Positions 1 through 64,000 of a stretch of 64,000 nucleotides of DNA are shown here, piece after piece (within the stretch, counting starts at the first letter, position 1; each line of letters begins with the position of its first letter). The notes beneath the pieces are model-generated. The model saw only the letters and a program-made list of their open reading frames with translations. It was not told the origin of the DNA and ran no database searches. The stretch spans positions 1 through 64,000 of the forward strand of contig NZ_NBXD01000008.1 in NCBI RefSeq assembly GCF_003399645.1. Reading direction: 5' to 3'. Source of the stretch: Subtercola boreus (lineage in GTDB: Bacteria; Actinomycetota; Actinomycetes; Actinomycetales; Microbacteriaceae). The position numbers were made by a program, and so were the translations under genes.

Positions 1-193
1 ACGAATCCGCCAACCGCACCAGGTACTCGACCTGCACCACCCCGGCCATCAACTCACCGGTGGCAAGCCCGGTGGGCGCGGCAGCCCCGGCACCCGATCC
101 GGGGTCGAGTACGCCCAACCCGATGAGGGCATCCACGCACCCCACAATCGCCGACGCCGTGTCAGCAGCGGGTGGTGTGGCGGGTGGTTTCAT
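1..193 (-). CDS. DUF222/HNH endonuclease-type protein, N-terminal fragment
   Basis: The reading frame runs leftward off the window, so only about 64 residues are visible. They start MKPPATPPAAD and include IVGCVDALIGLGVL and a segment GLATGELMAGVVQVEYLVRL. This pattern, a short Pro/Ala leader followed by a helical region, is typical of the N-terminus of DUF222-domain proteins. In Actinobacteria these usually carry a C-terminal HNH nuclease and occur in many copies per genome. The nuclease part lies outside the window, so nuclease function cannot be confirmed. The ATG at 193 is the first good start. A mobile or selfish character has been suggested for the family but nothing here tests it. Confidence 0.7.
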   Translation of the reverse strand, partial: MKPPATPPAADTASAIVGCVDALIGLGVLDPGSGAGAAAPTGLATGELMAGVVQVEYLVRLADS

Positions 194-308
194 GACTCAA
201 GTCAAACACCAACCACTGACATTACCTCAGCAAAAACACCCTGAAACAGACCAGTTTCCGAAATACTTTCTGAGAGTTTTCAAGGCCATCGCACGCGGCC
301 TCACCCTC

Positions 309-545
309 ATGAAGACGGTCGTCGAGGTGTGCGCCCACGAGAAGCATTCCGGGCGTACTTCGGTGCCGGCCCTCACCGCTGTGTTGGCGCTACCTTCCGA
401 CCTGCTCACCCACCACGAGCCGACCAGAGGTCTCGACCCGCTGCTTGAGGCGGTCTTCGATCAGGAGGTCGCACGGGTCATCGCGCTTGCGTCGGTGGCG
501 GCATCCGTGATTCTCGATTGCCGGCACAAACTGACACAGGGCTGA
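309..545 (+). CDS. Possible small hypothetical protein (78 aa)
   Basis: I do not recognise this protein. The frame has GC-rich third positions and is fairly hydrophobic in its second half (ARVIALASVAASVIL). It ends 18 bp before the convergent ParA-like gene. There is no clear ribosome-binding site before the ATG. The frame is open further upstream to about position 60, but that part overlaps the DUF222 gene antisense and looks spurious. The stretch 194-308 is AT-richer than its surroundings and probably holds the promoter of the leftward DUF222 gene; I see no other gene in it. It may be non-coding. Confidence 0.28.
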   Translation: MKTVVEVCAHEKHSGRTSVPALTAVLALPSDLLTHHEPTRGLDPLLEAVFDQEVARVIALASVAASVILDCRHKLTQG

Positions 546-563
546 CGGCAGCCCGACCCCGGG

Positions 564-2285
564 TCAGAGACCGCGGGCGATGGATGCGGCAGCCGCCAGC
601 CAGGCACGTCGGGTCGCCGGCTGCAACGCGCTGTGCAGGATGCGCCCGGCCTTCAGCGCGGGGTCGAAGGGCACGATGACCACGTCGCGCACGTAAGGCC
701 TGAAGTCCTCGGCCATGCGCTCGGAGATGTTGCGCTCCTTCGGCTGCCATTCGGAGATGATGACGACGGCGTTCTTCGCGAGTTCTGCGGCCTTCTCGCT
801 GCGGCTCTGCACAGCCTGCAGGGTGAGCAGAGCGGCCTGGGCGCGGTCCTCCATCGTCGTGGTGGGGACGACGAGCTGGTCGGTGTGGTCGATCATGCGC
901 AACCAGTTCTCGGCGCGGTCGCTGTTGCCGGAGTCCATCAGGATCAATCGGTAGTACTTGGCGGCGATGCTGTGCACGATGTCGACCTCTTCGGCCGTCA
1001 TCTCGTGCGTACCGCTGGGATCTTCGTCCGAGCGCAGAACGTCGAACTTATCGGCCTGCTGGTGGTGCACGAAGCGCGACATCTGGCCGAACTCGGCGCG
1101 GGCGTCGAGGAGGTCGTCGGCGTTCGCGAGCACATCGAGCACGGTCGACCCGTGGTCGCCCTGTTCGGTGCGCCAGCCGAGCGTGCCCATAGTCTCGTTG
1201 TTGTCCCAGGCGAGCACACCGCCGCCCCCGCTTCGGGCGAATGCCGCAGCGAGGTTGGCAACTGTGGGGGTCTTGTTGGCTCCACCCTTGCGGTTGATCA
1301 CGCTGATGGTGCGGTGGGCCGGGAAGTGGCGGGAGATCTCTTCGATGTCGCCGCGCTGCGACTGTTCACCGCGCCCCGGCTTGAGCCGCAGGCCGAAGTG
1401 GTTCATGAACCCCTTGAACCCCTGCTCGGCGGGCTCGTCGAGTTTCGGAAGAGCCAGAAACGAGGGTGCGTCGAGCAGATCGCGACGTGAACCCGCCAGG
1501 GCGGCCGAGGACTCTGGGGCGGCTGTCGTCGAGCGAGGGGCCTTGACGGCTGACGAGGTGGGTGAGGGGGGAGTGGGCATGGAAGGCTCTGATCGTTGTG
1601 ACGGCAGCGTTGCCACTGGGGGAACGGATGCACGGGAAGGGGTCGGTGCGAACGGCGTCGCGGTCGGCATGGGGGAGGGCAGGGGAACGGAGTAGAGCGA
1701 GGGCTCGAGACGGGCGGAGACGGGGGCGGTGGTGACGGGTTCGTCGTCGTCACCCTCGTCTGCCACGGCGAGGGGCTCGGCGGGAGGTTCTACGCTCTGG
1801 TCGTCGGGGAGCTCTGCGGCAGCGTCGTCCGGCTCGTCGTCCGGCGCGTCCTCGGCAAGAGGCTCTTCCTCGTCGACCACTGGCAGATCGACAACCACGA
1901 GCCGCTCGACCAGAGCCGGCCCTCCGACAGCGACGGGCGCATCCCCGGGAACAGGAGCGTCGTCGTCGACGGGCGCCTCATCGTCCGGCGGCCACGGTTG
2001 CCCCATTTCCTCGAAGGGAATGAAGCTCTCCTCCTCGATCGAACCGTCGACCCCGGCGAGCAGGATGCTCATGCCGGTCTCGGCCGTGACGGTCACCCGC
2101 ACCGGCCGACCGATGCGCTCGGCCTCGGCCTGGATGAGGCCGACCAGCTCCTGCAGGGCCGACCCGGGAGAGTCTGCGGAGATGTGCTGCACCTCGTCGT
2201 CTACCCGCAGTACACCGGAGTTGTCGCCGCGGAGAGACGCCGTTATGCGTGGAAGGTCGAGCACCCGACTCTTGTCGATTGCCAT
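564..2285 (-). CDS. ParA/MinD-like ATPase with long acidic linker and deviant P-loop
   Basis: 573 residues from the ATG at 2285, which is preceded by an AGGCGGGG ribosome-binding site; a TTG at 2309 is an alternative start. There is a conserved-looking N-terminal domain (about 1-95), then a long Asp/Glu/Pro-rich linker (about 95-270), then a P-loop ATPase domain from about 320 to the end. The P-loop reads NRKGGANKTPT (near 332-342) where ParA/MinD proteins normally have KGGxGKTT, so Asn replaces the second conserved Gly. A Walker-B-like LILMDSGNSD follows. The family works in DNA, plasmid or complex positioning, but the cargo here is unknown. No ParB or parS is visible beside it. It could be a membrane- or septum-associated Mrp/MinD relative rather than a partition protein. 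Confidence 0.75.
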   Translation of the reverse strand: MAIDKSRVLDLPRITASLRGDNSGVLRVDDEVQHISADSPGSALQELVGLIQAEAERIGRPVRVTVTAETGMSILLAGVDGSIEEESFIPFEEMGQPWPPDDEAPVDDDAPVPGDAPVAVGGPALVERLVVVDLPVVDEEEPLAEDAPDDEPDDAAAELPDDQSVEPPAEPLAVADEGDDDEPVTTAPVSARLEPSLYSVPLPSPMPTATPFAPTPSRASVPPVATLPSQRSEPSMPTPPSPTSSAVKAPRSTTAAPESSAALAGSRRDLLDAPSFLALPKLDEPAEQGFKGFMNHFGLRLKPGRGEQSQRGDIEEISRHFPAHRTISVINRKGGANKTPTVANLAAAFARSGGGGVLAWDNNETMGTLGWRTEQGDHGSTVLDVLANADDLLDARAEFGQMSRFVHHQQADKFDVLRSDEDPSGTHEMTAEEVDIVHSIAAKYYRLILMDSGNSDRAENWLRMIDHTDQLVVPTTTMEDRAQAALLTLQAVQSRSEKAAELAKNAVVIISEWQPKERNISERMAEDFRPYVRDVVIVPFDPALKAGRILHSALQPATRRAWLAAAASIARGL

Positions 2286-2357
2286 ATCTGCACCCCGCCT
2301 TTGATCCAATGAAACAAGACAACTCGTCTCATCTTAAATGAGGGTGAAGTTTTATCC

Positions 2358-2633
2358 CTATTCGTCGACGCCGGTGTACGAGCCGCTCGCCTCGTCGGGC
2401 CTGTCTTCGCGGTCGTCACCCTCCCTGTCGGTGTAGCTGCCCGTGCCCTCGGTCGCGGCCGAGGCAGGAGCAGCGGGCACGGTGCCGGGAAGAGAAGAGC
2501 CGGCTGCGCTGCCGTCGGTGTCCGCACCCTCTTCTTCCGGGTTGAAGTGCGAACCATCGGGAACGTGACCGACGGCCAGCCCGTCTTCTGAGTTCGGGAT
2601 CGTGCCGTCTGTGCCGAGATTTGTGTCGCTCAT
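2358..2633 (-). CDS. Small acidic hypothetical protein
   Basis: 91 residues, strongly acidic and rich in Gly, Ser, Asp and Glu, with no membrane segment or Cys. It contains GLAVGHVPDGSHFNPEEEGAD and two similar GSYT motifs (GTGSYTDRE and ASGSYTGVDE). Composition suggests an intrinsically disordered cytoplasmic protein. It lies upstream of, and in the same direction as, the ParA-like gene with a gap of about 70 bp. A TACCGT box lies 6 nt before the ATG, so it is probably transcribed leaderless. Function unknown. Confidence 0.6.
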   Translation of the reverse strand: MSDTNLGTDGTIPNSEDGLAVGHVPDGSHFNPEEEGADTDGSAAGSSLPGTVPAAPASAATEGTGSYTDREGDDREDRPDEASGSYTGVDE

Positions 2634-2639
2634 GCCTTC

Positions 2640-2645
2640 ACGGTA
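2640..2645 (-). promoter_or_regulatory. Leaderless -10 box (TACCGT) of the acidic small protein gene
   Basis: TACCGT on the minus strand, 6 nt before the ATG at 2633. The spacing predicts transcription starting at or next to the start codon. Confidence 0.55.
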
Positions 2646-2749
2646 GGCCCGACGGTGAGCAGCGGGCAGGGGGTTGCGCTCCCGCCCCCGCTCTGGCAGG
2701 AGGCGGGAATGAAGAACCAGCGCGCCAGCCGGGCCATCCGGCCGCTCCG

Positions 2750-3691
2750 TCAGCGCTCCGGTATCAGAGCCAGTTTGCCGCCGGGGTGTTTCGAGCTCAG
2801 CAGTTCGAGCGCATCCCGCGCCTCACCGAGCGGGAACGTGCGCGCCACCGGAACCACGAGACGCCCGTCGGCGGCCAGCGCGATCAACCGTGCCCGCACC
2901 CCGTCGCGGAACGCGGCACTGCCCGCCATCGCACCCCCGATCGCCACGAACCCATCGGCCTTCGCCCGCCCCATCGCAGCGATGGTCACGATGCGCTGCC
3001 GATCATCCACCAGCGCCAGCGACGCGTCGACCGCCTCCTCGGTGCCCACGGTGTCGAGCGCAGCGGAGATGCCGTCGGGCGCGGCCTCGCGCACGCGCTG
3101 CTCGAGGCCCTCGCCGTAGGCGACCGGATGCCCGCCGAACCGCCTGACCACGTCGAAGCTCGAGGGCCCCGCGGTTCCGATCACGGTGGCGCCGAGCAGT
3201 GCTGCCTGCTGCAGCACGCTCACGCCGACGGCTCCGGATGCACCGTGCACCACGATCGTCTCACCCGCCTTCACGCCGGTCACCTCCAGCATTTCTGCTG
3301 CTGTCGCTCCGGCGAGCAGGAGGTTCGCCGCCTCAGCGAAGCCGAGACCGACCGGCTTCGCGAACACGTTCTTCGCAGCGACGGTGACCGCGGAGGCGTA
3401 GCCGCCCGAGATGCGGAATGCGAGCACTTCATCGCCCACCCGCCCGCCTCCCGAGGCGATCTCGGTGTCGGGCCCGATCGCCCGGATGACGCCGGCGCAC
3501 TCGTAGCCGATGTCGATCGGCAGCTGTGAACGGTCGCTGCCCGAGGCGACGTGCTTGTAGTCGGCCGGGTTCATGCCCGCGGCCCGAACCTCGATGGTCA
3601 CCTCGCCCCGTTGAGGCGGGGCGGGTTCGGTCTCGACCTCCTCGAACACGTCGAGTCCGCCGAAATCGTTCGCTATCCATTTCGTTGCCAT
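2750..3691 (-). CDS. NADP-dependent MDR-family oxidoreductase (quinone oxidoreductase-like)
   Basis: 313 residues from the ATG at 3691; an ATG three codons earlier (3700) is possible. The GroES-like N-terminal half has GEVTIEVRAAGMNPADYK. The Rossmann half has VVHGASGAVGVSVLQQAALLG, the usual nucleotide-binding AxGxVG-type loop. It ends KHPGGKLALIP, the typical tail of zinc-independent quinone oxidoreductase-like MDR enzymes. No zinc-binding Cys cluster is seen. Substrate unknown; relatives reduce quinones or enones with NADPH. It stands alone, divergent from the small gene at 3727. Confidence 0.85.
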   Translation of the reverse strand: MATKWIANDFGGLDVFEEVETEPAPPQRGEVTIEVRAAGMNPADYKHVASGSDRSQLPIDIGYECAGVIRAIGPDTEIASGGGRVGDEVLAFRISGGYASAVTVAAKNVFAKPVGLGFAEAANLLLAGATAAEMLEVTGVKAGETIVVHGASGAVGVSVLQQAALLGATVIGTAGPSSFDVVRRFGGHPVAYGEGLEQRVREAAPDGISAALDTVGTEEAVDASLALVDDRQRIVTIAAMGRAKADGFVAIGGAMAGSAAFRDGVRARLIALAADGRLVVPVARTFPLGEARDALELLSSKHPGGKLALIPER

Positions 3692-3713
3692 ACATTCCAT
3701 TCAACACCCGGGG

Positions 3714-3719
3714 TAGCGT
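3714..3719 (+). promoter_or_regulatory. Leaderless -10 box (TAGCGT)
   Basis: TAGCGT, 7 nt before the ATG at 3727; no Shine-Dalgarno sequence lies between. Confidence 0.55.
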
Positions 3720-3726
3720 TGCCCAC

Positions 3727-3867
3727 ATGAGTGCAACAGATTCCGACCCCTTCCACGATTTCACCGTTCCGCAGGACGCCGACATGGTCTCTGCACCGAC
3801 GCCGAACAGCGCCGACGATGAGGCCGAATCGACGACCGACGACGACCCCCTGGGCTCCGACGACTGA
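3727..3867 (+). CDS. Very small acidic hypothetical protein (46 aa)
   Basis: Starts MSATDSDPFHDFTVPQDADM and ends DDDPLGSDD. It is acidic and lacks Cys, Lys and Arg almost completely, so it is probably disordered. The start is chosen because a TAGCGT box lies 7 nt upstream; the frame is open further upstream only as antisense of the MDR gene. Its composition resembles the acidic protein at 2358-2633, but I see no clear homology. Function unknown. Confidence 0.5.
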   Translation: MSATDSDPFHDFTVPQDADMVSAPTPNSADDEAESTTDDDPLGSDD

Positions 3868-3937
3868 TACTGGCGGCGTCCGCACCCGCGCTCCCGCCGG
3901 GCCCTGTCAAGGGCTGGCGATGTTGCGGTGGTATTCT

Positions 3938-3951
3938 TCGAACGAATTCGA
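3938..3951. promoter_or_regulatory. Small inverted repeat upstream of the recombinase-like gene
   Basis: TCGAA-CGAA-TTCGA, a perfect 5-bp inverted repeat about 50 bp before the ATG at 4000. It could be a binding site, perhaps for the recombinase-like protein itself. It is too short to be sure. Confidence 0.25.
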
Positions 3952-3999
3952 CCGGTGCCGACTCCCGCTCCGGTGAACGTTTGTCGAACGAGGTGACGG

Positions 4000-4668
4000 A
4001 TGGCTGAGGTCGGCTACATCTGGGTTGGTCCACTCGAGCACAACGGCGACTACCAACGCGACCTGCTGCGGCAGCGCGGAGTCACCCGCTTCTATGAAGA
4101 TGTCAGTGGCAATTCGGTCACCCCGACGCGGTCCGAGCTCACGGTGGCCCTCGACGAGATCGGTCGCGGCGACACACTCGTCACTTGGCGACTCGACCGC
4201 CTGGCCAGCACCCTGCCGCAGGTGCTCTCGCTGCTCGAACTGCTCGGAACCAAGGGCGTGGGTGTGCATTCGCTCACTGAGAAACTCGACACCTCCGGCC
4301 CCGACGGCGCCGCACTGCTGACGGTAATCCACGCGTTCACCGAGCTCGATCGAACTCTCACGCGTGAGCGAACCATGGTGGGCGTCTATGCGGCCCGAGC
4401 CCGTGGCCGAGTCGCCGGTCGGCCGCGGGCTCTCTCGTCGACGAACGTCGATCGTGTTCTTCTGCTGCGCGAGCAGGGCGCGTCGGTGCGGGAGATCGCC
4501 CAGCAGCTCGGTACCTCCCGCGCCACGGTCTATCGTGCCCTCGAGTCGCAGAACGACGACGTCTCGGAGTCCAGGGACGCTCCGGATGCCCGCACCTCCC
4601 TCACGCTCACCTTCACGACACCCGGTCTCCCTCCGGCGCCGAGCCTCCCGGGCACACTCGCCGACTAG
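4000..4668 (+). CDS. Resolvase-family protein lacking catalytic residues
   Basis: 222 residues with the layout of a small Tn3-type serine recombinase: resolvase domain (about 1-140), then GRVAGRPRAL and a Hin/resolvase helix-turn-helix with SVREIAQQLGTSRATVYRAL (about 165-183). The DNA-binding half looks intact. Against gamma-delta resolvase, the segment around the nucleophile (YARVS) reads YIWVG. So the catalytic Ser is Gly and the neighbouring Arg is Trp, and the Arg of DRLGR is Ser (DRLAS). Strand exchange is therefore unlikely. The protein may be a sequence-specific DNA-binding or regulatory relic. No transposon ends or partner transposase are visible. It lies directly upstream of the DeoR regulator. 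Confidence 0.8.
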   Translation: MAEVGYIWVGPLEHNGDYQRDLLRQRGVTRFYEDVSGNSVTPTRSELTVALDEIGRGDTLVTWRLDRLASTLPQVLSLLELLGTKGVGVHSLTEKLDTSGPDGAALLTVIHAFTELDRTLTRERTMVGVYAARARGRVAGRPRALSSTNVDRVLLLREQGASVREIAQQLGTSRATVYRALESQNDDVSESRDAPDARTSLTLTFTTPGLPPAPSLPGTLAD

Positions 4669-4676
4669 CGGTGAAA

Positions 4677-4692
4677 TGATCAGAACTGGTCA
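4677..4692 (+). promoter_or_regulatory. Candidate DeoR operator upstream of the regulator gene
   Basis: TGATCAGAACTGGTCA is an imperfect palindrome located 30 bp before the DeoR start. Its first ten bases recur in reverse complement at 5557-5566, before the transporter operon. This sharing suggests autoregulation by the DeoR protein. Confidence 0.5.
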
Positions 4693-4710
4693 TGGAACGG
4701 CTTCTCTTCG

Positions 4711-4716
4711 TATGAT
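4711..4716 (+). promoter_or_regulatory. Leaderless -10 box (TATGAT) of the DeoR gene
   Basis: TATGAT, 6 nt before the GTG at 4723 and just downstream of the candidate operator at 4677-4692, so a bound repressor would block it. Confidence 0.55.
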
Positions 4717-4722
4717 GGCCGG

Positions 4723-5511
4723 GTGCTTGCAGCGCAGCGACGCAATCTGATCCTGGAATTCCTGAGAGCCGACGGGGCCGTCTCCATCAGCTCCCTTGCA
4801 GGGCGCCTCGAGACCTCCGCGGTCACCATCCGACGCGACATCGTCTATCTCGATGCCATCGGGATGCTGACGCGCACCCACGGCGGTGCCGTCGCGGGGC
4901 CGGCTCCCCGTGAGTCGTCGTACGCCGAGAAGATCGGCCAGGCGATGGAGGAGAAGTATGCGATCGGACGACTTGCCGCCACTCTCGTGCACGACGGAGA
5001 CGTGATCATCATCGGCCCGGGAACCACGACTGAGGCCTTCGCCGAGAGCCTGATCGACCGGACGGGTCTCACCGTCATCACGAACTCGCTCCTCGTCGCC
5101 GAGGCATTCGTTCCGGCGGCGGAGAACGAGGTGATCATGACGGGCGGTACCCTGCGGGCCTCCATCCGTGCTTTCGTGGGCGAGTCGACCAACCGCACCC
5201 TCCGCACCATCCACGCCGACAAGACCTTCGTCTCGGGTAACGGACTGGTCGCAGACTTCGGGCTGTCGACGCCGAACATGTCGGTCGCCGACTCCGACCG
5301 TGCCATGGCTGCGGCCGCCCACGAGGTCGTCGCGCTGGTCGACCACACCAAGTTTGGGGTGCGCACCGCTGTGCAGACCATCGCCACCGAGCAGATCACG
5401 CACCTCGTCACCGACTCGAAGACCCCCGCCGCCCAACTGGCGGCCTTCGCCGGCCACGGCATCGCACTGCATGTCGCACAACCCGGTGCTGGACTTTTGG
5501 ACACGATTTAG
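4723..5511 (+). CDS. DeoR/GlpR-family sugar-responsive transcriptional regulator
   Basis: 262 residues starting at GTG 4723. The N-terminal winged HTH contains SISSLAGRLETSAVTIRRDI and the family motif RTHGGAV (near residue 52-58). The C-terminal DeoR sensor domain has IIGPGTTTEAFAESL, ITNSLLVAEAF and VSGNGLVADFGLSTPN, and it normally binds a phosphorylated sugar. It directly precedes a sugar ABC-transporter operon and shares operator-like sequences with it. The natural reading is a repressor of that operon, relieved by a sugar phosphate. The inducer is unknown; the PfkB kinase at 11851 could generate it. Confidence 0.92.
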   Translation: MLAAQRRNLILEFLRADGAVSISSLAGRLETSAVTIRRDIVYLDAIGMLTRTHGGAVAGPAPRESSYAEKIGQAMEEKYAIGRLAATLVHDGDVIIIGPGTTTEAFAESLIDRTGLTVITNSLLVAEAFVPAAENEVIMTGGTLRASIRAFVGESTNRTLRTIHADKTFVSGNGLVADFGLSTPNMSVADSDRAMAAAAHEVVALVDHTKFGVRTAVQTIATEQITHLVTDSKTPAAQLAAFAGHGIALHVAQPGAGLLDTI

Positions 5512-5530
5512 CAACAATGCTTGAAGATCG

Positions 5531-5566
5531 CTTTCAGTTCTGAAAGAAATTGCTATGTTCTGATCA
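5531..5566 (+). promoter_or_regulatory. Operator/promoter region of the sugar ABC operon
   Basis: Two operator-like elements lie side by side. CTTTCAGTTCTGAAAG (5531-5546) is a near-perfect palindrome with 7-bp arms. TGCTATGTTCTGATCA (5551-5566) has the reverse complement TGATCAGAACATAGCA, matching the first ten bases of the site at 4677. A possible -10, TATGTT, overlaps the second site (5554-5559), which fits repression by DeoR. Confidence 0.5.
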
Positions 5567-5630
5567 TCTGGGGTCTGCATCATCCGCTCTCCAGACGATC
5601 TGCACCCACACCAACAAGGAAGTTGACCTC

Positions 5631-6710
5631 ATGAAAATGAACCGTAAGGGGCGTGCTCTCTTCTCCGCAGCAGCGTGCGCAGCAGCCGTCGGCCTGGCGC
5701 TGACCGGCTGCACGAACACCGGTACCTCCACCGCCGCCGATACGACGTCGGCCACCGAGGCCGCCCAGACCGCCGCTCCCGTCTCCGGCCCCACCTGCTC
5801 GCTGGCCGACTACAAGGGCGAGAAGATCGACCTGACGCAGGCGACCGTCGGCTTCTCGCAGTCCGAGAAGGAAGACAACCCGTTCCGCATCGCCGAGACC
5901 CAGTCGATCACCGACGAAGCCGCGAAGATCGGCGTCAAGAAGTTCATCAAGACGAACGCCCAGTCGACGCTGTCGAAGCAGATTTCCGACATCAACGACC
6001 TCATCTCCCAGGGCGCCCAGATCCTGATCGTCGCGCCGCTGAACTCCGACGGGCTGGAGCCCGCGCTGAAGGCTGCGCGTGACAAGAACATCCCGGTCAT
6101 CACCATCGACCGCAAGCTGAACGCCACGGCCTGCACCGACTACGTCTCGTTCCTCGGCTCGAACTTCGTCGAGCAGGGCAAGCGCGCGGCCGACCAGCTC
6201 ATCGCGGGCACCGGTGGCACGGCCAAGGTCGCCGTTCTGCTCGGCTCCTCGGGCAACGGTGTGACCACCGACCGCACCTCCGGCTTCGTCGATGAGATCA
6301 AGGCCGCCGGCCCGAACATCACCGTCGTCGCCCAGCAGACCGGTGACTTCGCCCGCGACAAGGGCCAGTCGGTCACCGAGCAGCTGCTGCAGTCGAACCC
6401 CGACATCACCGCCATCTACGCCGAGAACGACGAAATGGGCCTGGGTGCCCAGGCCGCCATCATCGCGGCGGGCAAGGTGCCCGGCAAAGATATTCAGATC
6501 TACTCGATCGACGGCACCAAGAACGCCGTCGAGCAGATCGTCGCCGGTGCCTACAACGGTGTCATCGAGTCCAATCCCCGCTTCGGTCCACTGGCCTTCT
6601 CGACCATCCAGGACTTCATGAACGGAACGGCCGTCGGCCAGGACATCATCATCCAGGACAGCGAGTACGATCCCGCCAACGCCCAGGCGAAGGTCGGCTC
6701 GGCCTTCTGA
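5631..6710 (+). CDS. Sugar ABC transporter substrate-binding lipoprotein (YtfQ-like)
   Basis: 359 residues. The ATG at 5631 follows an AAGGAAG ribosome-binding site. The signal peptide ends in the lipobox LTGC (Cys27), then a Ser/Thr/Ala linker. The mature part is a periplasmic-binding-protein type I fold: VGFSQSEKEDNPFRIAET, LIVAPLNSDGLEPALKAA, IPVITIDRKLNA, GDFARDKG, AIYAENDEMGLGAQAAI and YSIDGTKNAVEQI. These positions resemble YtfQ, the galactofuranose-binding protein, more than the ribose binder RbsB. It should capture a sugar at the outer face of the membrane for the permease pair downstream. First gene of a four-gene transport operon. Confidence 0.9.
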   Translation: MKMNRKGRALFSAAACAAAVGLALTGCTNTGTSTAADTTSATEAAQTAAPVSGPTCSLADYKGEKIDLTQATVGFSQSEKEDNPFRIAETQSITDEAAKIGVKKFIKTNAQSTLSKQISDINDLISQGAQILIVAPLNSDGLEPALKAARDKNIPVITIDRKLNATACTDYVSFLGSNFVEQGKRAADQLIAGTGGTAKVAVLLGSSGNGVTTDRTSGFVDEIKAAGPNITVVAQQTGDFARDKGQSVTEQLLQSNPDITAIYAENDEMGLGAQAAIIAAGKVPGKDIQIYSIDGTKNAVEQIVAGAYNGVIESNPRFGPLAFSTIQDFMNGTAVGQDIIIQDSEYDPANAQAKVGSAF

Positions 6711-6799
6711 TCCGAGCGTGCCGGTGGCGGGCCTCCCCTCGCCACCGGCACACTCTTCGTGCTGTTTGACCCATTTCACTGACGAAAGGTCGATTCCCC

Positions 6800-8326
6800 A
6801 TGACGGATGCCGGCACAGCCGTGCTCGAGGCCCGCGACGTGACCAAGCGGTTCGCGGGCGTCACCGCGCTCAGCGGCGTGAACTTCGTGCTCCGGCCCGG
6901 CGAGAGCATGGCCCTGATGGGCGAGAACGGCGCCGGCAAGTCGACGCTGATCAAGGTGCTCACCGGGGTCTACCAGCCCGACGAGGGTGACCTGCTGCTC
7001 GCGGGGTCGAAGGCGACCTTCGCAAGGCCGCTCGATGCGCAGAAAGCGGGCGTCAGCACGATCTACCAAGAGGTGAACCTGGTGCCGCTGATGTCGGTCG
7101 CCCAGAACATCTACCTCGGCCGGGAGCCCCGCGGGCGGCTCGGTCTCATCGACTTCCGCCGCATGTACGCCGAGGCGCGAGCCCTGCTCTCGGAGTACGG
7201 CATCCAGGTGGATGTGCGGCGGCCCCTCCGCACGCTGGCGCTCGGTGTGCAGCAGATGGTGGCACTCGCACGAGCCGTCAGCATCAACGCCAACGTCGTC
7301 ATCATGGACGAACCGACCTCCTCGCTCGAGGCCCGGGAGGTCGAGACGCTGTTCCGGGTGATCGGCCTGCTGCGGGAACGCGGCATTGCGATCATCTACG
7401 TCTCACACCGGATGGACGAGATCTACCGCGTCTGCGAGACCGTCACCGTGCTGCGCGACGGGCACGTCGTGCACGTCGGCCGCCTCGACGACCTGCCGCG
7501 CGTCGAGCTGGTGTCGAAGATGCTCGGCCGTTCGGTCGAGAAGGTCGAGCGCGGCGGTGTCACGGCATTCCGGGCCGCGAACGAGAGCGACGCGCCACCG
7601 GTGCTCGTCGCCACCGACCTCAGCCGCAAGCACCAGATCGACGGCATCAGCATCTCGATCCGCCCGGGGGAGGTCGTCGGGCTCGGCGGATTGCTCGGCT
7701 CCGGTCGTTCCGAGACGCTCAAGGGGCTTTCGGGCGTGATGCAGCTCGACCGCGGCGGCGTGAAGATCGACGGAAAGAGTGTTCGGAGCGGTTCGGTGCC
7801 GGCGGCCATCCGGGCAGGAATCGTGATGCTGCCCGAGGACCGCAAGAGCGAGGGCATCGTGCCGAACCTCTCCGTGCGCGACAACATCGTGCTCGCGGCA
7901 CTGCCGAAACTCTCGAAGGCCGGCTTCACCTCACGCCGCAAGCAGGATGCTGTGGTCGATGTCTTCATCAAAAGGCTCCACATCAAGGTATCGAGCCCCG
8001 ACCAGATCGTCTCGGAGCTCTCGGGCGGCAACCAGCAGAAAGTGATGATCGCCCGCTGGCTGGCCATGACGCCGAAGGTGCTGCTGCTCGACGAACCCAC
8101 CCGCGGCATCGACGTCGGAGCGAAGGCCGAGGTCCAGTCGCTCATCGACGAGCTCGCCCACGAAGGGCTGGCGATCGTGCTGGTGTCGAGCGAGGTCGAA
8201 GAGGTCGTCGAAGGCTCTGCGCGGGTGATCGTGCTGCGCGACGGATCGATCGAGACCGAGCTGCGCGGTGACCAGGTCGACGAGAACGCGCTGCTGGCAG
8301 CGCTGGCCGGCGGGAGTGCATCATGA
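6800..8326 (+). CDS. Sugar ABC transporter ATPase with two ABC domains (YtfR/RbsA-like)
   Basis: 508 residues with tandem ATPase modules. The first has Walker A GENGAGKST (41-49) and Walker B VVIMDEPTSSLEAREV. The second has a degenerate Walker A region (GLGGLLGSGRSETL), an intact signature LSGGNQQKVMIARWL and Walker B VLLLDEPTRGIDVGAK. This asymmetry is normal for RbsA/MglA/YtfR-type ATPases of the CUT2 sugar-transport class. It powers the two permeases encoded next and overlaps the first by 4 bp (ATGA). Confidence 0.95.
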   Translation: MTDAGTAVLEARDVTKRFAGVTALSGVNFVLRPGESMALMGENGAGKSTLIKVLTGVYQPDEGDLLLAGSKATFARPLDAQKAGVSTIYQEVNLVPLMSVAQNIYLGREPRGRLGLIDFRRMYAEARALLSEYGIQVDVRRPLRTLALGVQQMVALARAVSINANVVIMDEPTSSLEAREVETLFRVIGLLRERGIAIIYVSHRMDEIYRVCETVTVLRDGHVVHVGRLDDLPRVELVSKMLGRSVEKVERGGVTAFRAANESDAPPVLVATDLSRKHQIDGISISIRPGEVVGLGGLLGSGRSETLKGLSGVMQLDRGGVKIDGKSVRSGSVPAAIRAGIVMLPEDRKSEGIVPNLSVRDNIVLAALPKLSKAGFTSRRKQDAVVDVFIKRLHIKVSSPDQIVSELSGGNQQKVMIARWLAMTPKVLLLDEPTRGIDVGAKAEVQSLIDELAHEGLAIVLVSSEVEEVVEGSARVIVLRDGSIETELRGDQVDENALLAALAGGSAS

Positions 8327-9291
8327 CGCAGGCCACTGTCTCTGTCTCGGTACCGAGCCGCGGTTCGGTACTCGCCGTCTTCCAGAAGTACGGGGTGTAC
8401 TTCGCCATCGTGCTGCTGCTGGCCTACAACCTCGTCGCAACGCCCAACTTCTTTGCGATCGACAACTTCCGCACGCAGTTCGTGCAGGTCGTGCCGGTTC
8501 TCATCGTGGCGCTCGGCATGGCGCTCGTGATCGGAACCGAAGGCATCGACCTCTCGGTCGGCGCGGTGATGGCACTCGCCGCCGCCGTCATACCTCTCTA
8601 TGTGGGGTACGGGCTGGTACCGACCCTGCTCATCGCCATCCTCGTGGGTGCGGTGATCGGTGCCCTGAACGGGTCGATGGTCGCCTTCATCGGGGTCCAG
8701 CCGATCGTGGCGACCCTGGCGGTGATGGTCGCCGGGCGGGGGCTCGCCCTGTTGATCGCGAACGAGCAGTTGAAGTCGGTGACGAACCCCCAGATCCTGG
8801 CGCTCGGGCGGGACTCGGTGCTCGGGGTGCCGTACAGCGTGCTGATCGCAGCCGTACTCGTCGGGGCCGTCGCCATCCTCGTCAATCGCACGACCTTCGG
8901 AAAACAGCTGATCGCGATCGGTGGCAGTCGGCGGGCCGCCGAGCTCGCGGGGTTGCCGGTCAAGCGCATCCTGCTGCTGGTCTACGTGCTGGCGGCTGCG
9001 CTCGCCGCCGTCGCGGGGGTGATCGGTACCGCCCGGCTGGGCGCATCCGTTCCCTCCACGCTCGGCAACCTCATCGAGCTGTCGGCCATCACGGCCGTCG
9101 TCGTCGGCGGAACCCCGCTGAGCGGCGGCCAGGTGAAGGTGCTCGGCACGCTCGCCGGAGCCCTGCTGCTGCAGTTCATCAGCGCCACACTCATCAAGCA
9201 CAACGTTCCCGACGCGTACTCGCAGGTGGCGCAGGCGATCATCATCCTGGTCGCCGTCTACATCCAGCGCGGAAAGGCCCGAGTCAAATGA
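8323..9291 (+). CDS. Sugar ABC transporter permease (YtfT-like)
   Basis: 322 residues, about nine hydrophobic segments. Contains the CUT2 permease signatures MALVIGTEGIDLSVGAVMAL and ITAVVVGGTPLSGGQVKVLGTL. Starts in a 4-bp ATGA overlap with the ATPase gene and ends in another with the second permease. A pair of different permeases following an RbsA-like ATPase is the arrangement of the ytfT-yjfF type, so the two probably form a heterodimeric channel. Confidence 0.92.
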   Translation: MTQATVSVSVPSRGSVLAVFQKYGVYFAIVLLLAYNLVATPNFFAIDNFRTQFVQVVPVLIVALGMALVIGTEGIDLSVGAVMALAAAVIPLYVGYGLVPTLLIAILVGAVIGALNGSMVAFIGVQPIVATLAVMVAGRGLALLIANEQLKSVTNPQILALGRDSVLGVPYSVLIAAVLVGAVAILVNRTTFGKQLIAIGGSRRAAELAGLPVKRILLLVYVLAAALAAVAGVIGTARLGASVPSTLGNLIELSAITAVVVGGTPLSGGQVKVLGTLAGALLLQFISATLIKHNVPDAYSQVAQAIIILVAVYIQRGKARVK

Positions 9292-10286
9292 CCACCACCT
9301 TCGAACCGGCGGCAGGCCCCGCCACCGACAGCCAGGTGGGCCGCGAACGCCTCGCCAGTCTTCTGCAGAGCTACGGTGCGGCGATCGTGCTCGTCATCCT
9401 GCTCATCGTGGGCAGCATCGCCTTTCCGACATTCGCGACGGGCAGCAACTTCTCGAACATCCTGACGCAGTCGTCATTCCTGCTGATCGTGGGTGCGGGT
9501 ATGACGTTCGTGATCCTCACCGGCGGCATCGACCTCTCGGTGGGGTCGGTCTTCGCCCTCGGCGGGGTGCTCGCGGCCTACGGGTCGTCGTTCGGGCTGC
9601 TCGGGGCGCTCCTCTTCCCCCTTGTCGTCTGCGGTGCGATAGGCGCGCTTCAGGGCTTTCTCATCGCCCATGCGGGCATGGCGCCGTTCATCGTGACCCT
9701 CGCCGGGCTGCTGGGCGTGCGCGGTCTCGTGCTCGCCACGACCGACGGGGGTTCGGCGACGCCGCTGATCACCGACCCGGTGGTGGTGGCGCTCGGCCAG
9801 GGACAGGTGCTGGGCATCCACTGGCCGGTGCTCATCGCGATCGTCGTGATCGTGCTCGGATCGGTGCTGCTGGCGCGCACGCGCGGTGGTCAGTCGGTGT
9901 ACGCCGTGGGAGGGTCGGAGAGTGCCTCGACGCTCATGGGTCTGCCCGTGGCGCGCGTGAAGTTCACGGTCTACGTGCTGTCGGGGCTCTGCGCGGGGCT
10001 CGCGGGGGCGCTCAACGCGGCGTACTCCTCGTCGGGCGTGCCGACCGTGGGCGTCGGGCTCGAACTGAACGCGATCTCGGCGGTGGTGATCGGCGGCACG
10101 CTGCTGGTCGGCGGTCGCGGAAACCTCGTGGGTACCGTGGCGGGCGTGCTGCTGCTCAGCGTCATCCAGAACCTCATCAACCAGGTCGGCTCGCTGTCTT
10201 CGTCGGTGCAGGCAGTGGTGTCGGGGGCGTTCCTGGCGATCGTGGTGATCATCCAGACGGTGCTGTCGCGCACGCAGCGCCTCTAG
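9288..10286 (+). CDS. Second sugar ABC transporter permease (YjfF-like)
   Basis: 332 residues from the ATG at 9288, which overlaps the stop of the first permease. Hydrophobic throughout, with MTFVILTGGIDLSVGSVFAL and ISAVVIGGTLLVGGRGNLVGT, the same signatures as its neighbour, so they are paralogues. Last gene of the operon; a long inverted repeat follows. The frame is open further upstream inside the preceding gene, but that is not used. It completes a CUT2-type importer. Confidence 0.92.
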   Translation: MTTTFEPAAGPATDSQVGRERLASLLQSYGAAIVLVILLIVGSIAFPTFATGSNFSNILTQSSFLLIVGAGMTFVILTGGIDLSVGSVFALGGVLAAYGSSFGLLGALLFPLVVCGAIGALQGFLIAHAGMAPFIVTLAGLLGVRGLVLATTDGGSATPLITDPVVVALGQGQVLGIHWPVLIAIVVIVLGSVLLARTRGGQSVYAVGGSESASTLMGLPVARVKFTVYVLSGLCAGLAGALNAAYSSSGVPTVGVGLELNAISAVVIGGTLLVGGRGNLVGTVAGVLLLSVIQNLINQVGSLSSSVQAVVSGAFLAIVVIIQTVLSRTQRL

Positions 10287-10305
10287 CACCCCAGCGCCAG
10301 GAGCA

Positions 10306-10383
10306 CCCCGCGTAGAAGAGGATGTGCGGCGGGTAGCGTTCGTGGGGGTCTCAGCGGGCACCCCCCACCTCTTTTACGCGGGG
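10306..10383. terminator. Long nested hairpin between convergent genes
   Basis: Arms CCCCGCGTAGAAGAGG (10306-10321) and CCTCTTTTACGCGGGG (10368-10383) pair with one G-T wobble. An inner pair, GTGGGGGT (10342-10349) with ACCCCCCAC (10360-10368), extends the fold. It lies between the ends of the rightward permease operon and the leftward gene pair, so it probably acts as a bidirectional terminator although it lacks a U tract. Confidence 0.6.
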
Positions 10384-10437
10384 TGGCCGGGCGAGAGGGT
10401 GGCCGGGGCGGGGCCGGGGGCTGGGCCGGGGTGCCGG

Positions 10438-10800
10438 TCAGAAGCCGCTGGCGGCGGCGATGACGCCGGAGTAGAGCAGCCCCGTGAGCACGCTGACAAG
10501 GCTCGCAGCTCCGAGAGCGGTGCCGGCGCCTGCGGCGGCCTTCGGCGCACCCTTCTTCAGCAGTGCCAGGACGCCCAGCGCGATCGTGGCCACCGCGATG
10601 ACGATCGCGAGGATCGAGTGCGCCACCGCGAAGGTCGACAGCAGGTCGTACATTCCCTGCCCGACGGCGACCGCCTGCACGAGGGTGAAGAGCACGTTGA
10701 ACAGGATGCCAACCGCACCCACCACGAGAGCGATCAACCCGAGCGGGTTGCGCCCGTGCCCTGCTGCAGCGCCCTCGGCCCCGTGCATCGCCTGCGTCAT
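10438..10800 (-). CDS. Small membrane protein, DUF4190-like
   Basis: 120 residues. The ATG at 10800 overlaps the stop of the preceding gene by 4 bp. A short hydrophilic head (GAEGAAAGHGRNPLGLIAL) precedes three membrane segments: VVGAVGILFNVLFTLVQAV, AHSILAIVIAVATIALGVLAL, and a last one near the C-terminus. The pattern, including GRNPLGLIALVVG, resembles DUF4190-type small actinobacterial membrane proteins. Function unknown; it is translationally coupled to the SCO6745-like gene. Confidence 0.65.
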   Translation of the reverse strand: MTQAMHGAEGAAAGHGRNPLGLIALVVGAVGILFNVLFTLVQAVAVGQGMYDLLSTFAVAHSILAIVIAVATIALGVLALLKKGAPKAAAGAGTALGAASLVSVLTGLLYSGVIAAASGF

Positions 10801-11771
10801 CGTATGGCTCCTCCGCTCGCGTTCATGCTCGCCATTCCAACTGCCGGGCCGCTCGCCATTCCGCTCGCGCTGGGCGGCGCGGGCGCCTCCAGCACGGAGG
10901 CGCCCGTCGGGTCGGCCGCTGCATCCCAGGGGGAGGGCATGCCGATCGGGTTCGGTTGCGGAAAGAGGGGAGCGCACGCCTTCGCCAGCGGGGCGAGCGC
11001 CGTCGCGACGGCCAGGAGGCGGGTGTCGCTGAGCCCGCTCCAGGGTGCCGACGCGAGGCGGTTCGTGAGCTGCTCGGCGCGATCGATCGCTTCCCGGCCG
11101 GCCGCGGTGATGTGCCCGTGGGAATCGAGCAGGCCGCGATCCACGAGATCGGACTGTTCGGCATCCCACTCGTCATCGCTCCACCCGCGCGACCGCTTCA
11201 TCGACGACGAGTCGAGGTCGAGGCCGCTCCGCAGCACGATCGTCGTGAGGCCCGCGATCTGCTCGGTCACCAGCGCGAGAACGTGCCCGTCGCCGCGGTG
11301 TTCACGGAGGGTCGCGGCCGCCTGCCAGAGCGCACGATACGGATCGGCCTCCAGCGGCAGTGCGCGGTTCGCGGCAGCCAAGGGGCGCCCGATCGTGTCG
11401 ACCTCGGCGGCGATCGGCGCCAGTGCGGCCACAGCCTGCACCGCGACACCCTCGTCGGGCACGAGGGTACGCAGAGTGGATGCCGCACCCACCGACCGGG
11501 CCACGAGAACCTGCGCGGGAGTGGCCGTCGCCCACACAGCCGGCAGCGCCCGCTCGACGAGCATCGGTGCGAACCCGCTGAAGATGGCCGTCACCGGAGC
11601 TCCCGTGACCGCCCCGAGAGGCGCCGCGCGGCCGGCGAAGTAGCCGTCCCAGTACCGGGTGAGCCCGATGTCGGCGAAGGCTGTGCGCGACTCGTCGGAG
11701 AAGTAGGTCACCGCATGAATGGGTTCGAAGAGCGTCCACAGCCCGCGAACCAGGTGATCTCTCGACGCCAT
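10797..11771 (-). CDS. SCO6745-family protein
   Basis: 324 residues; the ATG at 11771 follows a strong GGAGGAGGG ribosome-binding site. The N-terminus has the family-like motif FEPIHAVTYFSDESRTAF followed by GYFAGRAAPLG. The family is widespread in Actinobacteria and uncharacterised; its C-terminal part looks helical and may include a winged-helix-like region (DDEWDAEQSDLVDRGLLD). The C-terminal 40 residues are Ala/Pro/Gly-rich. No catalytic signature is seen. Cotranscribed with the small membrane protein downstream. Confidence 0.7.
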   Translation of the reverse strand: MASRDHLVRGLWTLFEPIHAVTYFSDESRTAFADIGLTRYWDGYFAGRAAPLGAVTGAPVTAIFSGFAPMLVERALPAVWATATPAQVLVARSVGAASTLRTLVPDEGVAVQAVAALAPIAAEVDTIGRPLAAANRALPLEADPYRALWQAAATLREHRGDGHVLALVTEQIAGLTTIVLRSGLDLDSSSMKRSRGWSDDEWDAEQSDLVDRGLLDSHGHITAAGREAIDRAEQLTNRLASAPWSGLSDTRLLAVATALAPLAKACAPLFPQPNPIGMPSPWDAAADPTGASVLEAPAPPSASGMASGPAVGMASMNASGGAIR

Positions 11772-11838
11772 CGGTGCCCTCCTCCTGCCGCCGTTCCACG
11801 CGGTCGGAGCCGCATCGGAACGAATGTCCGGCCCAGTC

Positions 11839-11844
11839 TATGAT
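11839..11844 (+). promoter_or_regulatory. Leaderless -10 box (TATGAT) of the PfkB kinase gene
   Basis: TATGAT, 6 nt before the GTG at 11851. It argues for that GTG rather than the in-frame ATG at 11824. Confidence 0.55.
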
Positions 11845-11850
11845 GGGGGC

Positions 11851-12798
11851 GTGAACGCCAATGGAGAGCCGTCGCCCCTTTCTTCCGTGGTCGTCGGTGA
11901 GGCGTTGGTCGACATCGTCCTCCAGGCCGCCGACGCCGACGCCGTCGTGCACCCCGGCGGCAGCCCGCTGAACGTCGCCTACGGGCTGGCCCGGCTGGGT
12001 GTCCCCACCACGTTCCGTGCGCAGGTCGGCGACGACGGGTACGGGCGGTCGATCATCCGGCACCTCGAATCGGCCGGCGTGACGTTCGAGCGGGCGAGCG
12101 TTCAGGATGCTCCCACCTCCACGGCCACCGCCCACGTCGACGCCCAGGGGCGCGCGGAGTACGAGTTCGACATCGCCTGGCACCTCGACCGGGCTGAGCT
12201 GCCGGCAGGGACCAGGATGCTGCACACCGGGTCGATCGCGGCGGTGCTGCAGCCCGGTGCCTCCGAGATTTGGCGGCTGTTCGCCGAGACCCGGGCCTCG
12301 GGCGGGGTGCTCCTGAGCTTCGACCCCAACGTTCGACCGAGCATCACCCCCGACGTTGCGGTGGTGCGCGCACAGGTCGAGGAGCTGGCGGCGCTGGCGC
12401 ACGTCGTCAAGATGAGCGACGAAGACGCCGAGTGGCTCTACCCGGGGGTCGACCTCGAGACGGTTCTCGCGCAGTACCTCGGTGCCGGGAGCGTGCTCGT
12501 GGGGGTGACGCGAGGCGGCGAGGGGTGCCTTCTCGCGGCCGACGGCATCCGGGTGTCGCTGCCGGCCCGGCCGGTCGACGTGGTCGACACCATCGGTGCG
12601 GGCGATTCGTTCATGTCGGGCATGCTCTACGCGATCGCTTCGCTCGGGCTTGCCCCGGGCATCCTGGGCGGCGTCATCGCTGAAGACGAGGTGGTGGCGA
12701 TCGCGCGCACGGCGCTCGAGAGTGCGCGCATCACGGTGTCGCGGGCGGGCGCGAATCCGCCCTCGCGAAACGAGCTGGAAGACGCCGCCGCAGCCTGA
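11851..12798 (+). CDS. PfkB-family carbohydrate kinase (fructokinase-like)
   Basis: 315 residues from the GTG at 11851. The N-terminal PfkB region has VVVGEALVDIV and GGSPLNVAYGLARLGV; the C-terminal signature is VVDTIGAGDSFMSGMLYA with the catalytic Asp of the GAGD motif. The GEALVD start is common in fructokinases. It should phosphorylate a free sugar with ATP. It lies 1.5 kb beyond the sugar ABC operon, separated by two reversed genes, so it could act on the sugar imported there. That link is inference. It converges on the acyl-CoA dehydrogenase gene with a 9-bp gap. Confidence 0.88.
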   Translation: MNANGEPSPLSSVVVGEALVDIVLQAADADAVVHPGGSPLNVAYGLARLGVPTTFRAQVGDDGYGRSIIRHLESAGVTFERASVQDAPTSTATAHVDAQGRAEYEFDIAWHLDRAELPAGTRMLHTGSIAAVLQPGASEIWRLFAETRASGGVLLSFDPNVRPSITPDVAVVRAQVEELAALAHVVKMSDEDAEWLYPGVDLETVLAQYLGAGSVLVGVTRGGEGCLLAADGIRVSLPARPVDVVDTIGAGDSFMSGMLYAIASLGLAPGILGGVIAEDEVVAIARTALESARITVSRAGANPPSRNELEDAAAA

Positions 12799-12807
12799 GC
12801 CACGTGC

Positions 12808-14148
12808 CTAGCTGAACGCAGAGATACCCGTGATGGACCGGCCGATGAGCAGCGCCTGGATGGTCTCGGTTCCCTCGTAGGTGTGCAGCGATTCGAGATC
12901 GGCGAGGTGCCTCGCCACCGAATGCTGCAGCAGGATGCCGTTGCCGCCGAGAAGGTCGCGTGCGTTCGCGGCGATCGTTCGGGCGGTTCGCGTGCTGGTG
13001 TACTTGGCGAGCGACGCCTGCACAGCCGTGAGCTCGCCCCGCGCATCCAGAGCGGCGCACTGGAAACAGAGCAACTGGATGGTCGCGAGCTCGCTGAGCA
13101 TGCGGGCGAGACGCTCCTGCACGATCTGGGAGGCTGCGAGCGGGCGCCCGAACTGGATGCGCTGGGCCGCGTACTGCACGGCCGCCTCATAGCAGGCGGT
13201 GGCGTGGCCGAGCGCCGCCCAGGAGACCGAGAGGCGCGTCGACTGGATGGCGCGGGCAGTGTCGCCGAAGGACTTGGCTCCGGGCAGCAGGGCCGTGGCC
13301 GGCACCCGCACGTCGTTCAGAACGACATGGGTCTGCCAGATCGCGCGAAGCGAGGCTTTACCCTCGATGACGGTGGCGGTGTAGCCCGGGCTCGTCTGGT
13401 CGACGAGAAAGCCGCGCACGGCACCACCTTGCGTTCGCGCCCAGACGATCGTGACGCTGCCGACCGAACCGTTGCCGATCCACTTCTTCTCACCGTTCAG
13501 CAGGAAGTCGCCGCTGCTGCCGGGCGCCGGGGTGGCGGTGGTCTCGAGGGCGACCGAGTCCGAGCCGTGAGTGGGCTCGGTGAGCGCGAAGGCGGCGAGC
13601 TCGTCGCCGCGCGCGAGGGGCGCGAGCCAGCGCTCCTTCTGTTCGGGCGAGCCGAAGGCCGCGATCGATCGCAGCACGAGCCCGCCCTGCACGCCGATGA
13701 ATGCGCCGAGCGAGCCGTCTCCGCGGTTGATCTCGAGGTTGACGAGCCCGGCGGCGAGGGGGCTCATCGGCGCGAACCCGTCGATGGCGGTCGCTTCCCG
13801 CAGCAGGTCGAGCTCGCCCAGGCGCTTCGCGAGGTGTACCGGAAACTCGGCGCGGTCCCAATAGCCGTCGATCACGGGCAGCACCTCGGCCTCGACGAAC
13901 GTGCGCGCACGCTGGGCGTAGGCGAGATCGTCCGCCGTCGCCGCGGCGAACAACCCGAGCGGATCGGTGTCGAGCGCGCCCGTCAGTTCGTACTCGGGCT
14001 CGGTCGTGCCCACCGGCGCGGGGCGCGCGGTGCCTGCGGTGCGTGCGTTGCGTGCGTTGCGTTCGGTACGTGGGCTGCCTTCGGCCACAGGATGCTCGCC
14101 TTCTCCCTCGCGAACGACCGAGGCCCGGCGGGGGTGGCGTCGTCGCAT
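12808..14148 (-). CDS. Acyl-CoA dehydrogenase (glutaryl-CoA dehydrogenase-like)
   Basis: 446 residues from the ATG at 14148. Residues 1-40 form an Arg/Ala-rich head with short internal repetition (RNARNARTAGTARP) not expected in the family. The rest is a normal acyl-CoA dehydrogenase: FVEAEVLPVIDGYWDRAEFP, FALTEPTHGSDS (FAD-binding signature), GEKKWIGNGSV, and the C-terminal SLAKYTSTRTARTIAANARDLLGGNGI. The segment YEGTETIQALLIGRSITG is typical of the glutaryl-CoA dehydrogenase-like branch. It oxidises an acyl-CoA and passes electrons to ETF. No beta-oxidation partners are adjacent. A TAGGCT box lies 5 nt before the start. Confidence 0.88.
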   Translation of the reverse strand: MRRRHPRRASVVREGEGEHPVAEGSPRTERNARNARTAGTARPAPVGTTEPEYELTGALDTDPLGLFAAATADDLAYAQRARTFVEAEVLPVIDGYWDRAEFPVHLAKRLGELDLLREATAIDGFAPMSPLAAGLVNLEINRGDGSLGAFIGVQGGLVLRSIAAFGSPEQKERWLAPLARGDELAAFALTEPTHGSDSVALETTATPAPGSSGDFLLNGEKKWIGNGSVGSVTIVWARTQGGAVRGFLVDQTSPGYTATVIEGKASLRAIWQTHVVLNDVRVPATALLPGAKSFGDTARAIQSTRLSVSWAALGHATACYEAAVQYAAQRIQFGRPLAASQIVQERLARMLSELATIQLLCFQCAALDARGELTAVQASLAKYTSTRTARTIAANARDLLGGNGILLQHSVARHLADLESLHTYEGTETIQALLIGRSITGISAFS

Positions 14149-14153
14149 CTCCC

Positions 14154-14159
14154 AGCCTA
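14154..14159 (-). promoter_or_regulatory. Leaderless -10 box (TAGGCT) of the acyl-CoA dehydrogenase gene
   Basis: TAGGCT on the minus strand, 5 nt before the ATG at 14148. Confidence 0.5.
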
Positions 14160-14220
14160 ATCGCGCCCGATCTGCCGGAGCCTTTGGCGTGTCATCCCCT
14201 TGCGGCTTACAGTCGATTAT

Positions 14221-14236
14221 TCGAACACGTGTTCGA
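14221..14236 (+). promoter_or_regulatory. LexA (SOS) box
   Basis: TCGAACACGTGTTCGA is a perfect 16-bp palindrome that fits the actinobacterial/Gram-positive LexA consensus CGAACRNRYGTTCG at every position. It lies 32 bp before the ATG of the DUF6504-like gene and about 70 bp from the divergent acyl-CoA dehydrogenase start. It strongly suggests DNA-damage induction of the rightward gene. Confidence 0.8.
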
Positions 14237-14268
14237 ATGTGAGTGAGCCGAGAAAAGGAGGCGGAGCG

Positions 14269-14544
14269 ATGCAGGTCGACGAACTGGTGGCTGTGTGGCT
14301 GAGGGATGGTCGACCCCACCGTCTCGTCTGGGGTTCCCGGCGGTTTCGGGTGACCGACTCCCCGACGCGGCTCGGTTCAGACCTGCCCGACTCGTTCCTC
14401 GACGCGATGGCGTTCACGCACCCGCCCCGGCTCGCTGTCGGCTGGCGATTCCAGGCGACCTGTGACGACGGGGACGCCCGGGTCTTCGACATCCGCTGGG
14501 ACGACCACCGCGGGGTGTGGCAGCTGCTTCGCACGTTCGAGTGA
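14269..14544 (+). CDS. DUF6504-like small protein, SOS-regulated
   Basis: 91 residues; the ATG at 14269 follows a very strong AAAAGGAGG site. The protein has PHRLVWGSRRFRVTDSPTRL, then GWRFQATCDDGDARVFDIRW and ends GVWQLLRTFE. A (W)GxRxxRV head, an RVxDIRWD-like strand and a final WxLxRxxE is the layout of the small actinobacterial DUF6504 proteins, often found beside ImuB-type Y-family polymerase genes. No polymerase gene is nearby here. The LexA box directly upstream supports a role in the DNA-damage response. The exact family assignment is by eye. Confidence 0.65.
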   Translation: MQVDELVAVWLRDGRPHRLVWGSRRFRVTDSPTRLGSDLPDSFLDAMAFTHPPRLAVGWRFQATCDDGDARVFDIRWDDHRGVWQLLRTFE

Positions 14545-14594
14545 CGCGGCTGTGCGGCCGGACTGCTGGACCTTCGCTGTGAGCGTCGACGCAG

Positions 14595-14661
14595 AACGCG
14601 ATATAGCTTGACCCGGATCGTCTGGAGGCCCTACTGTGTGGAATCAACGCGATATATCGCG
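14595..14661 (+). promoter_or_regulatory. PadR operator region: direct repeat and 14-bp palindrome
   Basis: AACGCGATATA occurs at 14595-14605 and again at 14646-14656. The second copy is part of the perfect palindrome CGCGATATATCGCG (14648-14661), which lies 24 bp before the GTG of the DUF4097 gene. A PadR-family regulator is encoded second in this operon, so autoregulation through these sites is likely. Confidence 0.6.
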
Positions 14662-14684
14662 AGTCTCACAGAAGGAGAACGCCA

Positions 14685-15497
14685 GTGACACTGGAGAAAT
14701 GGCTCGTCTCAGGGCCCAAGACGATCGACCTCGAGCTGGTGCGCTCCCTGAAGATCAGCCTCATCGGCGGCACGATCGACATCATCGGTCACGACGAGCC
14801 GGGTGCGCGCGTCGAGATCCACTCGGTGCAGGGCAAAGACCTGAAGGTCTCGATCGATGAAGACGTGCTCGAGATCGACCACCCGCAACTGCGCTGGGAC
14901 AACTTCATCGACGTGTTCGCCTCGTTCCGAGGCACCGCGAAGGCCGACGTCAGCGTGCTCGTTCCGCGCAATGTCGCCCTGAAGTTCGGCGTCGTCTCGG
15001 CCGGTGCACTGATCTCCGGGCTGAACACCACCGAAGCCAGAATCAGCACGGTCTCGGGCGACATCGTCATCGACCAGCTCACCGGCACCCTCGAACTCAA
15101 CACGGTCAACGGCGAGATCTCGGTGCGCGAGCACACGGGAGCCATCACCTCGCACAGCGTGTCGGGCGACGTCACGGTGAGCGGAACCGTTCCGCGCTTC
15201 ACGGCCGACAGCGTTTCGTCGCACGTGTTCCTCGACCTTGTGGGCAACGTCGACGTGCTGAACAACAACACCGTCTCCGGCGACTTCACGGTTCGTCTCG
15301 ACGACGGCTTCGGCGCGCGTTTCAACGTCAACACGGTCACGGGTGTGCTGAGCCTCGACGGATCGACCTTTCGTTCGATCCGCGGCCGGGGCAACAACTT
15401 CACGTCTGGGGCACTCGACGCCCACTTCGTCGAGGTGCACGCGAACTCTGTCTCGGGCGACATCACTTCGATGCGACGAGTGGTTGTGACCGCGTGA
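14685..15497 (+). CDS. DUF4097-family beta-strand repeat protein
   Basis: 270 residues starting at GTG 14685 behind an AGAAGGAGAAC site. The sequence is a succession of short beta-strand repeats carrying the motif TVSGD/SVSGD (ISTVSGDIVI, SHSVSGDVTV, NTVSGDFTV, NSVSGDITS). This fits a DUF4097 beta-solenoid-like adhesin fold. No signal peptide or transmembrane segment is seen, so it is probably cytoplasmic. DUF4097 proteins are often paired with PadR regulators and envelope-stress functions, but the biochemical role is unknown. It overlaps the downstream padR-like gene by 4 bp. Confidence 0.85.
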   Translation: MTLEKWLVSGPKTIDLELVRSLKISLIGGTIDIIGHDEPGARVEIHSVQGKDLKVSIDEDVLEIDHPQLRWDNFIDVFASFRGTAKADVSVLVPRNVALKFGVVSAGALISGLNTTEARISTVSGDIVIDQLTGTLELNTVNGEISVREHTGAITSHSVSGDVTVSGTVPRFTADSVSSHVFLDLVGNVDVLNNNTVSGDFTVRLDDGFGARFNVNTVTGVLSLDGSTFRSIRGRGNNFTSGALDAHFVEVHANSVSGDITSMRRVVVTA

Positions 15498-16183
15498 ACC
15501 CCGTCTTCGGCCACGGGCACCTCCGCCTCTACCTGCTCAACCTGCTCGCCGAACAGCCGCGGCACGGTTACGAACTCATCCAGGCGCTGAGCGACCGCTT
15601 CGGTGGCACCTACAGCCCGAGCGCCGGCACCATCTACCCGCGCCTGGCAAAGCTCGAAGAAGAAGGGCTTGTCACAAAGGCGACGGACGGCCGCAAGACG
15701 GTCTACGAGATCACGGATGCCGGGCGGGCCGAGCTGAACTCCCGCCTGCCGGAGCTCTCCAGCATCGAAGACCGGGTCACCGACTCGGTGCGGATGCTCG
15801 CCGACGGCCTGCGCAAGGGTGTCGACGAAGCGATGCGGAGCCTCCGCGCCGACCTCGCCGCCGCCCGTCGCGACGCGACCGGGGAGGCCCCGCCCCGCCG
15901 CGACACGACAGGCGCCGCACCGGAGGCGCCCGGCGCCGCGCCTCACGCCGCACCCGACGCCGCGCCTGACGCTCCGCCCGAGCCGACGACCGACCAGCTC
16001 CGCCAGCAGAATGCCGAGTCGCTGCGACAGGTCGATGCCGCCGTGAACGGCTTTCGGGCATCCGTTCGCACCGAACTGCGAAAGCGTGCCGCCCGGGGAA
16101 CCGTCTCGCCGGCGGCCGTCTCGACGCTGACCGCCGAACTGCAGCGCCTCGAGGCCGAGCTGAAGGCAGCGCTCCGCGACTGA
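15494..16183 (+). CDS. PadR-family transcriptional regulator
   Basis: 229 residues, GTG start overlapping the DUF4097 stop. The winged HTH has LYLLNLLAEQPRHGYELIQAL and YSPSAGTIYPRLAKLEEEGLV, the diagnostic PadR motif. After about residue 110 there is an Ala/Pro-rich linker with short repeats (APEAPGAAPHAAPDAAPDAP) and then a helical C-terminal segment suited to dimerisation. It probably represses its own operon through the CGCGATATATCGCG palindrome. The ligand or signal is unknown. Confidence 0.9.
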   Translation: MNPVFGHGHLRLYLLNLLAEQPRHGYELIQALSDRFGGTYSPSAGTIYPRLAKLEEEGLVTKATDGRKTVYEITDAGRAELNSRLPELSSIEDRVTDSVRMLADGLRKGVDEAMRSLRADLAAARRDATGEAPPRRDTTGAAPEAPGAAPHAAPDAAPDAPPEPTTDQLRQQNAESLRQVDAAVNGFRASVRTELRKRAARGTVSPAAVSTLTAELQRLEAELKAALRD

Positions 16184-16335
16184 CGCGCCTCTCGCCTGGC
16201 CCGCTTCTCGCCTGACGCGCTCCGCGACTGATCCGCTCCGCGACCGGCCAGACGCGGCCGTGCCCCGCGGGAATCATTCCGGGGGCACGCGGTTAGAATG
16301 AGCGGATACATTCGCGCAGTTCGAAGGTGGGAAGC

Positions 16336-17832
<1,497 letters not shown>

Positions 17833-17835
17833 ACC

Positions 17836-18432
17836 ATGGAAGCCGTCTCGGTCATCACCGGCATCGCCGCACCGCTCGCCCGGTCGAACGTCGACACCGA
17901 CCAGATCATCCCGGCCGTCTTTCTCAAACGGGTCACGAAGACCGGGTTCGAGGATGCTCTCTTCCACGGATGGCGTCAAGACCCCGACTTCGTGCTGAAC
18001 CAGCCCGAGTACGCGGGCGCCAAGGTGCTCGTCGCCGGCCCCGATTTCGGCACGGGTTCTTCACGGGAGCACGCCGTCTGGGCGCTCCGCGACTTCGGTT
18101 TCGAGGCCGTGCTGAGTTCCCGCTTCGGCGACATCTTCCGCGGCAACTCGGGCAAGCAGGGGCTGCTCGCGGCGCAGCTCACCGAGGGCGACATCGAGCG
18201 TCTCTGGGCCGCCATCGACGAGCAGCCCGGGCGCGAACTCAGCGTCGACCTGACTACCAAGACCGTGTCGGTCGGCAGCCTCACCGTGCCTTTCGACATC
18301 GATGACTACACTCGATGGAGGCTGCTCGAAGGTCTCGACGACATCGGGCTCACTCTGCGAAGCGAAGCGGAGATCACCGAATTTGAAAGCCGCCGGCACT
18401 CCTGGCGCCCGAAGACCCTCCCAGTGAAGTAG
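17836..18432 (+). CDS. leuD: 3-isopropylmalate dehydratase small subunit
   Basis: 198 residues, starting 4 bp after leuC. Contains the swivel-domain signatures [32 protein letters not shown] and [15 protein letters not shown]. Partners with LeuC to convert 2-isopropylmalate to 3-isopropylmalate in the cytoplasm. Length is usual for the family. The 14-bp gap to murA suggests cotranscription of leucine and cell-wall genes, an order common in this family of bacteria. Confidence 0.97.
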
Positions 18433-18446
18433 GCAGTACACCCCAT

Positions 18447-19835
18447 ATGAACACTCTTCTCCAGGACGCGCAGCTCGTTCTCGATGCCCAGAAGGCGGCG
18501 GCTCACGTGGGTCTTCTCTCCGACACGATCATCGTCAACGGCGGTCGCCCGCTGCGCGGGCGCATCGACGTTCGTGGAGCCAAGAACCTCGTCACGAAGG
18601 CCATGGTCGCCTCGCTTCTCGGGGACACGAAGAGCGTTCTGCGAGACGTGCCCGACATCAGCGACGTGCACGTGGTGTCGCGCCTCCTCGAGATCCACGG
18701 CGTCGATATCTCGGGCAGCCCCGAGTCGGGCACGCTCGTGCTCGACCCGGCCAACGTCGCGATCGCGCAGAGCGCCGAGATCGACGCTCTCTCGGGGTCG
18801 TCTCGCATCCCGATCCTCTTTTGCGGCCCCCTGCTGCACCGCCTCGGCCACGCGTTCATCCCCGACCTCGGCGGCTGCCGCATCGGAGATCGCCCCATCG
18901 ACTTCCACCTCGATGCCCTGCGCGCCTTCGGCGCCGTCGTCGAGAAGCTGCCGAGCGGAATCAACATCACCGCGCCCAACGGCTTGAAGGGCGCGAACAT
19001 CGAATTGCCCTACCCGAGCGTCGGCGCCACCGAGCAGGTTCTGCTGACCGGTGTGCGTGCCAGGGGTACCACTGAGCTGAAGAACGCCGCGATCGAGCCC
19101 GAGATCATGGACCTCATCGCTGTGCTCCAGAAGATGGGCGCGATCATCTCGATCGAGCCGAACCGCGTCATCCTCATCGAGGGCGTCGACAGGCTCAAGG
19201 GCTACGACCACCGCGCCCTCTTCGACCGCAACGAGGCCGCGAGCTGGGCATCCGCTGCCCTCGCGACCAAGGGCGACATCTTCTGCGTCGGTGCAAAGCA
19301 GCAGGAGATGATGACCTTCCTCAACGTCTTCCGCAAGATCGGCGGCGATTTCGACATCGAAGAAGACGGCATCCGGTTCTTCCATCCGGGCGGCGACCTC
19401 AAGCCCGTCGTCATCGAGACGGATGTGCACCCCGGCTTCATGACCGACTGGCAGCAGCCGCTCATCGTCGCCCTCACGCAGGCGATCGGCACGTCGATCG
19501 TGCACGAGACCGTCTATGAGAACCGCTTCGGATTCACCGACGCGCTCGTCGAGATGGGCGCCGACATCGAGGTGCACAAGAACGGCCTCGAGGGCGGCAA
19601 CCGTCGCGTTCCCCGCCGTGCGCTCGAGCAGGCCGCCGTCATCACCGGTCCGACCAAGCTGCACGGGGCCGACATCGAGGTTCCCGACCTGCGCGGCGGC
19701 TTCAGCCACCTCATCGCCGCGCTCACCGCCCAGGGCACCTCGCGGGTGTCGAACGTCGGTCTGATCAGCCGCGGTTACGGCGACTTCACGGGCAAGCTCA
19801 AGAAGCTGGGAGCCGACTTCTCCTTCGAGGCGTAG
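18447..19835 (+). CDS. murA: UDP-N-acetylglucosamine 1-carboxyvinyltransferase
   Basis: 462 residues, somewhat longer than the usual 420 because of an N-terminal extension of about 25 residues before the conserved RGRIDVRGAKNLVTKAM. First committed step of peptidoglycan synthesis: transfers enolpyruvate from PEP to UDP-GlcNAc. The conserved Lys is in RGAKN. The flexible catalytic loop reads DLGGCRIGDRPIDFH with the nucleophile Cys at residue 144, the residue that fosfomycin alkylates in Cys-type enzymes. Second-half signatures are IEVPDLRGGFSHLIAAL. In the run leuCD-murA-plsC-gpsA-ddl. Confidence 0.96.
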   Translation: MNTLLQDAQLVLDAQKAAAHVGLLSDTIIVNGGRPLRGRIDVRGAKNLVTKAMVASLLGDTKSVLRDVPDISDVHVVSRLLEIHGVDISGSPESGTLVLDPANVAIAQSAEIDALSGSSRIPILFCGPLLHRLGHAFIPDLGGCRIGDRPIDFHLDALRAFGAVVEKLPSGINITAPNGLKGANIELPYPSVGATEQVLLTGVRARGTTELKNAAIEPEIMDLIAVLQKMGAIISIEPNRVILIEGVDRLKGYDHRALFDRNEAASWASAALATKGDIFCVGAKQQEMMTFLNVFRKIGGDFDIEEDGIRFFHPGGDLKPVVIETDVHPGFMTDWQQPLIVALTQAIGTSIVHETVYENRFGFTDALVEMGADIEVHKNGLEGGNRRVPRRALEQAAVITGPTKLHGADIEVPDLRGGFSHLIAALTAQGTSRVSNVGLISRGYGDFTGKLKKLGADFSFEA

Positions 19836-19837
19836 GC

Positions 19838-20617
19838 ATGGCACGGGGCGGGGAACGAGGTGCCGGCGCGGCCGGCGTCGAGCGGGCGAGGCGTTCGGAG
19901 CGAAACCTCACCTTTCGCCTCCTGGCCTACCCGGTCATCCCGCTCGTCGCCGCCCTCGTGAAGCTCGAGGTTCAGGATGCCCAGAAGCTCCCGCGCACAG
20001 GCGCCTTCGTGCTGACTCCGAATCACTACAGCAACTTCGATCCGGTCGTCGTGGGTTGGTCGGTGTGGAAGCTGAAGCGCGTACCCCGCTTCCTCGCCAA
20101 GGCGTCGCTGTTCGGCGTTCCGGTGCTGGGGGCGGCGCTCCGGGCGATCAAACAGGTGCCGGTCGAGCGTTCGGGTCGTACACACGGCAGCAATCCGCTG
20201 GCCGCGGCGCACGATCTCACGGTGTCGGGTGAGGGCGTCATCGTCTACCCCGAGGGCACACTCACCCGGGACCCCGAGCTCTGGCCGATGCGGGGCAAGT
20301 CGGGCGCGGTGCGCATCGCGCTCGAGAACGATCTGCCGGTCATCCCGCTCGCCCACTGGGGCACCCAGGCCGTGCTGCCGCGCTGGAGCAAGAAGATCAG
20401 TCTCTTCCCGCGCAAGACCGTGCACCTGAAGTACGGCGACGAGGTCGACCTCTCGCGCTTCCGTGGGCAGCCGCTCACGCAGGTGACACTCGCCGAGGCG
20501 ACAACCGTCGTGATGGATGCCATCACCCACCTGCTCGAAGACCTGCGGGGCGAGACGGCGCCGGCCGAGCGCTGGAACCCGCGGGATCATGCTCAATCGG
20601 AGTACGGCACGCTGTGA
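19838..20617 (+). CDS. 1-acyl-sn-glycerol-3-phosphate acyltransferase (PlsC family)
   Basis: 259 residues beginning 3 bp after the murA stop. Acyltransferase block I reads PNHYSNFDPV (an HX4D motif), block III is VYPEGTLTRD, and block IV lies around VIPLAHWG. It has one N-terminal hydrophobic stretch (LLAYPVIPLVAALV). It should add the second fatty acid to lysophosphatidic acid at the inner membrane face. It overlaps gpsA, which supplies glycerol-3-phosphate, so the pair belongs to phospholipid synthesis. Confidence 0.9.
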   Translation: MARGGERGAGAAGVERARRSERNLTFRLLAYPVIPLVAALVKLEVQDAQKLPRTGAFVLTPNHYSNFDPVVVGWSVWKLKRVPRFLAKASLFGVPVLGAALRAIKQVPVERSGRTHGSNPLAAAHDLTVSGEGVIVYPEGTLTRDPELWPMRGKSGAVRIALENDLPVIPLAHWGTQAVLPRWSKKISLFPRKTVHLKYGDEVDLSRFRGQPLTQVTLAEATTVVMDAITHLLEDLRGETAPAERWNPRDHAQSEYGTL

Positions 20618-21768
20618 GCCCACTCTTCGGGCGTCGAACGACGCCTCTCACGCTGGCTCCGGCCCGGCAGGTCAGCATCCTCGGAGCGGGCAGCTGGGGA
20701 ACCACGTTCGCCAAGATCCTCGCCGACGGCGGCTCCGACGTGACGCTCTGGGCCCGCCGGCCCGAGCTGGCGCGCGAGATCAGCCTGGCGAAGCGCAACA
20801 GCGACTACCTCCCGGGCGTGAACCTTCCGCCGAGCATCCGGGCGACCGCCGACCTCGCCGAGGCCGTCGGGGCGTCGTCGTTCGTGTTCGTCTCGATTCC
20901 GAGCCAGTCGCTGCGCTCCAACCTCGCTGCGCTGGCGCCGTTGATCGGCCCCGAGACCGTGGTCATCAGTCTCATGAAGGGGGTCGAGAAGGGCACGGGC
21001 CTCCGCATGAGCGAGGTGCTGGAGCAGGGGCTGGGGGTCGACCGCGACCGGCTCGCCGTGGCATCCGGACCCAATCTCGCCCTCGAGATCGCCCGCGAGC
21101 AGCCGACGGCCGCCGTCATCTCGTCTGCCAGCCTGTCGACCGCCGAGGCCGTCGCGATGGTGGCGACCAACCGCTACTTCCGCTCGTTCGTCAACACCGA
21201 CGTGATCGGCACCGAGTTCGGCGGCGTGCTCAAGAACCTGATCGCGGTGGCGATCGGCATCGTCGACGGCGTGGGGTACGGCGAGAACACGAAGGCGTCC
21301 ATCCTGACCCGCGGGCTCGCGGAGATGACCGACTTCGCCGTCGCCTACGGGGCCCGACCGGAGACGATGTCGGGGCTGGCCGGCCTCGGAGACCTCATCG
21401 CCACCTCGAGCTCACCGCTGTCGCGCAACAACACCGCCGGGCGGCTGCTCGGCCAGGGCTACAGCTTCACCGACGTGGTCGCCCGCATGCAGCAGACCGC
21501 GGAGGGGCTCGCGTCGGTCGCGCCGATCCTCACGCTCGCCCGAGCCCGTAGCGTCGACATGCCCATCGTGCAACAGGTCAGCCAAGTGCTTGCCGGTACG
21601 CTGAACCCCCGGGACATCGCTCCCCATCTCACAACCGACTCACTCGAACCCCAGGGCGAAAGGCCGACAGATGGCAGAAAAAACCGTGGTGGCGCTTCTC
21701 TTCGGCGGCCGTTCCAGCGAGCATTCGATCAGTTGCGCGACGGCGGGCGGGGTACTGGCGGCCATTGA
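20614..21768 (+). CDS. gpsA: NAD(P)H-dependent glycerol-3-phosphate dehydrogenase
   Basis: 384 residues, longer than the usual 330-340. GTG start overlaps the plsC-type gene by 4 bp. The N-terminal nucleotide site is VSILGAGSWGTTFAKILAD; other signatures are SGPNLALEIAREQP, GTEFGGVLKNLIAVAIGI and TMSGLAGLGDLI. It makes sn-glycerol-3-phosphate from dihydroxyacetone phosphate. The last 33 or so codons (after NPRDIAPHLTTDSLEPQGERP) run into the ddl gene in another frame, a 98-bp overlap. This looks like a tail created by loss of an earlier stop. Confidence 0.95.
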   Translation: MSPLFGRRTTPLTLAPARQVSILGAGSWGTTFAKILADGGSDVTLWARRPELAREISLAKRNSDYLPGVNLPPSIRATADLAEAVGASSFVFVSIPSQSLRSNLAALAPLIGPETVVISLMKGVEKGTGLRMSEVLEQGLGVDRDRLAVASGPNLALEIAREQPTAAVISSASLSTAEAVAMVATNRYFRSFVNTDVIGTEFGGVLKNLIAVAIGIVDGVGYGENTKASILTRGLAEMTDFAVAYGARPETMSGLAGLGDLIATSSSPLSRNNTAGRLLGQGYSFTDVVARMQQTAEGLASVAPILTLARARSVDMPIVQQVSQVLAGTLNPRDIAPHLTTDSLEPQGERPTDGRKNRGGASLRRPFQRAFDQLRDGGRGTGGH

Positions 21769-22759
21769 CCGCTCGCTCTACGAGGTCATTCCGATCGGCA
21801 TCACCCCCGATGGCGCGTTCGTGCTCGAAGCCGACGACCCCGCCCGCTTCGCGCTCGACGCCTCGGCCATGCCGTCGGTCGCCGACAACGGCACGCGGGT
21901 GCGCTGGCCGTCGTCGTCGACGTCGCGCGAGCTGACGGTCCAGGATGCTGACGGATCCGTTCGCTCGCTGGGCGACGTCGACGTGGTGTTCCCGATTCTG
22001 CACGGGCCGTGGGGCGAAGACGGAACCGTGCAGGGCCTGCTCGAACTCGTCGGGCTGCCCTACGTCGGATCGGGCGTTCTCGCCTCAGCCCTGGGGATGG
22101 ACAAGCACTTCACTAAGACCGTGCTCGCGGCAGCGGGAATAGCGGTCGCGCCCTGGCAGACAGTGACGGCGCTGTCATGGGCGACATCGCCCGCTGAGGT
22201 TCAGGATGCCGCGGCAGCTGCCCTCGCCCTGCCGGTGTTCGTCAAACCCGCGCGGGCCGGCTCGTCGGTGGGTGTGAGCAAGGTCAAGGACTGGTCCACG
22301 TTTGCGGCGGCGATGGAGGTCGCGTTCGCCGAAGACGACAAGGTGCTCGTCGAGGAGGGGATCGAGGGCCGCGAGGTGGAGTGCGGGGTGCTGGGTTCCC
22401 TCGGCGAAGCGGAGCCCCGGGCATCCGTTGCCGGCGAGGTCGTGATGACCGGCCGCGAGTTCTACGACTTCGACGCCAAGTACCTCGGGGCGTCGGGGAT
22501 CGAGCTGGTGTGCCCGGCCGCACTGACTGACGCCGAACTGGCCGAGATGCAGCAGCAGGCCGTGCTCGCCTTCACGGCGCTCGGCTGCGCGGGTCTCGCC
22601 CGGGTCGACTTCTTTCTGACACCCACCGGTTTCGTCGTGAACGAGGTGAACACGATGCCCGGCTTCACCCCGATCAGCATGTTCCCCGCCTGCTGGATCG
22701 CCACCGGCGTCACCTATCCCGCCCTCATCACCCATCTTCTCGCCCTGGCCCTCGAATAA
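21671..22759 (+). CDS. ddl: D-alanine--D-alanine ligase
   Basis: 362 residues. The N-terminus VALLFGGRSSEHSISC is the standard Ddl start. Other signatures: HGPWGEDGTVQGLLEL, LPYVGSGVLASALGMDKHFTK, ATP-grasp FVKPARAGSSVGVSKV, and the Mg site FVVNEVNTMPGFTPISMFP. It joins two D-alanines for the peptidoglycan stem. The start lies inside the 3' end of gpsA, so translation is probably coupled. A strong hairpin follows the gene. Confidence 0.96.
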   Translation: MAEKTVVALLFGGRSSEHSISCATAGGVLAAIDRSLYEVIPIGITPDGAFVLEADDPARFALDASAMPSVADNGTRVRWPSSSTSRELTVQDADGSVRSLGDVDVVFPILHGPWGEDGTVQGLLELVGLPYVGSGVLASALGMDKHFTKTVLAAAGIAVAPWQTVTALSWATSPAEVQDAAAAALALPVFVKPARAGSSVGVSKVKDWSTFAAAMEVAFAEDDKVLVEEGIEGREVECGVLGSLGEAEPRASVAGEVVMTGREFYDFDAKYLGASGIELVCPAALTDAELAEMQQQAVLAFTALGCAGLARVDFFLTPTGFVVNEVNTMPGFTPISMFPACWIATGVTYPALITHLLALALE

Positions 22760-22770
22760 CCGAACGAGGG

Positions 22771-22814
22771 GTCGAAATCTCTCCTAAAACCGTTGGTTTT
22801 GGAGAGATTTCGAC
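22771..22814. terminator. Strong hairpin terminator after ddl
   Basis: Arms GTCGAAATCTCTCC(T)AAAACC and GGTTTTGGAGAGATTTCGAC pair over 20 bp with one bulged T and a 3-nt loop. It sits between convergent ddl and the aldo/keto reductase gene, so it can end transcription from both sides. Confidence 0.85.
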
Positions 22815-22872
22815 CTCTCGATTGGCCGGGGGCGTGGGCCGGGGCCGGGGCCGGTGGGGGCGTGGGCCGGGG

Positions 22873-23706
22873 TTAGGCGGGGATGTAGTTGAACTCATCG
22901 GGGTTGGGGCCGGTGCGCTCGTCGCGGTTGAGGGCGGTGAGGGCATGCACGTCGGCATCGGTGAGTTCGAAGTCGAAGAGGGCGAAGTTCTCCTCGACAC
23001 GGGCGCGGGTCACCGACTTCGGAAAGACGATGTCGCCACGCTGGATGTGCCAGCGCAGCGTGACCTGGGCGGGCGACTTACCGAGACGGTCGGCGATCTC
23101 CACGATCGCTTTGTCGTCGAGCACCTTGCCCTGGGCGATCGGCGACCAGGCCTCGGTCTCGATACCGTTCTTCACGCCGAACTCGCGCAGAGCATCCTGC
23201 GTCAGGTAGGGGTGCACCTCGATCTGGTTCACGACGGGCACGACGTCGGCCTCGTCGAGGAGACGCTGCAGGTGGTGCTGCTGGAAGTTCGAGACGCCGA
23301 TCGACTTGACGCGGCCCGAGGCGAGCATCTCCTCCATCGCCTTCCAGGTCTCGAGGTAGTCGCCCACGGCCGGCAGCGGCCAGTGGATCAGGAAGAGGTC
23401 GACGTAGTCGAAGCCGAGCGCTTCGAGGGTTCCGTCGAAGGCCTTCAGCGCAGCATCGCGGGCATGGAAGCCGTTGTTGAGCTTGCTCGTCACGAACACG
23501 TCTTCGCGGGCGAGGCCCGAGGCGGCGACGGCCTGGCCGACCTCCTTCTCGTTGCCGTACATCTCGGCAGTGTCGATGTGGCGGTAGCCCACCTCGAGGG
23601 CGGCCAGCGTCGCCTCCTTCGTCTCGGCGGGATCGATCTGGTAGGTGCCGAATCCGAGCTGGGGAATCTCGACGCCATTGTTCAGGGTCACGGTAGGAAC
23701 TGTCAT
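22873..23706 (-). CDS. Aldo/keto reductase (2,5-diketogluconate reductase-like)
   Basis: 277 residues. The catalytic tetrad is visible: Asp/Tyr in GYRHIDTAEMYGNE, Lys in FVTSKLNN, His in LFLIHWP. The NADPH site is near IVFPKSVTRARVEENF. It should reduce small aldehydes or ketoses with NADPH; sequences of this kind are usually annotated 2,5-diketo-D-gluconate reductase, but the true substrate cannot be told. A TAGCGT box lies 6 nt before the ATG. Divergent from the M3 peptidase gene. Confidence 0.92.
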   Translation of the reverse strand: MTVPTVTLNNGVEIPQLGFGTYQIDPAETKEATLAALEVGYRHIDTAEMYGNEKEVGQAVAASGLAREDVFVTSKLNNGFHARDAALKAFDGTLEALGFDYVDLFLIHWPLPAVGDYLETWKAMEEMLASGRVKSIGVSNFQQHHLQRLLDEADVVPVVNQIEVHPYLTQDALREFGVKNGIETEAWSPIAQGKVLDDKAIVEIADRLGKSPAQVTLRWHIQRGDIVFPKSVTRARVEENFALFDFELTDADVHALTALNRDERTGPNPDEFNYIPA

Positions 23707-23712
23707 GCCTCA

Positions 23713-23718
23713 ACGCTA
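23713..23718 (-). promoter_or_regulatory. Leaderless -10 box (TAGCGT) of the aldo/keto reductase gene
   Basis: TAGCGT on the minus strand, 6 nt before the ATG at 23706. Confidence 0.55.
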
Positions 23719-23772
23719 CGCTCGTCAGCCGGTGACGTGCCAATTGATGCGTGCCCCTTGCGTTCGCCGCCC

Positions 23773-23778
23773 TAGGCT
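23773..23778 (+). promoter_or_regulatory. Leaderless -10 box (TAGGCT) of the M3 peptidase gene
   Basis: TAGGCT, 6 nt before the ATG at 23785. Confidence 0.55.
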
Positions 23779-23784
23779 TCAGCT

Positions 23785-25884
23785 ATGAGCAACCCGTTCC
23801 TCGCGCCCAGTACTCTGCCGTACGGTCTTCCGGACTTCGCCTCGATCGCCGACGAGCACTACCGGCCCGCGTTCGAGCAGGGTATGGCCGAGCACACGGC
23901 CGAGATCGAGGCAATTCTGGCGGTTCCGGATGCCGCGACCTTCGACAATACGATCGTGGCACTCGAGCGGGCGGGCCAGACGCTGGGTCGGGTGGCGACC
24001 GTGTTCTACAACCGGGCGTCGGCTGACAGCAGCGGGTTCACGGATGCGCTGGAGGAGGAGCTGGCCCCGGTGCTCGCGGCGCACGCGGATGCGATCCGGC
24101 TCGATGCGCGGCTGTACGCCCGGGTGCGGGCGGTGTCGGAGGCGATGGGAGCCGGAGGCGATGAGTCTCGGCTCGATCCCGAGTCCCGGTACCTCGTCGA
24201 GCGCCACCTCGCCGAGTTGACGCAGGCCGGGGCCGGGCTCGACGAGACCGACAAGGCGACCCTCCGTGCCTACAACCAGCAGCTCTCCTCGCTCACCACC
24301 CGGTTCGAGAAGAACCTCCTCGCCGACACCAACGCCCTCGCGGTCGTGGTCGACGACGTGGCTGAGCTCGACGGACTCGATGCGGGCCAGATCTCCGCGG
24401 CAGCCGGAGCCGCGCGGGAGAGGGGGCTCGCCGGAATGTTCGTCATCACGCTCGTGCTGCCGACCGGGCATCCGTATCTCGCCTCGCTCACACACCGCGA
24501 CCTCCGCGAGCGCATCATGACGGCCTCGAGATCGCGGGGCTGCCGGGGCGGCGAGCACGACAACCGGGCCCTCGTGCTCGAGATCACGCGGCTTCGGGCC
24601 CAGCGGGCCGGGCTGCTCGGCTTCGAATCGCACGCAGCACAGGTCACCTCCCAGCAGACCGCCAAGACCCCCGAAGCCGTCGCCACGATGCTCGGGATGC
24701 TCGCCCCACCCGCCGCGCGGAATGCCCGGGCCGAACAGGCCGCCCTGCAGCGGCAGGCCGTGCTGAACGGTGCCGGCGATGATTTCGAACTCGAGGCGTG
24801 GGACTGGGCGTTCTACAGCGAAAAGGAGCGTAAGGCGCGGTACGACGTCGACACCGCGGAGATGCGGCCGTACTTCGAGTCGGAGCGAGTGCTGCACGAC
24901 GGTGTCTTCTGGGCGGCGACCCGGCTCTACGGCGTGACGTTCACCGAGCGCACCGACCTCGTGGCATACCATCCGGAGGCCCGGGTCTTCGAGGTGCGCG
25001 ACGAAGACGGTTCGGGTGTCGGGCTCTATGTTCTCGATCTGTACACCCGCGACTCGAAGCGCGGCGGGGCATGGATGAACTCCCTCATTTCGCAGAATGC
25101 GCTGCTCGGGCATCCGGTGGTCGTCACCAACAACCTCAACGTGCCCAAGCCTGCACCCGGAACTCCCACGCTGTTGACGTACAGCGAGGTCGGCACACTG
25201 TTCCACGAGTTCGGGCACGCCCTGCACGGGCTCTTCGCGCGGGTCACCTATCCGAAATTCGCCGGAACGCACGTCTTCCGCGACTTCGTGGAGTTTCCGA
25301 GCCAGGTCAACGAGATGTGGATGCTCTGGCCCGAGGTGCTCGCGAACTACGCGGTGCACGTCGAGACGGGCGAGCGGATGCCGGCCGCGTTCGCGCAGAA
25401 GCTGCAGGATTCGGCCTCGTTCAACCAGGGCTTCGAGACGTCGGAGTACCTCGCGGCGGCGATGCTCGACCAGGCGTGGCACAGCGTGCGGGCGGGTGCG
25501 GGTGCGGGTGAGGGGAATGCTCCGGCTCCGGATGCTGCGACCGGCGTCGCTGCGTTCGAGGCCGCCGCGCTCGCCGCTGTGGGGCTCGACAACCCCGCTG
25601 TACCGACGCGGTACGCGAGCACCTTCTTCGCCCACACCTTCGCCGGAGGGTACGACGCCGGCTACTACTCCTACATCTGGAGTGAGGTGCTCGACGCCGA
25701 CACTGTCGAATGGTTCACCGAGAACGGCGGTCTGACCCGCGAGAACGGCGACCGCTTCCGTGCGCGCTTGCTCGGAGTGGGCGGCTCGAAGGATCCGCTC
25801 GAGGCCTACCTCGACTTTCGCGGGCGCCCGGCCGAGATCGGCTCGCTGCTCATACGCCGCGGTCTCGACGCTCCGGCGGGCTGA
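23785..25884 (+). CDS. M3-family metallopeptidase (peptidyl-dipeptidase Dcp-like)
   Basis: 699 residues, the usual length for thimet oligopeptidase/Dcp enzymes. The zinc motif is FHEFGHALHGLF (HEFGH at 474-478), with the third ligand expected in the downstream FRDFVEFPSQVNEMWM segment. Other family blocks are SLISQNALLGHPVV and AGGYDAGYYSYIWSEVLDAD. No signal peptide, so it is cytoplasmic, degrading short peptides or releasing dipeptides from C-termini. A short Ala/Gly insertion (VRAGAGAGEGNAPAPDA) lies around residue 570. Single-gene unit. Confidence 0.93.
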   Translation: MSNPFLAPSTLPYGLPDFASIADEHYRPAFEQGMAEHTAEIEAILAVPDAATFDNTIVALERAGQTLGRVATVFYNRASADSSGFTDALEEELAPVLAAHADAIRLDARLYARVRAVSEAMGAGGDESRLDPESRYLVERHLAELTQAGAGLDETDKATLRAYNQQLSSLTTRFEKNLLADTNALAVVVDDVAELDGLDAGQISAAAGAARERGLAGMFVITLVLPTGHPYLASLTHRDLRERIMTASRSRGCRGGEHDNRALVLEITRLRAQRAGLLGFESHAAQVTSQQTAKTPEAVATMLGMLAPPAARNARAEQAALQRQAVLNGAGDDFELEAWDWAFYSEKERKARYDVDTAEMRPYFESERVLHDGVFWAATRLYGVTFTERTDLVAYHPEARVFEVRDEDGSGVGLYVLDLYTRDSKRGGAWMNSLISQNALLGHPVVVTNNLNVPKPAPGTPTLLTYSEVGTLFHEFGHALHGLFARVTYPKFAGTHVFRDFVEFPSQVNEMWMLWPEVLANYAVHVETGERMPAAFAQKLQDSASFNQGFETSEYLAAAMLDQAWHSVRAGAGAGEGNAPAPDAATGVAAFEAAALAAVGLDNPAVPTRYASTFFAHTFAGGYDAGYYSYIWSEVLDADTVEWFTENGGLTRENGDRFRARLLGVGGSKDPLEAYLDFRGRPAEIGSLLIRRGLDAPAG

Positions 25885-25896
25885 CGCCCCTCTCGC

Positions 25897-26307
25897 CTAG
25901 TCGCGGGGCGACAGCACGCAGAACTCGTTGCCCTCGGGGTCTGCCAGCACCACCCACGTCTCGTCGGGACCCTGCCCGATCGAGGAGCGGCTCGCACCAC
26001 GCGCCAGCAGGCGCTCCACCTCGGCGGCCTGGTCGTCTCCCGCCCGCGGTGCGAGGTCGATGTGCAGACGGTTCTTCACCGTCTTGCCCTCCGGAACCGG
26101 AACGAACTCGATGGTGGGGCCGGTGTACCCGAGCGTGAATGGTGCGCCGTCTGCGGCGCCCTGGGTCTGGGCGGTCGGCGCGGGAGCGATCTCGACTTCG
26201 TCATCGGACTCGTACTGCACCACCCACCCCAGGGTCTCAGCCCACCACCGCCCCTGCGCAGCGATGTCATGGGAATCGACAATGATGGAGGCCCATTTCA
26301 GCGTCAT
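25897..26307 (-). CDS. VOC-family (glyoxalase-like) protein
   Basis: 136 residues from the ATG at 26307. Two beta-alpha-beta modules: WASIIVDSHDIAAQGRWWAETLGW at the start and WVVLADPEGNEFCVLSP at the end, the usual layout of glyoxalase/bleomycin-resistance (VOC) proteins of the actinobacterial single-domain type. Function cannot be deduced; members include lyases, dioxygenases and antibiotic-binding proteins. The frame is open far upstream (towards 27117), but that part is antisense of the lipoprotein gene and repeats, so it is not used. Confidence 0.85.
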   Translation of the reverse strand: MTLKWASIIVDSHDIAAQGRWWAETLGWVVQYESDDEVEIAPAPTAQTQGAADGAPFTLGYTGPTIEFVPVPEGKTVKNRLHIDLAPRAGDDQAAEVERLLARGASRSSIGQGPDETWVVLADPEGNEFCVLSPRD

Positions 26308-26421
26308 GCTTCCATCTTGGTGACCGGGCGAGCGCCTGTCCACCACCGGCCGCCGGCCTCGGGCTTCCCGCGTCGGCAGGTCAGGCGGAGTTCGCGGTAG
26401 GCAGCTTCCGCGCATTCCGGC

Positions 26422-26498
26422 GTCGACGAGTGTCGCGAGGCCCCGCTCGGGGCGGTGCCCGTCGACCAGTGTCGCGAGGCCCCGCTCGGGGCGGTGCC
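26422..26498. repeat. Two-copy 39-bp tandem repeat with internal hairpins
   Basis: Two 38-bp copies at 26422-26459 and 26461-26498 differ at one base. Each contains GCCCCGCTCGGGGC, a short stem-loop. They follow the 3' end of the leftward DUF3515 gene, so they may act as a double terminator or a mobile palindromic repeat. The rest of 26308-26504 shows nothing else. Confidence 0.75.
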
Positions 26499-26504
26499 GC
26501 CGTC

Positions 26505-27110
26505 TCAGGGGGTCGGGGGAGCGGTCTCGATGACGAACGGGGCCCCGGAATCGGTCGGCACGGTGGGGGCGGGGGTTTCGGTGGCGGGAGTGGGGGTCGA
26601 GGTGGGGTCGGTGTTCGAGGAGTTCGCACCGGTGCCGAGTATCTCGTCGGGGGAGGTGCAGACAGAGGTCTGGGGAACGGCCGCGACGGCGGTCTGCAGG
26701 TCGATCAGGGCGGTCGAAGCCGACACGGCGTTCGAGTCGACGATAACCTGCGTCGCGGGGGAGCGGCCGAAGGTGGTGTAGGTGTACGACGGCTTCTGGG
26801 AGTCGTCTTCCACCCAGTCGATACCGGAGATCCTCACGCAGGGGAGGGTCGTCGGCCCGTACTCCGCGACACCGCAGCGCAGCAGAACGGCGGCGGGCGA
26901 ACCCCAGGCGGCGGTGGCCTGCGCGTTCGTCTCGCGGGACGGTTCGTCGGCGACCGTCGTGGGCAGTCTCACCATGATCTCCGCGCACCCGGGGTTGGTC
27001 GCATCGGCAGCCGGATCGAGGGCGACGGTCGGGGCGCACCCGCTGACGAGGGTGGCCAGAAGCCCGGCGACCAGGGCGCCTGGAAGGAGAACTCGTTTTC
27101 GGTGAAACAT
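26505..27110 (-). CDS. DUF3515-family lipoprotein
   Basis: 201 residues. The signal peptide ends with SGC (Cys25 as lipidation site). The mature part matches DUF3515 in pattern: NPGCAEIMVRLP, AAWGSPAAVLLRCGV, ISGIDWVED, and the end TSVCTSPDEI. Four Cys residues suggest disulfides outside the membrane. A Thr/Pro-rich tail follows (about 165-201). The gene is conserved between ddl and thiL in many Actinobacteria, hinting at an envelope role, but its function is unknown. Divergent from thiL with only 23 bp between the starts. Confidence 0.85.
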   Translation of the reverse strand: MFHRKRVLLPGALVAGLLATLVSGCAPTVALDPAADATNPGCAEIMVRLPTTVADEPSRETNAQATAAWGSPAAVLLRCGVAEYGPTTLPCVRISGIDWVEDDSQKPSYTYTTFGRSPATQVIVDSNAVSASTALIDLQTAVAAVPQTSVCTSPDEILGTGANSSNTDPTSTPTPATETPAPTVPTDSGAPFVIETAPPTP

Positions 27111-27117
27111 CTCTCAC

Positions 27118-27123
27118 AGGTTA
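27118..27123 (-). promoter_or_regulatory. Leaderless -10 box (TAACCT) of the DUF3515 gene
   Basis: TAACCT on the minus strand, 7 nt before the ATG at 27110. It overlaps by 2 bp the -10 box of the divergent thiL gene. Confidence 0.5.
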
Positions 27124-27127
27124 CCGT
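27122..27127 (+). promoter_or_regulatory. Leaderless -10 box (TACCGT) of thiL
   Basis: TACCGT, 6 nt before the GTG at 27134, overlapping the divergent box at 27118-27123. Confidence 0.5.
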
Positions 27128-27133
27128 TGAGCC

Positions 27134-28351
27134 GTGAACACCCGTGGGGCAGACCCTCAGCTTCCCCCTGGCACCCAACCGCCCGAATCGCTGCAGCGTG
27201 AGGGGGAAGTGTCAGGCGCACCGGCCCCCGACACGCTGGGAAGCGTGGGGGAGGTCGAAGCACTGAAGCGGATCTTCCCGCGGCTGCCCTCGGCAACGAC
27301 GGCGATCGTGGGTCCCGGGGACGACTGCGCCGTGGTTGCGGCGCCCGATGGGCGGTTCGTCGTGACGACGGACACGATGATCCATGGGCCCGATTTTCGG
27401 CTCGCGTGGTCGACTCCGCACGATCTCGGCTGGAAGGCCGCGGTCACGAACCTCTCCGACGTCGCCGCGATGGGTGCTGTGCCGACGGGGTTGGTCGTGG
27501 CCATCGCCGCCCCGCCCGGGACGCCTGTCGTGACCCTCGAAGGAATCGCCGACGGACTGCGCGACGCCTGCGCGTCTCTCTCGCCCGGAACCGGCGTTGT
27601 CGGCGGCGACCTCTCGGTATCGAACACCCTCATGATCGCGGTGACCGCATTCGGCGACCTGGGCGGACGATCGCCGGTGCTGCGGTCGGGCGCGCGCCCG
27701 GGCGACCGGGTGGCCGTGGCGGGCGACCTGGGCCTCGCCGGAGCCGGCATCGCGCTGCTGTTCGCCCGGGGGCAGCGCGCCCAGACGGGAAGCGAGACGG
27801 GAAGCGAGACGGGAAGCGCGGCGTCTGCCGAGAGGTCGGAGGGCAGCCCGGCAGACGCCCAGGATCAATCGCGCGGTCGTACCCCCGATGCGGCGCTGGC
27901 GCGGGAGCTCCGTCGCACGCACGCCGCGGTCGTTGAGGCGCAGCTCGCACCGGTCTCGCCGCTCGGGGCCGGGCCGGCCGCCGCCGATGCTGGCGCCACC
28001 GCCATGCTCGACGTCTCTGACGGGCTGGTGCTCGACGGCGGGCGGATCGCCGAGGCGAGCGGATGTTCTCTCGAGTTCTTTCATGAGGCCATCGAACGCG
28101 AGGCAGAGGCCCTGCGAGAGCTCGACGGCTCGATCGGTGGAGAAGCCGTCGATTTCGTGCTGTGTGGAGGAGAGGACCATGCTCTTCTCGCGACGTTCCC
28201 CGCCGGGTGCGGTGTGCCGCACGGATTCCGCGTGGTCGGTGTGGTTCGCGAGCGGGCCGAGGGGCATCCGTTGGTCACCGTCGGCGGCCGGGCCTATGCG
28301 AGGCCAGGCGGTTGGGATCCGTTCGACGACTGGAACGGCGCAGCCGGCTGA
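27134..28351 (+). CDS. thiL: Thiamine-monophosphate kinase
   Basis: 405 residues, longer than the usual 320-330. GTG start. Signatures: IVGPGDDCAVVAAPDGRFVVTTDTM, VTNLSDVAAMGAVPTG, VVGGDLSVSNTLMIAVTAFG and MLDVSDGLVLDGGRIA. It phosphorylates thiamine phosphate to the active diphosphate. The extra length comes from an N-terminal leader and an insertion near residues 215-255 that is Gly/Ser/Glu/Thr-rich (GSETGSETGS) and encoded by a 12-bp repeat. The insertion lies between the kinase halves and may be a surface loop. Confidence 0.93.
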   Translation: MNTRGADPQLPPGTQPPESLQREGEVSGAPAPDTLGSVGEVEALKRIFPRLPSATTAIVGPGDDCAVVAAPDGRFVVTTDTMIHGPDFRLAWSTPHDLGWKAAVTNLSDVAAMGAVPTGLVVAIAAPPGTPVVTLEGIADGLRDACASLSPGTGVVGGDLSVSNTLMIAVTAFGDLGGRSPVLRSGARPGDRVAVAGDLGLAGAGIALLFARGQRAQTGSETGSETGSAASAERSEGSPADAQDQSRGRTPDAALARELRRTHAAVVEAQLAPVSPLGAGPAAADAGATAMLDVSDGLVLDGGRIAEASGCSLEFFHEAIEREAEALRELDGSIGGEAVDFVLCGGEDHALLATFPAGCGVPHGFRVVGVVRERAEGHPLVTVGGRAYARPGGWDPFDDWNGAAG

Positions 28352-28396
28352 GTCAGAACGGCCGCGCCCGGCGAACCGGGGCGGCCGTTCTGACTC
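28350..28396. terminator. Hairpin terminator between thiL and the MFS gene
   Basis: Arms GAGTCAGAACGGCCGC and GCGGCCGTTCTGACTC, extended inward by CCCGG/CCGGG around a CGAA loop. It overlaps the thiL stop codon and separates convergent genes. Confidence 0.85.
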
Positions 28397-28405
28397 GACG
28401 GGTTG

Positions 28406-30156
28406 TCAGCGAGCGGGAGTCACCACGTCATCCGTAACTGCCTCGCCGTCGGCGAGCCGAACGTGGGACCCTCCGTCGATCTCGAGCGACTGCGCGAGCA
28501 CCTCGGCCCGCGAGGCCGACCCGGCCGCCACACTCGCAGCACCCGCAACACCCGCGGCATCCGACCCGGCAGAAGCACCCGGGCCGGCCGCAGCACCCGA
28601 CCCGGCCGCAGCAGGCGCCGCATCCCGGTCGAGCGTCGTTGCCAGCGGCTTCTCCTTCACGAACACCAGCAGTACCGTCGCCCCCAGAACCAGCGGCACC
28701 ATGTAGAGGAACACCGGCGTCAGAGCATCGTTGTAGGCGCCGACGATGACCTCGCGTATGGCGTCGGGGAGACTGCGCACCAGGTCAGGTGTGAACGAGT
28801 TGCTGCCGCCGGCCGTACCCGATCCGGCGGGCAGACGCTCGGCGAGCAGCGATGTCAGATTGGCGACGAACAGCGACCCGACGACAGCAGAGCCGAGCGA
28901 GGCACCGATCTGGCGGAAGTAGTTGTTCGACGCAGTCGCCGTTCCGACCTCGCGGAGCGGGAACGAGTTCTGCACGATGAGGATCAGGATCTGCATGCAC
29001 ATACCGAGCCCGACGCCCATCACGGCGAGGTAGGCGCAGATGATCCACACGGGCATCCCGGCGGTCATGGTCGACAGCAGCAGCAGAGCGACAGCAGTGA
29101 TGACCGTACCGATGATGGGGAGGAACTTGTAGTGACCCGTGCGGCTGACCAGCTGGCCCGAGCCGATCGACGTGATAAGAAGGCCCGCCATCAGCGGAAT
29201 CAGCAGCAGCCCGGCCTGGGTCGCATTCGCGCCGGTCACCATCTGCAGGTAGGTGGGCAGGTAGGCGAGGGCGCCGAACATCGCGACGCCGATGATGAGG
29301 CCGGCAATCGTCGTCAGGTTGAAGTTGCGGTCTTTGAACAGGTGCGGCGGCATGATCGGTTCGACAGCGCGACGCTCGACGAAGATGAACCCGAGAGCGG
29401 CGACGACCGTACCGGCGATCAGCCCGATGATGATGGGTGAATCCCAGTCGTAGGTGTTGCCGCCCCAGGTCGTGGTGAGCACAAGGCCGGTCGAGGCGAA
29501 CGCCAGCAGGATCATACCGGCGAAGTCGATGCGCGGCTTGGCCTCGGAGCCCTTCGGCAGGTGCAGGAACATCACGGCTGACAGGATGGCCAGGATGCCG
29601 AGCGGGATGTTCATCCAGAAGCCCCAGCGCCAGCCGGGCCCTTCAGTGAACCAGCCCCCGAGCAGAGGCCCGGCGACGGATGACAGGGCGAACACGCCGC
29701 CCATGATTCCCATGTACTTGCCGCGCTCGCGTGCCGGAACGACGTCGGCGATGATGGCCTGCGACAGGATCATCAACCCGCCGCCGCCCAGGCCCTGGAT
29801 GGCGCGGCCGGCGATGAGCTGGCCCATGTCGGGCGCCAGCCCGCCGACGACAGAGCCGCCGATGAAGAGGCTGATCGCCGCGATGAACAGGCCCTTTCGG
29901 CCGATCAGGTCGCCGAGCTTGCCGTAGACGGGCAGCATGATCGTGGAGGCGAGGATGTAGGCGGTGGTGACCCACAGCATGTACTGCACGCCGTTGAGCT
30001 CGCCGACGATGGTCGGCAGCGCTGTGCTGAAGATGGTCTGGTCGAGCGACGCCAGCAGCATCGTCACCATCAGGCCGGCGAACACCAGCAGGATGTTGCG
30101 TTTCGTGGCCGCGTCGGCCGCAGGGGCTGCGGCGACTTTCGGCGAGGTTGTGACTG

Positions 30157-30160
<4 letters not shown>
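28406..30160 (-). CDS. MFS drug exporter, DHA2 (14-TM) family
   Basis: 584 residues with about 14 hydrophobic segments. Motif A is GKLGDLIGRKGLF. The N-terminal segment has LDQTIFSTALPTIVGEL, and ALSSVAGPLLGGWFTE matches the antiporter motif C region; these mark the DHA2 (EmrB/QacA) exporter family. It should expel hydrophobic drugs or metabolites in exchange for protons. The C-terminal tail (about 515-575) is Ala/Gly-rich. It is cotranscribed with, and overlaps by 4 bp, an upstream TetR gene. Confidence 0.93.
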
Positions 30161-30831
<671 letters not shown>

Positions 30832-30838
30832 AGCTGCA

Positions 30839-30880
30839 ATATTACGCTTCGTGCAAAGTTACGCAAGTGCAATTTTGCGT
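30839..30880 (-). promoter_or_regulatory. Promoter and candidate TetR operator
   Basis: TAATAT (30839-30844, minus strand) is 7 nt before the TetR ATG. Overlapping it on the plus strand are TTACGC-TTC-GTGCAA (30842-30856) and TTACGC-AA-GTGCAA (30859-30872), then ACGCAA-N8-TTGCGT (30861-30880), a perfect inverted repeat. These are likely binding sites for autorepression. Confidence 0.55.
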
Positions 30881-30889
30881 TTTCTGCAG

Positions 30890-31456
30890 TTATTCGGCGG
30901 TGGTCAACCACCACAGGGTCGTCTCGCCGTAGTCCTTCCGGCGTTCGAGCTCGAGTGTCGGCGGCAGAGACGGCTCCGGGGAGCGCGATGTGCGTTCGAC
31001 CACGATGACCGCACCGGGTGTGACGCGGGAGCCGAGCATCCGGAGCCCGTCTGCCAGTTCCGCCTCCGACAGGTCGTAGGGCGGGTCGACGAAGACCACG
31101 TCGAAGGTCGAAACGGTGCTGGCGAGAAAGGCGGCGACCGTCTGCGTCGCGACACGGATGCGCGGCTTGCTGCCCGAGGCGGCCTTCAGGATGACCGCCA
31201 CATTGTTCTTCGCGACGCGCGCAGCCCCGGGGTTCTTCTCCACGAGGGTCACCTCCGCGGCTCCGCGGCTGGCGGCCTCGAGGCCGAGGGCACCGGATCC
31301 GGCGTAGAGGTCGAGCACAGCGGAGCCACCGACGAGTCCGCGGGCGTCGAGTGCGGAGAAGATGGCCTCCCGAACCCGGTCGCTGGTCGGGCGGGTGCCG
31401 GTCGGGGGAACAGCCAGCCGCTGGGACCCGGCGAACCCGGCGATGATGCGCGTCAT
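30890..31456 (-). CDS. rsmD: 16S rRNA (guanine(966)-N2)-methyltransferase
   Basis: 188 residues, normal length. Methyltransferase motif I is VLDLYAGSGALGLEAASRGA; the catalytic motif IV is VVFVDPPYDL. The N-terminus RIIAGFAGSQRLAVPPTGTRPTSDRVREAIF is diagnostic for RsmD. It uses SAM to methylate G966 of 16S rRNA. Divergent from recG, a gene order common in Actinobacteria. A TACAGT box lies 7 nt before the ATG. Confidence 0.95.
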   Translation of the reverse strand: MTRIIAGFAGSQRLAVPPTGTRPTSDRVREAIFSALDARGLVGGSAVLDLYAGSGALGLEAASRGAAEVTLVEKNPGAARVAKNNVAVILKAASGSKPRIRVATQTVAAFLASTVSTFDVVFVDPPYDLSEAELADGLRMLGSRVTPGAVIVVERTSRSPEPSLPPTLELERRKDYGETTLWWLTTAE

Positions 31457-31463
31457 CTACGAA

Positions 31464-31469
31464 ACTGTA
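31464..31469 (-). promoter_or_regulatory. Leaderless -10 box (TACAGT) of rsmD
   Basis: TACAGT on the minus strand, 7 nt before the ATG at 31456. Confidence 0.5.
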
Positions 31470-31537
31470 GCGTTCGGCTGCTCGGGTATCTCTCCACAGC
31501 CCGGCCCCGAGAGGCTCGAACGGCAATGCCCGACGCC

Positions 31538-31543
31538 TAGAAT
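31538..31543 (+). promoter_or_regulatory. Leaderless -10 box (TAGAAT) of recG
   Basis: TAGAAT, 7 nt before the ATG at 31551. It supports this start over the longer upstream frame. Confidence 0.55.
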
Positions 31544-31550
31544 CGGGCAT

Positions 31551-33842
31551 ATGAATGCTTCGGCGGTGCCTGCAAAGCGCAGCGCCTCGGCGGCTGCGGC
31601 CGCCCTGGCCGCTCCGCATGCCGTCGACATCGCCTCGGCCCCCGGGGCGCCCGCCGTTCCCGCGGGCAGCGTCACTCTCGACCAGAAGGTGTCGAGCGTC
31701 GTGGGCGGCCGCACTGCCGCCGCACTGCAGAAGGCGTTCGGCATCGTCACGGTCGCCGACATGCTCGCGCACTATCCGAGGCGGTATGCCCGGCGCGGTG
31801 AGCTGACGGCGCTCGGCGAGCTGCCCGTCAACGAGACGGTCACGATCGTGGCCGAGGTGCGCAGGGTCAGCGAGCGCAGCATGAAGGCCAAGCGCGGATC
31901 GATCCTCGAGGTGTCGATCTCCGATGGCCACGGCATCCTGACACTCACCTTCTTCAACCAGTCGTGGCGTGCGCGGGAGCTCGTGCCGGGGGCGCGGGGC
32001 ATCTTTGCGGGCAAGGTCTCCGACTATCGCGGCGCCCTGCAGCTGGCCCACCCCGACTACGAGCTCTTCGACGACCTGGCACTCGACACCGGTTCGGCGT
32101 CGGCGAAGAAGTGGGCCGAGATGCCCATTCCGATCTACCCGGCGAGCGGCAGCATGGCGAGCTGGCAGGTGCAGAAGTGCATGGGCCTGGTACTGGATGC
32201 GCTGGGCTGGGTCGGCGATCCTGTTCCCTCCGCGGTGCGGGCCGAGCGCGGGTTGATGGACTTCAGCGCCGCTCTCGAGCTGGTGCACCGCCCACAGAAA
32301 GACAGCGACTGGAAGCGGGCGAGGGATGCCCTGCGGTACCAGGAGGCATTCGTGCTGCAGATGGCGCTGCTCGAGCAGCGCCGGGCCGCGCATGCTCTGA
32401 AGGCCACACCACGGGTGCCGAAACCGGGCGGCTACCTCGACCGGTTCGACCGCGCTTTGGCTTTCGAGCTCACGGGAGACCAGCAGCTGGTCGGCAGTGA
32501 GATCAGTGCAGACCTGGCACGGGACGAACCGATGAACCGCCTCGTGCAGGGCGAGGTGGGCTCGGGCAAGACTCTGGTGGCGCTTCGGGCGATGCTCGCC
32601 GTGGCCGACTCCGGCGGGCAGTCGGCGCTGCTCGCGCCCACGGAGGTGCTCGCCGCCCAGCACCTGCGTTCCCTCGTGCGCGTGCTCGGCCCCGACCTCG
32701 CCGCCGAACTCGTTCCGACTCTGCACACCGGCCAGCTGCCGGTGGCGGCCAAGCGCAAGGCGCTGCTTCGCATGGTGTCGGGGCAGGCGCAGATCGTCAT
32801 CGGCACCCACGCACTGCTGAGCGACACCGTGCAGTTCTACGACCTGGGACTTGTCGTGGTGGACGAGCAGCACCGCTTCGGTGTGGAGCAGCGCGAGACG
32901 CTGCGCAAGAAGGGCGCGCAGCCGCCGCATGTGCTGGTGCTCACCGCCACACCGATTCCGCGAACGGTCGCCATGACCGTGTTCGGCGACCTCGACATCT
33001 CGACCATCGCCGAGCTGCCTGCCGGCCGGCAGGGTATCTCGAGCTTCGTGGTGCCGCTCGCCGAGAAGCCCGGGTGGGTCGGCCGTATCTGGGAGCGCAC
33101 CGCAGAAGAGCTTGCCCAGGGGCGGCAGGCGTTCGTCGTCTGCCCGGCCATCGAGCCCACGGTGGCCGAGCCCGCCGACGCGGGTGGTGGCAGCGACGGC
33201 CCCGACGACGATGGCACGCCCGCACGCCCGCTGTCGGCGGTGTCGACCGTGTTGGCCGAGCTGCGCGCCAATCCGCAGCTCGCCGGCCGGCGCATCGAGC
33301 CGCTGCACGGGCGCATGACCAGCGACGAGAAAGACCAGGCCATGCAGGCCTTCGCCGCAGGTGAGATCGACGTGCTGGTCGCGACCACGGTCATCGAGGT
33401 CGGCGTCGACGTGCCCAATGCATCCACGATGGTGGTTCTGGATGCCGAACGCTTCGGAGTCTCGCAACTCCACCAGCTGCGCGGTCGGGTGGGGCGCGGC
33501 AGCGTGCCGGGTCTCTGCCTGCTCGTCACCCACGCCGAGCCCGAGACGCTCGCACGGGAGCGGGTGGATGCCGTGGCCTCCACGCTCGACGGTTTCGAGC
33601 TGGCCCAGATCGACCTCGAGCTCCGCCGCGAGGGCAATGTGCTGGGCAGCAACCAGTCCGGTGGCCGCTCCTCGCTCCGGCTGCTGACCGTGGTCAGCGA
33701 CGGCGACCTCATCGGCGAGGCGAGGCAGGCGGCGGCGGAGGTTCTCGAGGCCGATCCGGGGCTCGCCGGGCATCCGGAGCTGCGGGATGCGCTGGCGCGC
33801 CGACTCGATGAGAACGACAGGGCGTTCCTGGAGAAGAGCTGA
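31551..33842 (+). CDS. recG: ATP-dependent DNA helicase RecG
   Basis: 763 residues from the ATG at 31551. An N-terminal Ala-rich head of about 40 residues is followed by the OB-fold wedge domain (ISDGHGILTLTFFNQSWRA). Helicase motif I is LVQGEVGSGKTLVALRAM (near residue 336), motif II is VVVDEQHRFGVEQR (DEQH box), motif III LTATPIPRT, and motif VI QLRGRVGRG. It remodels stalled replication forks and Holliday junctions. A Gly/Asp-rich insertion (ADAGGGSDGPDDDGTPARP) sits between motifs III and IV. Confidence 0.96.
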   Translation: MNASAVPAKRSASAAAAALAAPHAVDIASAPGAPAVPAGSVTLDQKVSSVVGGRTAAALQKAFGIVTVADMLAHYPRRYARRGELTALGELPVNETVTIVAEVRRVSERSMKAKRGSILEVSISDGHGILTLTFFNQSWRARELVPGARGIFAGKVSDYRGALQLAHPDYELFDDLALDTGSASAKKWAEMPIPIYPASGSMASWQVQKCMGLVLDALGWVGDPVPSAVRAERGLMDFSAALELVHRPQKDSDWKRARDALRYQEAFVLQMALLEQRRAAHALKATPRVPKPGGYLDRFDRALAFELTGDQQLVGSEISADLARDEPMNRLVQGEVGSGKTLVALRAMLAVADSGGQSALLAPTEVLAAQHLRSLVRVLGPDLAAELVPTLHTGQLPVAAKRKALLRMVSGQAQIVIGTHALLSDTVQFYDLGLVVVDEQHRFGVEQRETLRKKGAQPPHVLVLTATPIPRTVAMTVFGDLDISTIAELPAGRQGISSFVVPLAEKPGWVGRIWERTAEELAQGRQAFVVCPAIEPTVAEPADAGGGSDGPDDDGTPARPLSAVSTVLAELRANPQLAGRRIEPLHGRMTSDEKDQAMQAFAAGEIDVLVATTVIEVGVDVPNASTMVVLDAERFGVSQLHQLRGRVGRGSVPGLCLLVTHAEPETLARERVDAVASTLDGFELAQIDLELRREGNVLGSNQSGGRSSLRLLTVVSDGDLIGEARQAAAEVLEADPGLAGHPELRDALARRLDENDRAFLEKS

Positions 33843-33889
33843 GCGGCTGCTCAGCGGGCGCCCTGCGCCGCATGCTCTTTCGGTCTTGG

Positions 33890-33895
33890 TAGCCT
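33890..33895 (+). promoter_or_regulatory. Leaderless -10 box (TAGCCT) of coaD
   Basis: TAGCCT, 6 nt before the ATG at 33902. Confidence 0.55.
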
Positions 33896-33901
33896 GATGC
33901 C

Positions 33902-34387
33902 ATGAGCGCCATCGCGGTTGTGCCAGGTTCGTTCGACCCCGTGACCCACGGTCACCTCGATGTGATCGGCCGGGCGGCCGGTATCTTCGACGAGGTGCAC
34001 GTGCTCGTCGTACACAACCCCGACAAAGCGGCCCTGCTGCCGATCGCCCAGCGCGTCTCGCTCATCCAGCAGGCCGTCGTCGAGGCCGGCCTGCCCGACA
34101 ACATCGTCGTCACTTCGTGGAGCGTCGGCCTGCTCGTCGACTACTGCGTCGAGGTCGGCGCGAAAGTGCTGGTCAAGGGCATCCGGTCGCAGGTCGACGT
34201 CGCCTACGAGACGCCGATGGCGATCGTGAACCGCAACCTCTCGGGCGTCGAGACCGTGTTCCTGCTGCCCGACCCGGCCCACGCCCACGTCTCCAGCTCA
34301 CTCGTGCGCCAGGTCGCGGGGCTCGGCGGCGACATCTCGCCCTACGTGCCGGCCGCCGTCGCGGCCTTCCTCCAGTCCACCTCCTAG
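33902..34387 (+). CDS. coaD: Phosphopantetheine adenylyltransferase
   Basis: 161 residues, the family norm. The nucleotidyltransferase site is [19 protein letters not shown] (contains TxGH); other signatures are [22 protein letters not shown] and [11 protein letters not shown] (the ISSTxVR-type loop). It makes dephospho-CoA from phosphopantetheine and ATP. Monocistronic, with a leaderless promoter. In many relatives the DUF177-rpmF-rnc block follows directly; here it is 18.7 kb further right. Confidence 0.96.
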
Positions 34388-34438
34388 CCCGCCCGGGCCT
34401 TCGCCCTCTTCGGCGGCCGGAGGTGGGAGGATGGAGAC

Positions 34439-35440
34439 ATGAGTGACCTCTCCATCGGCTATGCCGCAATGCTCGAGCAGTTCCACCCCACCGAGGCCGT
34501 GCGGCTGTCGGCCCTCGCCGAGCAGCACGGGTTCTCGGGTGTCATGGCCGCCGACCACTTTCAGCCGTGGGTGCCGCAGCAGGGCCAGAGTTCGTTCGTC
34601 TGGAATGTGCTGGCCGCCGTCGGTGAGCGCACGAAAGGCGACTTCGGCCCCGGCGTGACGGCGCCCACCTTCCGCTGGCACCCCGCGATGGTCGCCCAGG
34701 CCTCCGCCACGATGGCCGCGATGTACCCGGGCCGGCACTGGCTGGGTCTCGGGTCGGGCGAAGCACTCAACGAGCACATCGTCAGCCAGTACTGGCCCGA
34801 GACGCCCGAGCGCATCAACCGCATGTTCGAGGCCATCGAGATCATCAACAAGCTCTTCACCGCCTCCCTCGCCGGCAAAGACGTCAAGCACCGCGGCGAG
34901 TTCTACAAACTCGAATCGACCCGCCTGTGGACCATGCCCGAGGTGCCGCCCGAGATCCTCGTCGCGACGGCCGGCCCGGTGACCGCCAAGCGTGCGGGCA
35001 AATTCACCGACGGGCTCATCACCGTGGGTGCCCCGCTCGAGAAGATCGACGGGCTCTTCAAGAAGTTCGACGAGGGCGCCCGAGAGGTCGGCAAGAACCC
35101 CGATGACATGCCGAAGGTGCTGCAGTTGCACATGTCGTGGGCGCCAACCCATGAAGAAGCATTGACCAACGCCATGGTCGAGTGGCCGAACGGCGGAATG
35201 AAGTTCCCGAAGGCTGACATCCGCTCGCCCTTCGAGTTCGAGCAGATGGCCAAGCTCGTGCGCCCCGAAGACTTCGAGGGCCGCATGATCATCGACAGCG
35301 ACCCCGATGTGCACCGCGAGTACATCCAGCGTTTCGTCGATCTCGGCTTCGACCGCATCTACCTGCACAACGTCGGCCGCAACCAGGCCGAGTGGATCGA
35401 GGTCTTCGGGCGCGACGTTCTGCCGAAGCTCAAGCGCTGA
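34439..35440 (+). CDS. F420-type LLM oxidoreductase (TIGR03557/Fgd-like family)
   Basis: 333 residues, preceded by a GGAGGATGG site. Luciferase-like TIM-barrel protein. The pattern [62 protein letters not shown] and [10 protein letters not shown] parallels F420-dependent glucose-6-phosphate dehydrogenase, especially the DHFQPW cofactor-site motif. Whether the substrate is glucose-6-phosphate cannot be told. Such an enzyme could produce F420H2. It lies just before cofE, the next gene starting 1 bp after its stop, so it belongs to the F420 gene group. Confidence 0.85.
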
Positions 35441-35441
35441 C

Positions 35442-36248
35442 GTGACCGAACTCCACGCCTATGCCCTCGGCGGCATGCGCGAGGTCGTGGCCGGCGACCG
35501 GCTCGACGAGCTGATCGCCGCCGCGCTCGCCGAACAGGGTCTGCAGGTGCGAGACGGCGACATCCTGGTCGTGACCAGCAAGATCGTCTCGAAGGCCGAA
35601 GGCCGTACCGTGCGAGCGGATGATCGGGAGGCCGCCATCACCGACGAGACCGTGCGCGTGGTGGCGACTCGCGCCCATCCCGGCGGTGTGACGCGCATCG
35701 TCGAGAACCGCCTGGGTATCGTGCAGGCCGCCGCCGGGGTGGATGCGAGCAACACCCCCGTCGGCACCGTTCTGCTGCTGCCTGTCGACCCCGATGCTTC
35801 GGCCCGGCAGCTCGCCGCACACCTGCGCGAACGGCTCGGTGTGCGGGTGGGCATCCTGATCTCCGACACTCTCGGTCGAGCCTGGCGGGAGGGTCAGACC
35901 GACCAGGCAATCGGGTCGGCGGGCGTGCGCGTCGTCGATGACCTCCGCGGCGGAGTCGACACCTTCGGGCAGACGCTCGAGGTCACCCAGATGGCCGTGG
36001 CCGACGAGATCGCCTCGGCCGCCGACCTGGTGAAGGGCAAGGCGAGCGGGATGCCCGTGGCACTCCTTCGCGGGCTGTCGCACCTGGTCGTCGAGACTCT
36101 CGAGACGCCTGCCCGCGCCCTGACCCGCACGGGCCCGACCGACATGTTCCGGCTGGGTTCCGACGAGGCACACGCCGAGGGGCACGCGGAGGGCTACGCG
36201 GAGGGTTTCGAGGCCGGGTACCTCGCGGGCCTGGCCGCGATGCCGTGA
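35442..36248 (+). CDS. cofE: Coenzyme F420-0:L-glutamate ligase (stand-alone CofE)
   Basis: 268 residues from GTG 35442. It matches CofE and the N-terminal half of Fbi[64 protein letters not shown]. It adds gamma-linked glutamates to F420-0 with GTP. Mycobacterial FbiB carries a C-terminal nitroreductase-like domain of about 200 residues that reduces dehydro-F420-0; that domain is absent here. The C-terminus instead has a short [16 protein letters not shown] repeat. Overlaps cofC by 4 bp. Confidence 0.92.
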
Positions 36249-36910
36249 GGGCGGTCGGCTGGGTCGTCGTGGTGCCCGTCAAGGGCACCGACCTCTCGAA
36301 GACGCGACTGGCCGACCTGCCGGCGAGTGTGGAGTTCCGCCGCCGGCTCGCCCTGGCGTTCGCGCTCGACACGATCACGGCCATCACGGCCGCGGCCGGG
36401 GTCGTGGAGGTTCTCGTGGTGACGGGCGACCCCGAATCCGCCGCCGCACTTGCCCGGCTGGGAACCGACACATTGCCGGTGACGACGGTGCCCGACCCCG
36501 GCGACGGGCTGAACACAGCGATCCTGCGGGGCGTCGCACTCGCCCGCACGCGCAGGCCGGCGGCCGCGATTGCCGCGATCACCGCCGACCTCCCGTCGCT
36601 CACCACGGTCGACGTCGATGACGCACTCCGCCTCGCCATGGGCCACCCCACGGCCTTCATCGCTGACGCCGACGCAACCGGAACCACCACCGTCACGGTC
36701 CAGCCGGGGTTCGCGCTCACTCCCCGGTTCGGCCCCGGTTCCGCAGCGGCTCACGCGGCGAGCGGGATGATCGCCCTCCCCATCCCGCTGGAATCCTCCA
36801 TCCGGCACGACGTCGACACCCCCACCGATCTCGAGGCCACCTCGGCAACGTTCGGCCCCCACACGCGGAGAACCCTCGACTCCGGTCGTGGTGCGGGCGA
36901 GACCGCCTGA
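36245..36910 (+). CDS. cofC: 2-phospho-L-lactate/phosphoenolpyruvate guanylyltransferase
   Basis: 221 residues, GTG start overlapping cofE. A MobA-like nucleotidyltransferase fold: [19 protein letters not shown] (nucleotide loop), [17 protein letters not shown] (metal site), and a C-terminal [11 protein letters not shown]. It activates 2-phospholactate or, in mycobacterial FbiD, phosphoenolpyruvate with GTP for transfer by CofD. The substrate used here cannot be read from sequence. The partner cofD lies 2.1 kb downstream on the other strand. Confidence 0.9.
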
Positions 36911-36975
36911 CATGAGATAACCTCGTTAAGCTGTCTGGCGCACCGGCGCCGGGCACGGTCAGAAGGAGGAGATCC

Positions 36976-36990
36976 ATGGGCACGATCTAA
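36976..36990 (+). CDS. Four-codon mini-ORF (MGTI) with perfect ribosome-binding site
   Basis: AGAAGGAGGA (36961-36970) lies 5 nt before ATG GGC ACG ATC TAA. This is one of the strongest Shine-Dalgarno sequences in the window, yet the frame ends after four codons. The TAA shares two bases with the TAG of the convergent spermidine-synthase-like gene. It may be a leader peptide, a remnant of a broken gene or chance. It lies 65 bp downstream of cofC. Translation is inference. Confidence 0.3.
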   Translation: MGTI

Positions 36991-37946
36991 TGCTGGCGAC
37001 GCACCGCGTCGCCGAGGGTACCGACGAGACCCCCCGGCCCCTTCGAGAACCTCGCGAAGTAGTCGGCTCGGGGCGGTGGGGAGTCGGTCGCCTCCGTGTC
37101 GTCGACCGGGGATGCGTCGCCGATCCACCGGGTCGCGCGTTCGCCCGACAGCACGGCGGGCGGATTTCGGTCGCCGGCAGGCCAGCCCGGTTCGCTGAGC
37201 ATGTCGAGTGGCACGTCGGCCCCGAAGACCAGCACGTTGCCGATGAGGGGGTCAGCGAGCATCCTCCCATCCATCACGATGGCCACATGCGCAAAGAGCG
37301 TCGCAATCGTTGCCGCCTGACGGCGTGACCAGGCGAAGCCGGGGCCGTCGATGAGGTTGGCGACGAACACCCCGGCGGGTGCCATCAGCCTGCTGACGCC
37401 GGAATAGAACTGCAGGCTCGCAACCCGCCGCGCAATGGTGGATCCTGCCCAGAGGTCGACGATCGTCGCCTGGGCTCCGCTCCACGGGGGTGGGCCCGGG
37501 CGCTCGGATGCACTCGCGCCGTTCAGTGAACCTGCCGGACAGCCGTCGATCACCGCCCGCGCATCGTCGAAGAGAAAGCGCACATCGCTCCCGGGTGGCA
37601 GTGGCAGGATGCCGAGCAGGTCAGTGGTGCGTTCGGCTTCGCTCTCGACCACGTATTGCACGGCGGACGACCGGGTCGCGGCGACGTACCGGGCGAGCGT
37701 CAGGGCGCCGCCACCCAGGTGGGCGACGACGAAGGCCGAGTCGGGGCCGGGCGGCAGCTCGTCGAGCACGCGGGCGATGTAGCGCGCATAGTCGAATTCG
37801 ATGGCCAGGGGATCGGTCAGGCACACCTGCGACTGCGAGATTCCGTCGACGACGAGTCTGTAGGAGAGAGCCGCGGGGTCGACCAGCTCGAGTTCTGCCC
37901 GCTGGCCGTTTAGTGCGCTCTGGTAGACGAGCTTCGCTTCATTCAC
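36987..37946 (-). CDS. Spermidine synthase-like methyltransferase-fold protein
   Basis: 319 residues from GTG 37946, chosen because a TATGGT box lies 5 nt upstream; an in-frame ATG is at 37973. The Rossmann nucleotide loop is VAHLGGGALTLARYVAATRS, followed by VQYVVESEAE, VRFLFDDARAVI and IVDLWAGS. The layout matches the spermidine synthase-like actinobacterial proteins without the polyamine-specific signature. Whether it aminopropylates anything is doubtful; it may be a SAM-binding protein of unknown role. Convergent with the F420 genes. Confidence 0.7.
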   Translation of the reverse strand: MNEAKLVYQSALNGQRAELELVDPAALSYRLVVDGISQSQVCLTDPLAIEFDYARYIARVLDELPPGPDSAFVVAHLGGGALTLARYVAATRSSAVQYVVESEAERTTDLLGILPLPPGSDVRFLFDDARAVIDGCPAGSLNGASASERPGPPPWSGAQATIVDLWAGSTIARRVASLQFYSGVSRLMAPAGVFVANLIDGPGFAWSRRQAATIATLFAHVAIVMDGRMLADPLIGNVLVFGADVPLDMLSEPGWPAGDRNPPAVLSGERATRWIGDASPVDDTEATDSPPPRADYFARFSKGPGGLVGTLGDAVRRQH

Positions 37947-37951
37947 ACTCC

Positions 37952-37957
37952 ACCATA
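37952..37957 (-). promoter_or_regulatory. Leaderless -10 box (TATGGT) of the spermidine synthase-like gene
   Basis: TATGGT on the minus strand, 5 nt before the GTG at 37946. Confidence 0.45.
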
Positions 37958-38020
37958 ACCGATGAATCGTCACTATCGCCGAGCCCCCGTCGAATCGGCG
38001 CTCGGCCGCGAATACCGCCG

Positions 38021-39007
38021 GTGACCCGCCACAGCCCCGTACCCCACCGACGCGACACGCATCCCGGCTCGGTGGCCGACTACGGCCACTTCGGCATCGT
38101 CACCGACGCGTGGGCCCTCGGGCTGCACACCTCGGTCGTGCCGACGCCGATCGGGGCGGTCACCGTGCGGCACAGTCGGCACCGGGTGCGGCGGGATGCG
38201 GTGGCCGTCGTGATGCTGCACGGCGCGGCCGGGTCGTGGAGCACGTTCACTCCGCTCCTCCTGACCGCTTTCGCCGAGGGCGTCGACCTGCCAGACCTGG
38301 TCATCCCCGACCTACCGGGCTGGGGCGAATCCTCTCTGCCCGCGGCGCCGGCCGACCGCTCCATCGAGTCGATCGCCGCTGCGGTCGCCAGCGTTGTACG
38401 CGCACTCGGCTACGACCGCTGGATGCTCATCGGCCACTCCCTCGGAGGGTTCGTCGCCCTCGAACTGGCCGTCGCCGAGCCCGCGGCCACGCAGAGGGTT
38501 CTGCTGGTTTCACCGACGACCTTCGGTGTGGCGGAGACGGCCCGGCATCCGCTTCGTCGCTTCGGTGCGCTGCCGGCGTATTCGGGCATGCTCGTCGCCA
38601 TGCGAACGCTCGCGCGGATGGGCCGGGCCGGTACGGCGTTGGTCGGGGGAATCGGTGCCTCCCGGTTCTTTCGGCTCACGATGAGTCCGCTGTTCGCGGA
38701 GCCGGCGCGCATCGATCGCAGTGTCTACCTCGCGCTCGCGCAGGAGGCGCGGCCGCAGTCGTTCGCGATCGCCTCCCGCCGGGCCGGCGCGTACGAGCTG
38801 ACGCGGTGGGCGGGCATCCGGTGCCCCGTTCGATCGGTGCAGGGTGACGCTGACGTCTTCGTCGCCCCCGGTGATCAGGCACAGCTCGCGTCGCTGGTCC
38901 CGGATTTCGAGGGCGGCACCGTGGAGGGTGTGGGCCACTTCGGCCACCTCGAACGGCCCGTCGAGGTACTGAGACGCCTGGTGCTGCCGGCGCTTGTCAG
39001 CGCGTGA
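38021..39007 (+). CDS. Alpha/beta hydrolase
   Basis: 328 residues from GTG 38021; a later GTG near 38070 is possible. The oxyanion region is VVMLHGAAGSWSTF, the nucleophile elbow is MLIGHSLGGFVAL, and the C-terminal His is in GVGHFGHLERP; the acid is probably Asp in VQGDADVFVAP. This is a complete Ser-Asp-His hydrolase with a cap domain. Substrate unknown. It converges on cofD with an 11-bp overlap of the 3' ends. Confidence 0.88.
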   Translation: MTRHSPVPHRRDTHPGSVADYGHFGIVTDAWALGLHTSVVPTPIGAVTVRHSRHRVRRDAVAVVMLHGAAGSWSTFTPLLLTAFAEGVDLPDLVIPDLPGWGESSLPAAPADRSIESIAAAVASVVRALGYDRWMLIGHSLGGFVALELAVAEPAATQRVLLVSPTTFGVAETARHPLRRFGALPAYSGMLVAMRTLARMGRAGTALVGGIGASRFFRLTMSPLFAEPARIDRSVYLALAQEARPQSFAIASRRAGAYELTRWAGIRCPVRSVQGDADVFVAPGDQAQLASLVPDFEGGTVEGVGHFGHLERPVEVLRRLVLPALVSA

Positions 39008-40019
39008 GCGTCCCGGCGGCGTCGAGCGCGGCGGCGGCGAGGGCGGCAGAGGTGTCGACGGTGGTCATCCACAGCGGCACGACGCTCACGCGGATACCGG
39101 CGGCCTCGATCCCGGCGACCAGGGCTTCATCGCTCTGATCGACGAGCCACGCGTCGAGGATGCCGCGGCCGGCGCTGCCCGACACTTCGCGTGAACCGTA
39201 GAGGTGCGCCACCGCATCGGCCGCCACCTCGACCCCGATCGCGTCGAGGCACGCCTTCGCCATGCCGCGCACCGGCGACCCGGAAATGATGGGTGAGACC
39301 CCCACCACCGGCGCCCCCGTCTGCTGCAGGGCGGTGCGGATGCCCGGCACCGGCAGAATCGTCCCGATCGACACGACGGGGTTCGACGGCGCGACCAGCA
39401 CCACATCCGCGCCGAGGATGGCGTCGACGACACCCGGCGCAGCGACCGCGGACTCGAGGCCGTGCTGCTCGAATCGCAGCGCGGGAAGCGAGGCTCGGTA
39501 GCGAACCCACCACTCTTCGAAATGCATGGTGCGGGTGCCGGTGTCGCTCGACGCGTCAGCCACGACCACATGGGTCTCCACGGGTTGATCGCTCATCGGC
39601 ACGAGCGTGACTCCGAGGTTCCAGCGCGCCGTGACCTCGGCCGTCGCCTCGCTGAGCGTCCGCCCCTCGCGCAACAGATGCGACCGGGTGATGTGCGTGC
39701 CGAGGTCGAGATCGCCGAGCGTGAACCACGGCCAGCCGACCCCGTAGGCGGTCAGTTCTGCGCTGACCCGTTCGGACTCGCCGAGCCGCCCCCAGCCGCG
39801 CACCTCGTCGTTCCCGCCACCCAGGGTGTACATGATCGAGTCGAGATCGGGGCACACCCGCAGCCCGGTCAGCCAGAGGTCGTCGCCCGTGTTCACGACC
39901 ACGGTGACCTCGGCGGTCGTGCCGCCGGCCCCATCGGGCAGGGCCTGCCGCAGATGCTGGCGGAGCCCGCGCAGAAACTTCGCCCCGCCGACGCCACCAG
40001 CCAACACCGTAATCTTCAC
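38997..40019 (-). CDS. cofD: 2-phospho-L-lactate transferase (F420 biosynthesis)
   Basis: 340 residues from GTG 40019, which follows GGGAGGATTGAGC, a strong ribosome-binding site. N-terminus KITVLAGGVGGAKFLRGL, then VNTGDDLWLTGLRVCPDLDSIMYTLGG, SPIISGSPVRGMAKACL: all diagnostic for CofD/FbiA. It transfers the phospholactyl or phosphoenolpyruvyl group from the GDP-activated donor to the deazaflavin Fo. With cofC and cofE this gives the late F420 pathway; fbiC (Fo synthase) is not in the window. Confidence 0.95.
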   Translation of the reverse strand: MKITVLAGGVGGAKFLRGLRQHLRQALPDGAGGTTAEVTVVVNTGDDLWLTGLRVCPDLDSIMYTLGGGNDEVRGWGRLGESERVSAELTAYGVGWPWFTLGDLDLGTHITRSHLLREGRTLSEATAEVTARWNLGVTLVPMSDQPVETHVVVADASSDTGTRTMHFEEWWVRYRASLPALRFEQHGLESAVAAPGVVDAILGADVVLVAPSNPVVSIGTILPVPGIRTALQQTGAPVVGVSPIISGSPVRGMAKACLDAIGVEVAADAVAHLYGSREVSGSAGRGILDAWLVDQSDEALVAGIEAAGIRVSVVPLWMTTVDTSAALAAAALDAAGTLTR

Positions 40020-40122
40020 GCTCAATCCTCCCACCCGTACGGCACCCTCCGCGCCGCGCTCAGCGCCAGCCCGCGCTCCGTGCTGAGCGCCACCGGCCCC
40101 GCGCTCAGGATGCGCGCCGCCC

Positions 40123-41031
40123 TCAGCGCCAGCCCGACAGTCGCGCCGCCACCTGCTCGAGCACCGCCTCGCTCGCCGCGTACACGCCCTCCGCCCGCGG
40201 CCAGTGCGTGATCACGTCGGTGAATCCGAGCGCCGCCGCCCGCTCCACCATCGCCTCGAACGCCCCGACGCTCGCAAGCGACACCGCCCCACCGCTGTCG
40301 AGGGACAGGTACCGATCGATCGTGAGCGGATCCCGTCCCTCGCCCGATGCCACGTCGTCGAGCCTTCGCACGAGCGCTTCGACCGCGTTCCACCAGTCCT
40401 CACCGACGGCACCATCGGCTCCCGTCGTCACCCAGCCCTGGCCGAACCGGCTCACCAGTGCGAGACCCTTCGGTCCGTTGGCCGCGACCACGAACGGAAC
40501 GCGCGGCGTCTGGGCCGGGCGACCGACCATTCGGGCATCCCGGGCCGTGTACCACTGGCCGTCTAAGCTGATTCCGGATGCCCGCACCTCCGCCGGGGCA
40601 TCCGGAGACTCTTCGAACCGCAGCAACGTGTCGAGCGCTTCGACGAATTCGGTGAACCGCTCGTGGCGCTGCCTGGCGCTGAGCTGCTGTTGCCCGAGTA
40701 CGAACGCGTCGAACCCGGTGCCGCCCGAACCGATACCGAGCAGGAAGCGCCCCTCGGAGACGTCGTCGAGGGTCGCGATCTCCTTGGCGAATGGCACGGG
40801 ATGCCGAAAGTTCGGCGACGAAACGAAGGTACCGAGCCGGATGCCCGAGGTGACGGCCGCCGCCGCCGTGAGCGTCGGCACCGTGGCACCCCACGGTTCG
40901 TCGGCGAGCGAGCGCCAGGAGAGGTGGTCGTACGTCCACGCGTGATCGAAGCCCAACTGCTCGGCCGCCCTCCATTTGTCACGGGCCACGGCCCAGCGAT
41001 CCTGCGGGAGAAGAACGATTCCAAAGCGCAT
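40123..41031 (-). CDS. F420-type LLM-class oxidoreductase
   Basis: 302 residues of a luciferase-like TIM barrel: MRFGIVLLPQDRW, AAEQLGFDHAWTYDHLSWR, GIRLGTFVSSPNFRHPVPFAKEIATLDDVSEGRFLLGIGSGG and FGQGWVTTGADG. The DHxxW and RHPxxxAKExATLDxxSxGR motifs are typical of F420-dependent family members. The reaction is unknown. It lies 100 bp upstream of cofD in the same direction, so it may share its transcript. A TAGACT box lies 6 nt before the ATG. The 40035-40122 gap holds short direct repeats (CTCAGCGCCAGCCCG) and nothing else. Confidence 0.85.
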   Translation of the reverse strand: MRFGIVLLPQDRWAVARDKWRAAEQLGFDHAWTYDHLSWRSLADEPWGATVPTLTAAAAVTSGIRLGTFVSSPNFRHPVPFAKEIATLDDVSEGRFLLGIGSGGTGFDAFVLGQQQLSARQRHERFTEFVEALDTLLRFEESPDAPAEVRASGISLDGQWYTARDARMVGRPAQTPRVPFVVAANGPKGLALVSRFGQGWVTTGADGAVGEDWWNAVEALVRRLDDVASGEGRDPLTIDRYLSLDSGGAVSLASVGAFEAMVERAAALGFTDVITHWPRAEGVYAASEAVLEQVAARLSGWR

Positions 41032-41037
41032 GCCGCC

Positions 41038-41043
41038 AGTCTA
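41038..41043 (-). promoter_or_regulatory. Leaderless -10 box (TAGACT) of the LLM oxidoreductase gene
   Basis: TAGACT on the minus strand, 6 nt before the ATG at 41031. It overlaps the stop of the upstream MocR-like gene. Confidence 0.45.
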
Positions 41044-42441
41044 GGCAGCGCTCTCCCCGAGCGCCGCGGCCGCGAGCAGCCCCGCCACCTCCTCGGCGTC
41101 GGACTCCACGAGGCCCGCGGTCACGCGCACGAACTGCCGCGATGCCGGTGCCGCCCCTGCCGCTCCGCTCGCCCCGGCACCCGGCTCCGCCCCGCCCGGA
41201 CCCAGCGACGCCTGGAACGACGTGCCGGCCGCCACCCGGATGCCGCTCGCCGCCAGTGCCACCATCGCGCTCCGCTCGTCGTGCACCGGGAGCCAGGCAT
41301 TGATGCCGTCGGACGCCTCGATGGCCAGCCCTCGCCGCGCAAGAGCGGCCTGCAGCGCTCGTTGCCGCGCCGCATAGGTGTCACGCGCCAGCGCGACCTC
41401 GGCCACCGACGACGGCGCCGTGAGAAGTTCGTAGAGAATGACCTGCAGCATCCGCGAGGTCCACCCTGGCCCCAGCATCCGTCTGGCGACGATGGGATTG
41501 AGCAGCGCCGCCGGTCCGCCGAGGGCACCGATGCGAAGATCCGGCCCGTGCGACTTGGCATAACTGCGGATGTGCAGCACCCGGTGCGGAAGCCACGACC
41601 CCAGGCTGATGGCGGGCATCGAACTGATCTCGCCCGAGTGGTCGTCTTCGATGATCACGGGGTCGGTCACGTGCGAATGGGCTTTGAGCACGCGCACCAG
41701 CTGCTCCGCCCGTTCCCTGGTCATCGACGCACCGGTGGGATTGTGCGCGCGGTTCTGCAGGACGATCGCGGCCGGGTTCGTGCCGAGGGCGATGGCCAGG
41801 GCGTCCGGTCGCATGCCCTGCATGTCCATCGCGACCGGAACCCGTTCGGCACCGAGCTGTTCGATGAGGTCGAAGAAGGGCGGGAAACCCGGGTCTTCGA
41901 CGATGACCCGGTCGCCGTAGCGCACGACCATCTCGAGCGATCGCGACACCGCGTCGAGGGCGCCGTCGAGGATCGTGATGCTCTCGGGGGAATAGGGCCA
42001 GGCTGCCCGCAGGTGCCGTTCGAGTTCGGGGAGCACGCGCTGGTTGAGGTAGCTCGAGGTATCGGCGCGGGCCGGCACGCGGGCCAGGGCGGCCTCGAGC
42101 GACGGAAGGAGGTTCGGATCGGGGGTTCCGCTCGAGAGGTCGAGCCGGGCTTCGACGTGGGAGCCGGCCAGTTCGGCGAAGTGCGTCGGCATCCAGGTGG
42201 TGCTGGCGTGCAGCACGAAACTCCCCGCCCGCCCGCGTGAGGTGATCAGGCCGACCCCGGCAAGTGCCTGCCAGGCGTTCGAAACGGTGGCCGGACTGAC
42301 CCCGAGCGCGCCCGCGAGCTCGCGAACGGTGGGCAGCCGGTCGCCCGAGGCGATGCCGCCGGAACGGATCAGCCGCGACACGGCGGCGGCGATGGCCTCG
42401 GGGGTCTTCTTCTCCACAGCCCCGACGATCAGCTCGATCAT
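41041..42441 (-). CDS. MocR-type regulator: GntR HTH fused to aminotransferase domain
   Basis: 466 residues from the ATG at 42441. The N-terminal GntR winged HTH has GDRLPTVRELAGALGVSPATVSNAWQALAGVGLI (about 36-70). The rest is a class I aminotransferase fold: SITILDGALDAVSRSLEMVV, LQNRAHNPTGASMT, VIIEDDHSGEISS, and the PLP-Lys region RSYAKSHGPDLRIGALGG. MocR proteins use PLP or an amine adduct as effector. Divergent from the pyrimidine genes at 42545, it is the likely regulator, perhaps sensing beta-alanine. An Ala/Gly insertion (AEPGAGASGAAGAAPASR) sits near the C-terminus. Confidence 0.92.
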   Translation of the reverse strand: MIELIVGAVEKKTPEAIAAAVSRLIRSGGIASGDRLPTVRELAGALGVSPATVSNAWQALAGVGLITSRGRAGSFVLHASTTWMPTHFAELAGSHVEARLDLSSGTPDPNLLPSLEAALARVPARADTSSYLNQRVLPELERHLRAAWPYSPESITILDGALDAVSRSLEMVVRYGDRVIVEDPGFPPFFDLIEQLGAERVPVAMDMQGMRPDALAIALGTNPAAIVLQNRAHNPTGASMTRERAEQLVRVLKAHSHVTDPVIIEDDHSGEISSMPAISLGSWLPHRVLHIRSYAKSHGPDLRIGALGGPAALLNPIVARRMLGPGWTSRMLQVILYELLTAPSSVAEVALARDTYAARQRALQAALARRGLAIEASDGINAWLPVHDERSAMVALAASGIRVAAGTSFQASLGPGGAEPGAGASGAAGAAPASRQFVRVTAGLVESDAEEVAGLLAAAALGESAA

Positions 42442-42544
42442 CCACACCTCTTGACTTATTTTTACGCCTGCGTCACAGTCTGAAACACGAGAGAAATGTT
42501 CACAACGAATAATAACAAAACCGGCTTCGAGAGGAACACGCACA
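42442..42544. promoter_or_regulatory. Divergent control region of the pyrimidine cluster
   Basis: 103 bp, distinctly AT-rich for this genome. Rightward: GAGAGGAAC is the ribosome-binding site for 42545 and AATAAT (about 42509) a possible -10. Leftward: AAGAGGTGTGG precedes the MocR ATG. TTGACTTATTTTTACGC and GTTCACAACGAATAATAAC are candidate binding regions. I cannot define the operator. Confidence 0.45.
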
Positions 42545-43393
42545 ATGACGGTTGTACGCGCAGCGATCACGCAGACCACCTGGACGGGCGACAAAGAGTC
42601 CATGATCGCCAAGCACGAGCAGTTCGCGCGTGACGCCGCCGCCGACGGCGCCCAGGTCATCTGCTTCCAGGAGCTGTTCTACGGCCCGTACTTCGGCATC
42701 ACCGAAGACAAGAAGTACTACCGCTACGCCGAGCCGGCCGACGGTCCCATCGTGCAGCGCTTCGCGGCGCTCGCCAAAGAGCTGAACCTCGTCATGATCC
42801 TGCCGATCTACGAAGAAGACATCACGGGCGTCTACTACAACACGGCCGTCATCGTCGAGGCCGACGGCACCATCCTCGGCAAATACCGCAAGCACCACAT
42901 CCCGCACCTCGACCGCTTCTGGGAGAAGTTCTACTTCCGTCCCGGCAACATGGGCTACCCCGTCTTCGACACCTCGGTCGGCAAGATCGGGCTCTACATC
43001 TGCTACGACCGGCACTTCCCGGAGGGCTGGCGGGAGCTCGGCCTGAACGGTGCGCACATGGTCTTCAACCCGAATGCCACCAAGCCGGGCCTCTCGAACC
43101 GGCTGTGGGAGGTCGAAGGCCCCTGCGCGGCCGTCGCCAACGGCTACTTCGTGCTGCAGCCCAACCGGGTCGGCCGCGAAGACAACGAGTACGGCGAGCT
43201 CGCCGTCGACTTCTACGGCACCAGCCAGGTCATCGACCCGCGCGGCAACTTCGTGGGCGAGCGCGGCTCCGGTACCGACGAAGAGATCATGATCCGTGAC
43301 CTCGAACTCGACCTGGTTCAGCAGATGCGCGACGACTGGCAGTTCTACCGCGACCGCCGCCCGGAGTCGTACACCTCGATTCCGAAGCCGTGA
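42545..43393 (+). CDS. Beta-ureidopropionase-like nitrilase-superfamily amidohydrolase
   Basis: 282 residues. The nitrilase-superfamily triad is visible: Glu43 in CFQELFYGPYFG, Lys116 in GKYRKHHIPH, Cys153 in LYICYDRHFPEG. The sequence GKYRKHHIPHLDRFWEKFYFRPGN closely resembles N-carbamoyl-beta-alanine amidohydrolase (beta-ureidopropionase) and N-carbamylputrescine amidohydrolase. With a dihydropyrimidinase next door, hydrolysis of N-carbamoyl-beta-alanine to beta-alanine, CO2 and ammonia is the likely role. First gene of the operon. Confidence 0.9.
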   Translation: MTVVRAAITQTTWTGDKESMIAKHEQFARDAAADGAQVICFQELFYGPYFGITEDKKYYRYAEPADGPIVQRFAALAKELNLVMILPIYEEDITGVYYNTAVIVEADGTILGKYRKHHIPHLDRFWEKFYFRPGNMGYPVFDTSVGKIGLYICYDRHFPEGWRELGLNGAHMVFNPNATKPGLSNRLWEVEGPCAAVANGYFVLQPNRVGREDNEYGELAVDFYGTSQVIDPRGNFVGERGSGTDEEIMIRDLELDLVQQMRDDWQFYRDRRPESYTSIPKP

Positions 43394-43397
43394 CGCG

Positions 43398-44837
43398 ATG
43401 AAGACTCTGATCACGAACGGTACGGTCGTGAACGCGACCGGTGTCGCTTCGGCCGACGTGCTGATCGACGGCGAGACCATCGCCGCCGTTCTGGCACCGG
43501 GCTCGGCTCTGCTGGGGTTCGACGTGGCGGCGAACGTCGACCGGGTGATCGATGCCCGGGGCAAGTACGTCATCCCCGGCGGCATCGACGCGCACACCCA
43601 CATGGAGATGCCGTTCGGCGGCACGTTCGCCAGCGACACCTTCGAAACCGGCACGCGGGCGGCGGCCTGGGGCGGAACCACCTCGATCGTCGACTTCGTC
43701 GTGCAGTACGCGGGTGAGAACATCCTCGACCAGTACCAGGCCTGGCACCAGAAGGCCGCGGGCAACTGCGCGATCGACTACGGCTTCCACCAGATCCTCT
43801 CCGATGTGCAGGACTCGTCGCTCACCGCGATGGACGAACTGCTCACCGAGGGCGTCAGTTCGTTCAAGCTGTTCATGGCCTACAAGGGTGTGTTCCTCTC
43901 CGACGACGGCCAGATCGTCAAGGCGATGCAGCGGGCCAGCGACAACGGTGCGCTGATGATGATGCACGCGGAGAACGGCAGCGTCATCGACCTCCTCGTG
44001 CAACAGTCGATCGCCCGCGGCGACACGTCCCCGTACTTCCACGGCACCACGCGCCCGTGGCAGGCCGAAGAGGAGGCGACCCACCGGGCCATCATGCTCG
44101 CGAACCTCACGGGCGCGCCGCTCTACATCGTGCACGTCAGCGCCAAGCAGGCGGTCGAGCAGATCGCCGTCGCGCGCGACCGTGGGCAGAACGTGTTCGC
44201 CGAGACCTGCCCGCAGTACCTCTACCTCTCGCTCGAAGAGCAGCTCGGGGCGTCCAGCGAGCAGTGGGGCGAGTTCGAGGGTGCGAAGTGGGTGTGTTCG
44301 ACGCCGCTGCGGGCTCGCGCCGAGGGTCACCAGCACCACATGTGGCAGGGCCTCCGCACGAACGACCTGCAGGTCATCTCGACCGACCACTGCCCGTTCT
44401 GTATGAAGGGCCAGAAAGACATGGGGCTCGGCGACTTCTCGAAGATCCCCAACGGCATCGGTTCGGTCGAGCACCGCATGGACCTCATCTACCAGGGCGT
44501 CGTGATGGGCGAGATCAGCCTGCCGCGCTGGGTCGAGCTCACCTCCACCACCCCCGCCCGCATGTTCGGCATGTACGGCAAGAAGGGCGTCATCCAGCCG
44601 GGTGCCGACGGAGACGTCGTGATCTACGACCCGAACGGGCACACCTCGATCGGTGCCGGTGAGGGCCGCAGCCACCACATGAACATGGACTACTCCGCCT
44701 GGGAGGGCTTCGAGATCGACGGCCACGTCGACACCGTCATCTCCCGAGGCAAGGTCATCGTCGACGACAATGCCTACCTCGGCACGAAGGGCGACGGCAG
44801 GTACTTCAAGCGTGGCCTGAGCCAGTACCTGATCTGA
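43398..44837 (+). CDS. hydA: Dihydropyrimidinase (D-hydantoinase family)
   Basis: 479 residues. The binuclear zinc site is complete: His66 and His68 in GGIDAHTHMEMPFGG, the carbamylated Lys157 in SSFKLFMAYKG, His190 in MMHAENG, His246 in IVHVSAKQA and Asp330 in ISTDHCPF. It opens the ring of dihydrouracil or dihydrothymine. Starts 5 bp after the ureidopropionase gene. The length is normal. A hydantoin substrate is also possible for this family, but the neighbours favour pyrimidines. Confidence 0.95.
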   Translation: MKTLITNGTVVNATGVASADVLIDGETIAAVLAPGSALLGFDVAANVDRVIDARGKYVIPGGIDAHTHMEMPFGGTFASDTFETGTRAAAWGGTTSIVDFVVQYAGENILDQYQAWHQKAAGNCAIDYGFHQILSDVQDSSLTAMDELLTEGVSSFKLFMAYKGVFLSDDGQIVKAMQRASDNGALMMMHAENGSVIDLLVQQSIARGDTSPYFHGTTRPWQAEEEATHRAIMLANLTGAPLYIVHVSAKQAVEQIAVARDRGQNVFAETCPQYLYLSLEEQLGASSEQWGEFEGAKWVCSTPLRARAEGHQHHMWQGLRTNDLQVISTDHCPFCMKGQKDMGLGDFSKIPNGIGSVEHRMDLIYQGVVMGEISLPRWVELTSTTPARMFGMYGKKGVIQPGADGDVVIYDPNGHTSIGAGEGRSHHMNMDYSAWEGFEIDGHVDTVISRGKVIVDDNAYLGTKGDGRYFKRGLSQYLI

Positions 44838-44913
44838 GCGATCAGGCCGTGCCGGTACCCGCCCGGCACCGCGCATGAAACTCGACCAGACTTCTACGAA
44901 CAGAAAGCACCAG

Positions 44914-45930
44914 ATGGAATTCGGAGCAGTACTCCAGACCCACCCGCCGGCATCCCGCACCCTCGCGCTCGCGAAGCTGGCCGAGCAGCACGGCTTCGAC
45001 TACGCGTGGACGTTCGATTCCCACCTGCTCTGGCAGGAGCCCTACGTCATCTACAGCCAGATCCTCAACGAGACGCACCGCATCAAGGTCGGCCCCATGG
45101 TCACCAACCCGGCGACCCGCGACTGGACGGTGACGGCCTCCATCTTCGCCACCCTCAACGAGATGTACGGCAACCGCACCATCTGCGGCATCGGCCGGGG
45201 CGACTCGGCGGTGCGCACCACGAACGGTGCGCCCACGACGCTGAAGACCCTGCGTGAGTCGATCCACGTCATCCGGGAGCTCGCCAACAGCAGGTCGGTC
45301 GAGTACAACGGTGCGACCGTGCAGTTCCCGTGGAGCCGCGGCTCCGAGCTCGAGGTCTGGGTCGCGGCCTACGGCCCGCTCGCGCTCAAGCTGACGGGCG
45401 AGGTCGGTGACGGCTTCATCCTGCAGCTCGCCGACGTCGACATCGCCGAATGGATGATCAAGACCGTGCGGGCGGCCGCCGAGAAGGTCGGGCGCGACCC
45501 GATGAGCATCAAGTTCTGCGTGGCCGCCCCGATGTACATCGGCGACGACTGGGAGCACATGCGCGACCAGTGCCGCTGGTTCGGCGGAATGGTGGGCAAC
45601 CACGTCGCCGACATCGTCTCGAAGTACGGCACCGACTCGAACGTGCCGAAGGCGCTGACCGACTACATCGAGGCGCGCCAGGGCTACGACTACAACCAGC
45701 ACGGCCTCGCCGGCAACGAGCACGCCAACTTCGTGCCCGACGAGATCGTCGACCGGTTCTGCCTGCTCGGCACGGCCGACCAGCACATCGACAAGCTGAA
45801 GGCCCTCAAGGAGCTCGGCGTCGACCAGTTCGCCGGCTACCTGCAACACGACAACAAAGAGGAGACCCTGAGGGTCTATGGCGAGACCGTCATCCCCGCG
45901 ATGCGAGAGCACATCACGGCCACGGCATGA
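44914..45930 (+). CDS. F420-type LLM oxidoreductase (TIGR03842-like) in the pyrimidine operon
   Basis: 338 residues from ATG 44914 (MEFGAVLQTHPP); an ATG 13 codons earlier is possible. LLM TIM barrel related to methylene-tetrahydromethanopterin reductase: LAEQHGFDYAWTFDSHLLW, VGPMVTNPATRDWTVTASIFATLNEMYGNRTICGIGRGDSAVR, and EVWVAAYGPLALKLTGEVGDGFILQLAD. It sits between dihydropyrimidinase and the transporter genes, where a pyrimidine-reducing enzyme would be expected, and no PreA/PreT-type dehydrogenase is present. Reduction of uracil with F420H2 is a hypothesis; an oxidative role like RutA, or action on another substrate, is also possible. Confidence 0.85.
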   Translation: MEFGAVLQTHPPASRTLALAKLAEQHGFDYAWTFDSHLLWQEPYVIYSQILNETHRIKVGPMVTNPATRDWTVTASIFATLNEMYGNRTICGIGRGDSAVRTTNGAPTTLKTLRESIHVIRELANSRSVEYNGATVQFPWSRGSELEVWVAAYGPLALKLTGEVGDGFILQLADVDIAEWMIKTVRAAAEKVGRDPMSIKFCVAAPMYIGDDWEHMRDQCRWFGGMVGNHVADIVSKYGTDSNVPKALTDYIEARQGYDYNQHGLAGNEHANFVPDEIVDRFCLLGTADQHIDKLKALKELGVDQFAGYLQHDNKEETLRVYGETVIPAMREHITATA

Positions 45931-46856
45931 CGATCACAGAGGCGAGAGGGGGCCGTCGCACAGGGAGCGCGGAGACGGGCGCGGGCCGTCGCCGGGGAAG
46001 TGCGGTGCTCTGGGGGCTGCTGGGCGTCATCGTGCTCGCGCTGTTGTGGGAGGGCTACAAGGCCATCGGTCCGGTGGCCGGGGTCGAGTTCTTCGGAACG
46101 AGCATCCTGCCGAAGACGGATGACCGTTCGATGCCGCACCTCGTCGACATGCTGACCCGCGCCGTCGAGCCCGTCAACACCTCCGCCGGCTCACCGCCGG
46201 TGTGGATCGCCGTCATCGGTGCCGCCCTCAACAGCCTGGGCGTCGCCGCTGTCGGCTGGGCCATCGGGTCGGTGGTCGGTTTTCTCATCGCCCTGCTCAT
46301 GCAGAGGCTCCACGTCGCCGAGCGGGCGGTGCTGCCCTGGCTGATCCTGAGCCAGACGGTGCCACTCATCGCTCTCGCTCCGGTTATCGTGGCCTGGGGC
46401 GGCAAGATCCAGATCGGCACCTTCTCCTGGGACCGATGGATGTCTGTGGCCGTCATCGCCTCCTACCTCGCCTTCTTCCCCGTCGCCGTCGGTGCCCTAC
46501 GAGGGCTCCAGTCGCCCGACACCATCCATGTCGAGTTGATGCGCACGTACAACGCCGGCTGGTTCCGCACGCTGGTGAAGCTGCGCCTTCCGGCGAGCGT
46601 TCCCTTCCTTCTTCCCGCCCTCCGGCTCGGGGCCGCGAGTGCCATCGTGGGCACCGTCGTCGCCGAGGTCTCGACGGGGTACAAGGGCGGTATCGGTCGC
46701 ATGATCATCGAGTTCGCCCAGTCCGGAACCTCCGACCCGGCCAAGGCCTACGCGCCCATCGCCGGGGCCGTCGTTCTGGGCCTCGTCTCAGCAGGAATCG
46801 TGGCACTGATCGGCCTGACCCTCAAACGCTTCAACCGACAGGAGGCGGCCTCGTGA
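45927..46856 (+). CDS. ABC transporter permease (SsuC/ThiX-like)
   Basis: 309 residues from ATG 45927, overlapping the LLM gene by 4 bp. About six membrane segments; the EAA loop region reads VELMRTYNAGWFRTLVKLRLPASVPFLLPALRLG. An extracytoplasmic insertion follows the first segment (GVEFFGTSILPKTDDRSMPHLVDML). This is the nitrate/sulfonate/taurine/pyrimidine importer class. It works with the ATPase and second permease encoded next. Confidence 0.92.
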   Translation: MTITEARGGRRTGSAETGAGRRRGSAVLWGLLGVIVLALLWEGYKAIGPVAGVEFFGTSILPKTDDRSMPHLVDMLTRAVEPVNTSAGSPPVWIAVIGAALNSLGVAAVGWAIGSVVGFLIALLMQRLHVAERAVLPWLILSQTVPLIALAPVIVAWGGKIQIGTFSWDRWMSVAVIASYLAFFPVAVGALRGLQSPDTIHVELMRTYNAGWFRTLVKLRLPASVPFLLPALRLGAASAIVGTVVAEVSTGYKGGIGRMIIEFAQSGTSDPAKAYAPIAGAVVLGLVSAGIVALIGLTLKRFNRQEAAS

Positions 46857-47704
46857 CCGACACCGCACTGCCCACCACCGAAAGCTCTGCCCCGGGCGTG
46901 CCGCTCGCCGCCATCTCGGTGCGCTCGGCCGGCAAGATCTTCACTGTTGCGAAGGGCGCCGAGGTTCAGGCGCTCACGAACATCGACCTGACCGTCGCGC
47001 CGGGGGAGTTCGTCTCCCTGATCGGTCCGTCGGGCTGCGGCAAGAGCACGCTGCTGCGGCTGATCGCCGACCTCGACTCCGCGACAAGCGGCGAGATCCT
47101 CGTGTTCGGCAAGACCGCCCGGCAGGCCCGGCTCGACCAGGAGTACGGCATCGCCTTCCAGAGCGCGGGTCTCCTGCCGTGGCGCTCGGTGCAGGCGAAC
47201 ATCGAGCTCCCGCTCGAACTGCACGGGGTCGGCAAGACGGAGCGCGCCGCGCGGGCCGAAGAGCTGATCGAGCTCGTCGGCCTCACCGACTTCCGCTCCC
47301 GGTTCCCCGATCAGCTGTCGGGTGGCATGCAGCAGCGCGTCGCCATCGCCCGCTCCCTCGCCGAGCGACCGAAACTCCTGCTGATGGACGAACCCTTCGG
47401 CGCCCTCGACGAGATGACCCGCGAACGCATGCAGCAGGAGCTCGTGCGCATCTGCTCCGAGACCGGTGCGGCGGTCGTCTTCGTGACCCACTCCATCCCT
47501 GAGGCCGTCTTCCTCTCCGATCGCGTCGTGGTGATGTCGCCCCGGCCGGGTCGCATCGTCGACATCGTCGACGTCGATCTGGGTCCCGGTACCGAACGAA
47601 GTGACTCGCTCCGCGAAGACGGCGCCTTCTTCGCGGGCGTCACGGCAGTGCGCGAGGCGCTGCACGGTGCCCCCGTGACACCGCGGGGGGCAGACCTGCG
47701 ATGA
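46853..47704 (+). CDS. ABC transporter ATPase (SsuB/TauB-like)
   Basis: 283 residues, GTG start overlapping the permease. Walker A GPSGCGKST (58-66), Q-loop YGIAFQSAGLLPW, signature LSGGMQQRVAIARSLA, Walker B LLLMDEPFGALDEMTRE and H-loop FVTHSIPEAVF are all present, so the ATPase should be active. Single ABC domain, consistent with a homodimer serving two different permeases. Overlaps the next gene by 4 bp. Confidence 0.95.
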   Translation: MTDTALPTTESSAPGVPLAAISVRSAGKIFTVAKGAEVQALTNIDLTVAPGEFVSLIGPSGCGKSTLLRLIADLDSATSGEILVFGKTARQARLDQEYGIAFQSAGLLPWRSVQANIELPLELHGVGKTERAARAEELIELVGLTDFRSRFPDQLSGGMQQRVAIARSLAERPKLLLMDEPFGALDEMTRERMQQELVRICSETGAAVVFVTHSIPEAVFLSDRVVVMSPRPGRIVDIVDVDLGPGTERSDSLREDGAFFAGVTAVREALHGAPVTPRGADLR

Positions 47705-48618
47705 GCGACGAACAAAGGACCGTGAAGTCTGTCGAGGCCGCTGCCGAGCATCCGGAGTCGGGCCTGCTCGGAACCGTCGCCATCGACCCGACCGCACCCG
47801 CGCTGTTCTCCCTCCCCGCAGAGGCAGAGGCGACGGGTGGCCGGGCTGCTGCCGCCGACCGGCGTCGCTCGGTCGCACGCTCTGTGCTGCCACCCGTGCT
47901 GCTCGGCGTGGCCTTCCTGCTGCTCTGGCAGCTCGCCGTCGTGGCCTTCGACATCAAGCCCTACCTGCTGCCGAGCCCCTCCGACATCGTGGGCCAGATC
48001 TTCATCGTGCTCCCGCTGCTCTGGTCGTCACTGCTGGCGACCGGGCTGAACGCCCTGATCGGGCTCGTGCTGGGCGGCCTGATCGCCGTCGTGCTGGCCC
48101 TCCTGGCTTCCCGCGTCAGTATTCTCGACCGGATGATCGTGCCGATCGTGGCGGCTGTCGCCGTCGTGCCCATCGTCGCGCTGGCGCCCATCCTGAACAC
48201 CATGTTCGGGTCGACCTCCGACACGCCCCGCCGCATCGTCGTGCTGATCGTGGTCTTCGCGCCGGTCTTCATCAACACCCTGCGCGGCCTCCGCCAGGTG
48301 CGACCGGTGCACCGCGATCTGATGAGGGCCTACGCCGCGTCGAACTGGCAGCTGACCCGAACCGTCACGCTACCGGGCGCCGTGCCTTTCATCTTCACGG
48401 GCCTTCGCATCGCGGCCCCGCTCGGCGTCATCTCGGCAATCGTCGCCGAGTACTTCGGCGGGCTGCAGAACGGGCTGGGTTCCCGTATCACCTCCGCCGC
48501 GGCGAACAGCGCCTACCCGCGCGCCTGGTCCTACGTGTTCGGCGCGATCATCCTGGGTCTCGTGTTCTACGCGGTCACCCTCCTGCTCGAACGGCTCGCG
48601 AGCCGCCGACGGGCCTGA
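47701..48618 (+). CDS. Second ABC transporter permease (SsuC-like)
   Basis: 305 residues. A hydrophilic N-terminal head of about 60 residues precedes six membrane segments. The EAA loop region is VHRDLMRAYAASNWQLTRTVTLPGAVPFIFTGLRI, with YLLPSPSDIVGQIF near the start. Paralogue of the permease at 45927. Together they probably form a heterodimer for uptake of a pyrimidine or its derivative. Confidence 0.92.
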   Translation: MSDEQRTVKSVEAAAEHPESGLLGTVAIDPTAPALFSLPAEAEATGGRAAAADRRRSVARSVLPPVLLGVAFLLLWQLAVVAFDIKPYLLPSPSDIVGQIFIVLPLLWSSLLATGLNALIGLVLGGLIAVVLALLASRVSILDRMIVPIVAAVAVVPIVALAPILNTMFGSTSDTPRRIVVLIVVFAPVFINTLRGLRQVRPVHRDLMRAYAASNWQLTRTVTLPGAVPFIFTGLRIAAPLGVISAIVAEYFGGLQNGLGSRITSAAANSAYPRAWSYVFGAIILGLVFYAVTLLLERLASRRRA

Positions 48619-48717
48619 AGACGTTCCACCCGCACCACCCGTGTCACAGCACCACCGCATCGCCGCACCACACCTTCACCGCACCACCGTCCTCATTGAC
48701 AAACCAACGGAGAACTG

Positions 48718-49875
48718 ATGAAGCACAGCAGACGCATCACCCTCGGCGTGGCGGCCATCGCCGCGTCGGCAGCCCTCGTTCTGACCGGATGTTCGAGTTC
48801 ATCCGGCTCCGACACCACCGCGACATCCAGCGACGGCTCGGCTCTCACGCCGGTCAAGCTGCAGCTGCAGTGGTTCACCCAGGCGCAGTTCGCTGGCTAT
48901 TACGCAGCCCTCGACCAGGGGTACTTCAAGGATGAAGGTCTCGACGTGACCATCATCGAAGGCGGAACCGACATCGTGCCGCAGACCCAGCTCGCCGACG
49001 GCGCGGTGGACTATGCGGTCGCCTGGGTCCCGAAGGCCCTCGCCTCCCGCGAACAGGGCGCCGGTATCACCGATGTCGCCCAGATCCTGCAGAAGTCGGG
49101 CACGCTGCAGGTCTCGATGGCCGACAAGAACATCACGACCGCAGCAGACCTCAAGGGCAAGACGGTCGGCAACTGGGGCTACGGCAACGAGTTCGAGATG
49201 TTCGCCGGTATCACCAAGGCCGGTCTCGACCCCGCAAACGACGTCAAGCTCGTTCAGCAGGCCTTCGACGAGTCGGGCCTGCTCGACGGATCCATCGACG
49301 CAGCCCAGGCCGAGACCTACAACGAGTACGCCCAGATTCTCGAGACGATGAACCCGGCAACCGGCAAGCTCTACCAGCCGGGCGACCTCAACGTCATCGA
49401 CTGGAACACCGAGGGCACCGCCATGCTCCAGGACGCGATCTGGGCCAACACCGAGAAGCTCAACAGCGACCAGGCATACCAGGACCAGACCGTGAAGTTC
49501 CTCACGGCCGCCCTGAAGGGCTGGATCTACGCCCGCGACAACCCCCAGAAGGCCGCAGACATCGTGGTCGCCAAGGGTTCGCAGCTCGGCGCGAGCCACC
49601 AGCTCTGGCAGACCAACGAGATCAACAAGCTCATCTGGCCTTCTGCAGACGGTATCGGTGTCATCGACGACTCGTCGTGGAAGCAGACCGTCAGTGTCGC
49701 GATGACCGCGAAGAACCTCGAGGGCACGACGGTCATCACGAAGGAGCCCGACTCCGACGCGTACACCAACACGTATGTGCAGAAGGCGCTCGACGCGCTG
49801 AAGGGCGAAGGCGTCGACGTCACCGGCACCTCGTACAAGCCCATCGACGTCACCCTCACCGAGGGCGGAAAATAA
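48718..49875 (+). CDS. NMT1/THI5-type substrate-binding lipoprotein
   Basis: 385 residues. Signal peptide with lipobox LTGC (Cys25). The mature part has VKLQLQWFTQAQFAGYYAALDQGYFKDEGLDV, the hallmark of NMT1/THI5-like periplasmic binders that take pyrimidines, thiamine precursors or related rings. Further signatures are DIVPQTQLADGAVDYAVAWV and GKTVGNWGYGNEFEMF. Context points to uracil, thymine, dihydropyrimidine or a ureido acid as ligand. A stem-loop follows the gene, which may stabilise its message for higher expression. Confidence 0.92.
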   Translation: MKHSRRITLGVAAIAASAALVLTGCSSSSGSDTTATSSDGSALTPVKLQLQWFTQAQFAGYYAALDQGYFKDEGLDVTIIEGGTDIVPQTQLADGAVDYAVAWVPKALASREQGAGITDVAQILQKSGTLQVSMADKNITTAADLKGKTVGNWGYGNEFEMFAGITKAGLDPANDVKLVQQAFDESGLLDGSIDAAQAETYNEYAQILETMNPATGKLYQPGDLNVIDWNTEGTAMLQDAIWANTEKLNSDQAYQDQTVKFLTAALKGWIYARDNPQKAADIVVAKGSQLGASHQLWQTNEINKLIWPSADGIGVIDDSSWKQTVSVAMTAKNLEGTTVITKEPDSDAYTNTYVQKALDALKGEGVDVTGTSYKPIDVTLTEGGK

Positions 49876-49891
49876 GCAGGAACCACCGTTG

Positions 49892-49924
49892 GCCGGGCAT
49901 CCTGGCGGTTTCAGGATGCCCGGC
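49892..49924 (+). promoter_or_regulatory. Intercistronic stem-loop after the binding-protein gene
   Basis: GCCGGGCATCCTG and CAGGATGCCCGGC form a perfect 13-bp stem around a 7-nt loop. There is no U tract, so it is more likely an mRNA-stabilising or attenuating element between the transporter and aminotransferase genes than a full terminator. Confidence 0.7.
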
Positions 49925-49961
49925 TCCACACCAGGCACAGACGACGAAGAAGGCACCACCC

Positions 49962-51299
49962 ATGAACCTCAACCCCGAAGACGGCCGGCTGGCCTACGAA
50001 CTCGACCGCGCCCACGTCTTCCACTCCTGGTCGGCGCAGGGCGCCCTGAAGCCGATGGTCATCGCTGGCGGGCTCGGCAGCACCGTCTGGGACTTCGACG
50101 GCAACGAGTACCTCGACTTCTCGAGCCAGCTCATCAACGTGAACATCGGCCACCAGCATCCGGCGGTCACCGCGGCGATCCGCGCGCAGACCGAGGTGCT
50201 CACCACCGTTGCACCCGCCGCCGCCAACCTGGCGCGGGGCAGAGCGGCCCAGCGCATCCTGGAACGTGCCGGCCACGGCTTCAGCAAGGTCTTCTTCACC
50301 AACGGTGGTGCGGATGCCAATGAGAACGCGTTCCGTATGGCCCGTCTCTACACCGGGCGCGACAAGATCCTCTCGACCTACCGTTCGTACCACGGCAACA
50401 CCGGCGCCGCGGTCGTGGCGACCGGCGACTGGCGACGGATGCCCAACGAGTACGCCCGCGGGCACGCGCACTTCTTCGGGCCCTTCGAATACCGCTCCGA
50501 ATTCTGGTCGTCGTCTCCCGAGGAGGAGTCGTCGCGGGCGCTGCACCACCTGGAACGGGTGATCGTGAGCGAAGGCGCCTCGGGAATCGCCGCAATCGTG
50601 CTCGAAACGGTGCCGGGAACGGCGGGCATCCTCGTTCCCCCGCCCGGCTACCTCGCCGGAGTGCGCGCGCTCTGCGACAGGTACGGCATCATGCTGATCT
50701 TCGACGAGGTCATGTGCGGGTTCGGGAGAGCGGGCGGCTGGTTCGCGTTCCAGGCGCTCGGCGCGATCGAGGGCGAGACGGTCGTACCCGACCTCGTCAC
50801 CTTCGCCAAAGGCGTCAACTCGGGGTATGTCCCGGTTGGCGGCGTCATCATTCCGCCGTACATCGCCGAGGCGTTCGACGAGACCGTCTTTCCGGGTGGG
50901 CTGACCTACTCCGGGCATCCGCTCGCCATGGCCTCCATCGTCGGGGCGATCGACGCGATGGCCGACGAGGGGATCATCGAGAACGCTGCGCGAATCGGGC
51001 GTGATGTGCTCGGCCCGGGCCTCCGGGCGCTCGCCGAGAAGCACGAGGTCATTGGCGAGGTCCGCGGATTGGGCGTCTTCTGGGCCCTCGACCTCGTCGC
51101 CGACCCTGTCACGCGCGAGCCGCTGCCACAGGCCACCATCGGCGCGCTCAAGGCGAGGTTGCTCGCGCTGGGGCTGCTGCCGATCTTCGCCGACAATCGC
51201 CTGCACGTCGTGCCGCCCTGCGTGGTGACCGACGACGAGGTGGCGCGGGCGCTCGCGATCTATGACGAGGCTTTCGCGTCGATCTCGGTGCTGGTATAG
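49962..51299 (+). CDS. Class III aminotransferase, probably beta-alanine transaminase
   Basis: 445 residues from ATG 49962. The PLP Lys is Lys283 in VTFAKGVNSGYVPVGG; other signatures are VFFTNGGADANENAFRMAR, LIFDEVMCGFGRAGGWFAFQ, and GGLTYSGHPLAMAS. It belongs to the omega-amino acid aminotransferase group. Following enzymes that yield beta-alanine, it should convert that product to malonate semialdehyde with pyruvate or 2-oxoglutarate. The exact amino acceptor cannot be told. Confidence 0.88.
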   Translation: MNLNPEDGRLAYELDRAHVFHSWSAQGALKPMVIAGGLGSTVWDFDGNEYLDFSSQLINVNIGHQHPAVTAAIRAQTEVLTTVAPAAANLARGRAAQRILERAGHGFSKVFFTNGGADANENAFRMARLYTGRDKILSTYRSYHGNTGAAVVATGDWRRMPNEYARGHAHFFGPFEYRSEFWSSSPEEESSRALHHLERVIVSEGASGIAAIVLETVPGTAGILVPPPGYLAGVRALCDRYGIMLIFDEVMCGFGRAGGWFAFQALGAIEGETVVPDLVTFAKGVNSGYVPVGGVIIPPYIAEAFDETVFPGGLTYSGHPLAMASIVGAIDAMADEGIIENAARIGRDVLGPGLRALAEKHEVIGEVRGLGVFWALDLVADPVTREPLPQATIGALKARLLALGLLPIFADNRLHVVPPCVVTDDEVARALAIYDEAFASISVLV

Positions 51300-51346
51300 C
51301 GGAGGCGTGTGCAGAAGCGCGGCCACTCGGTCGCCGGCCGACCCGG

Positions 51347-51352
51347 TAGCGT
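51347..51352 (+). promoter_or_regulatory. Leaderless -10 box (TAGCGT) of the LysR gene
   Basis: TAGCGT, 6 nt before the ATG at 51359, so this gene has its own promoter. Confidence 0.55.
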
Positions 51353-51358
51353 GGCTAC

Positions 51359-52303
51359 ATGGACGTCAGACGGCTCGAACTCCTCCGTGAACTCGCCGAG
51401 CGCGGCAGCATCACCGAGGTCGCCCGGGCGACGCACCGCACTCCGTCTGCGGTCTCCCAGCAGCTCCGTGTCCTCGAGCGCGAGGCCGGCCTTCCCCTCA
51501 CCGAGAAGGCCGGTCGCGGCATCGTGCTCACCGACGCAGGCCGAGCCCTCGCCCGAAGCGCCACCGATGTAGCCATCGCCCTCGAGCGGGCTGACGCGCT
51601 GTGGGACGAGTTCCGGCACGATCCCACCGGAGAGGTGTCGCTCGCGACCTTCCCGACCGGTGGGCAGATGCTCCTGCCGGGAGTGCTGCACCGGCTCGCC
51701 CGGCAGAGCGGCCTGACCCTGCACGCCAGCGACCGCGATCCGGTCTCCGAGGGTTTTCCCGATCTGGCGAACGACTTCGACATCGTGCTTGCGCACGCGC
51801 CGACCCGTCCGCCCTCGCTCTGGCACGGCCGCGGGCTCTCGGTCATCCATCTGATCACCGAGCCTCTCGACGTGGCGCTCGCGCCCGGGCATCCGCTCGC
51901 CGCCCAGGCCAGCGTGAGCCCCGCCGACCTGATCGGCGAGCAGTGGATCGGGGTGCCCTGGGGGTACCCGTTCGAACGCACCCTCTACGACATCTCTGCG
52001 GCGGCCGGTGCCCCGGTCGACATCGTGCAGCGCTTCGCCGACACCCGGGTCACCGAGTCGCTCGTGGCCGCCGGTCTCGGCATCGCCATCCTGCCCCGGT
52101 ACACCGCCGGGGGCGCCTACCTCGACTCGAGCACCGCCTCGCAGCGCATCGTGCTGAAACCCCTGTCGGGCATGCGCGCCGAGCGCCACATCTACGCACT
52201 CATGCGCCCCGACCGTGCCGAGCGACTCGCCGTGCGCACCGTTGCCGAGTTCCTCCGAGCCGAGGCCGAGGCGATCCGCGCCGCCAACCCGGCGCCCGCC
52301 TGA
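51359..52303 (+). CDS. LysR-family transcriptional regulator
   Basis: 314 residues. The N-terminal HTH has RLELLRELAERGSITEVARATHRTPSAVSQQLRVLEREAG. The effector domain follows (about 90-300), with GEVSLATFPTGGQMLLP and HPLAAQASVSPADLIGEQWIGVPWG. It is codirectional with the pyrimidine operon but has its own leaderless promoter. It could be a second regulator of that operon or belong to something else. It ends the accessory block before a degraded gene. Confidence 0.9.
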   Translation: MDVRRLELLRELAERGSITEVARATHRTPSAVSQQLRVLEREAGLPLTEKAGRGIVLTDAGRALARSATDVAIALERADALWDEFRHDPTGEVSLATFPTGGQMLLPGVLHRLARQSGLTLHASDRDPVSEGFPDLANDFDIVLAHAPTRPPSLWHGRGLSVIHLITEPLDVALAPGHPLAAQASVSPADLIGEQWIGVPWGYPFERTLYDISAAAGAPVDIVQRFADTRVTESLVAAGLGIAILPRYTAGGAYLDSSTASQRIVLKPLSGMRAERHIYALMRPDRAERLAVRTVAEFLRAEAEAIRAANPAPA

Positions 52304-52440
52304 CTCTCCGAGCTCGACCCGAGTTGGCATTATAGAATCTTTCTCATGTTGAGCCGTGGGATGTATTCGAGAAGGAGGTCGCAGGGTACCTTCAGCCCCT
52401 CCGTTCGATTCTCGACGAGGCGGGCAGAGGCTCTATCGAG

Positions 52441-53013
52441 GTGACCGCACGGGGCCGCCTGACCCAAGCGAGCAATCAGCTCCTCTCACAGATCATCGAT
52501 CCGAATGCTCGATGGGTCCCCCGCTACGTACCCGACGCGCACGACTACGTGTTGAACGGGCTGCTTGACGTCGCAGTCCAACTCGGACTGGTTCGGGTAG
52601 CGGGGCGCCGGCTCGAGCTTCGGAAGAGGGGCCGCAAAGGGGTCGCCGATCCTCTCGCGCTCTGGCAGCACCTTGCGGCCGCCCTCCCATTCGAGCGGGA
52701 CGAGTACGGTCGTGGAGTCGCCAGGTATCTCCTCATTCTCACGGCCTCGGGGTTGCTCACCACCGAGATCGAGGCGCTCCCGGTGGTCGATCGTCTGGTT
52801 CTCGCGACAGGGTGGAACTTCGATCAGCGACCGGGTGAGGCTCTCGGTTCGCGTTACGCCGCATCGACCACGCTCGCAGTTCTGCGGATGGCCTCGTCGG
52901 CAACCGAGGTGGGTCACGACGCCGTCGATAGGACATCGTCGTCCTTGGGATCGGCCGGTGCGATTCTCCTTGCGTCTTCAGTACTTGCCAACGACCGCCT
53001 GTTCTTCACGTGA
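52441..53013 (+). pseudogene. pRiA4b ORF-3-type C-terminal region, probably 5'-truncated
   Basis: From GTG 52441 there are 190 codons. The pattern GRLTQASNQLLSQIID, GLVRVAGRRLELRKRGRKGVADPLALWQHLAAALP, FERDEYGRGVARYLLILTASG resembles the C-terminal part of actinobacterial pRiA4b ORF-3-related proteins of unknown function. The same frame stays open and looks coding upstream to a TAG at 52333-52335 (PWDVFEKEVAGYLQPLRSIL), but offers no ATG, GTG or TTG. So either the 5' part is lost or a rare start is used. No ribosome-binding site precedes the GTG. Confidence 0.5.
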
Positions 53014-53098
53014 GTGGTGCAGCACTCCAACCTGCCCGCGCCGCCGTCGAACCGCCCCCCACCGAACCGACGCCCGCCGAGCATTCGATCCGACCGGG

Positions 53099-53104
53099 TA
53101 AACT
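53099..53104 (+). promoter_or_regulatory. Leaderless -10 box (TAAACT) of the DUF177-rpmF genes
   Basis: TAAACT, 6 nt before the GTG at 53111. Confidence 0.5.
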
Positions 53105-53110
53105 CGCCCG

Positions 53111-53698
53111 GTGAGCAAATTCAACAAAACCCCGTTCACGGTCAACGTCTGGGACCTGATGCACCAGCCCGGCGAACTGCGCGAACGCGAGCTCGACATC
53201 GTTGTACCGGAGAAGATGGGTGAAGGCCTCGTTGCGGTTCAGGCCGGCGCGACGCTCGAGGTGGATGCACGCCTCGAGAGCCTGCACGACGGCATCCTGG
53301 CCACCGTACGGGTCGACACCGAAGCATCCGGAGTGTGCGGCAGATGCCTCAAAGACATCGAATTGCCGGTTCGAGTCGAGTTTGCGGAGCTTTTCGCGTA
53401 TTCTCTTGACGAAGCTTTTGATTATCAGGTTCAGGGTGACCACGTCGACCTCGAACCGTTGATCAGGGATGCGGTTGTTCTCGCACTCCCGTTTCAGCCG
53501 GTTTGTCGGCCAGATTGCCCAGGACTCGACCCGGTGACGGGAGAGCGGCTGGAAGATCTGCCCGAGCGTGCACCGCAGGAGGAGATCGACTCCCGCTGGT
53601 CCGCACTCAGCCAGCTGCTGACCGAAGAGGCTTCCACAGACACGGCAACCGACGGTGCGACTCCGTCTGCGAGCCCCACCGAGAGAGAAAAGAGTTAG
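53111..53698 (+). CDS. DUF177 (YceD) family protein
   Basis: 195 residues, GTG start. The conserved Cys pairs are visible in SGVCGRCLKDIELPVRVEFAELF and QPVCRPDCPGLDPVTGERL, diagnostic for DUF177. In many bacteria this gene precedes rpmF, as it does here with a 3-bp gap, and is linked to 23S rRNA accumulation. A Ser/Thr/Ala-rich tail of about 25 residues closes the protein. Confidence 0.93.
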   Translation: MSKFNKTPFTVNVWDLMHQPGELRERELDIVVPEKMGEGLVAVQAGATLEVDARLESLHDGILATVRVDTEASGVCGRCLKDIELPVRVEFAELFAYSLDEAFDYQVQGDHVDLEPLIRDAVVLALPFQPVCRPDCPGLDPVTGERLEDLPERAPQEEIDSRWSALSQLLTEEASTDTATDGATPSASPTEREKS

Positions 53699-53701
53699 CT
53701 C

Positions 53702-53905
53702 ATGGCTGTACCGAAGCGAAAGATGTCGCGGGCTTCCACCCGCATGCGCCGCGCACAGTGGAAGGCCACCGCGCCGACCCTCGTGAAGACCGTCGAGAAC
53801 GGCAAGACCACCTACAGCCTCCCGCACCGCGCGAAGGTTGTCGAAGACTCCGCCGGCACGGCGCTGTTCCTCGAGTACAAGGGCCGCAAGGTCGCCGACG
53901 TATAG
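53702..53905 (+). CDS. rpmF: 50S ribosomal protein L32
   Basis: 67 residues: [20 protein letters not shown] is the standard L32 start. The four zinc-binding Cys of the C+ form are missing (no Cys in the whole protein), so this is the zinc-independent C- type. A hairpin follows at 53910-53933. Cotranscribed with the DUF177 gene. Confidence 0.97.
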
Positions 53906-53909
53906 CCAA

Positions 53910-53933
53910 TCGCACGCCCTGCGGGCGATGCGA
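53910..53933 (+). terminator. Hairpin after rpmF
   Basis: TCGCACGCCC and GGGCGATGCGA pair with one bulged T around a 3-nt loop. It lies between rpmF and rnc without a U tract; it may partly terminate or protect the rpmF message, or serve as an RNase III site. Confidence 0.45.
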
Positions 53934-53971
53934 CGGGTCGTTCGAATGGTGCGCTCGATCGGAGTGATGCA

Positions 53972-54676
53972 GTGAGCACAGCGGCTGCTGATCCCGACCG
54001 GGCGCACCTTTTGTCGACCCTGGGGGTCGAGATCCCGGATGCTCTGCTGAACCTCGCGCTCACCCACCGGTCGTGGTCGTACGAACACGGCGGCGTGCCG
54101 ACGAACGAGCGTCTCGAGTTTCTCGGCGACTCCATCCTCGGACAGGCCGTCACCGTGATGCTCTACACCCGGTACCCCGAACTGGGCGAGGGTGAACTCG
54201 CCAAACGGCGCGCGAGCCTCGTCAGCACTGTCGCACTCGCGGGCATCGGAAAGACGATCGGCCTGGGTGCGTACGTTCTGCTCGGTCGTGGTGAAGACCT
54301 CACCGGTGGCCGGTCGAAGTCCTCGATCCTCGCCGACACCGTCGAAGCGCTCATCGGTGCCACGTACCTCGGGCTCGGCGGTGACACCGCCACCCAGCTG
54401 GTGCTGCGGCTGGTCGAGCCCCTCATTCTGAACCCCGACACCTTCGGTGAGTCGATGGACCCGAAGACGGGCCTGCAGGAGCTCGCCGCCACCCTCGGCG
54501 CCGAGGCGCCCCTCTATGTCGTGACCGAGAGCGGCCCCGACCACCGCAAGATCTTCTGCGCGACGGTCACCGTGGGCGCGCTGGTCACGGCCAGCGGTGA
54601 AGGGTCGAGCAAGAAGCAGGCAGAGTCGCTCGCTGCACGTCGAGCCCACGTGCTGCTCGCGACCAGTTTGCCCTAG
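53972..54676 (+). CDS. rnc: Ribonuclease III
   Basis: 234 residues, GTG start. The catalytic signature is NERLEFLGDSILGQ, the second acidic cluster is SILADTVEALIGATYL, and the C-terminal dsRNA-binding domain covers about 160-234 (DPKTGLQELAATLGAEAPLYVV, GEGSSKKQAESLAARRA). It cleaves double-stranded RNA in rRNA and mRNA processing. The stop overlaps the mutM start by one base. Confidence 0.97.
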   Translation: MSTAAADPDRAHLLSTLGVEIPDALLNLALTHRSWSYEHGGVPTNERLEFLGDSILGQAVTVMLYTRYPELGEGELAKRRASLVSTVALAGIGKTIGLGAYVLLGRGEDLTGGRSKSSILADTVEALIGATYLGLGGDTATQLVLRLVEPLILNPDTFGESMDPKTGLQELAATLGAEAPLYVVTESGPDHRKIFCATVTVGALVTASGEGSSKKQAESLAARRAHVLLATSLP

Positions 54677-55662
54677 TGCCCGAACTCCCCGAGGTCGAGG
54701 TCGTTCGCGCCGGTCTCGAGCCTGCCGTCACCGGTTCGCTCATCACCGGCGTCGAGATCTTCGACGTCCGTTCCCTCAAACGTCACAGCCCCTTGGCCGG
54801 GCCGTTCGCCGACCTCCTCACCGGGCACCGGATGCTCGCCGCCGTGCGCCGCGGAAAGTTCCTGTGGTTCCCGCTCTCTTCCGGCCGTGCGCTGGTCACC
54901 CATCTCGGAATGAGCGGTCAGGTTCTGCTGCGGGCGCCCGGGGTGGTGGAAGACGGTCTGCTCCGCATCCGGGTGAGCATCGAGCATCCGTCCCTCGGCG
55001 AGCTCTGGGTGAACTTCGTCGACCAGCGCATCTTCGGCTCGATGGCCGTCGACGAACTCGTGCCGACAGCCGACGGACATCCGGCCGGCTTCGCGGGTGC
55101 GGGCGCGGGCGCGGGTGCCGGCTTCGCGGGGTCGGGCGCGGGTACGTGCGCAGATGCGGCCGTTCTCGACGGCGGTCGGGCTGCGCTCATTCCGAGCCAG
55201 GTCGCCCACATCGCCCGCGACCCCCTCGACCCGTTCTTCGACGAGACCGCCTTCTTCGCAGCCCTTGCGCGAAAGAACACGGGCATCAAACGCGCCCTGC
55301 TCGACCAGACCCTGGTCAGCGGCATCGGCAACATCTATGCCGACGAGGCGCTGTGGGCGTCGAAACTGCACTACACGCAGCCGACCGCCTCACTCGGCCC
55401 GCGCGTCGCCCGCCGTCTGCTCACCGAAGTCAGGCTCGTGCTCACCAAGGCCCTGGCCGAGGGTGGCACCAGTTTCGACGCGCAGTATGTCAACGTGAAC
55501 GGTGCGTCGGGCTACTTCTCGCACAGCCTGAATGCTTACGGCCAGCAGGGCAAACCGTGTCCGCGCTGCGGGCGCCCGATCGTGCGCGAGCAGTTCATGA
55601 ACCGCTCCTCGCACTTCTGCCCCCACTGCCAGCGTCTCCGCCGCCCCCGGCTCCGCCCCTGA
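54676..55662 (+). CDS. mutM: Formamidopyrimidine-DNA glycosylase
   Basis: 328 residues, longer than the usual 270-300. GTG start, giving the catalytic N-terminus PELPEVEVVRAGLEP after Met removal (Pro2, Glu3). Other signatures: LDQTLVSGIGNIYADEALW, and a zinc finger CPRCGRPIVREQFMNRSSHFCPHCQ-type with four Cys. It removes 8-oxoguanine and FaPy lesions. The extra length is a Gly/Ala-rich insertion around residues 137-170 (GAGAGAGAGFAGSGAG) before the conserved LIPSQVAHIARDPLDP. Confidence 0.95.
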   Translation: MPELPEVEVVRAGLEPAVTGSLITGVEIFDVRSLKRHSPLAGPFADLLTGHRMLAAVRRGKFLWFPLSSGRALVTHLGMSGQVLLRAPGVVEDGLLRIRVSIEHPSLGELWVNFVDQRIFGSMAVDELVPTADGHPAGFAGAGAGAGAGFAGSGAGTCADAAVLDGGRAALIPSQVAHIARDPLDPFFDETAFFAALARKNTGIKRALLDQTLVSGIGNIYADEALWASKLHYTQPTASLGPRVARRLLTEVRLVLTKALAEGGTSFDAQYVNVNGASGYFSHSLNAYGQQGKPCPRCGRPIVREQFMNRSSHFCPHCQRLRRPRLRP

Positions 55663-55685
55663 GCGCCAACCCGTCGAAAAGCTGT

Positions 55686-56414
55686 TCAGGCCGGTTTCGG
55701 GGTGGTGGTGGCGGCGGTGACTTTCTCCGCCTCCGTGGGGCGGCCCGATCCGGCGTGACCGAGCACGGCGACGGCCACGGTGATCAGCGCCGACAGCGAC
55801 ACGCCCCAACCCAGCCCGAGGCGCAACAGCAGCGCCCCCACCCCCGCACCGGCGGCGATCAGCACGATCGCCGCTGCACGCCGGAACCACGGCTGCCCCT
55901 TTCCTCCGGCGAGGCGTGAGTCGGCGGCGAAACCCGTGATCGTCGACGTCACGACGACGGTGGTGACATCCTTCACCCCGATGTGACGGGCGGTGCCGGC
56001 CTGGATGCCCATGGCGATCGCCAGGAACAGCGTCACGATGTACTCCTGGGGCTTCGGGGGAGTTCCGCCGTAGACCAGCAGTGTGACGGCCAGCGCGACC
56101 ATGATCACCGCGACGACGGTCAGCAGCGAGGTGCTCCGCGAGGTCCACCCCTCCGTGATCGGGCGAAGCACCCGCCCCGCGATCACGGCGCCGAGCATGA
56201 AGCTGAGCAGCGCGATGACCGGGCCGACGACCGGCAGGCCGTCAGCCCCCGCCAGTGCCATGCCGAGAATGACGACGTTGCCGGTCATGTTGCCCGTGAA
56301 GACCCGGTCCAGACCGAGGTACCCGACGGCGTCGACCACGCCCGTGGAGAAGGTCAGGGCCAGCATCAGGCCGAGGTGGAGGTTCGGAGTGTTGCTGCGG
56401 AGGCGTCGGAGCAC
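55686..56414 (-). CDS. YoaK/DUF1275-family membrane protein
   Basis: 242 residues, GTG start at 56414 behind AAGGGAATACC. About six membrane segments. Signatures: LTFSTGVVDAVGYLGLDRVFTGNMTGNVVILGMALAG and AMGIQAGTARHIGVKDVTTVVVTSTITG, typical of YoaK family proteins. Function of the family is unknown, perhaps transport. Divergent from the formamidase gene; the 62-bp gap holds overlapping inverted repeats. Confidence 0.9.
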   Translation of the reverse strand: MLRRLRSNTPNLHLGLMLALTFSTGVVDAVGYLGLDRVFTGNMTGNVVILGMALAGADGLPVVGPVIALLSFMLGAVIAGRVLRPITEGWTSRSTSLLTVVAVIMVALAVTLLVYGGTPPKPQEYIVTLFLAIAMGIQAGTARHIGVKDVTTVVVTSTITGFAADSRLAGGKGQPWFRRAAAIVLIAAGAGVGALLLRLGLGWGVSLSALITVAVAVLGHAGSGRPTEAEKVTAATTTPKPA

Positions 56415-56429
56415 GGTATTCCCTTGACT

Positions 56430-56451
56430 GGCAGCACTGCCCCCAGGCAGT
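56430..56451. promoter_or_regulatory. Overlapping inverted repeats in the divergent gap
   Basis: GGCAG-CA-CTGCC (56430-56441) and ACTGCC-CCCA-GGCAGT (56436-56451) share their central arm. A TTGACT hexamer lies just left (56424-56429). They probably form an operator for the YoaK or formamidase gene; the regulator is unknown. Confidence 0.4.
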
Positions 56452-56476
56452 ACTCTCGAAACGTTGACGGAAAGGC

Positions 56477-57577
56477 ATGTGGAACATGGACTTTGACCCG
56501 CTCCAGCCCGGTGGCGGCGCGATTCGCTCCCAACACTATCTGCCTGCCACCGGCCGGAATGTGCTCTGGGGCCGCCTGCCCTGCGCCGCCGACGAGGCCG
56601 TGCTCGAGGTCGATTCGGGCGCTGAAGTCACGATCGACACACTGAGTCACGAGGGCATCCTCGAAGACCAGGGTCGTGATCCGCTGCGCTACTTCGCCAC
56701 CCACGGAGTCGATCGCGACCACGTTCTCGACGACGCGATCGCGATCGCCGCCTCTGACTACCCGCGTGACCGGGCTGCCGACGGCCCGCACGTCGTGACC
56801 GGCCCCATCCGGGTTCGCGGTGCCCGGCCGGGCGACCTGCTCAAGATGACGCTCGTCGAGTCGCTGCCGCGCGTGCCTTACGGGGTCATCTCGAACCGGC
56901 ACAGCAAGGGCGCCCTGCCCGGGGAGTACCCCACGAGCCTCGAGACCGTGAGCGTGTTCGCGGCAATGGACGAAGACGACGGCGGCCGCCAGGTCGGGGT
57001 TCTGCCGCTGACACCGGGCGGCCCCACCCTCGTGCGCTTCCCCCTCGCGCCCTTCCTCGGCATCATGGGGGTCGCGGTCGCCGGTGACACCCGCCCGCAC
57101 TCGGTGCCGCCGGGCGCGCACGGTGGCAATATCGACATCAATCTGCTCACCGCCGGCAATTCGCTGTACCTCCCCGTGCAGGTAGCCGGTGCGCTCGCGT
57201 ACGTCGGCGACCCCCATTTCGCACAGGGTGACGGCGAAGTCGCACTCACCGCGATGGAGGCCTCCCTGCGGGTCACCGTGCGCTTCGACGTTCTCAGCCA
57301 GACGGATGCTCTGCAGCAGTTCGGGCGACTGGTCGGTCCGCTCGCCGAAACCCGGGAGTTCCTCGTGCCGACCGGCATGAGTGTCGACCTCGATGAGGCG
57401 GTGCAGCACTGCGTTCGGGCGGCCATCTCGGTTCTCGGAGCTCGGTACGGCATGGAGCCCCATCTGGCGTACGCCTACCTCAGCGCCGCGACAGACTTCA
57501 ACATCTCGCAGGTCGTCGACATTGTGAAGGGTGTGCACGCCCGCATCCGCGTGGCGGATTTCGAGGCCGTGCGCTGA
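56477..57577 (+). CDS. Acetamidase/formamidase family protein
   Basis: 366 residues; ATG 56477 or 56486. FmdA/AmdA family signatures: ATHGVDRDHVLDDAIAIAASDYPRDRA near the start, LPLAPFLGIMGVAVAGDTRPHSVPPGAHGGNIDINLL in the middle, and VGDPHFAQGDGEVALTAMEASLRVTVRFDVL. These enzymes hydrolyse formamide or short amides to ammonia. Next to pucG and allC it probably belongs to nitrogen salvage from purines. The amide substrate is not known. Confidence 0.92.
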   Translation: MWNMDFDPLQPGGGAIRSQHYLPATGRNVLWGRLPCAADEAVLEVDSGAEVTIDTLSHEGILEDQGRDPLRYFATHGVDRDHVLDDAIAIAASDYPRDRAADGPHVVTGPIRVRGARPGDLLKMTLVESLPRVPYGVISNRHSKGALPGEYPTSLETVSVFAAMDEDDGGRQVGVLPLTPGGPTLVRFPLAPFLGIMGVAVAGDTRPHSVPPGAHGGNIDINLLTAGNSLYLPVQVAGALAYVGDPHFAQGDGEVALTAMEASLRVTVRFDVLSQTDALQQFGRLVGPLAETREFLVPTGMSVDLDEAVQHCVRAAISVLGARYGMEPHLAYAYLSAATDFNISQVVDIVKGVHARIRVADFEAVR

Positions 57578-57596
57578 TCGTGAGCCGGGAGCTTGT

Positions 57597-57633
57597 TGAA
57601 ACAGCTGTTGCACGATCTGGTATTCTGAAACAG
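57597..57633 (+). promoter_or_regulatory. Candidate operator before pucG
   Basis: TGAAACAG occurs at 57597-57604 and 57626-57633, 29 bp apart. The first copy is part of the palindrome AACAGCTGTT. Located in the gap before pucG, these are candidate sites for the RpiR-type regulator encoded at the end of the operon. Confidence 0.45.
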
Positions 57634-57669
57634 TTGACTCAGACAGATCCGTAGAGCGAGGAGCACCCC

Positions 57670-58977
57670 ATCGACAGCCAGCCCATCAACCCGCCCTCCC
57701 GGCTCCTGATGGGCCCCGGCCCGATCAACGCCGATCCGCGCGTGCTGCGGGCGATGTCCGCGCAGCTGGTCGGCCAGTACGATCCGGCCATGACGGCCTA
57801 CATGACCGAGACGATGGGCCTCTATCGCGAGGTGTTCCAGACCCGCAACGAGCAGACCATTCTGGTCGACGGAACGTCGCGGGCCGGCATCGAGGCCGCC
57901 CTGGTCAGCATGATCGAACCCGGCGACCGCGTGCTCGTGCCCATCTTCGGCCGCTTCGGCCACCTCCTCCGGGAGATCGCCGAGCGCTCGGGAGCCGAGG
58001 TGCACGTGCGGGAGGCCGAGTGGGGTACCGTCTTCACGCCCGAGCAGATCGAACAGGCCATCATCGAGACGAAGCCGAAGATCCTCGCGGTGGTGCACGG
58101 CGATACGTCCACCACGATGGCGCAGCCGCTCGACGAGCTGGGCGCGATCTGCCGGGAACACGACGTCATCTTCTACACCGATGTCACGGCATCCCTGGCC
58201 GGCAACACCTTCGAGACCGATGCGTGGGGCCTCGATGCCGTCACCGCGGGACTGCAGAAGTGCCTGGCCGGCCCGAGCGGATCGGCGCCGGCCACCTTCT
58301 CGCCGCGCGCCGTCGACCTGATCAACTCCCGCAAGAGCATCGAGGCGGGCATCCGTTCAGACGGTGACGAGGTGCTGCGGGCACCCATTCGCTCGAACTA
58401 CTTCGACCTCGCCATGATCTTCGACTACTGGGGCGCAAAACGCCTCAACCACCACACCGAGGCGACCACCATGCTCTATGGCGCCAGGGAATGCGCCCGA
58501 CTGCTGGTCGACGAGGGGATCGGCAACGCTGTCGAACGGCACAGGATGCACGGGGGTGCCATGCTCGAGGGCCTGAGGGGTCTCGGGCTCTCGATCTTCG
58601 GCGATGTCTCGCACAAGATGCACAACGTCACCGCGGTCTCCATCCCCGAGTCGGTCTCGGGCGACGCCGTGCGCGGGGAGATGCTCGACGACTTCGGAAT
58701 CGAGATCGGGACCTCCTTCGGCCCCCTGCACGGCAAGGTCTGGCGCATCGGAACGATGGGCTACAACGCCCGCAAAGACACAGTGCTCACCACGCTCGCT
58801 GTCTTCGAACAGGTGCTGCGCCGGGCCGGCGCACGGGTCACGGCCGGTGGGGGAGTGGGCGCCGCCTATGACTTCTACACCGACGAGCAGGGTTCGGGCG
58901 AGCCGGGTTTGGGCAAGCCGGTGTCGGGTGAGCAGGGTTCGGGTGAGCAGGGTTCGGGCGAGGCAGTCGCGCGGTGA
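57670..58977 (+). CDS. pucG: PucG-type aminotransferase (ureidoglycine-glyoxylate), apparent ATC start
   Basis: About 435 residues. Class V aminotransferase with SRLLMGPGPINADPRVLRAM, ILVDGTSRAGIEAALVSM, YTDVTASLAGNTFETDAWGLD and the PLP Lys in GLQKCLAGPSG. PucG transfers the amino group of (S)-ureidoglycine to glyoxylate. The conserved N-terminus INPPSRLLMGPGP lies before the first ATG (57709). The only start fitting GAGGAG (57658-57663) and family length is ATC at 57670; the frame is closed by TAG at 57652. The C-terminus carries a SGEQG repeat tail. Overlaps allC. Confidence 0.88.
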   Translation: MDSQPINPPSRLLMGPGPINADPRVLRAMSAQLVGQYDPAMTAYMTETMGLYREVFQTRNEQTILVDGTSRAGIEAALVSMIEPGDRVLVPIFGRFGHLLREIAERSGAEVHVREAEWGTVFTPEQIEQAIIETKPKILAVVHGDTSTTMAQPLDELGAICREHDVIFYTDVTASLAGNTFETDAWGLDAVTAGLQKCLAGPSGSAPATFSPRAVDLINSRKSIEAGIRSDGDEVLRAPIRSNYFDLAMIFDYWGAKRLNHHTEATTMLYGARECARLLVDEGIGNAVERHRMHGGAMLEGLRGLGLSIFGDVSHKMHNVTAVSIPESVSGDAVRGEMLDDFGIEIGTSFGPLHGKVWRIGTMGYNARKDTVLTTLAVFEQVLRRAGARVTAGGGVGAAYDFYTDEQGSGEPGLGKPVSGEQGSGEQGSGEAVAR

Positions 58978-60272
58978 CCGACGCCGAGATCCCGCGCACC
59001 GGTGCGCTCTCGATCCTCGCGCGCTGCGATGAACTCGCGACCTTCAGCACGCTGCCCGACGGTCTGATCCGGCGCGTCTACCTCAGCGACGAGCATCGCG
59101 CGGTCAACGAACTGGCCGGCCGGTGGATGATCGAGGCGGGTATGAGCACCTGGCAGGATGCCGCGGGCAACCAATGCGGCCGCCTCGAGGGCAGAACCCC
59201 CGGTCTTCCGGCGCTGCTGCTCGGTTCCCACCTCGACACCGTGCCCTCAGCGGGGCGGTACGACGGCATTCTCGGCGTGCTCATCGCCATCGCTGCCGTG
59301 GATCGCATCCACACCAGCGGCCTCGACCTGCCGTTCGCGCTCGAAGTGGTCGCATTCGGCGATGAAGAGGGCACCCGGTTCGGCCGGGCCCTGCTCGGCA
59401 GCCGCGCGCTCGCCGGAACCTTCGATCCCGCCTGGCTCGACCTCACCGACGAGAACGGAACGAGCCTCCGCGATGCCTACACGGCGTTCGGGCTCGACTC
59501 CGACCGTCTCGGCGACGCCGCCCGGTCGCCAGCAAGCCTGGTCGGGTATCTCGAGGCACACATCGAGCAGGGTCCCTACCTCGAAGAGGCCGGCCACGCA
59601 CTCGGAATCGTCTCCACGATCGCCGGCGCCCGCCGATTCGCCATCACGGTGATCGGGCACGCCGGCCACTCAGGCACACCGTTCGACCGTCGGCACGACG
59701 CGCTCGCCGGCGCGAGCGAGATCATCGGCCTCATCGAACGCACCGCCCGTGAGGCCGGGCTCATCGCGACCGTCGGTCACCTCGAGGTGTACCCTAATGC
59801 CGTCAACGTGATCCCCGGCCGGGTCGAGCTGAGCCTCGATCTGCGTGCGGAGTTCGACGCCGACCGCGACGCTGTCTGGCACGACCTCAGCGACGGGATG
59901 ACCGCGATCTGCGAGCGCCGCGGCCTGACGGTCAGCACGAGACAGACGCACGGCGCGCCCGCCGTGGCCTGCAGCCCGCGCCTTCGCGAAGCCATCGCCC
60001 GTGGGATCGCGTCGACCGAGCATCCGGAACCGCTGCTCCTCCTCAGCCGTGCCGGCCACGACGGGATGGCCGTAGCCGATGTCACCGACGTTGCGATGCT
60101 CTTCGTCCGCTGTCGTGGCGGAGTCAGCCACCACCCCGATGAGCATGTCCTCGAGTGCGATGTCGCGGTGGCGACCGACGCGTTCGAAGCCGCGGTCCGC
60201 GCCCTCGCTGCCCCGCCCGCCCCCGCCCTGCCGACCGCCACCCCGGCTGCCCCGCCCACCGCCACCCCGTGA
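58974..60272 (+). CDS. allC: Allantoate amidohydrolase (M20-family)
   Basis: 432 residues, GTG start overlapping pucG. Metal-site motifs: GSHLDTVPSAGRYDGILGVL, AFGDEEGTRFG, EAHIEQGPYLEEAG and the C-terminal GGVSHHPDEHV. These define the allantoate amidohydrolase/ureidoglycolate/N-carbamoylase group of M20 enzymes. With pucG adjacent, hydrolysis of allantoate to ureidoglycine, CO2 and ammonia is most likely. An N-carbamoyl amino acid amidohydrolase is the alternative. An Ala/Pro/Thr repeat tail closes the protein. Confidence 0.88.
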   Translation: MTDAEIPRTGALSILARCDELATFSTLPDGLIRRVYLSDEHRAVNELAGRWMIEAGMSTWQDAAGNQCGRLEGRTPGLPALLLGSHLDTVPSAGRYDGILGVLIAIAAVDRIHTSGLDLPFALEVVAFGDEEGTRFGRALLGSRALAGTFDPAWLDLTDENGTSLRDAYTAFGLDSDRLGDAARSPASLVGYLEAHIEQGPYLEEAGHALGIVSTIAGARRFAITVIGHAGHSGTPFDRRHDALAGASEIIGLIERTAREAGLIATVGHLEVYPNAVNVIPGRVELSLDLRAEFDADRDAVWHDLSDGMTAICERRGLTVSTRQTHGAPAVACSPRLREAIARGIASTEHPEPLLLLSRAGHDGMAVADVTDVAMLFVRCRGGVSHHPDEHVLECDVAVATDAFEAAVRALAAPPAPALPTATPAAPPTATP

Positions 60273-61147
60273 CCGTCGCTACCCCACCCGCCGATGCGGG
60301 CGCCCCCGCTCCCATCGACCAGCGCATCGACGACTCCTACGGCGACCTGACGCCGCAGGAGCAGCGAGCGGCCGACTTCATCCTCGATCACCTCGGCGAC
60401 CTCGCGGTCTACAACGCGAGTGAACTCGCCCGCCTGAGCGGCGTCTCGAAGGCGACCGTCAGCCGACTGTTCCGCAGTCTCGGATTCTCCGACGCTCAGG
60501 AGGTGCGCGAACACGCCCGCACCCTTCGGAGCCAGGGCGTGCCACTCGGCGGGATCGCTGTCGAATCCGGCTCGCCCGCCCTGCTCGACGCGCATTTCGA
60601 GCAGGAACAGTCGAACCTTCGTGCACTACGGGCGCTCGTCGGCGACGGACGACTCGCCGCGGCCGCCGACCTCATCGCTCGTGCGCGCCGCATCGTCGTC
60701 ATCGGGCTCCGCAATTCCTACCCGGTCGCCCTGCACCTGCGCGAGCAGCTCGTGCAGGGCTTCGACGACGTGCGACTCGCTCCACAGCCCGGGCAGTCGA
60801 TAGGTGAGGAGCTTGCGGGTCTCACGGCGAACGACGTCGTGGTCGTCGTCGGCTTCCGCCGGAGACCCGACGGCTTCAGCCGCATCATGGATGCCGCACA
60901 GCAGCTCGCCGTGCCCGTGGTGCTGCTCGCCGACACTTCGGCCCGCCGTTACTCCGAGCTCTCGGCGGTCTGGCTCGAGTGTTCCGTCGACAGCGTCGTC
61001 GCCCTGGACAGCTACGCCGCCGCGCACAGTCTCGTCGCACTGCTCGCGAGCGAGAGCCTCGGTGTCGCCACGCGCGGCAGCCGAACCCGCATCGCCTCCA
61101 TCAACCGCCTCTTCGGCGACCTCAGCGAACTCGAGCCTCCCACCTGA
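60269..61147 (+). CDS. MurR/RpiR-family regulator
   Basis: 292 residues from GTG 60269, overlapping allC by 4 bp. The N-terminal RpiR HTH has LTPQEQRAADFILDHLGDLAVYNASELARLSGVSKATVSRLFRSLGF. A SIS domain follows (about 120-265): RARRIVVIGLRNSYPVALHLREQLVQ and NDVVVVVGFRRRPDGFSRIMDAAQQ. SIS domains usually bind phosphosugars; in purine clusters a ureido or glyoxylate-related effector is conceivable. It is the likely regulator of the pucG-allC operon. Confidence 0.9.
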   Translation: MTVATPPADAGAPAPIDQRIDDSYGDLTPQEQRAADFILDHLGDLAVYNASELARLSGVSKATVSRLFRSLGFSDAQEVREHARTLRSQGVPLGGIAVESGSPALLDAHFEQEQSNLRALRALVGDGRLAAAADLIARARRIVVIGLRNSYPVALHLREQLVQGFDDVRLAPQPGQSIGEELAGLTANDVVVVVGFRRRPDGFSRIMDAAQQLAVPVVLLADTSARRYSELSAVWLECSVDSVVALDSYAAAHSLVALLASESLGVATRGSRTRIASINRLFGDLSELEPPT

Positions 61148-61165
61148 CCCGCATGGTACACCGTC

Positions 61166-63691
61166 TCACGTGTGTGGACACACCGTCAGGTTCACCGTCG
61201 CGGTCGTGCGATTCACCTCCCCGGGCCCGGGGGACTGCCCGATAACCGTGTCGCTTGCACACCCGGCGTCGCCGCCGATCGACTGCGTCACCCGCCAGCC
61301 CCCCAGGGCGCCGACGGCGCTGCCGACCGATCGACCCACGACGTTCGGAAGAACCGAGACCTGCCCGTTGCTCGCGAAAACCGAGACGTTCGACCCCTTT
61401 GTGGCGCCGCTTTCCCCGGACGGGTCACTGCCCACGACCTCGCCCTCCGGTCGAGTCGAATCGACTTCGGACCCCTCGACGCCGGAGAACCCCGCGTCGT
61501 CGAGAGTATCGATGGCCGCCGTCACAGACATGCCCGCGACATCCGGAACAGTGACGGTCTGCCCCAGCCGCAGAGTGCGATCGGGTGGTGCGAAATCGTC
61601 GCCGCCGTAGTCGTCGGCCGTGTCGCGGTAGAAGTCCCGCCACATCAGTAACCTCGTGATGCCGCTCGAGACCCCGCCACTGCCGGGACCGTAGACGGTC
61701 GTCTTGCGAATGGAGACGTGACCCGAGACGTTCCCCGTCCACGCCGCTGTCACGAGTTTGGTCGTTCCGCCGACGAGCCAGACGCTCTCCTCGTTCTCCG
61801 AGGTGCCCGTCTTGCCCGCATGCGGGACACCGTCACCCGGATTCGCCCTGGTCGCCGTGCCGTTCGTGATGACGCCCTGCATCGCGTAGGTCGCGGCGAC
61901 GGCGATGCTCGGGTCGATGGCCTGGGTGCAGGTGGAGACCGGTACGGCGAGCGGAGCTCCGGCCGCGTCGTCGATGCGGTCGATCGCGATGGGCGAACAG
62001 AACACGCCCCTGTTGATCACCCCCGCGAAGGCCGCCGCCATGGTGAGGGGAGCGATCTCGTTGCTGCCGAGCACCGCCGTGATGTTCGTCTGCAGCGGAT
62101 CGCCGTCAGCGCGGTGCACCCCGAGCGACATCGCGACGTCACGGATGTCGCAGGCCTCGAGCTGCTGCGACATCGCGATGAAGGCGTTGTTGACCGACTC
62201 CTCGAACTGGGTGAGCACCGTGGTGCGCCCGCCCGCCTCGCCCGCGTCGTTGCCCGAGACGTAGGTACCGCCATCCTGGCCGTTGCAGTTGCGAAAACTC
62301 GCTTTGTTGAACTTCTGATTGTTCGAGCCGTTGACGATGTCGCCCAGCGAATGGCCGGTCTGCAGCCAGTTGATGAGGGTGAAGAGCTTGTAGGTCGACC
62401 CCACGGGAAAGCCGGTCGATCCGCCGTAGTCCACGTCTGTGGCGTAGTTGACCGAGGTCGCCTCGTTGCCCGCGTCTGCCTCCTCGCTGAAGTTCTTGTT
62501 CTGGGCCATCGAGGTGATGCGGCCGGTTCCGGGCTCGACGGTGACGATGACGCTCCCCAGATCGAGTGCGTCCGTCGAGTACGGGACGTAGTACTTCGTG
62601 GTGTCGTCGGCCTGTTTCTGCAGACGCATGTCGAGCGTCGTGTGGATGCGGTAGCCGCCGGTGTTCAACCGGTGCGAGCGCTCTTCGTCTGTCGCCCCGA
62701 AGGTCGGATCGTGCTCGATGATCTTGCGCACGAAGTCGCACGCGAACCCCGCACCGTCGATGGCCGTCTGGCACCCGGTCGACGGTTGGGTGATGTGCGC
62801 CTCGACCGGCGTCGCCACGGCATCGTCGAACTGCTGCTGCGTGATGGCGTGCTCCTTCAGCATCGACGCCAGCACGTCTCTGTCGCGACGAGCCTTGTTC
62901 GCCGCTGTGTGTTCGGCGTCGAGGTCGATGCGCAGCGCCTCGGGTTCGTTCACGATGGCCGCGAGGCTGGCGGCCTGCGGAAGGTTCAGGTCTCGAGCGC
63001 TCACGCCGAAGTAGTACTCCGACGCAGCCTGGATGCCGTAGACACGACCACCGAAGAGGGCGATGTTGAGATAGCCGAGCAGGATGTCGTCTTTGCTGAA
63101 TGCCTTCTCCAACCCGATGGAGAGTTTCGCCTCCTGAAGTTTTCGCGCCGGAGTGCTGGCGGTGGCCTCGTCGTACGCCGCCTCGCGGGCGACGGGATCG
63201 ATCAGTGCCTCTGCCCGCTGCACCCGGATGTTCTTGACATACTGCTGCGAGATGCTCGACGCACCGCTCGTGATCGAGGAGGCGAAGACGTTCGAGAGGA
63301 GAGCCCGGGCGGTGGACTGCACGTCGACTCCACCGTGAACGTAGAACCGCGGGTCTTCGGTCGACACGATGGCGTCTTTGACGAAGAGCGAGATGTCGTT
63401 CCAGCCCACGCTCTGCCGGTTCTGCTCGAAGAACGACGCGAGCAGCACCTCGGAGCCGTCGGGGTTTCGCCCGTAGACACTCGACGTCTGCGACAGCGCG
63501 TCGGGCCGGATGTAGTCGGGCAGGTTCTCGAAGACACCGATCGTGTTCTGGGCCGTGACGCCCGTGACGGCGATGACCGGCGCGACCATGGCCGTCACCA
63601 GGACTCCCACCATCGCGCTCAGCACGGCGAGCCCGCCGAACGCTCCGAAGGCGCCCGGGAGACGGAGTGCACGAGGAGAAAGACGGGTCAT
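61166..63691 (-). CDS. Bifunctional penicillin-binding protein (class A) with PASTA domains
   Basis: 841 residues from ATG 63691. N-terminal membrane anchor (about 13-45); GT51 glycosyltransferase domain with VSTEDPRFYVHGGVD (near 110), where the usual EDRRF/EDxxF Glu is kept, and SSISQQYVKN. The transpeptidase domain has GSTYKLF (catalytic Ser near 430), ESVNNAF and AGKTGTSENEESVW. Two C-terminal PASTA repeats follow (VTVPDVAGMSVTAAIDTLDDAGF and VLPNVVGRSVGSAVGAL). It polymerises and cross-links peptidoglycan outside the membrane; PASTA suggests septal or regulated activity. A TATGCT box lies 6 nt before the start. Confidence 0.95.
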   Translation of the reverse strand: MTRLSPRALRLPGAFGAFGGLAVLSAMVGVLVTAMVAPVIAVTGVTAQNTIGVFENLPDYIRPDALSQTSSVYGRNPDGSEVLLASFFEQNRQSVGWNDISLFVKDAIVSTEDPRFYVHGGVDVQSTARALLSNVFASSITSGASSISQQYVKNIRVQRAEALIDPVAREAAYDEATASTPARKLQEAKLSIGLEKAFSKDDILLGYLNIALFGGRVYGIQAASEYYFGVSARDLNLPQAASLAAIVNEPEALRIDLDAEHTAANKARRDRDVLASMLKEHAITQQQFDDAVATPVEAHITQPSTGCQTAIDGAGFACDFVRKIIEHDPTFGATDEERSHRLNTGGYRIHTTLDMRLQKQADDTTKYYVPYSTDALDLGSVIVTVEPGTGRITSMAQNKNFSEEADAGNEATSVNYATDVDYGGSTGFPVGSTYKLFTLINWLQTGHSLGDIVNGSNNQKFNKASFRNCNGQDGGTYVSGNDAGEAGGRTTVLTQFEESVNNAFIAMSQQLEACDIRDVAMSLGVHRADGDPLQTNITAVLGSNEIAPLTMAAAFAGVINRGVFCSPIAIDRIDDAAGAPLAVPVSTCTQAIDPSIAVAATYAMQGVITNGTATRANPGDGVPHAGKTGTSENEESVWLVGGTTKLVTAAWTGNVSGHVSIRKTTVYGPGSGGVSSGITRLLMWRDFYRDTADDYGGDDFAPPDRTLRLGQTVTVPDVAGMSVTAAIDTLDDAGFSGVEGSEVDSTRPEGEVVGSDPSGESGATKGSNVSVFASNGQVSVLPNVVGRSVGSAVGALGGWRVTQSIGGDAGCASDTVIGQSPGPGEVNRTTATVNLTVCPHT

Positions 63692-63697
63692 CGTCCC

Positions 63698-63703
63698 AGC
63701 ATA
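63698..63703 (-). promoter_or_regulatory. Leaderless -10 box (TATGCT) of the penicillin-binding protein gene
   Basis: TATGCT on the minus strand, 6 nt before the ATG at 63691. Confidence 0.5.
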
Positions 63704-63723
63704 GCGCCTAAACTGAGGTTTGC

Positions 63724-64000
63724 TCAGATCAGATCGGAGGGCGAATCGACGTCGTTCCCCGGCTCGAGGTCGCCGCACTCCACCCGTCGCGCTCCACGTT
63801 CTCGCAGGTAGTCGCGCGCGCCCACGTCTCCGTCGAGCTCTGCCGCGAGCGGGCCCCAGTGTGCGCTGCCGATCACGACCGGATGCCCGGGCCGCCCTCC
63901 GAATGTCGCCTGAACGAGAGCATCCACGGCCTGCCCGCGAATCGTGCCTTCTGCGCGCAGGCGCTCGATGGTCTCCACCCGGAGCGACGGAGTATCGACG
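63724..64000 (-). CDS. MobA/MocA-like nucleotidyltransferase, C-terminal part
   Basis: The frame enters from beyond the right edge, so only the last 91 or so residues are visible. VDTPSLRVETIERL, then GRPGHPVVIGSAHWGPLAAELDGDVGARDYL and the C-terminal GNDVDSPSDLI. RPGHPVVxG and the final DVDxPxDL are typical of MobA/MocA-type molybdenum cofactor nucleotidyltransferases. Near purine-degradation genes, a MocA-like role for xanthine dehydrogenase is attractive but unproven. The next gene left is the penicillin-binding protein, in the same direction with a 32-bp gap. Confidence 0.75.
   Translation of the reverse strand, partial: VDTPSLRVETIERLRAEGTIRGQAVDALVQATFGGRPGHPVVIGSAHWGPLAAELDGDVGARDYLRERGARRVECGDLEPGNDVDSPSDLI

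Follow-up and report, generated by a model that had tools for sequence, protein, structure and literature searches.

A serine-recombinase homologue that has lost its nucleophile and two catalytic arginines is encoded at the head of a sugar ABC operon in Subtercola boreus. Judging from comparative sequence analysis, this domesticated, catalytically dead recombinase probably controls, as a transcription factor, a regulon for furanose sugars in Microbacteriaceae. The initial annotation of the window (the whole stretch of 64,000 nucleotides analysed here) had suggested a recombinase turned into a DNA-binding regulator. That suggestion, in which DNA binding is predicted, has gained from our analysis: the losses are conserved, the protein is under selection, the ABC operon follows it at all 14 loci compared, and a 29-bp element, M2, is shared between this operon and the gene of a glycoside hydrolase (GH2). 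The features of the locus are given in Table 1.

Table 1. Features of the dead-recombinase locus in the window
Feature	Position	Strand	Remarks
Candidate extended -10 of the dead gene, TGgTATTCT	3929..3937	+	Found by eye; absent from the promoter-scan list
Inverted repeat TCGAACGAATTCGA	3938..3951		Present in the window
Dead serine-recombinase homologue, 222 aa	4000..4668	+	ATG start, intact ORF; proposed regulator
M1, palindrome TGATCA-N4-TGGTCA between the dead gene and DeoR	4677..4692		Overlaps the DeoR promoter
Promoter-like TGGTCA-18-TATGAT of the DeoR gene	4687..4716	+	Promoter scan
DeoR-family regulator (DeoRC + HTH_DeoR)	4723..5511	+	In 12/14 loci
M2, conserved 29-bp element TGGACTTTTGGACACGATTTAGCAACAAT upstream of the transporter	5490..5518	+	Proposed operator of the dead recombinase
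M3, stretch after M2	5519..5575	+	Inverted-repeat-like in single sequences
Leader/RBS ACAAGGAAGTTG	5614..5625	+	Identical before transporter and GH2 in five genomes
Sugar-binding protein, YtfQ-like	5631..6710	+	NCBIfam 6e-52, below equivalog cut-off
ABC ATPase, YtfR-like	6800..8326	+	NCBIfam 1.6e-169, below cut-off
Permease 1, RbsC/YtfT-like (nearest RbsC)	8323..9291	+	NCBIfam, below cut-off
Permease 2, YjfF-like	9303..10286	+	NCBIfam 4.4e-66, below cut-off; start codon approximate

A recombinase fold without its catalytic residues

The dead protein matches the Pfam families Resolvase (E = 1.3e-24) and HTH_7 (E = 3.5e-12). A Resolvase domain with a C-terminal HTH_7 places it in the serine-recombinase superfamily, by homology only. 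Among solved structures, the top sequence match is the Gin invertase (2e-28). In this alignment YVRVS of Gin faces YIWVG and DRLGR faces DRLAS. Arg8 is thus replaced by Trp, Ser10 by Gly and Arg71 by Ser, in what we take to be gamma-delta numbering. Ser10 is presumably the nucleophile, and we take Arg8 and Arg71 to lie at the scissile phosphate. With Gly at position 10, the protein is without the nucleophilic serine that an active invertase or resolvase needs. Tyr6, Arg44, Asp66, Arg67, Arg122, Arg124 and the HTH are all kept. The alignment therefore bears out the three substitutions read from the sequence in the initial annotation, and its description of a well-preserved HTH agrees with both the alignment and the HTH_7 match.

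The resolvase-like domain (residues ca 1-102) is followed by the long helix E (103-134), a GRPRALS arm (140-146), the HTH (ca 147-188) and a disordered tail. The AlphaFold2 model, computed from a 20-row alignment, shows the resolvase fold, the long helix E and the HTH with a mean pLDDT of 79.9 and a pTM of 0.53; residues 188-222 mostly have a pLDDT below 50. Search for structural similarities using Foldseek placed Tn3 and gamma-delta resolvases at the top and Gin entries lower, the two listed for Gin being 36-38% identical to the dead protein.

Orthologues and their distribution

In a 37-row tree, 14 orthologues form a single clade with a support of 100/100. The join of this clade to its nearest outside row runs through long branches and is unsure. 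The orthologues are 59-82% identical to the window protein. They are found in 4 of the 12 genomes of the genus and in 12 of 398 Microbacteriaceae genomes, distributed over six genera; Glaciibacter flavus and a Lacisediminihabitans MAG were added to these 12 to give the 14. In the 398-genome search, 14 genomes passed the threshold of 1e-45, and two of them were left out as lying outside the clade: G155, where the motifs are intact, and G199, which keeps DRLGR and has an unreadable N-terminal motif.

The search of the order covered 297 genomes, including some from the same family, and gave no match between the window's own (4.3e-126) and 5.8e-46. Members outside Microbacteriaceae were rejected, as the best other matches in the order, beginning with that at 5.8e-46, keep the catalytic motifs. 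At a threshold of at least 60% identity, no match to the dead recombinase was found in a phage collection, nor from plasmids among the 5000 matches listed.

The gene heads a sugar ABC operon

In all 14 loci, the dead gene is located upstream of, and on the same strand as, a YtfQRT/YjfF-like sugar ABC operon. The gene order is dead recombinase, DeoR, sugar-binding protein, ABC ATPase and two permeases. Using tblastn, the ATPase was recovered at 14/14 loci, DeoR at 12/14 and the sugar-binding protein at 11/14 (it was unrecovered in L039, L044 and L069). On its far side, the dead gene has a neighbour that varies by lineage: an oxidoreductase-like gene in the window and in its two nearest relatives, G001 and G008, the GH2 gene in G003 and other genes elsewhere. 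The link of the dead gene is therefore to the ABC operon. The 12 of 398 Microbacteriaceae genomes that carry the dead gene are also those with an ATPase orthologue (78-100% identity), and no further ATPase match was found among the 398 down to E = 1e-165. The dead gene, the ATPase and the transporter copy of M2 are physically linked and co-inherited, and their shared distribution does not represent 12 independent events. By NCBIfam, the transporter is nearest to the galactofuranose system YtfQ/YtfR/YjfF, with all scores below the equivalog cut-offs.

Upstream of the dead gene, stretches loosely similar to the candidate extended -10 can be seen by eye before several orthologues. The inverted repeat that follows it, TCGAACGAATTCGA, had been put forward as a binding site in the initial annotation. 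The repeat does exist, but it was found in only 1 of the 14 orthologous upstream regions, so that it is probably not a conserved operator.

Two other kinds of genes were noted around the locus. On the minus strand, window positions 564-2309 encode a large ParA/MinD-like protein (Pfam AAA_31, 3.3e-6) with a long acidic, proline-rich N-terminal part, and G001 and G008 also have a ParA/MinD-like gene next to the locus. The interval between the oxidoreductase and the dead gene holds a 46-aa acidic ORF (window 3727-3867, plus strand), which matched no Pfam family. Similar ORFs, with DPFHDFxVPQDAD, can be discerned by eye ahead of the dead gene in the same two genomes.

M2 is shared by the transporter operon and a GH2 gene

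M2, TGGACTTTTGGACACGRTTTNGNAACAAT, appears as a sharply bounded block in the 14-locus comparison. It is present before the transporter in 14/14 loci, with 0-5 mismatches to the window copy. In the window M2 overlaps the last codons of DeoR; in G001, G008 and G150 it lies, by eye, beyond the DeoR stop. Its conservation must therefore have another reason than coding.

When 18 genomes were scanned with up to 3 mismatches allowed, M2 appeared in the 12/12 that carry the dead gene and in 0/6 of the others. Three extra copies turned up in three genera, and all of them precede the same GH2 gene. A weight matrix built from the 14 transporter sites alone located M2 upstream of GH2, on the GH2 strand, in 10 of the dead-gene genomes, at 12.2-54.9 bits; the maximum was 7.4 bits in 53 other loci and at most 1.7 bits at the other 9 GH2 loci scanned. 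The GH2 gene of the window genome is one of the ten (G000 contig 30, L133). The GH2 site of G293 is a weaker M2 with a 1-nt insertion (12.2 bits) and was excluded from the pooled 23-site logo. Across the family, 378 genomes yielded 15 M2 sites (12 transporter, 3 GH2), all in 12 genomes, which are the very ones that carry the dead gene; a reversed M2 control pattern gave 0 among the 378. The shared element before the transporter and GH2 is a candidate repeated operator common to the target promoters, and M2, rather than the inverted repeat upstream of the dead gene, is likely to be the operator. No good M2 was found before the dead gene itself, where second-best matches have at least 8 mismatches; the 8-mismatch match in G003 faces the GH2 gene.

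By eye, M2 can be read as a -35 TGGACT, 17 bp and a -10 AACAAT, and is possibly also a core promoter. The promoter scan, with a threshold of 9, does not list M2, which has 8/12 consensus bases by eye. Conservation is about equal in the hexamers and in the putative spacer between them. In G293, 48 nt separate the end of M2 from the start codon, which leaves little room for another promoter.

M2 sites also hold, by eye, direct-repeat-like TTTnGnACA units, and we dropped the idea of a simple palindrome, for which no clear two-fold symmetry was visible. Serine recombinases usually bind inverted half-sites. That M2 is direct-repeat-like, unlike classic crossover sites, is the weakest point of the model. 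An origin of M2 as an ancestral crossover site was rejected: the four loci scanned near motif-intact relatives, L071, L072, L048 and L049, reach at best 6.3 bits, below the null maximum of 7.4.

M3 looks paired by eye and may form an RNA hairpin, but no consensus structure was found: for 12 sequences, the RNAalifold value was 0.0 and did not improve on that of column shuffles. M3 ends in TTGCTATGTT..TGATC or similar, and the GH2 leader of G123 (L128) has a close copy, TTGCCGTGTTTTGAGCGTTTC. By eye, M3 is missing in the two loci without DeoR. The leader sequence ACAAGGAAGTTG, present once in the whole window, has GH2 copies in L128-L131 and L133 and is nearly identical in G293 too; it could be a further control common to both genes, or no more than a strong RBS.

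The GH2 enzyme and the sugar

The GH2 search covered the 12 dead-gene genomes of the family set and left out Glaciibacter flavus and the Lacisediminihabitans MAG. GH2 was found at 70% identity or more in 9 of them and at 53% in G003. G162 has a 39% match without an M2 site and G062 has none at 1e-60, so that these two genomes carry the dead gene and no M2-bearing GH2. In 20 searched genomes without the dead gene, GH2 matches were found in 2 (37-46% identity), none of them at 70%. The distance between GH2 and the dead gene exceeds 120 kb on the same contig in 5/10 genomes, and the two genes are on different contigs in 4/10. In G003, GH2 is adjacent and divergent to the dead gene.

The solved structure nearest to the GH2 protein of the window genome is a beta-D-galactofuranosidase (9j6n/9j6m, 2.8e-160). 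According to the available part of PMC12243196, this enzyme comes from Streptomyces sp. JHA19 and belongs to subfamily GH2_18, and subfamilies 18 and 19 have alpha-L-arabinofuranosides and beta-D-galactofuranosides as substrates. A GH2 enzyme of the same strain is reported to be galactofuranose-specific in the accessible text of PMC4560423, and a YtfQ-type transporter is also reported for arabinofuranose (PMC10191376). The enzyme and the transporter, as independent sequence matches, thus point to a furanose, either galactofuranose or arabinofuranose. The sugar is probably galactofuranose.

DeoR, M1 and the regulator of M2

Of the 12 loci that have DeoR, 11 carry the M1 pattern TGATCA-N4-TGATCA upstream of this gene with at most 2 mismatches, and G369 carries it with 4, in a count made without a shuffle control. 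M1 was not found between the dead gene and the transporter start in G293 and G062; a 2-mismatch match in G062 lies further inside the operon. Both operons are devoid of DeoR, and the best DeoR matches genome-wide (29-39% identity) include no orthologue. Because G293 and G062 are not sisters in the tree, DeoR has most simply been lost at least twice. Both lineages keep the dead gene and M2. M1 is likely to be the own operator of DeoR, and the simplest reading, by elimination, pairs DeoR with M1 and the dead recombinase with M2. M1-like sites, TGATCG-N4-TGATC(A/G), are also found ca 92 bases before the dead gene in G252, G150 and G204 (L065, L066, L067), which suggests that DeoR controls the dead gene there.

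DeoR proteins are the usual regulators of sugar operons. DeoR could accordingly be the real regulator of M2, with the dead recombinase as a co-factor or an architectural DNA-bridging protein. Its position between the dead gene and the transporter in 12/14 loci would fit, as would the TTTCGGACAGGTTT stretch that, by eye, the DeoR promoter of G150 shares with M2-like sites. We nevertheless regard this as unlikely, since the two DeoR-less lineages keep M2 and the dead gene and since DeoR goes together with another palindrome, M1. M2 could also be bound by a DeoR paralogue or by an unlinked regulator. In the latter case, the dead recombinase would bind DNA in another role, on another target or in DNA topology, and M2 would be read as a promoter or operator by the unlinked regulator. 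The promoter-like reading of M2 and the status of the dead recombinase as a candidate binder only are compatible with this arrangement; the conservation of the M2 spacer and the restriction of M2, among 378 genomes, to the 12 with the dead gene speak against it and make it quite improbable.

Conserved losses and selection

Arg is lost at position 8 in 14/14 orthologues (Trp in 13, Tyr in 1) and at position 71 in 14/14 (Ser in 12, Thr in 2). Position 10 is Gly in 12, including the window protein, Asp in 1 and Ser in 1. Tyr6, Arg44, Asp66 and Arg67 are invariant. In comparison, 25 rows outside the clade, chosen as best-scoring relatives rather than at random and representing 24 places because L005 and L089 are identical, show Y-x-R-V-S in 23 cases, with YAWVS in L087 and an unreadable motif in L063, and keep the Arg of DRxxR in 25/25. 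The substitutions are therefore conserved among close homologues, which are dead at Arg8 and Arg71 within one fully supported clade, whereas relatives with an intact site are at most 46% identical. L087 (G439:C5) combines Arg8 to Trp with intact Ser10 and Arg71.

The orthologue with Ser at position 10 (L069, in G293) is nested among Gly and Asp members. Because Arg8 and Arg71 remain lost there, this serine is perhaps a chance return. Taken with the four invariant residues and with the motif-intact serine-recombinase homologues encoded elsewhere in the genome (L031-L033), it would also suit a protein that has kept recombinase activity, through an unusual active site or through an active partner. 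The loss of Arg8 and Arg71 in 14/14 and of Ser10 in 13/14, together with an orientation relative to the operon that is constant in 14/14, renders this very unlikely.

New residues are fixed near the old active site: W8, P11 and L12 in 13/14 members of the dead clade, E13 and H14 in 14/14. Thr71 and a Ser or Thr at position 70 are also listed as newly fixed in 14/14.

The dN/dS ratio is below 1 in 8/8 pairs, with whole-gene values of 0.015-0.314. Between the window and G001 or G008, it is 0.141/0.129 for the whole gene, 0.041/0.038 for the HTH segment, 0.097/0.079 for the dead catalytic domain and 0.45/0.41 for the tail. The two most distant pairs give 0.30-0.31 for the whole gene and 0.10-0.14 for the HTH, and the tail is close to 1 in two pairs (maximum 1.06). 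These values, domain by domain, show that the dead recombinase is under selection, dead domain included. The check for purifying selection proposed in the initial annotation, which had noted the intact frame, thus speaks for its reading. A decaying pseudogene, which the loss of three catalytic residues might evoke, can be set aside, as the frame is open in 14/14 orthologues, dN/dS is well below 1, and neither neutral evolution nor a broken frame was observed.

Proposed role

The protein combines a recombinase fold, lost catalytic residues and selection, as a recombinase-derived regulator would. In our model, a small serine recombinase of the Gin/Hin/resolvase type would have been captured once in Microbacteriaceae and become a dedicated transcription factor. 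It would have lost the nucleophile and the two arginines gripping the scissile phosphate and kept the fold, helix E, the GRPR arm and the HTH. At the head of a locus for a furanose sugar (probably galactofuranose), the gene would encode a protein that probably binds M2, as a dimer or as paired dimers, before the transporter operon and before GH2, and thereby sets the transcription of both. If M2 is a promoter with an unusually conserved spacer, the bound protein may have a direct effect on RNA polymerase. In the loci that have DeoR, this regulator appears to work through M1, a palindrome of its own. We infer the binding of M2 by the dead recombinase, the promoter-operator nature of M2, the sugar and the sense of the control, activation or repression.

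The near-invariant new residues around the lost site suggest a repurposed pocket, possibly, as a speculation, for a sugar ligand. The former active site might then be a ligand-sensing pocket, making the protein a one-component furanose-sensing transcription factor in which the dimer/tetramer switch inherited from the recombinase controls the M2 promoters. We hold this extension to be doubtful; if true, it would define a new class of bacterial transcription factor.

The predicted furanose-scavenging regulon would comprise a transporter, an enzyme and two regulators. The predicted operator, the regulon and the DeoR-less lineages make the regulator idea directly testable. Such proteins, annotated as 'recombinase family protein', would be overlooked, and other dead clades may hide in databases.

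Comparison with known systems

The dead recombinase resembles Gin/Hin invertases and Tn3/gamma-delta resolvases in its fold, helix E and HTH. Unlike them, it is without the nucleophile and the two catalytic arginines and is fixed beside a metabolic operon. Tn3/gamma-delta resolvases also repress transcription at their sites. On the side of the sugar, the closest relative of the transporter is the galactofuranose transporter YtfQRT/YjfF, whose NCBI equivalog cut-offs are above the observed scores, and that of the GH2 enzyme, as far as the available sources describe it, is the beta-D-galactofuranosidase of Streptomyces sp. JHA19.

A search of the full-text literature, mostly without subscription papers, retrieved no serine-recombinase-derived bacterial transcription factor, and vaccinia F16 was the one inactive serine recombinase found. 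F16 is called a 'predicted inactive serine recombinase' in the accessible part of PMC11980589, and is thus another catalytically inactive homologue; it differs as a poxvirus protein targeted to nucleoli, for which that part of the article reports no link to an operon or an operator. In the text available from a review on the recruitment of mobile elements (PMC8987985), serine recombinases are dealt with as active enzymes.

Recombinase folds as regulators are already known from the tyrosine family. As presented in the available text of PMC10516654, MrpR, the master repressor of prophage SPbeta, has a tyrosine-recombinase fold that has lost its recombinase function to become a repressor. It is the closest functional analogue of the dead recombinase from what this text describes: a recombinase fold with largely lost catalytic residues, which represses a repeated element by binding DNA. 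The two differ in that MrpR has the tyrosine fold and controls a prophage, whereas the dead recombinase has, according to Foldseek, the serine-resolvase fold and belongs to a host sugar locus.
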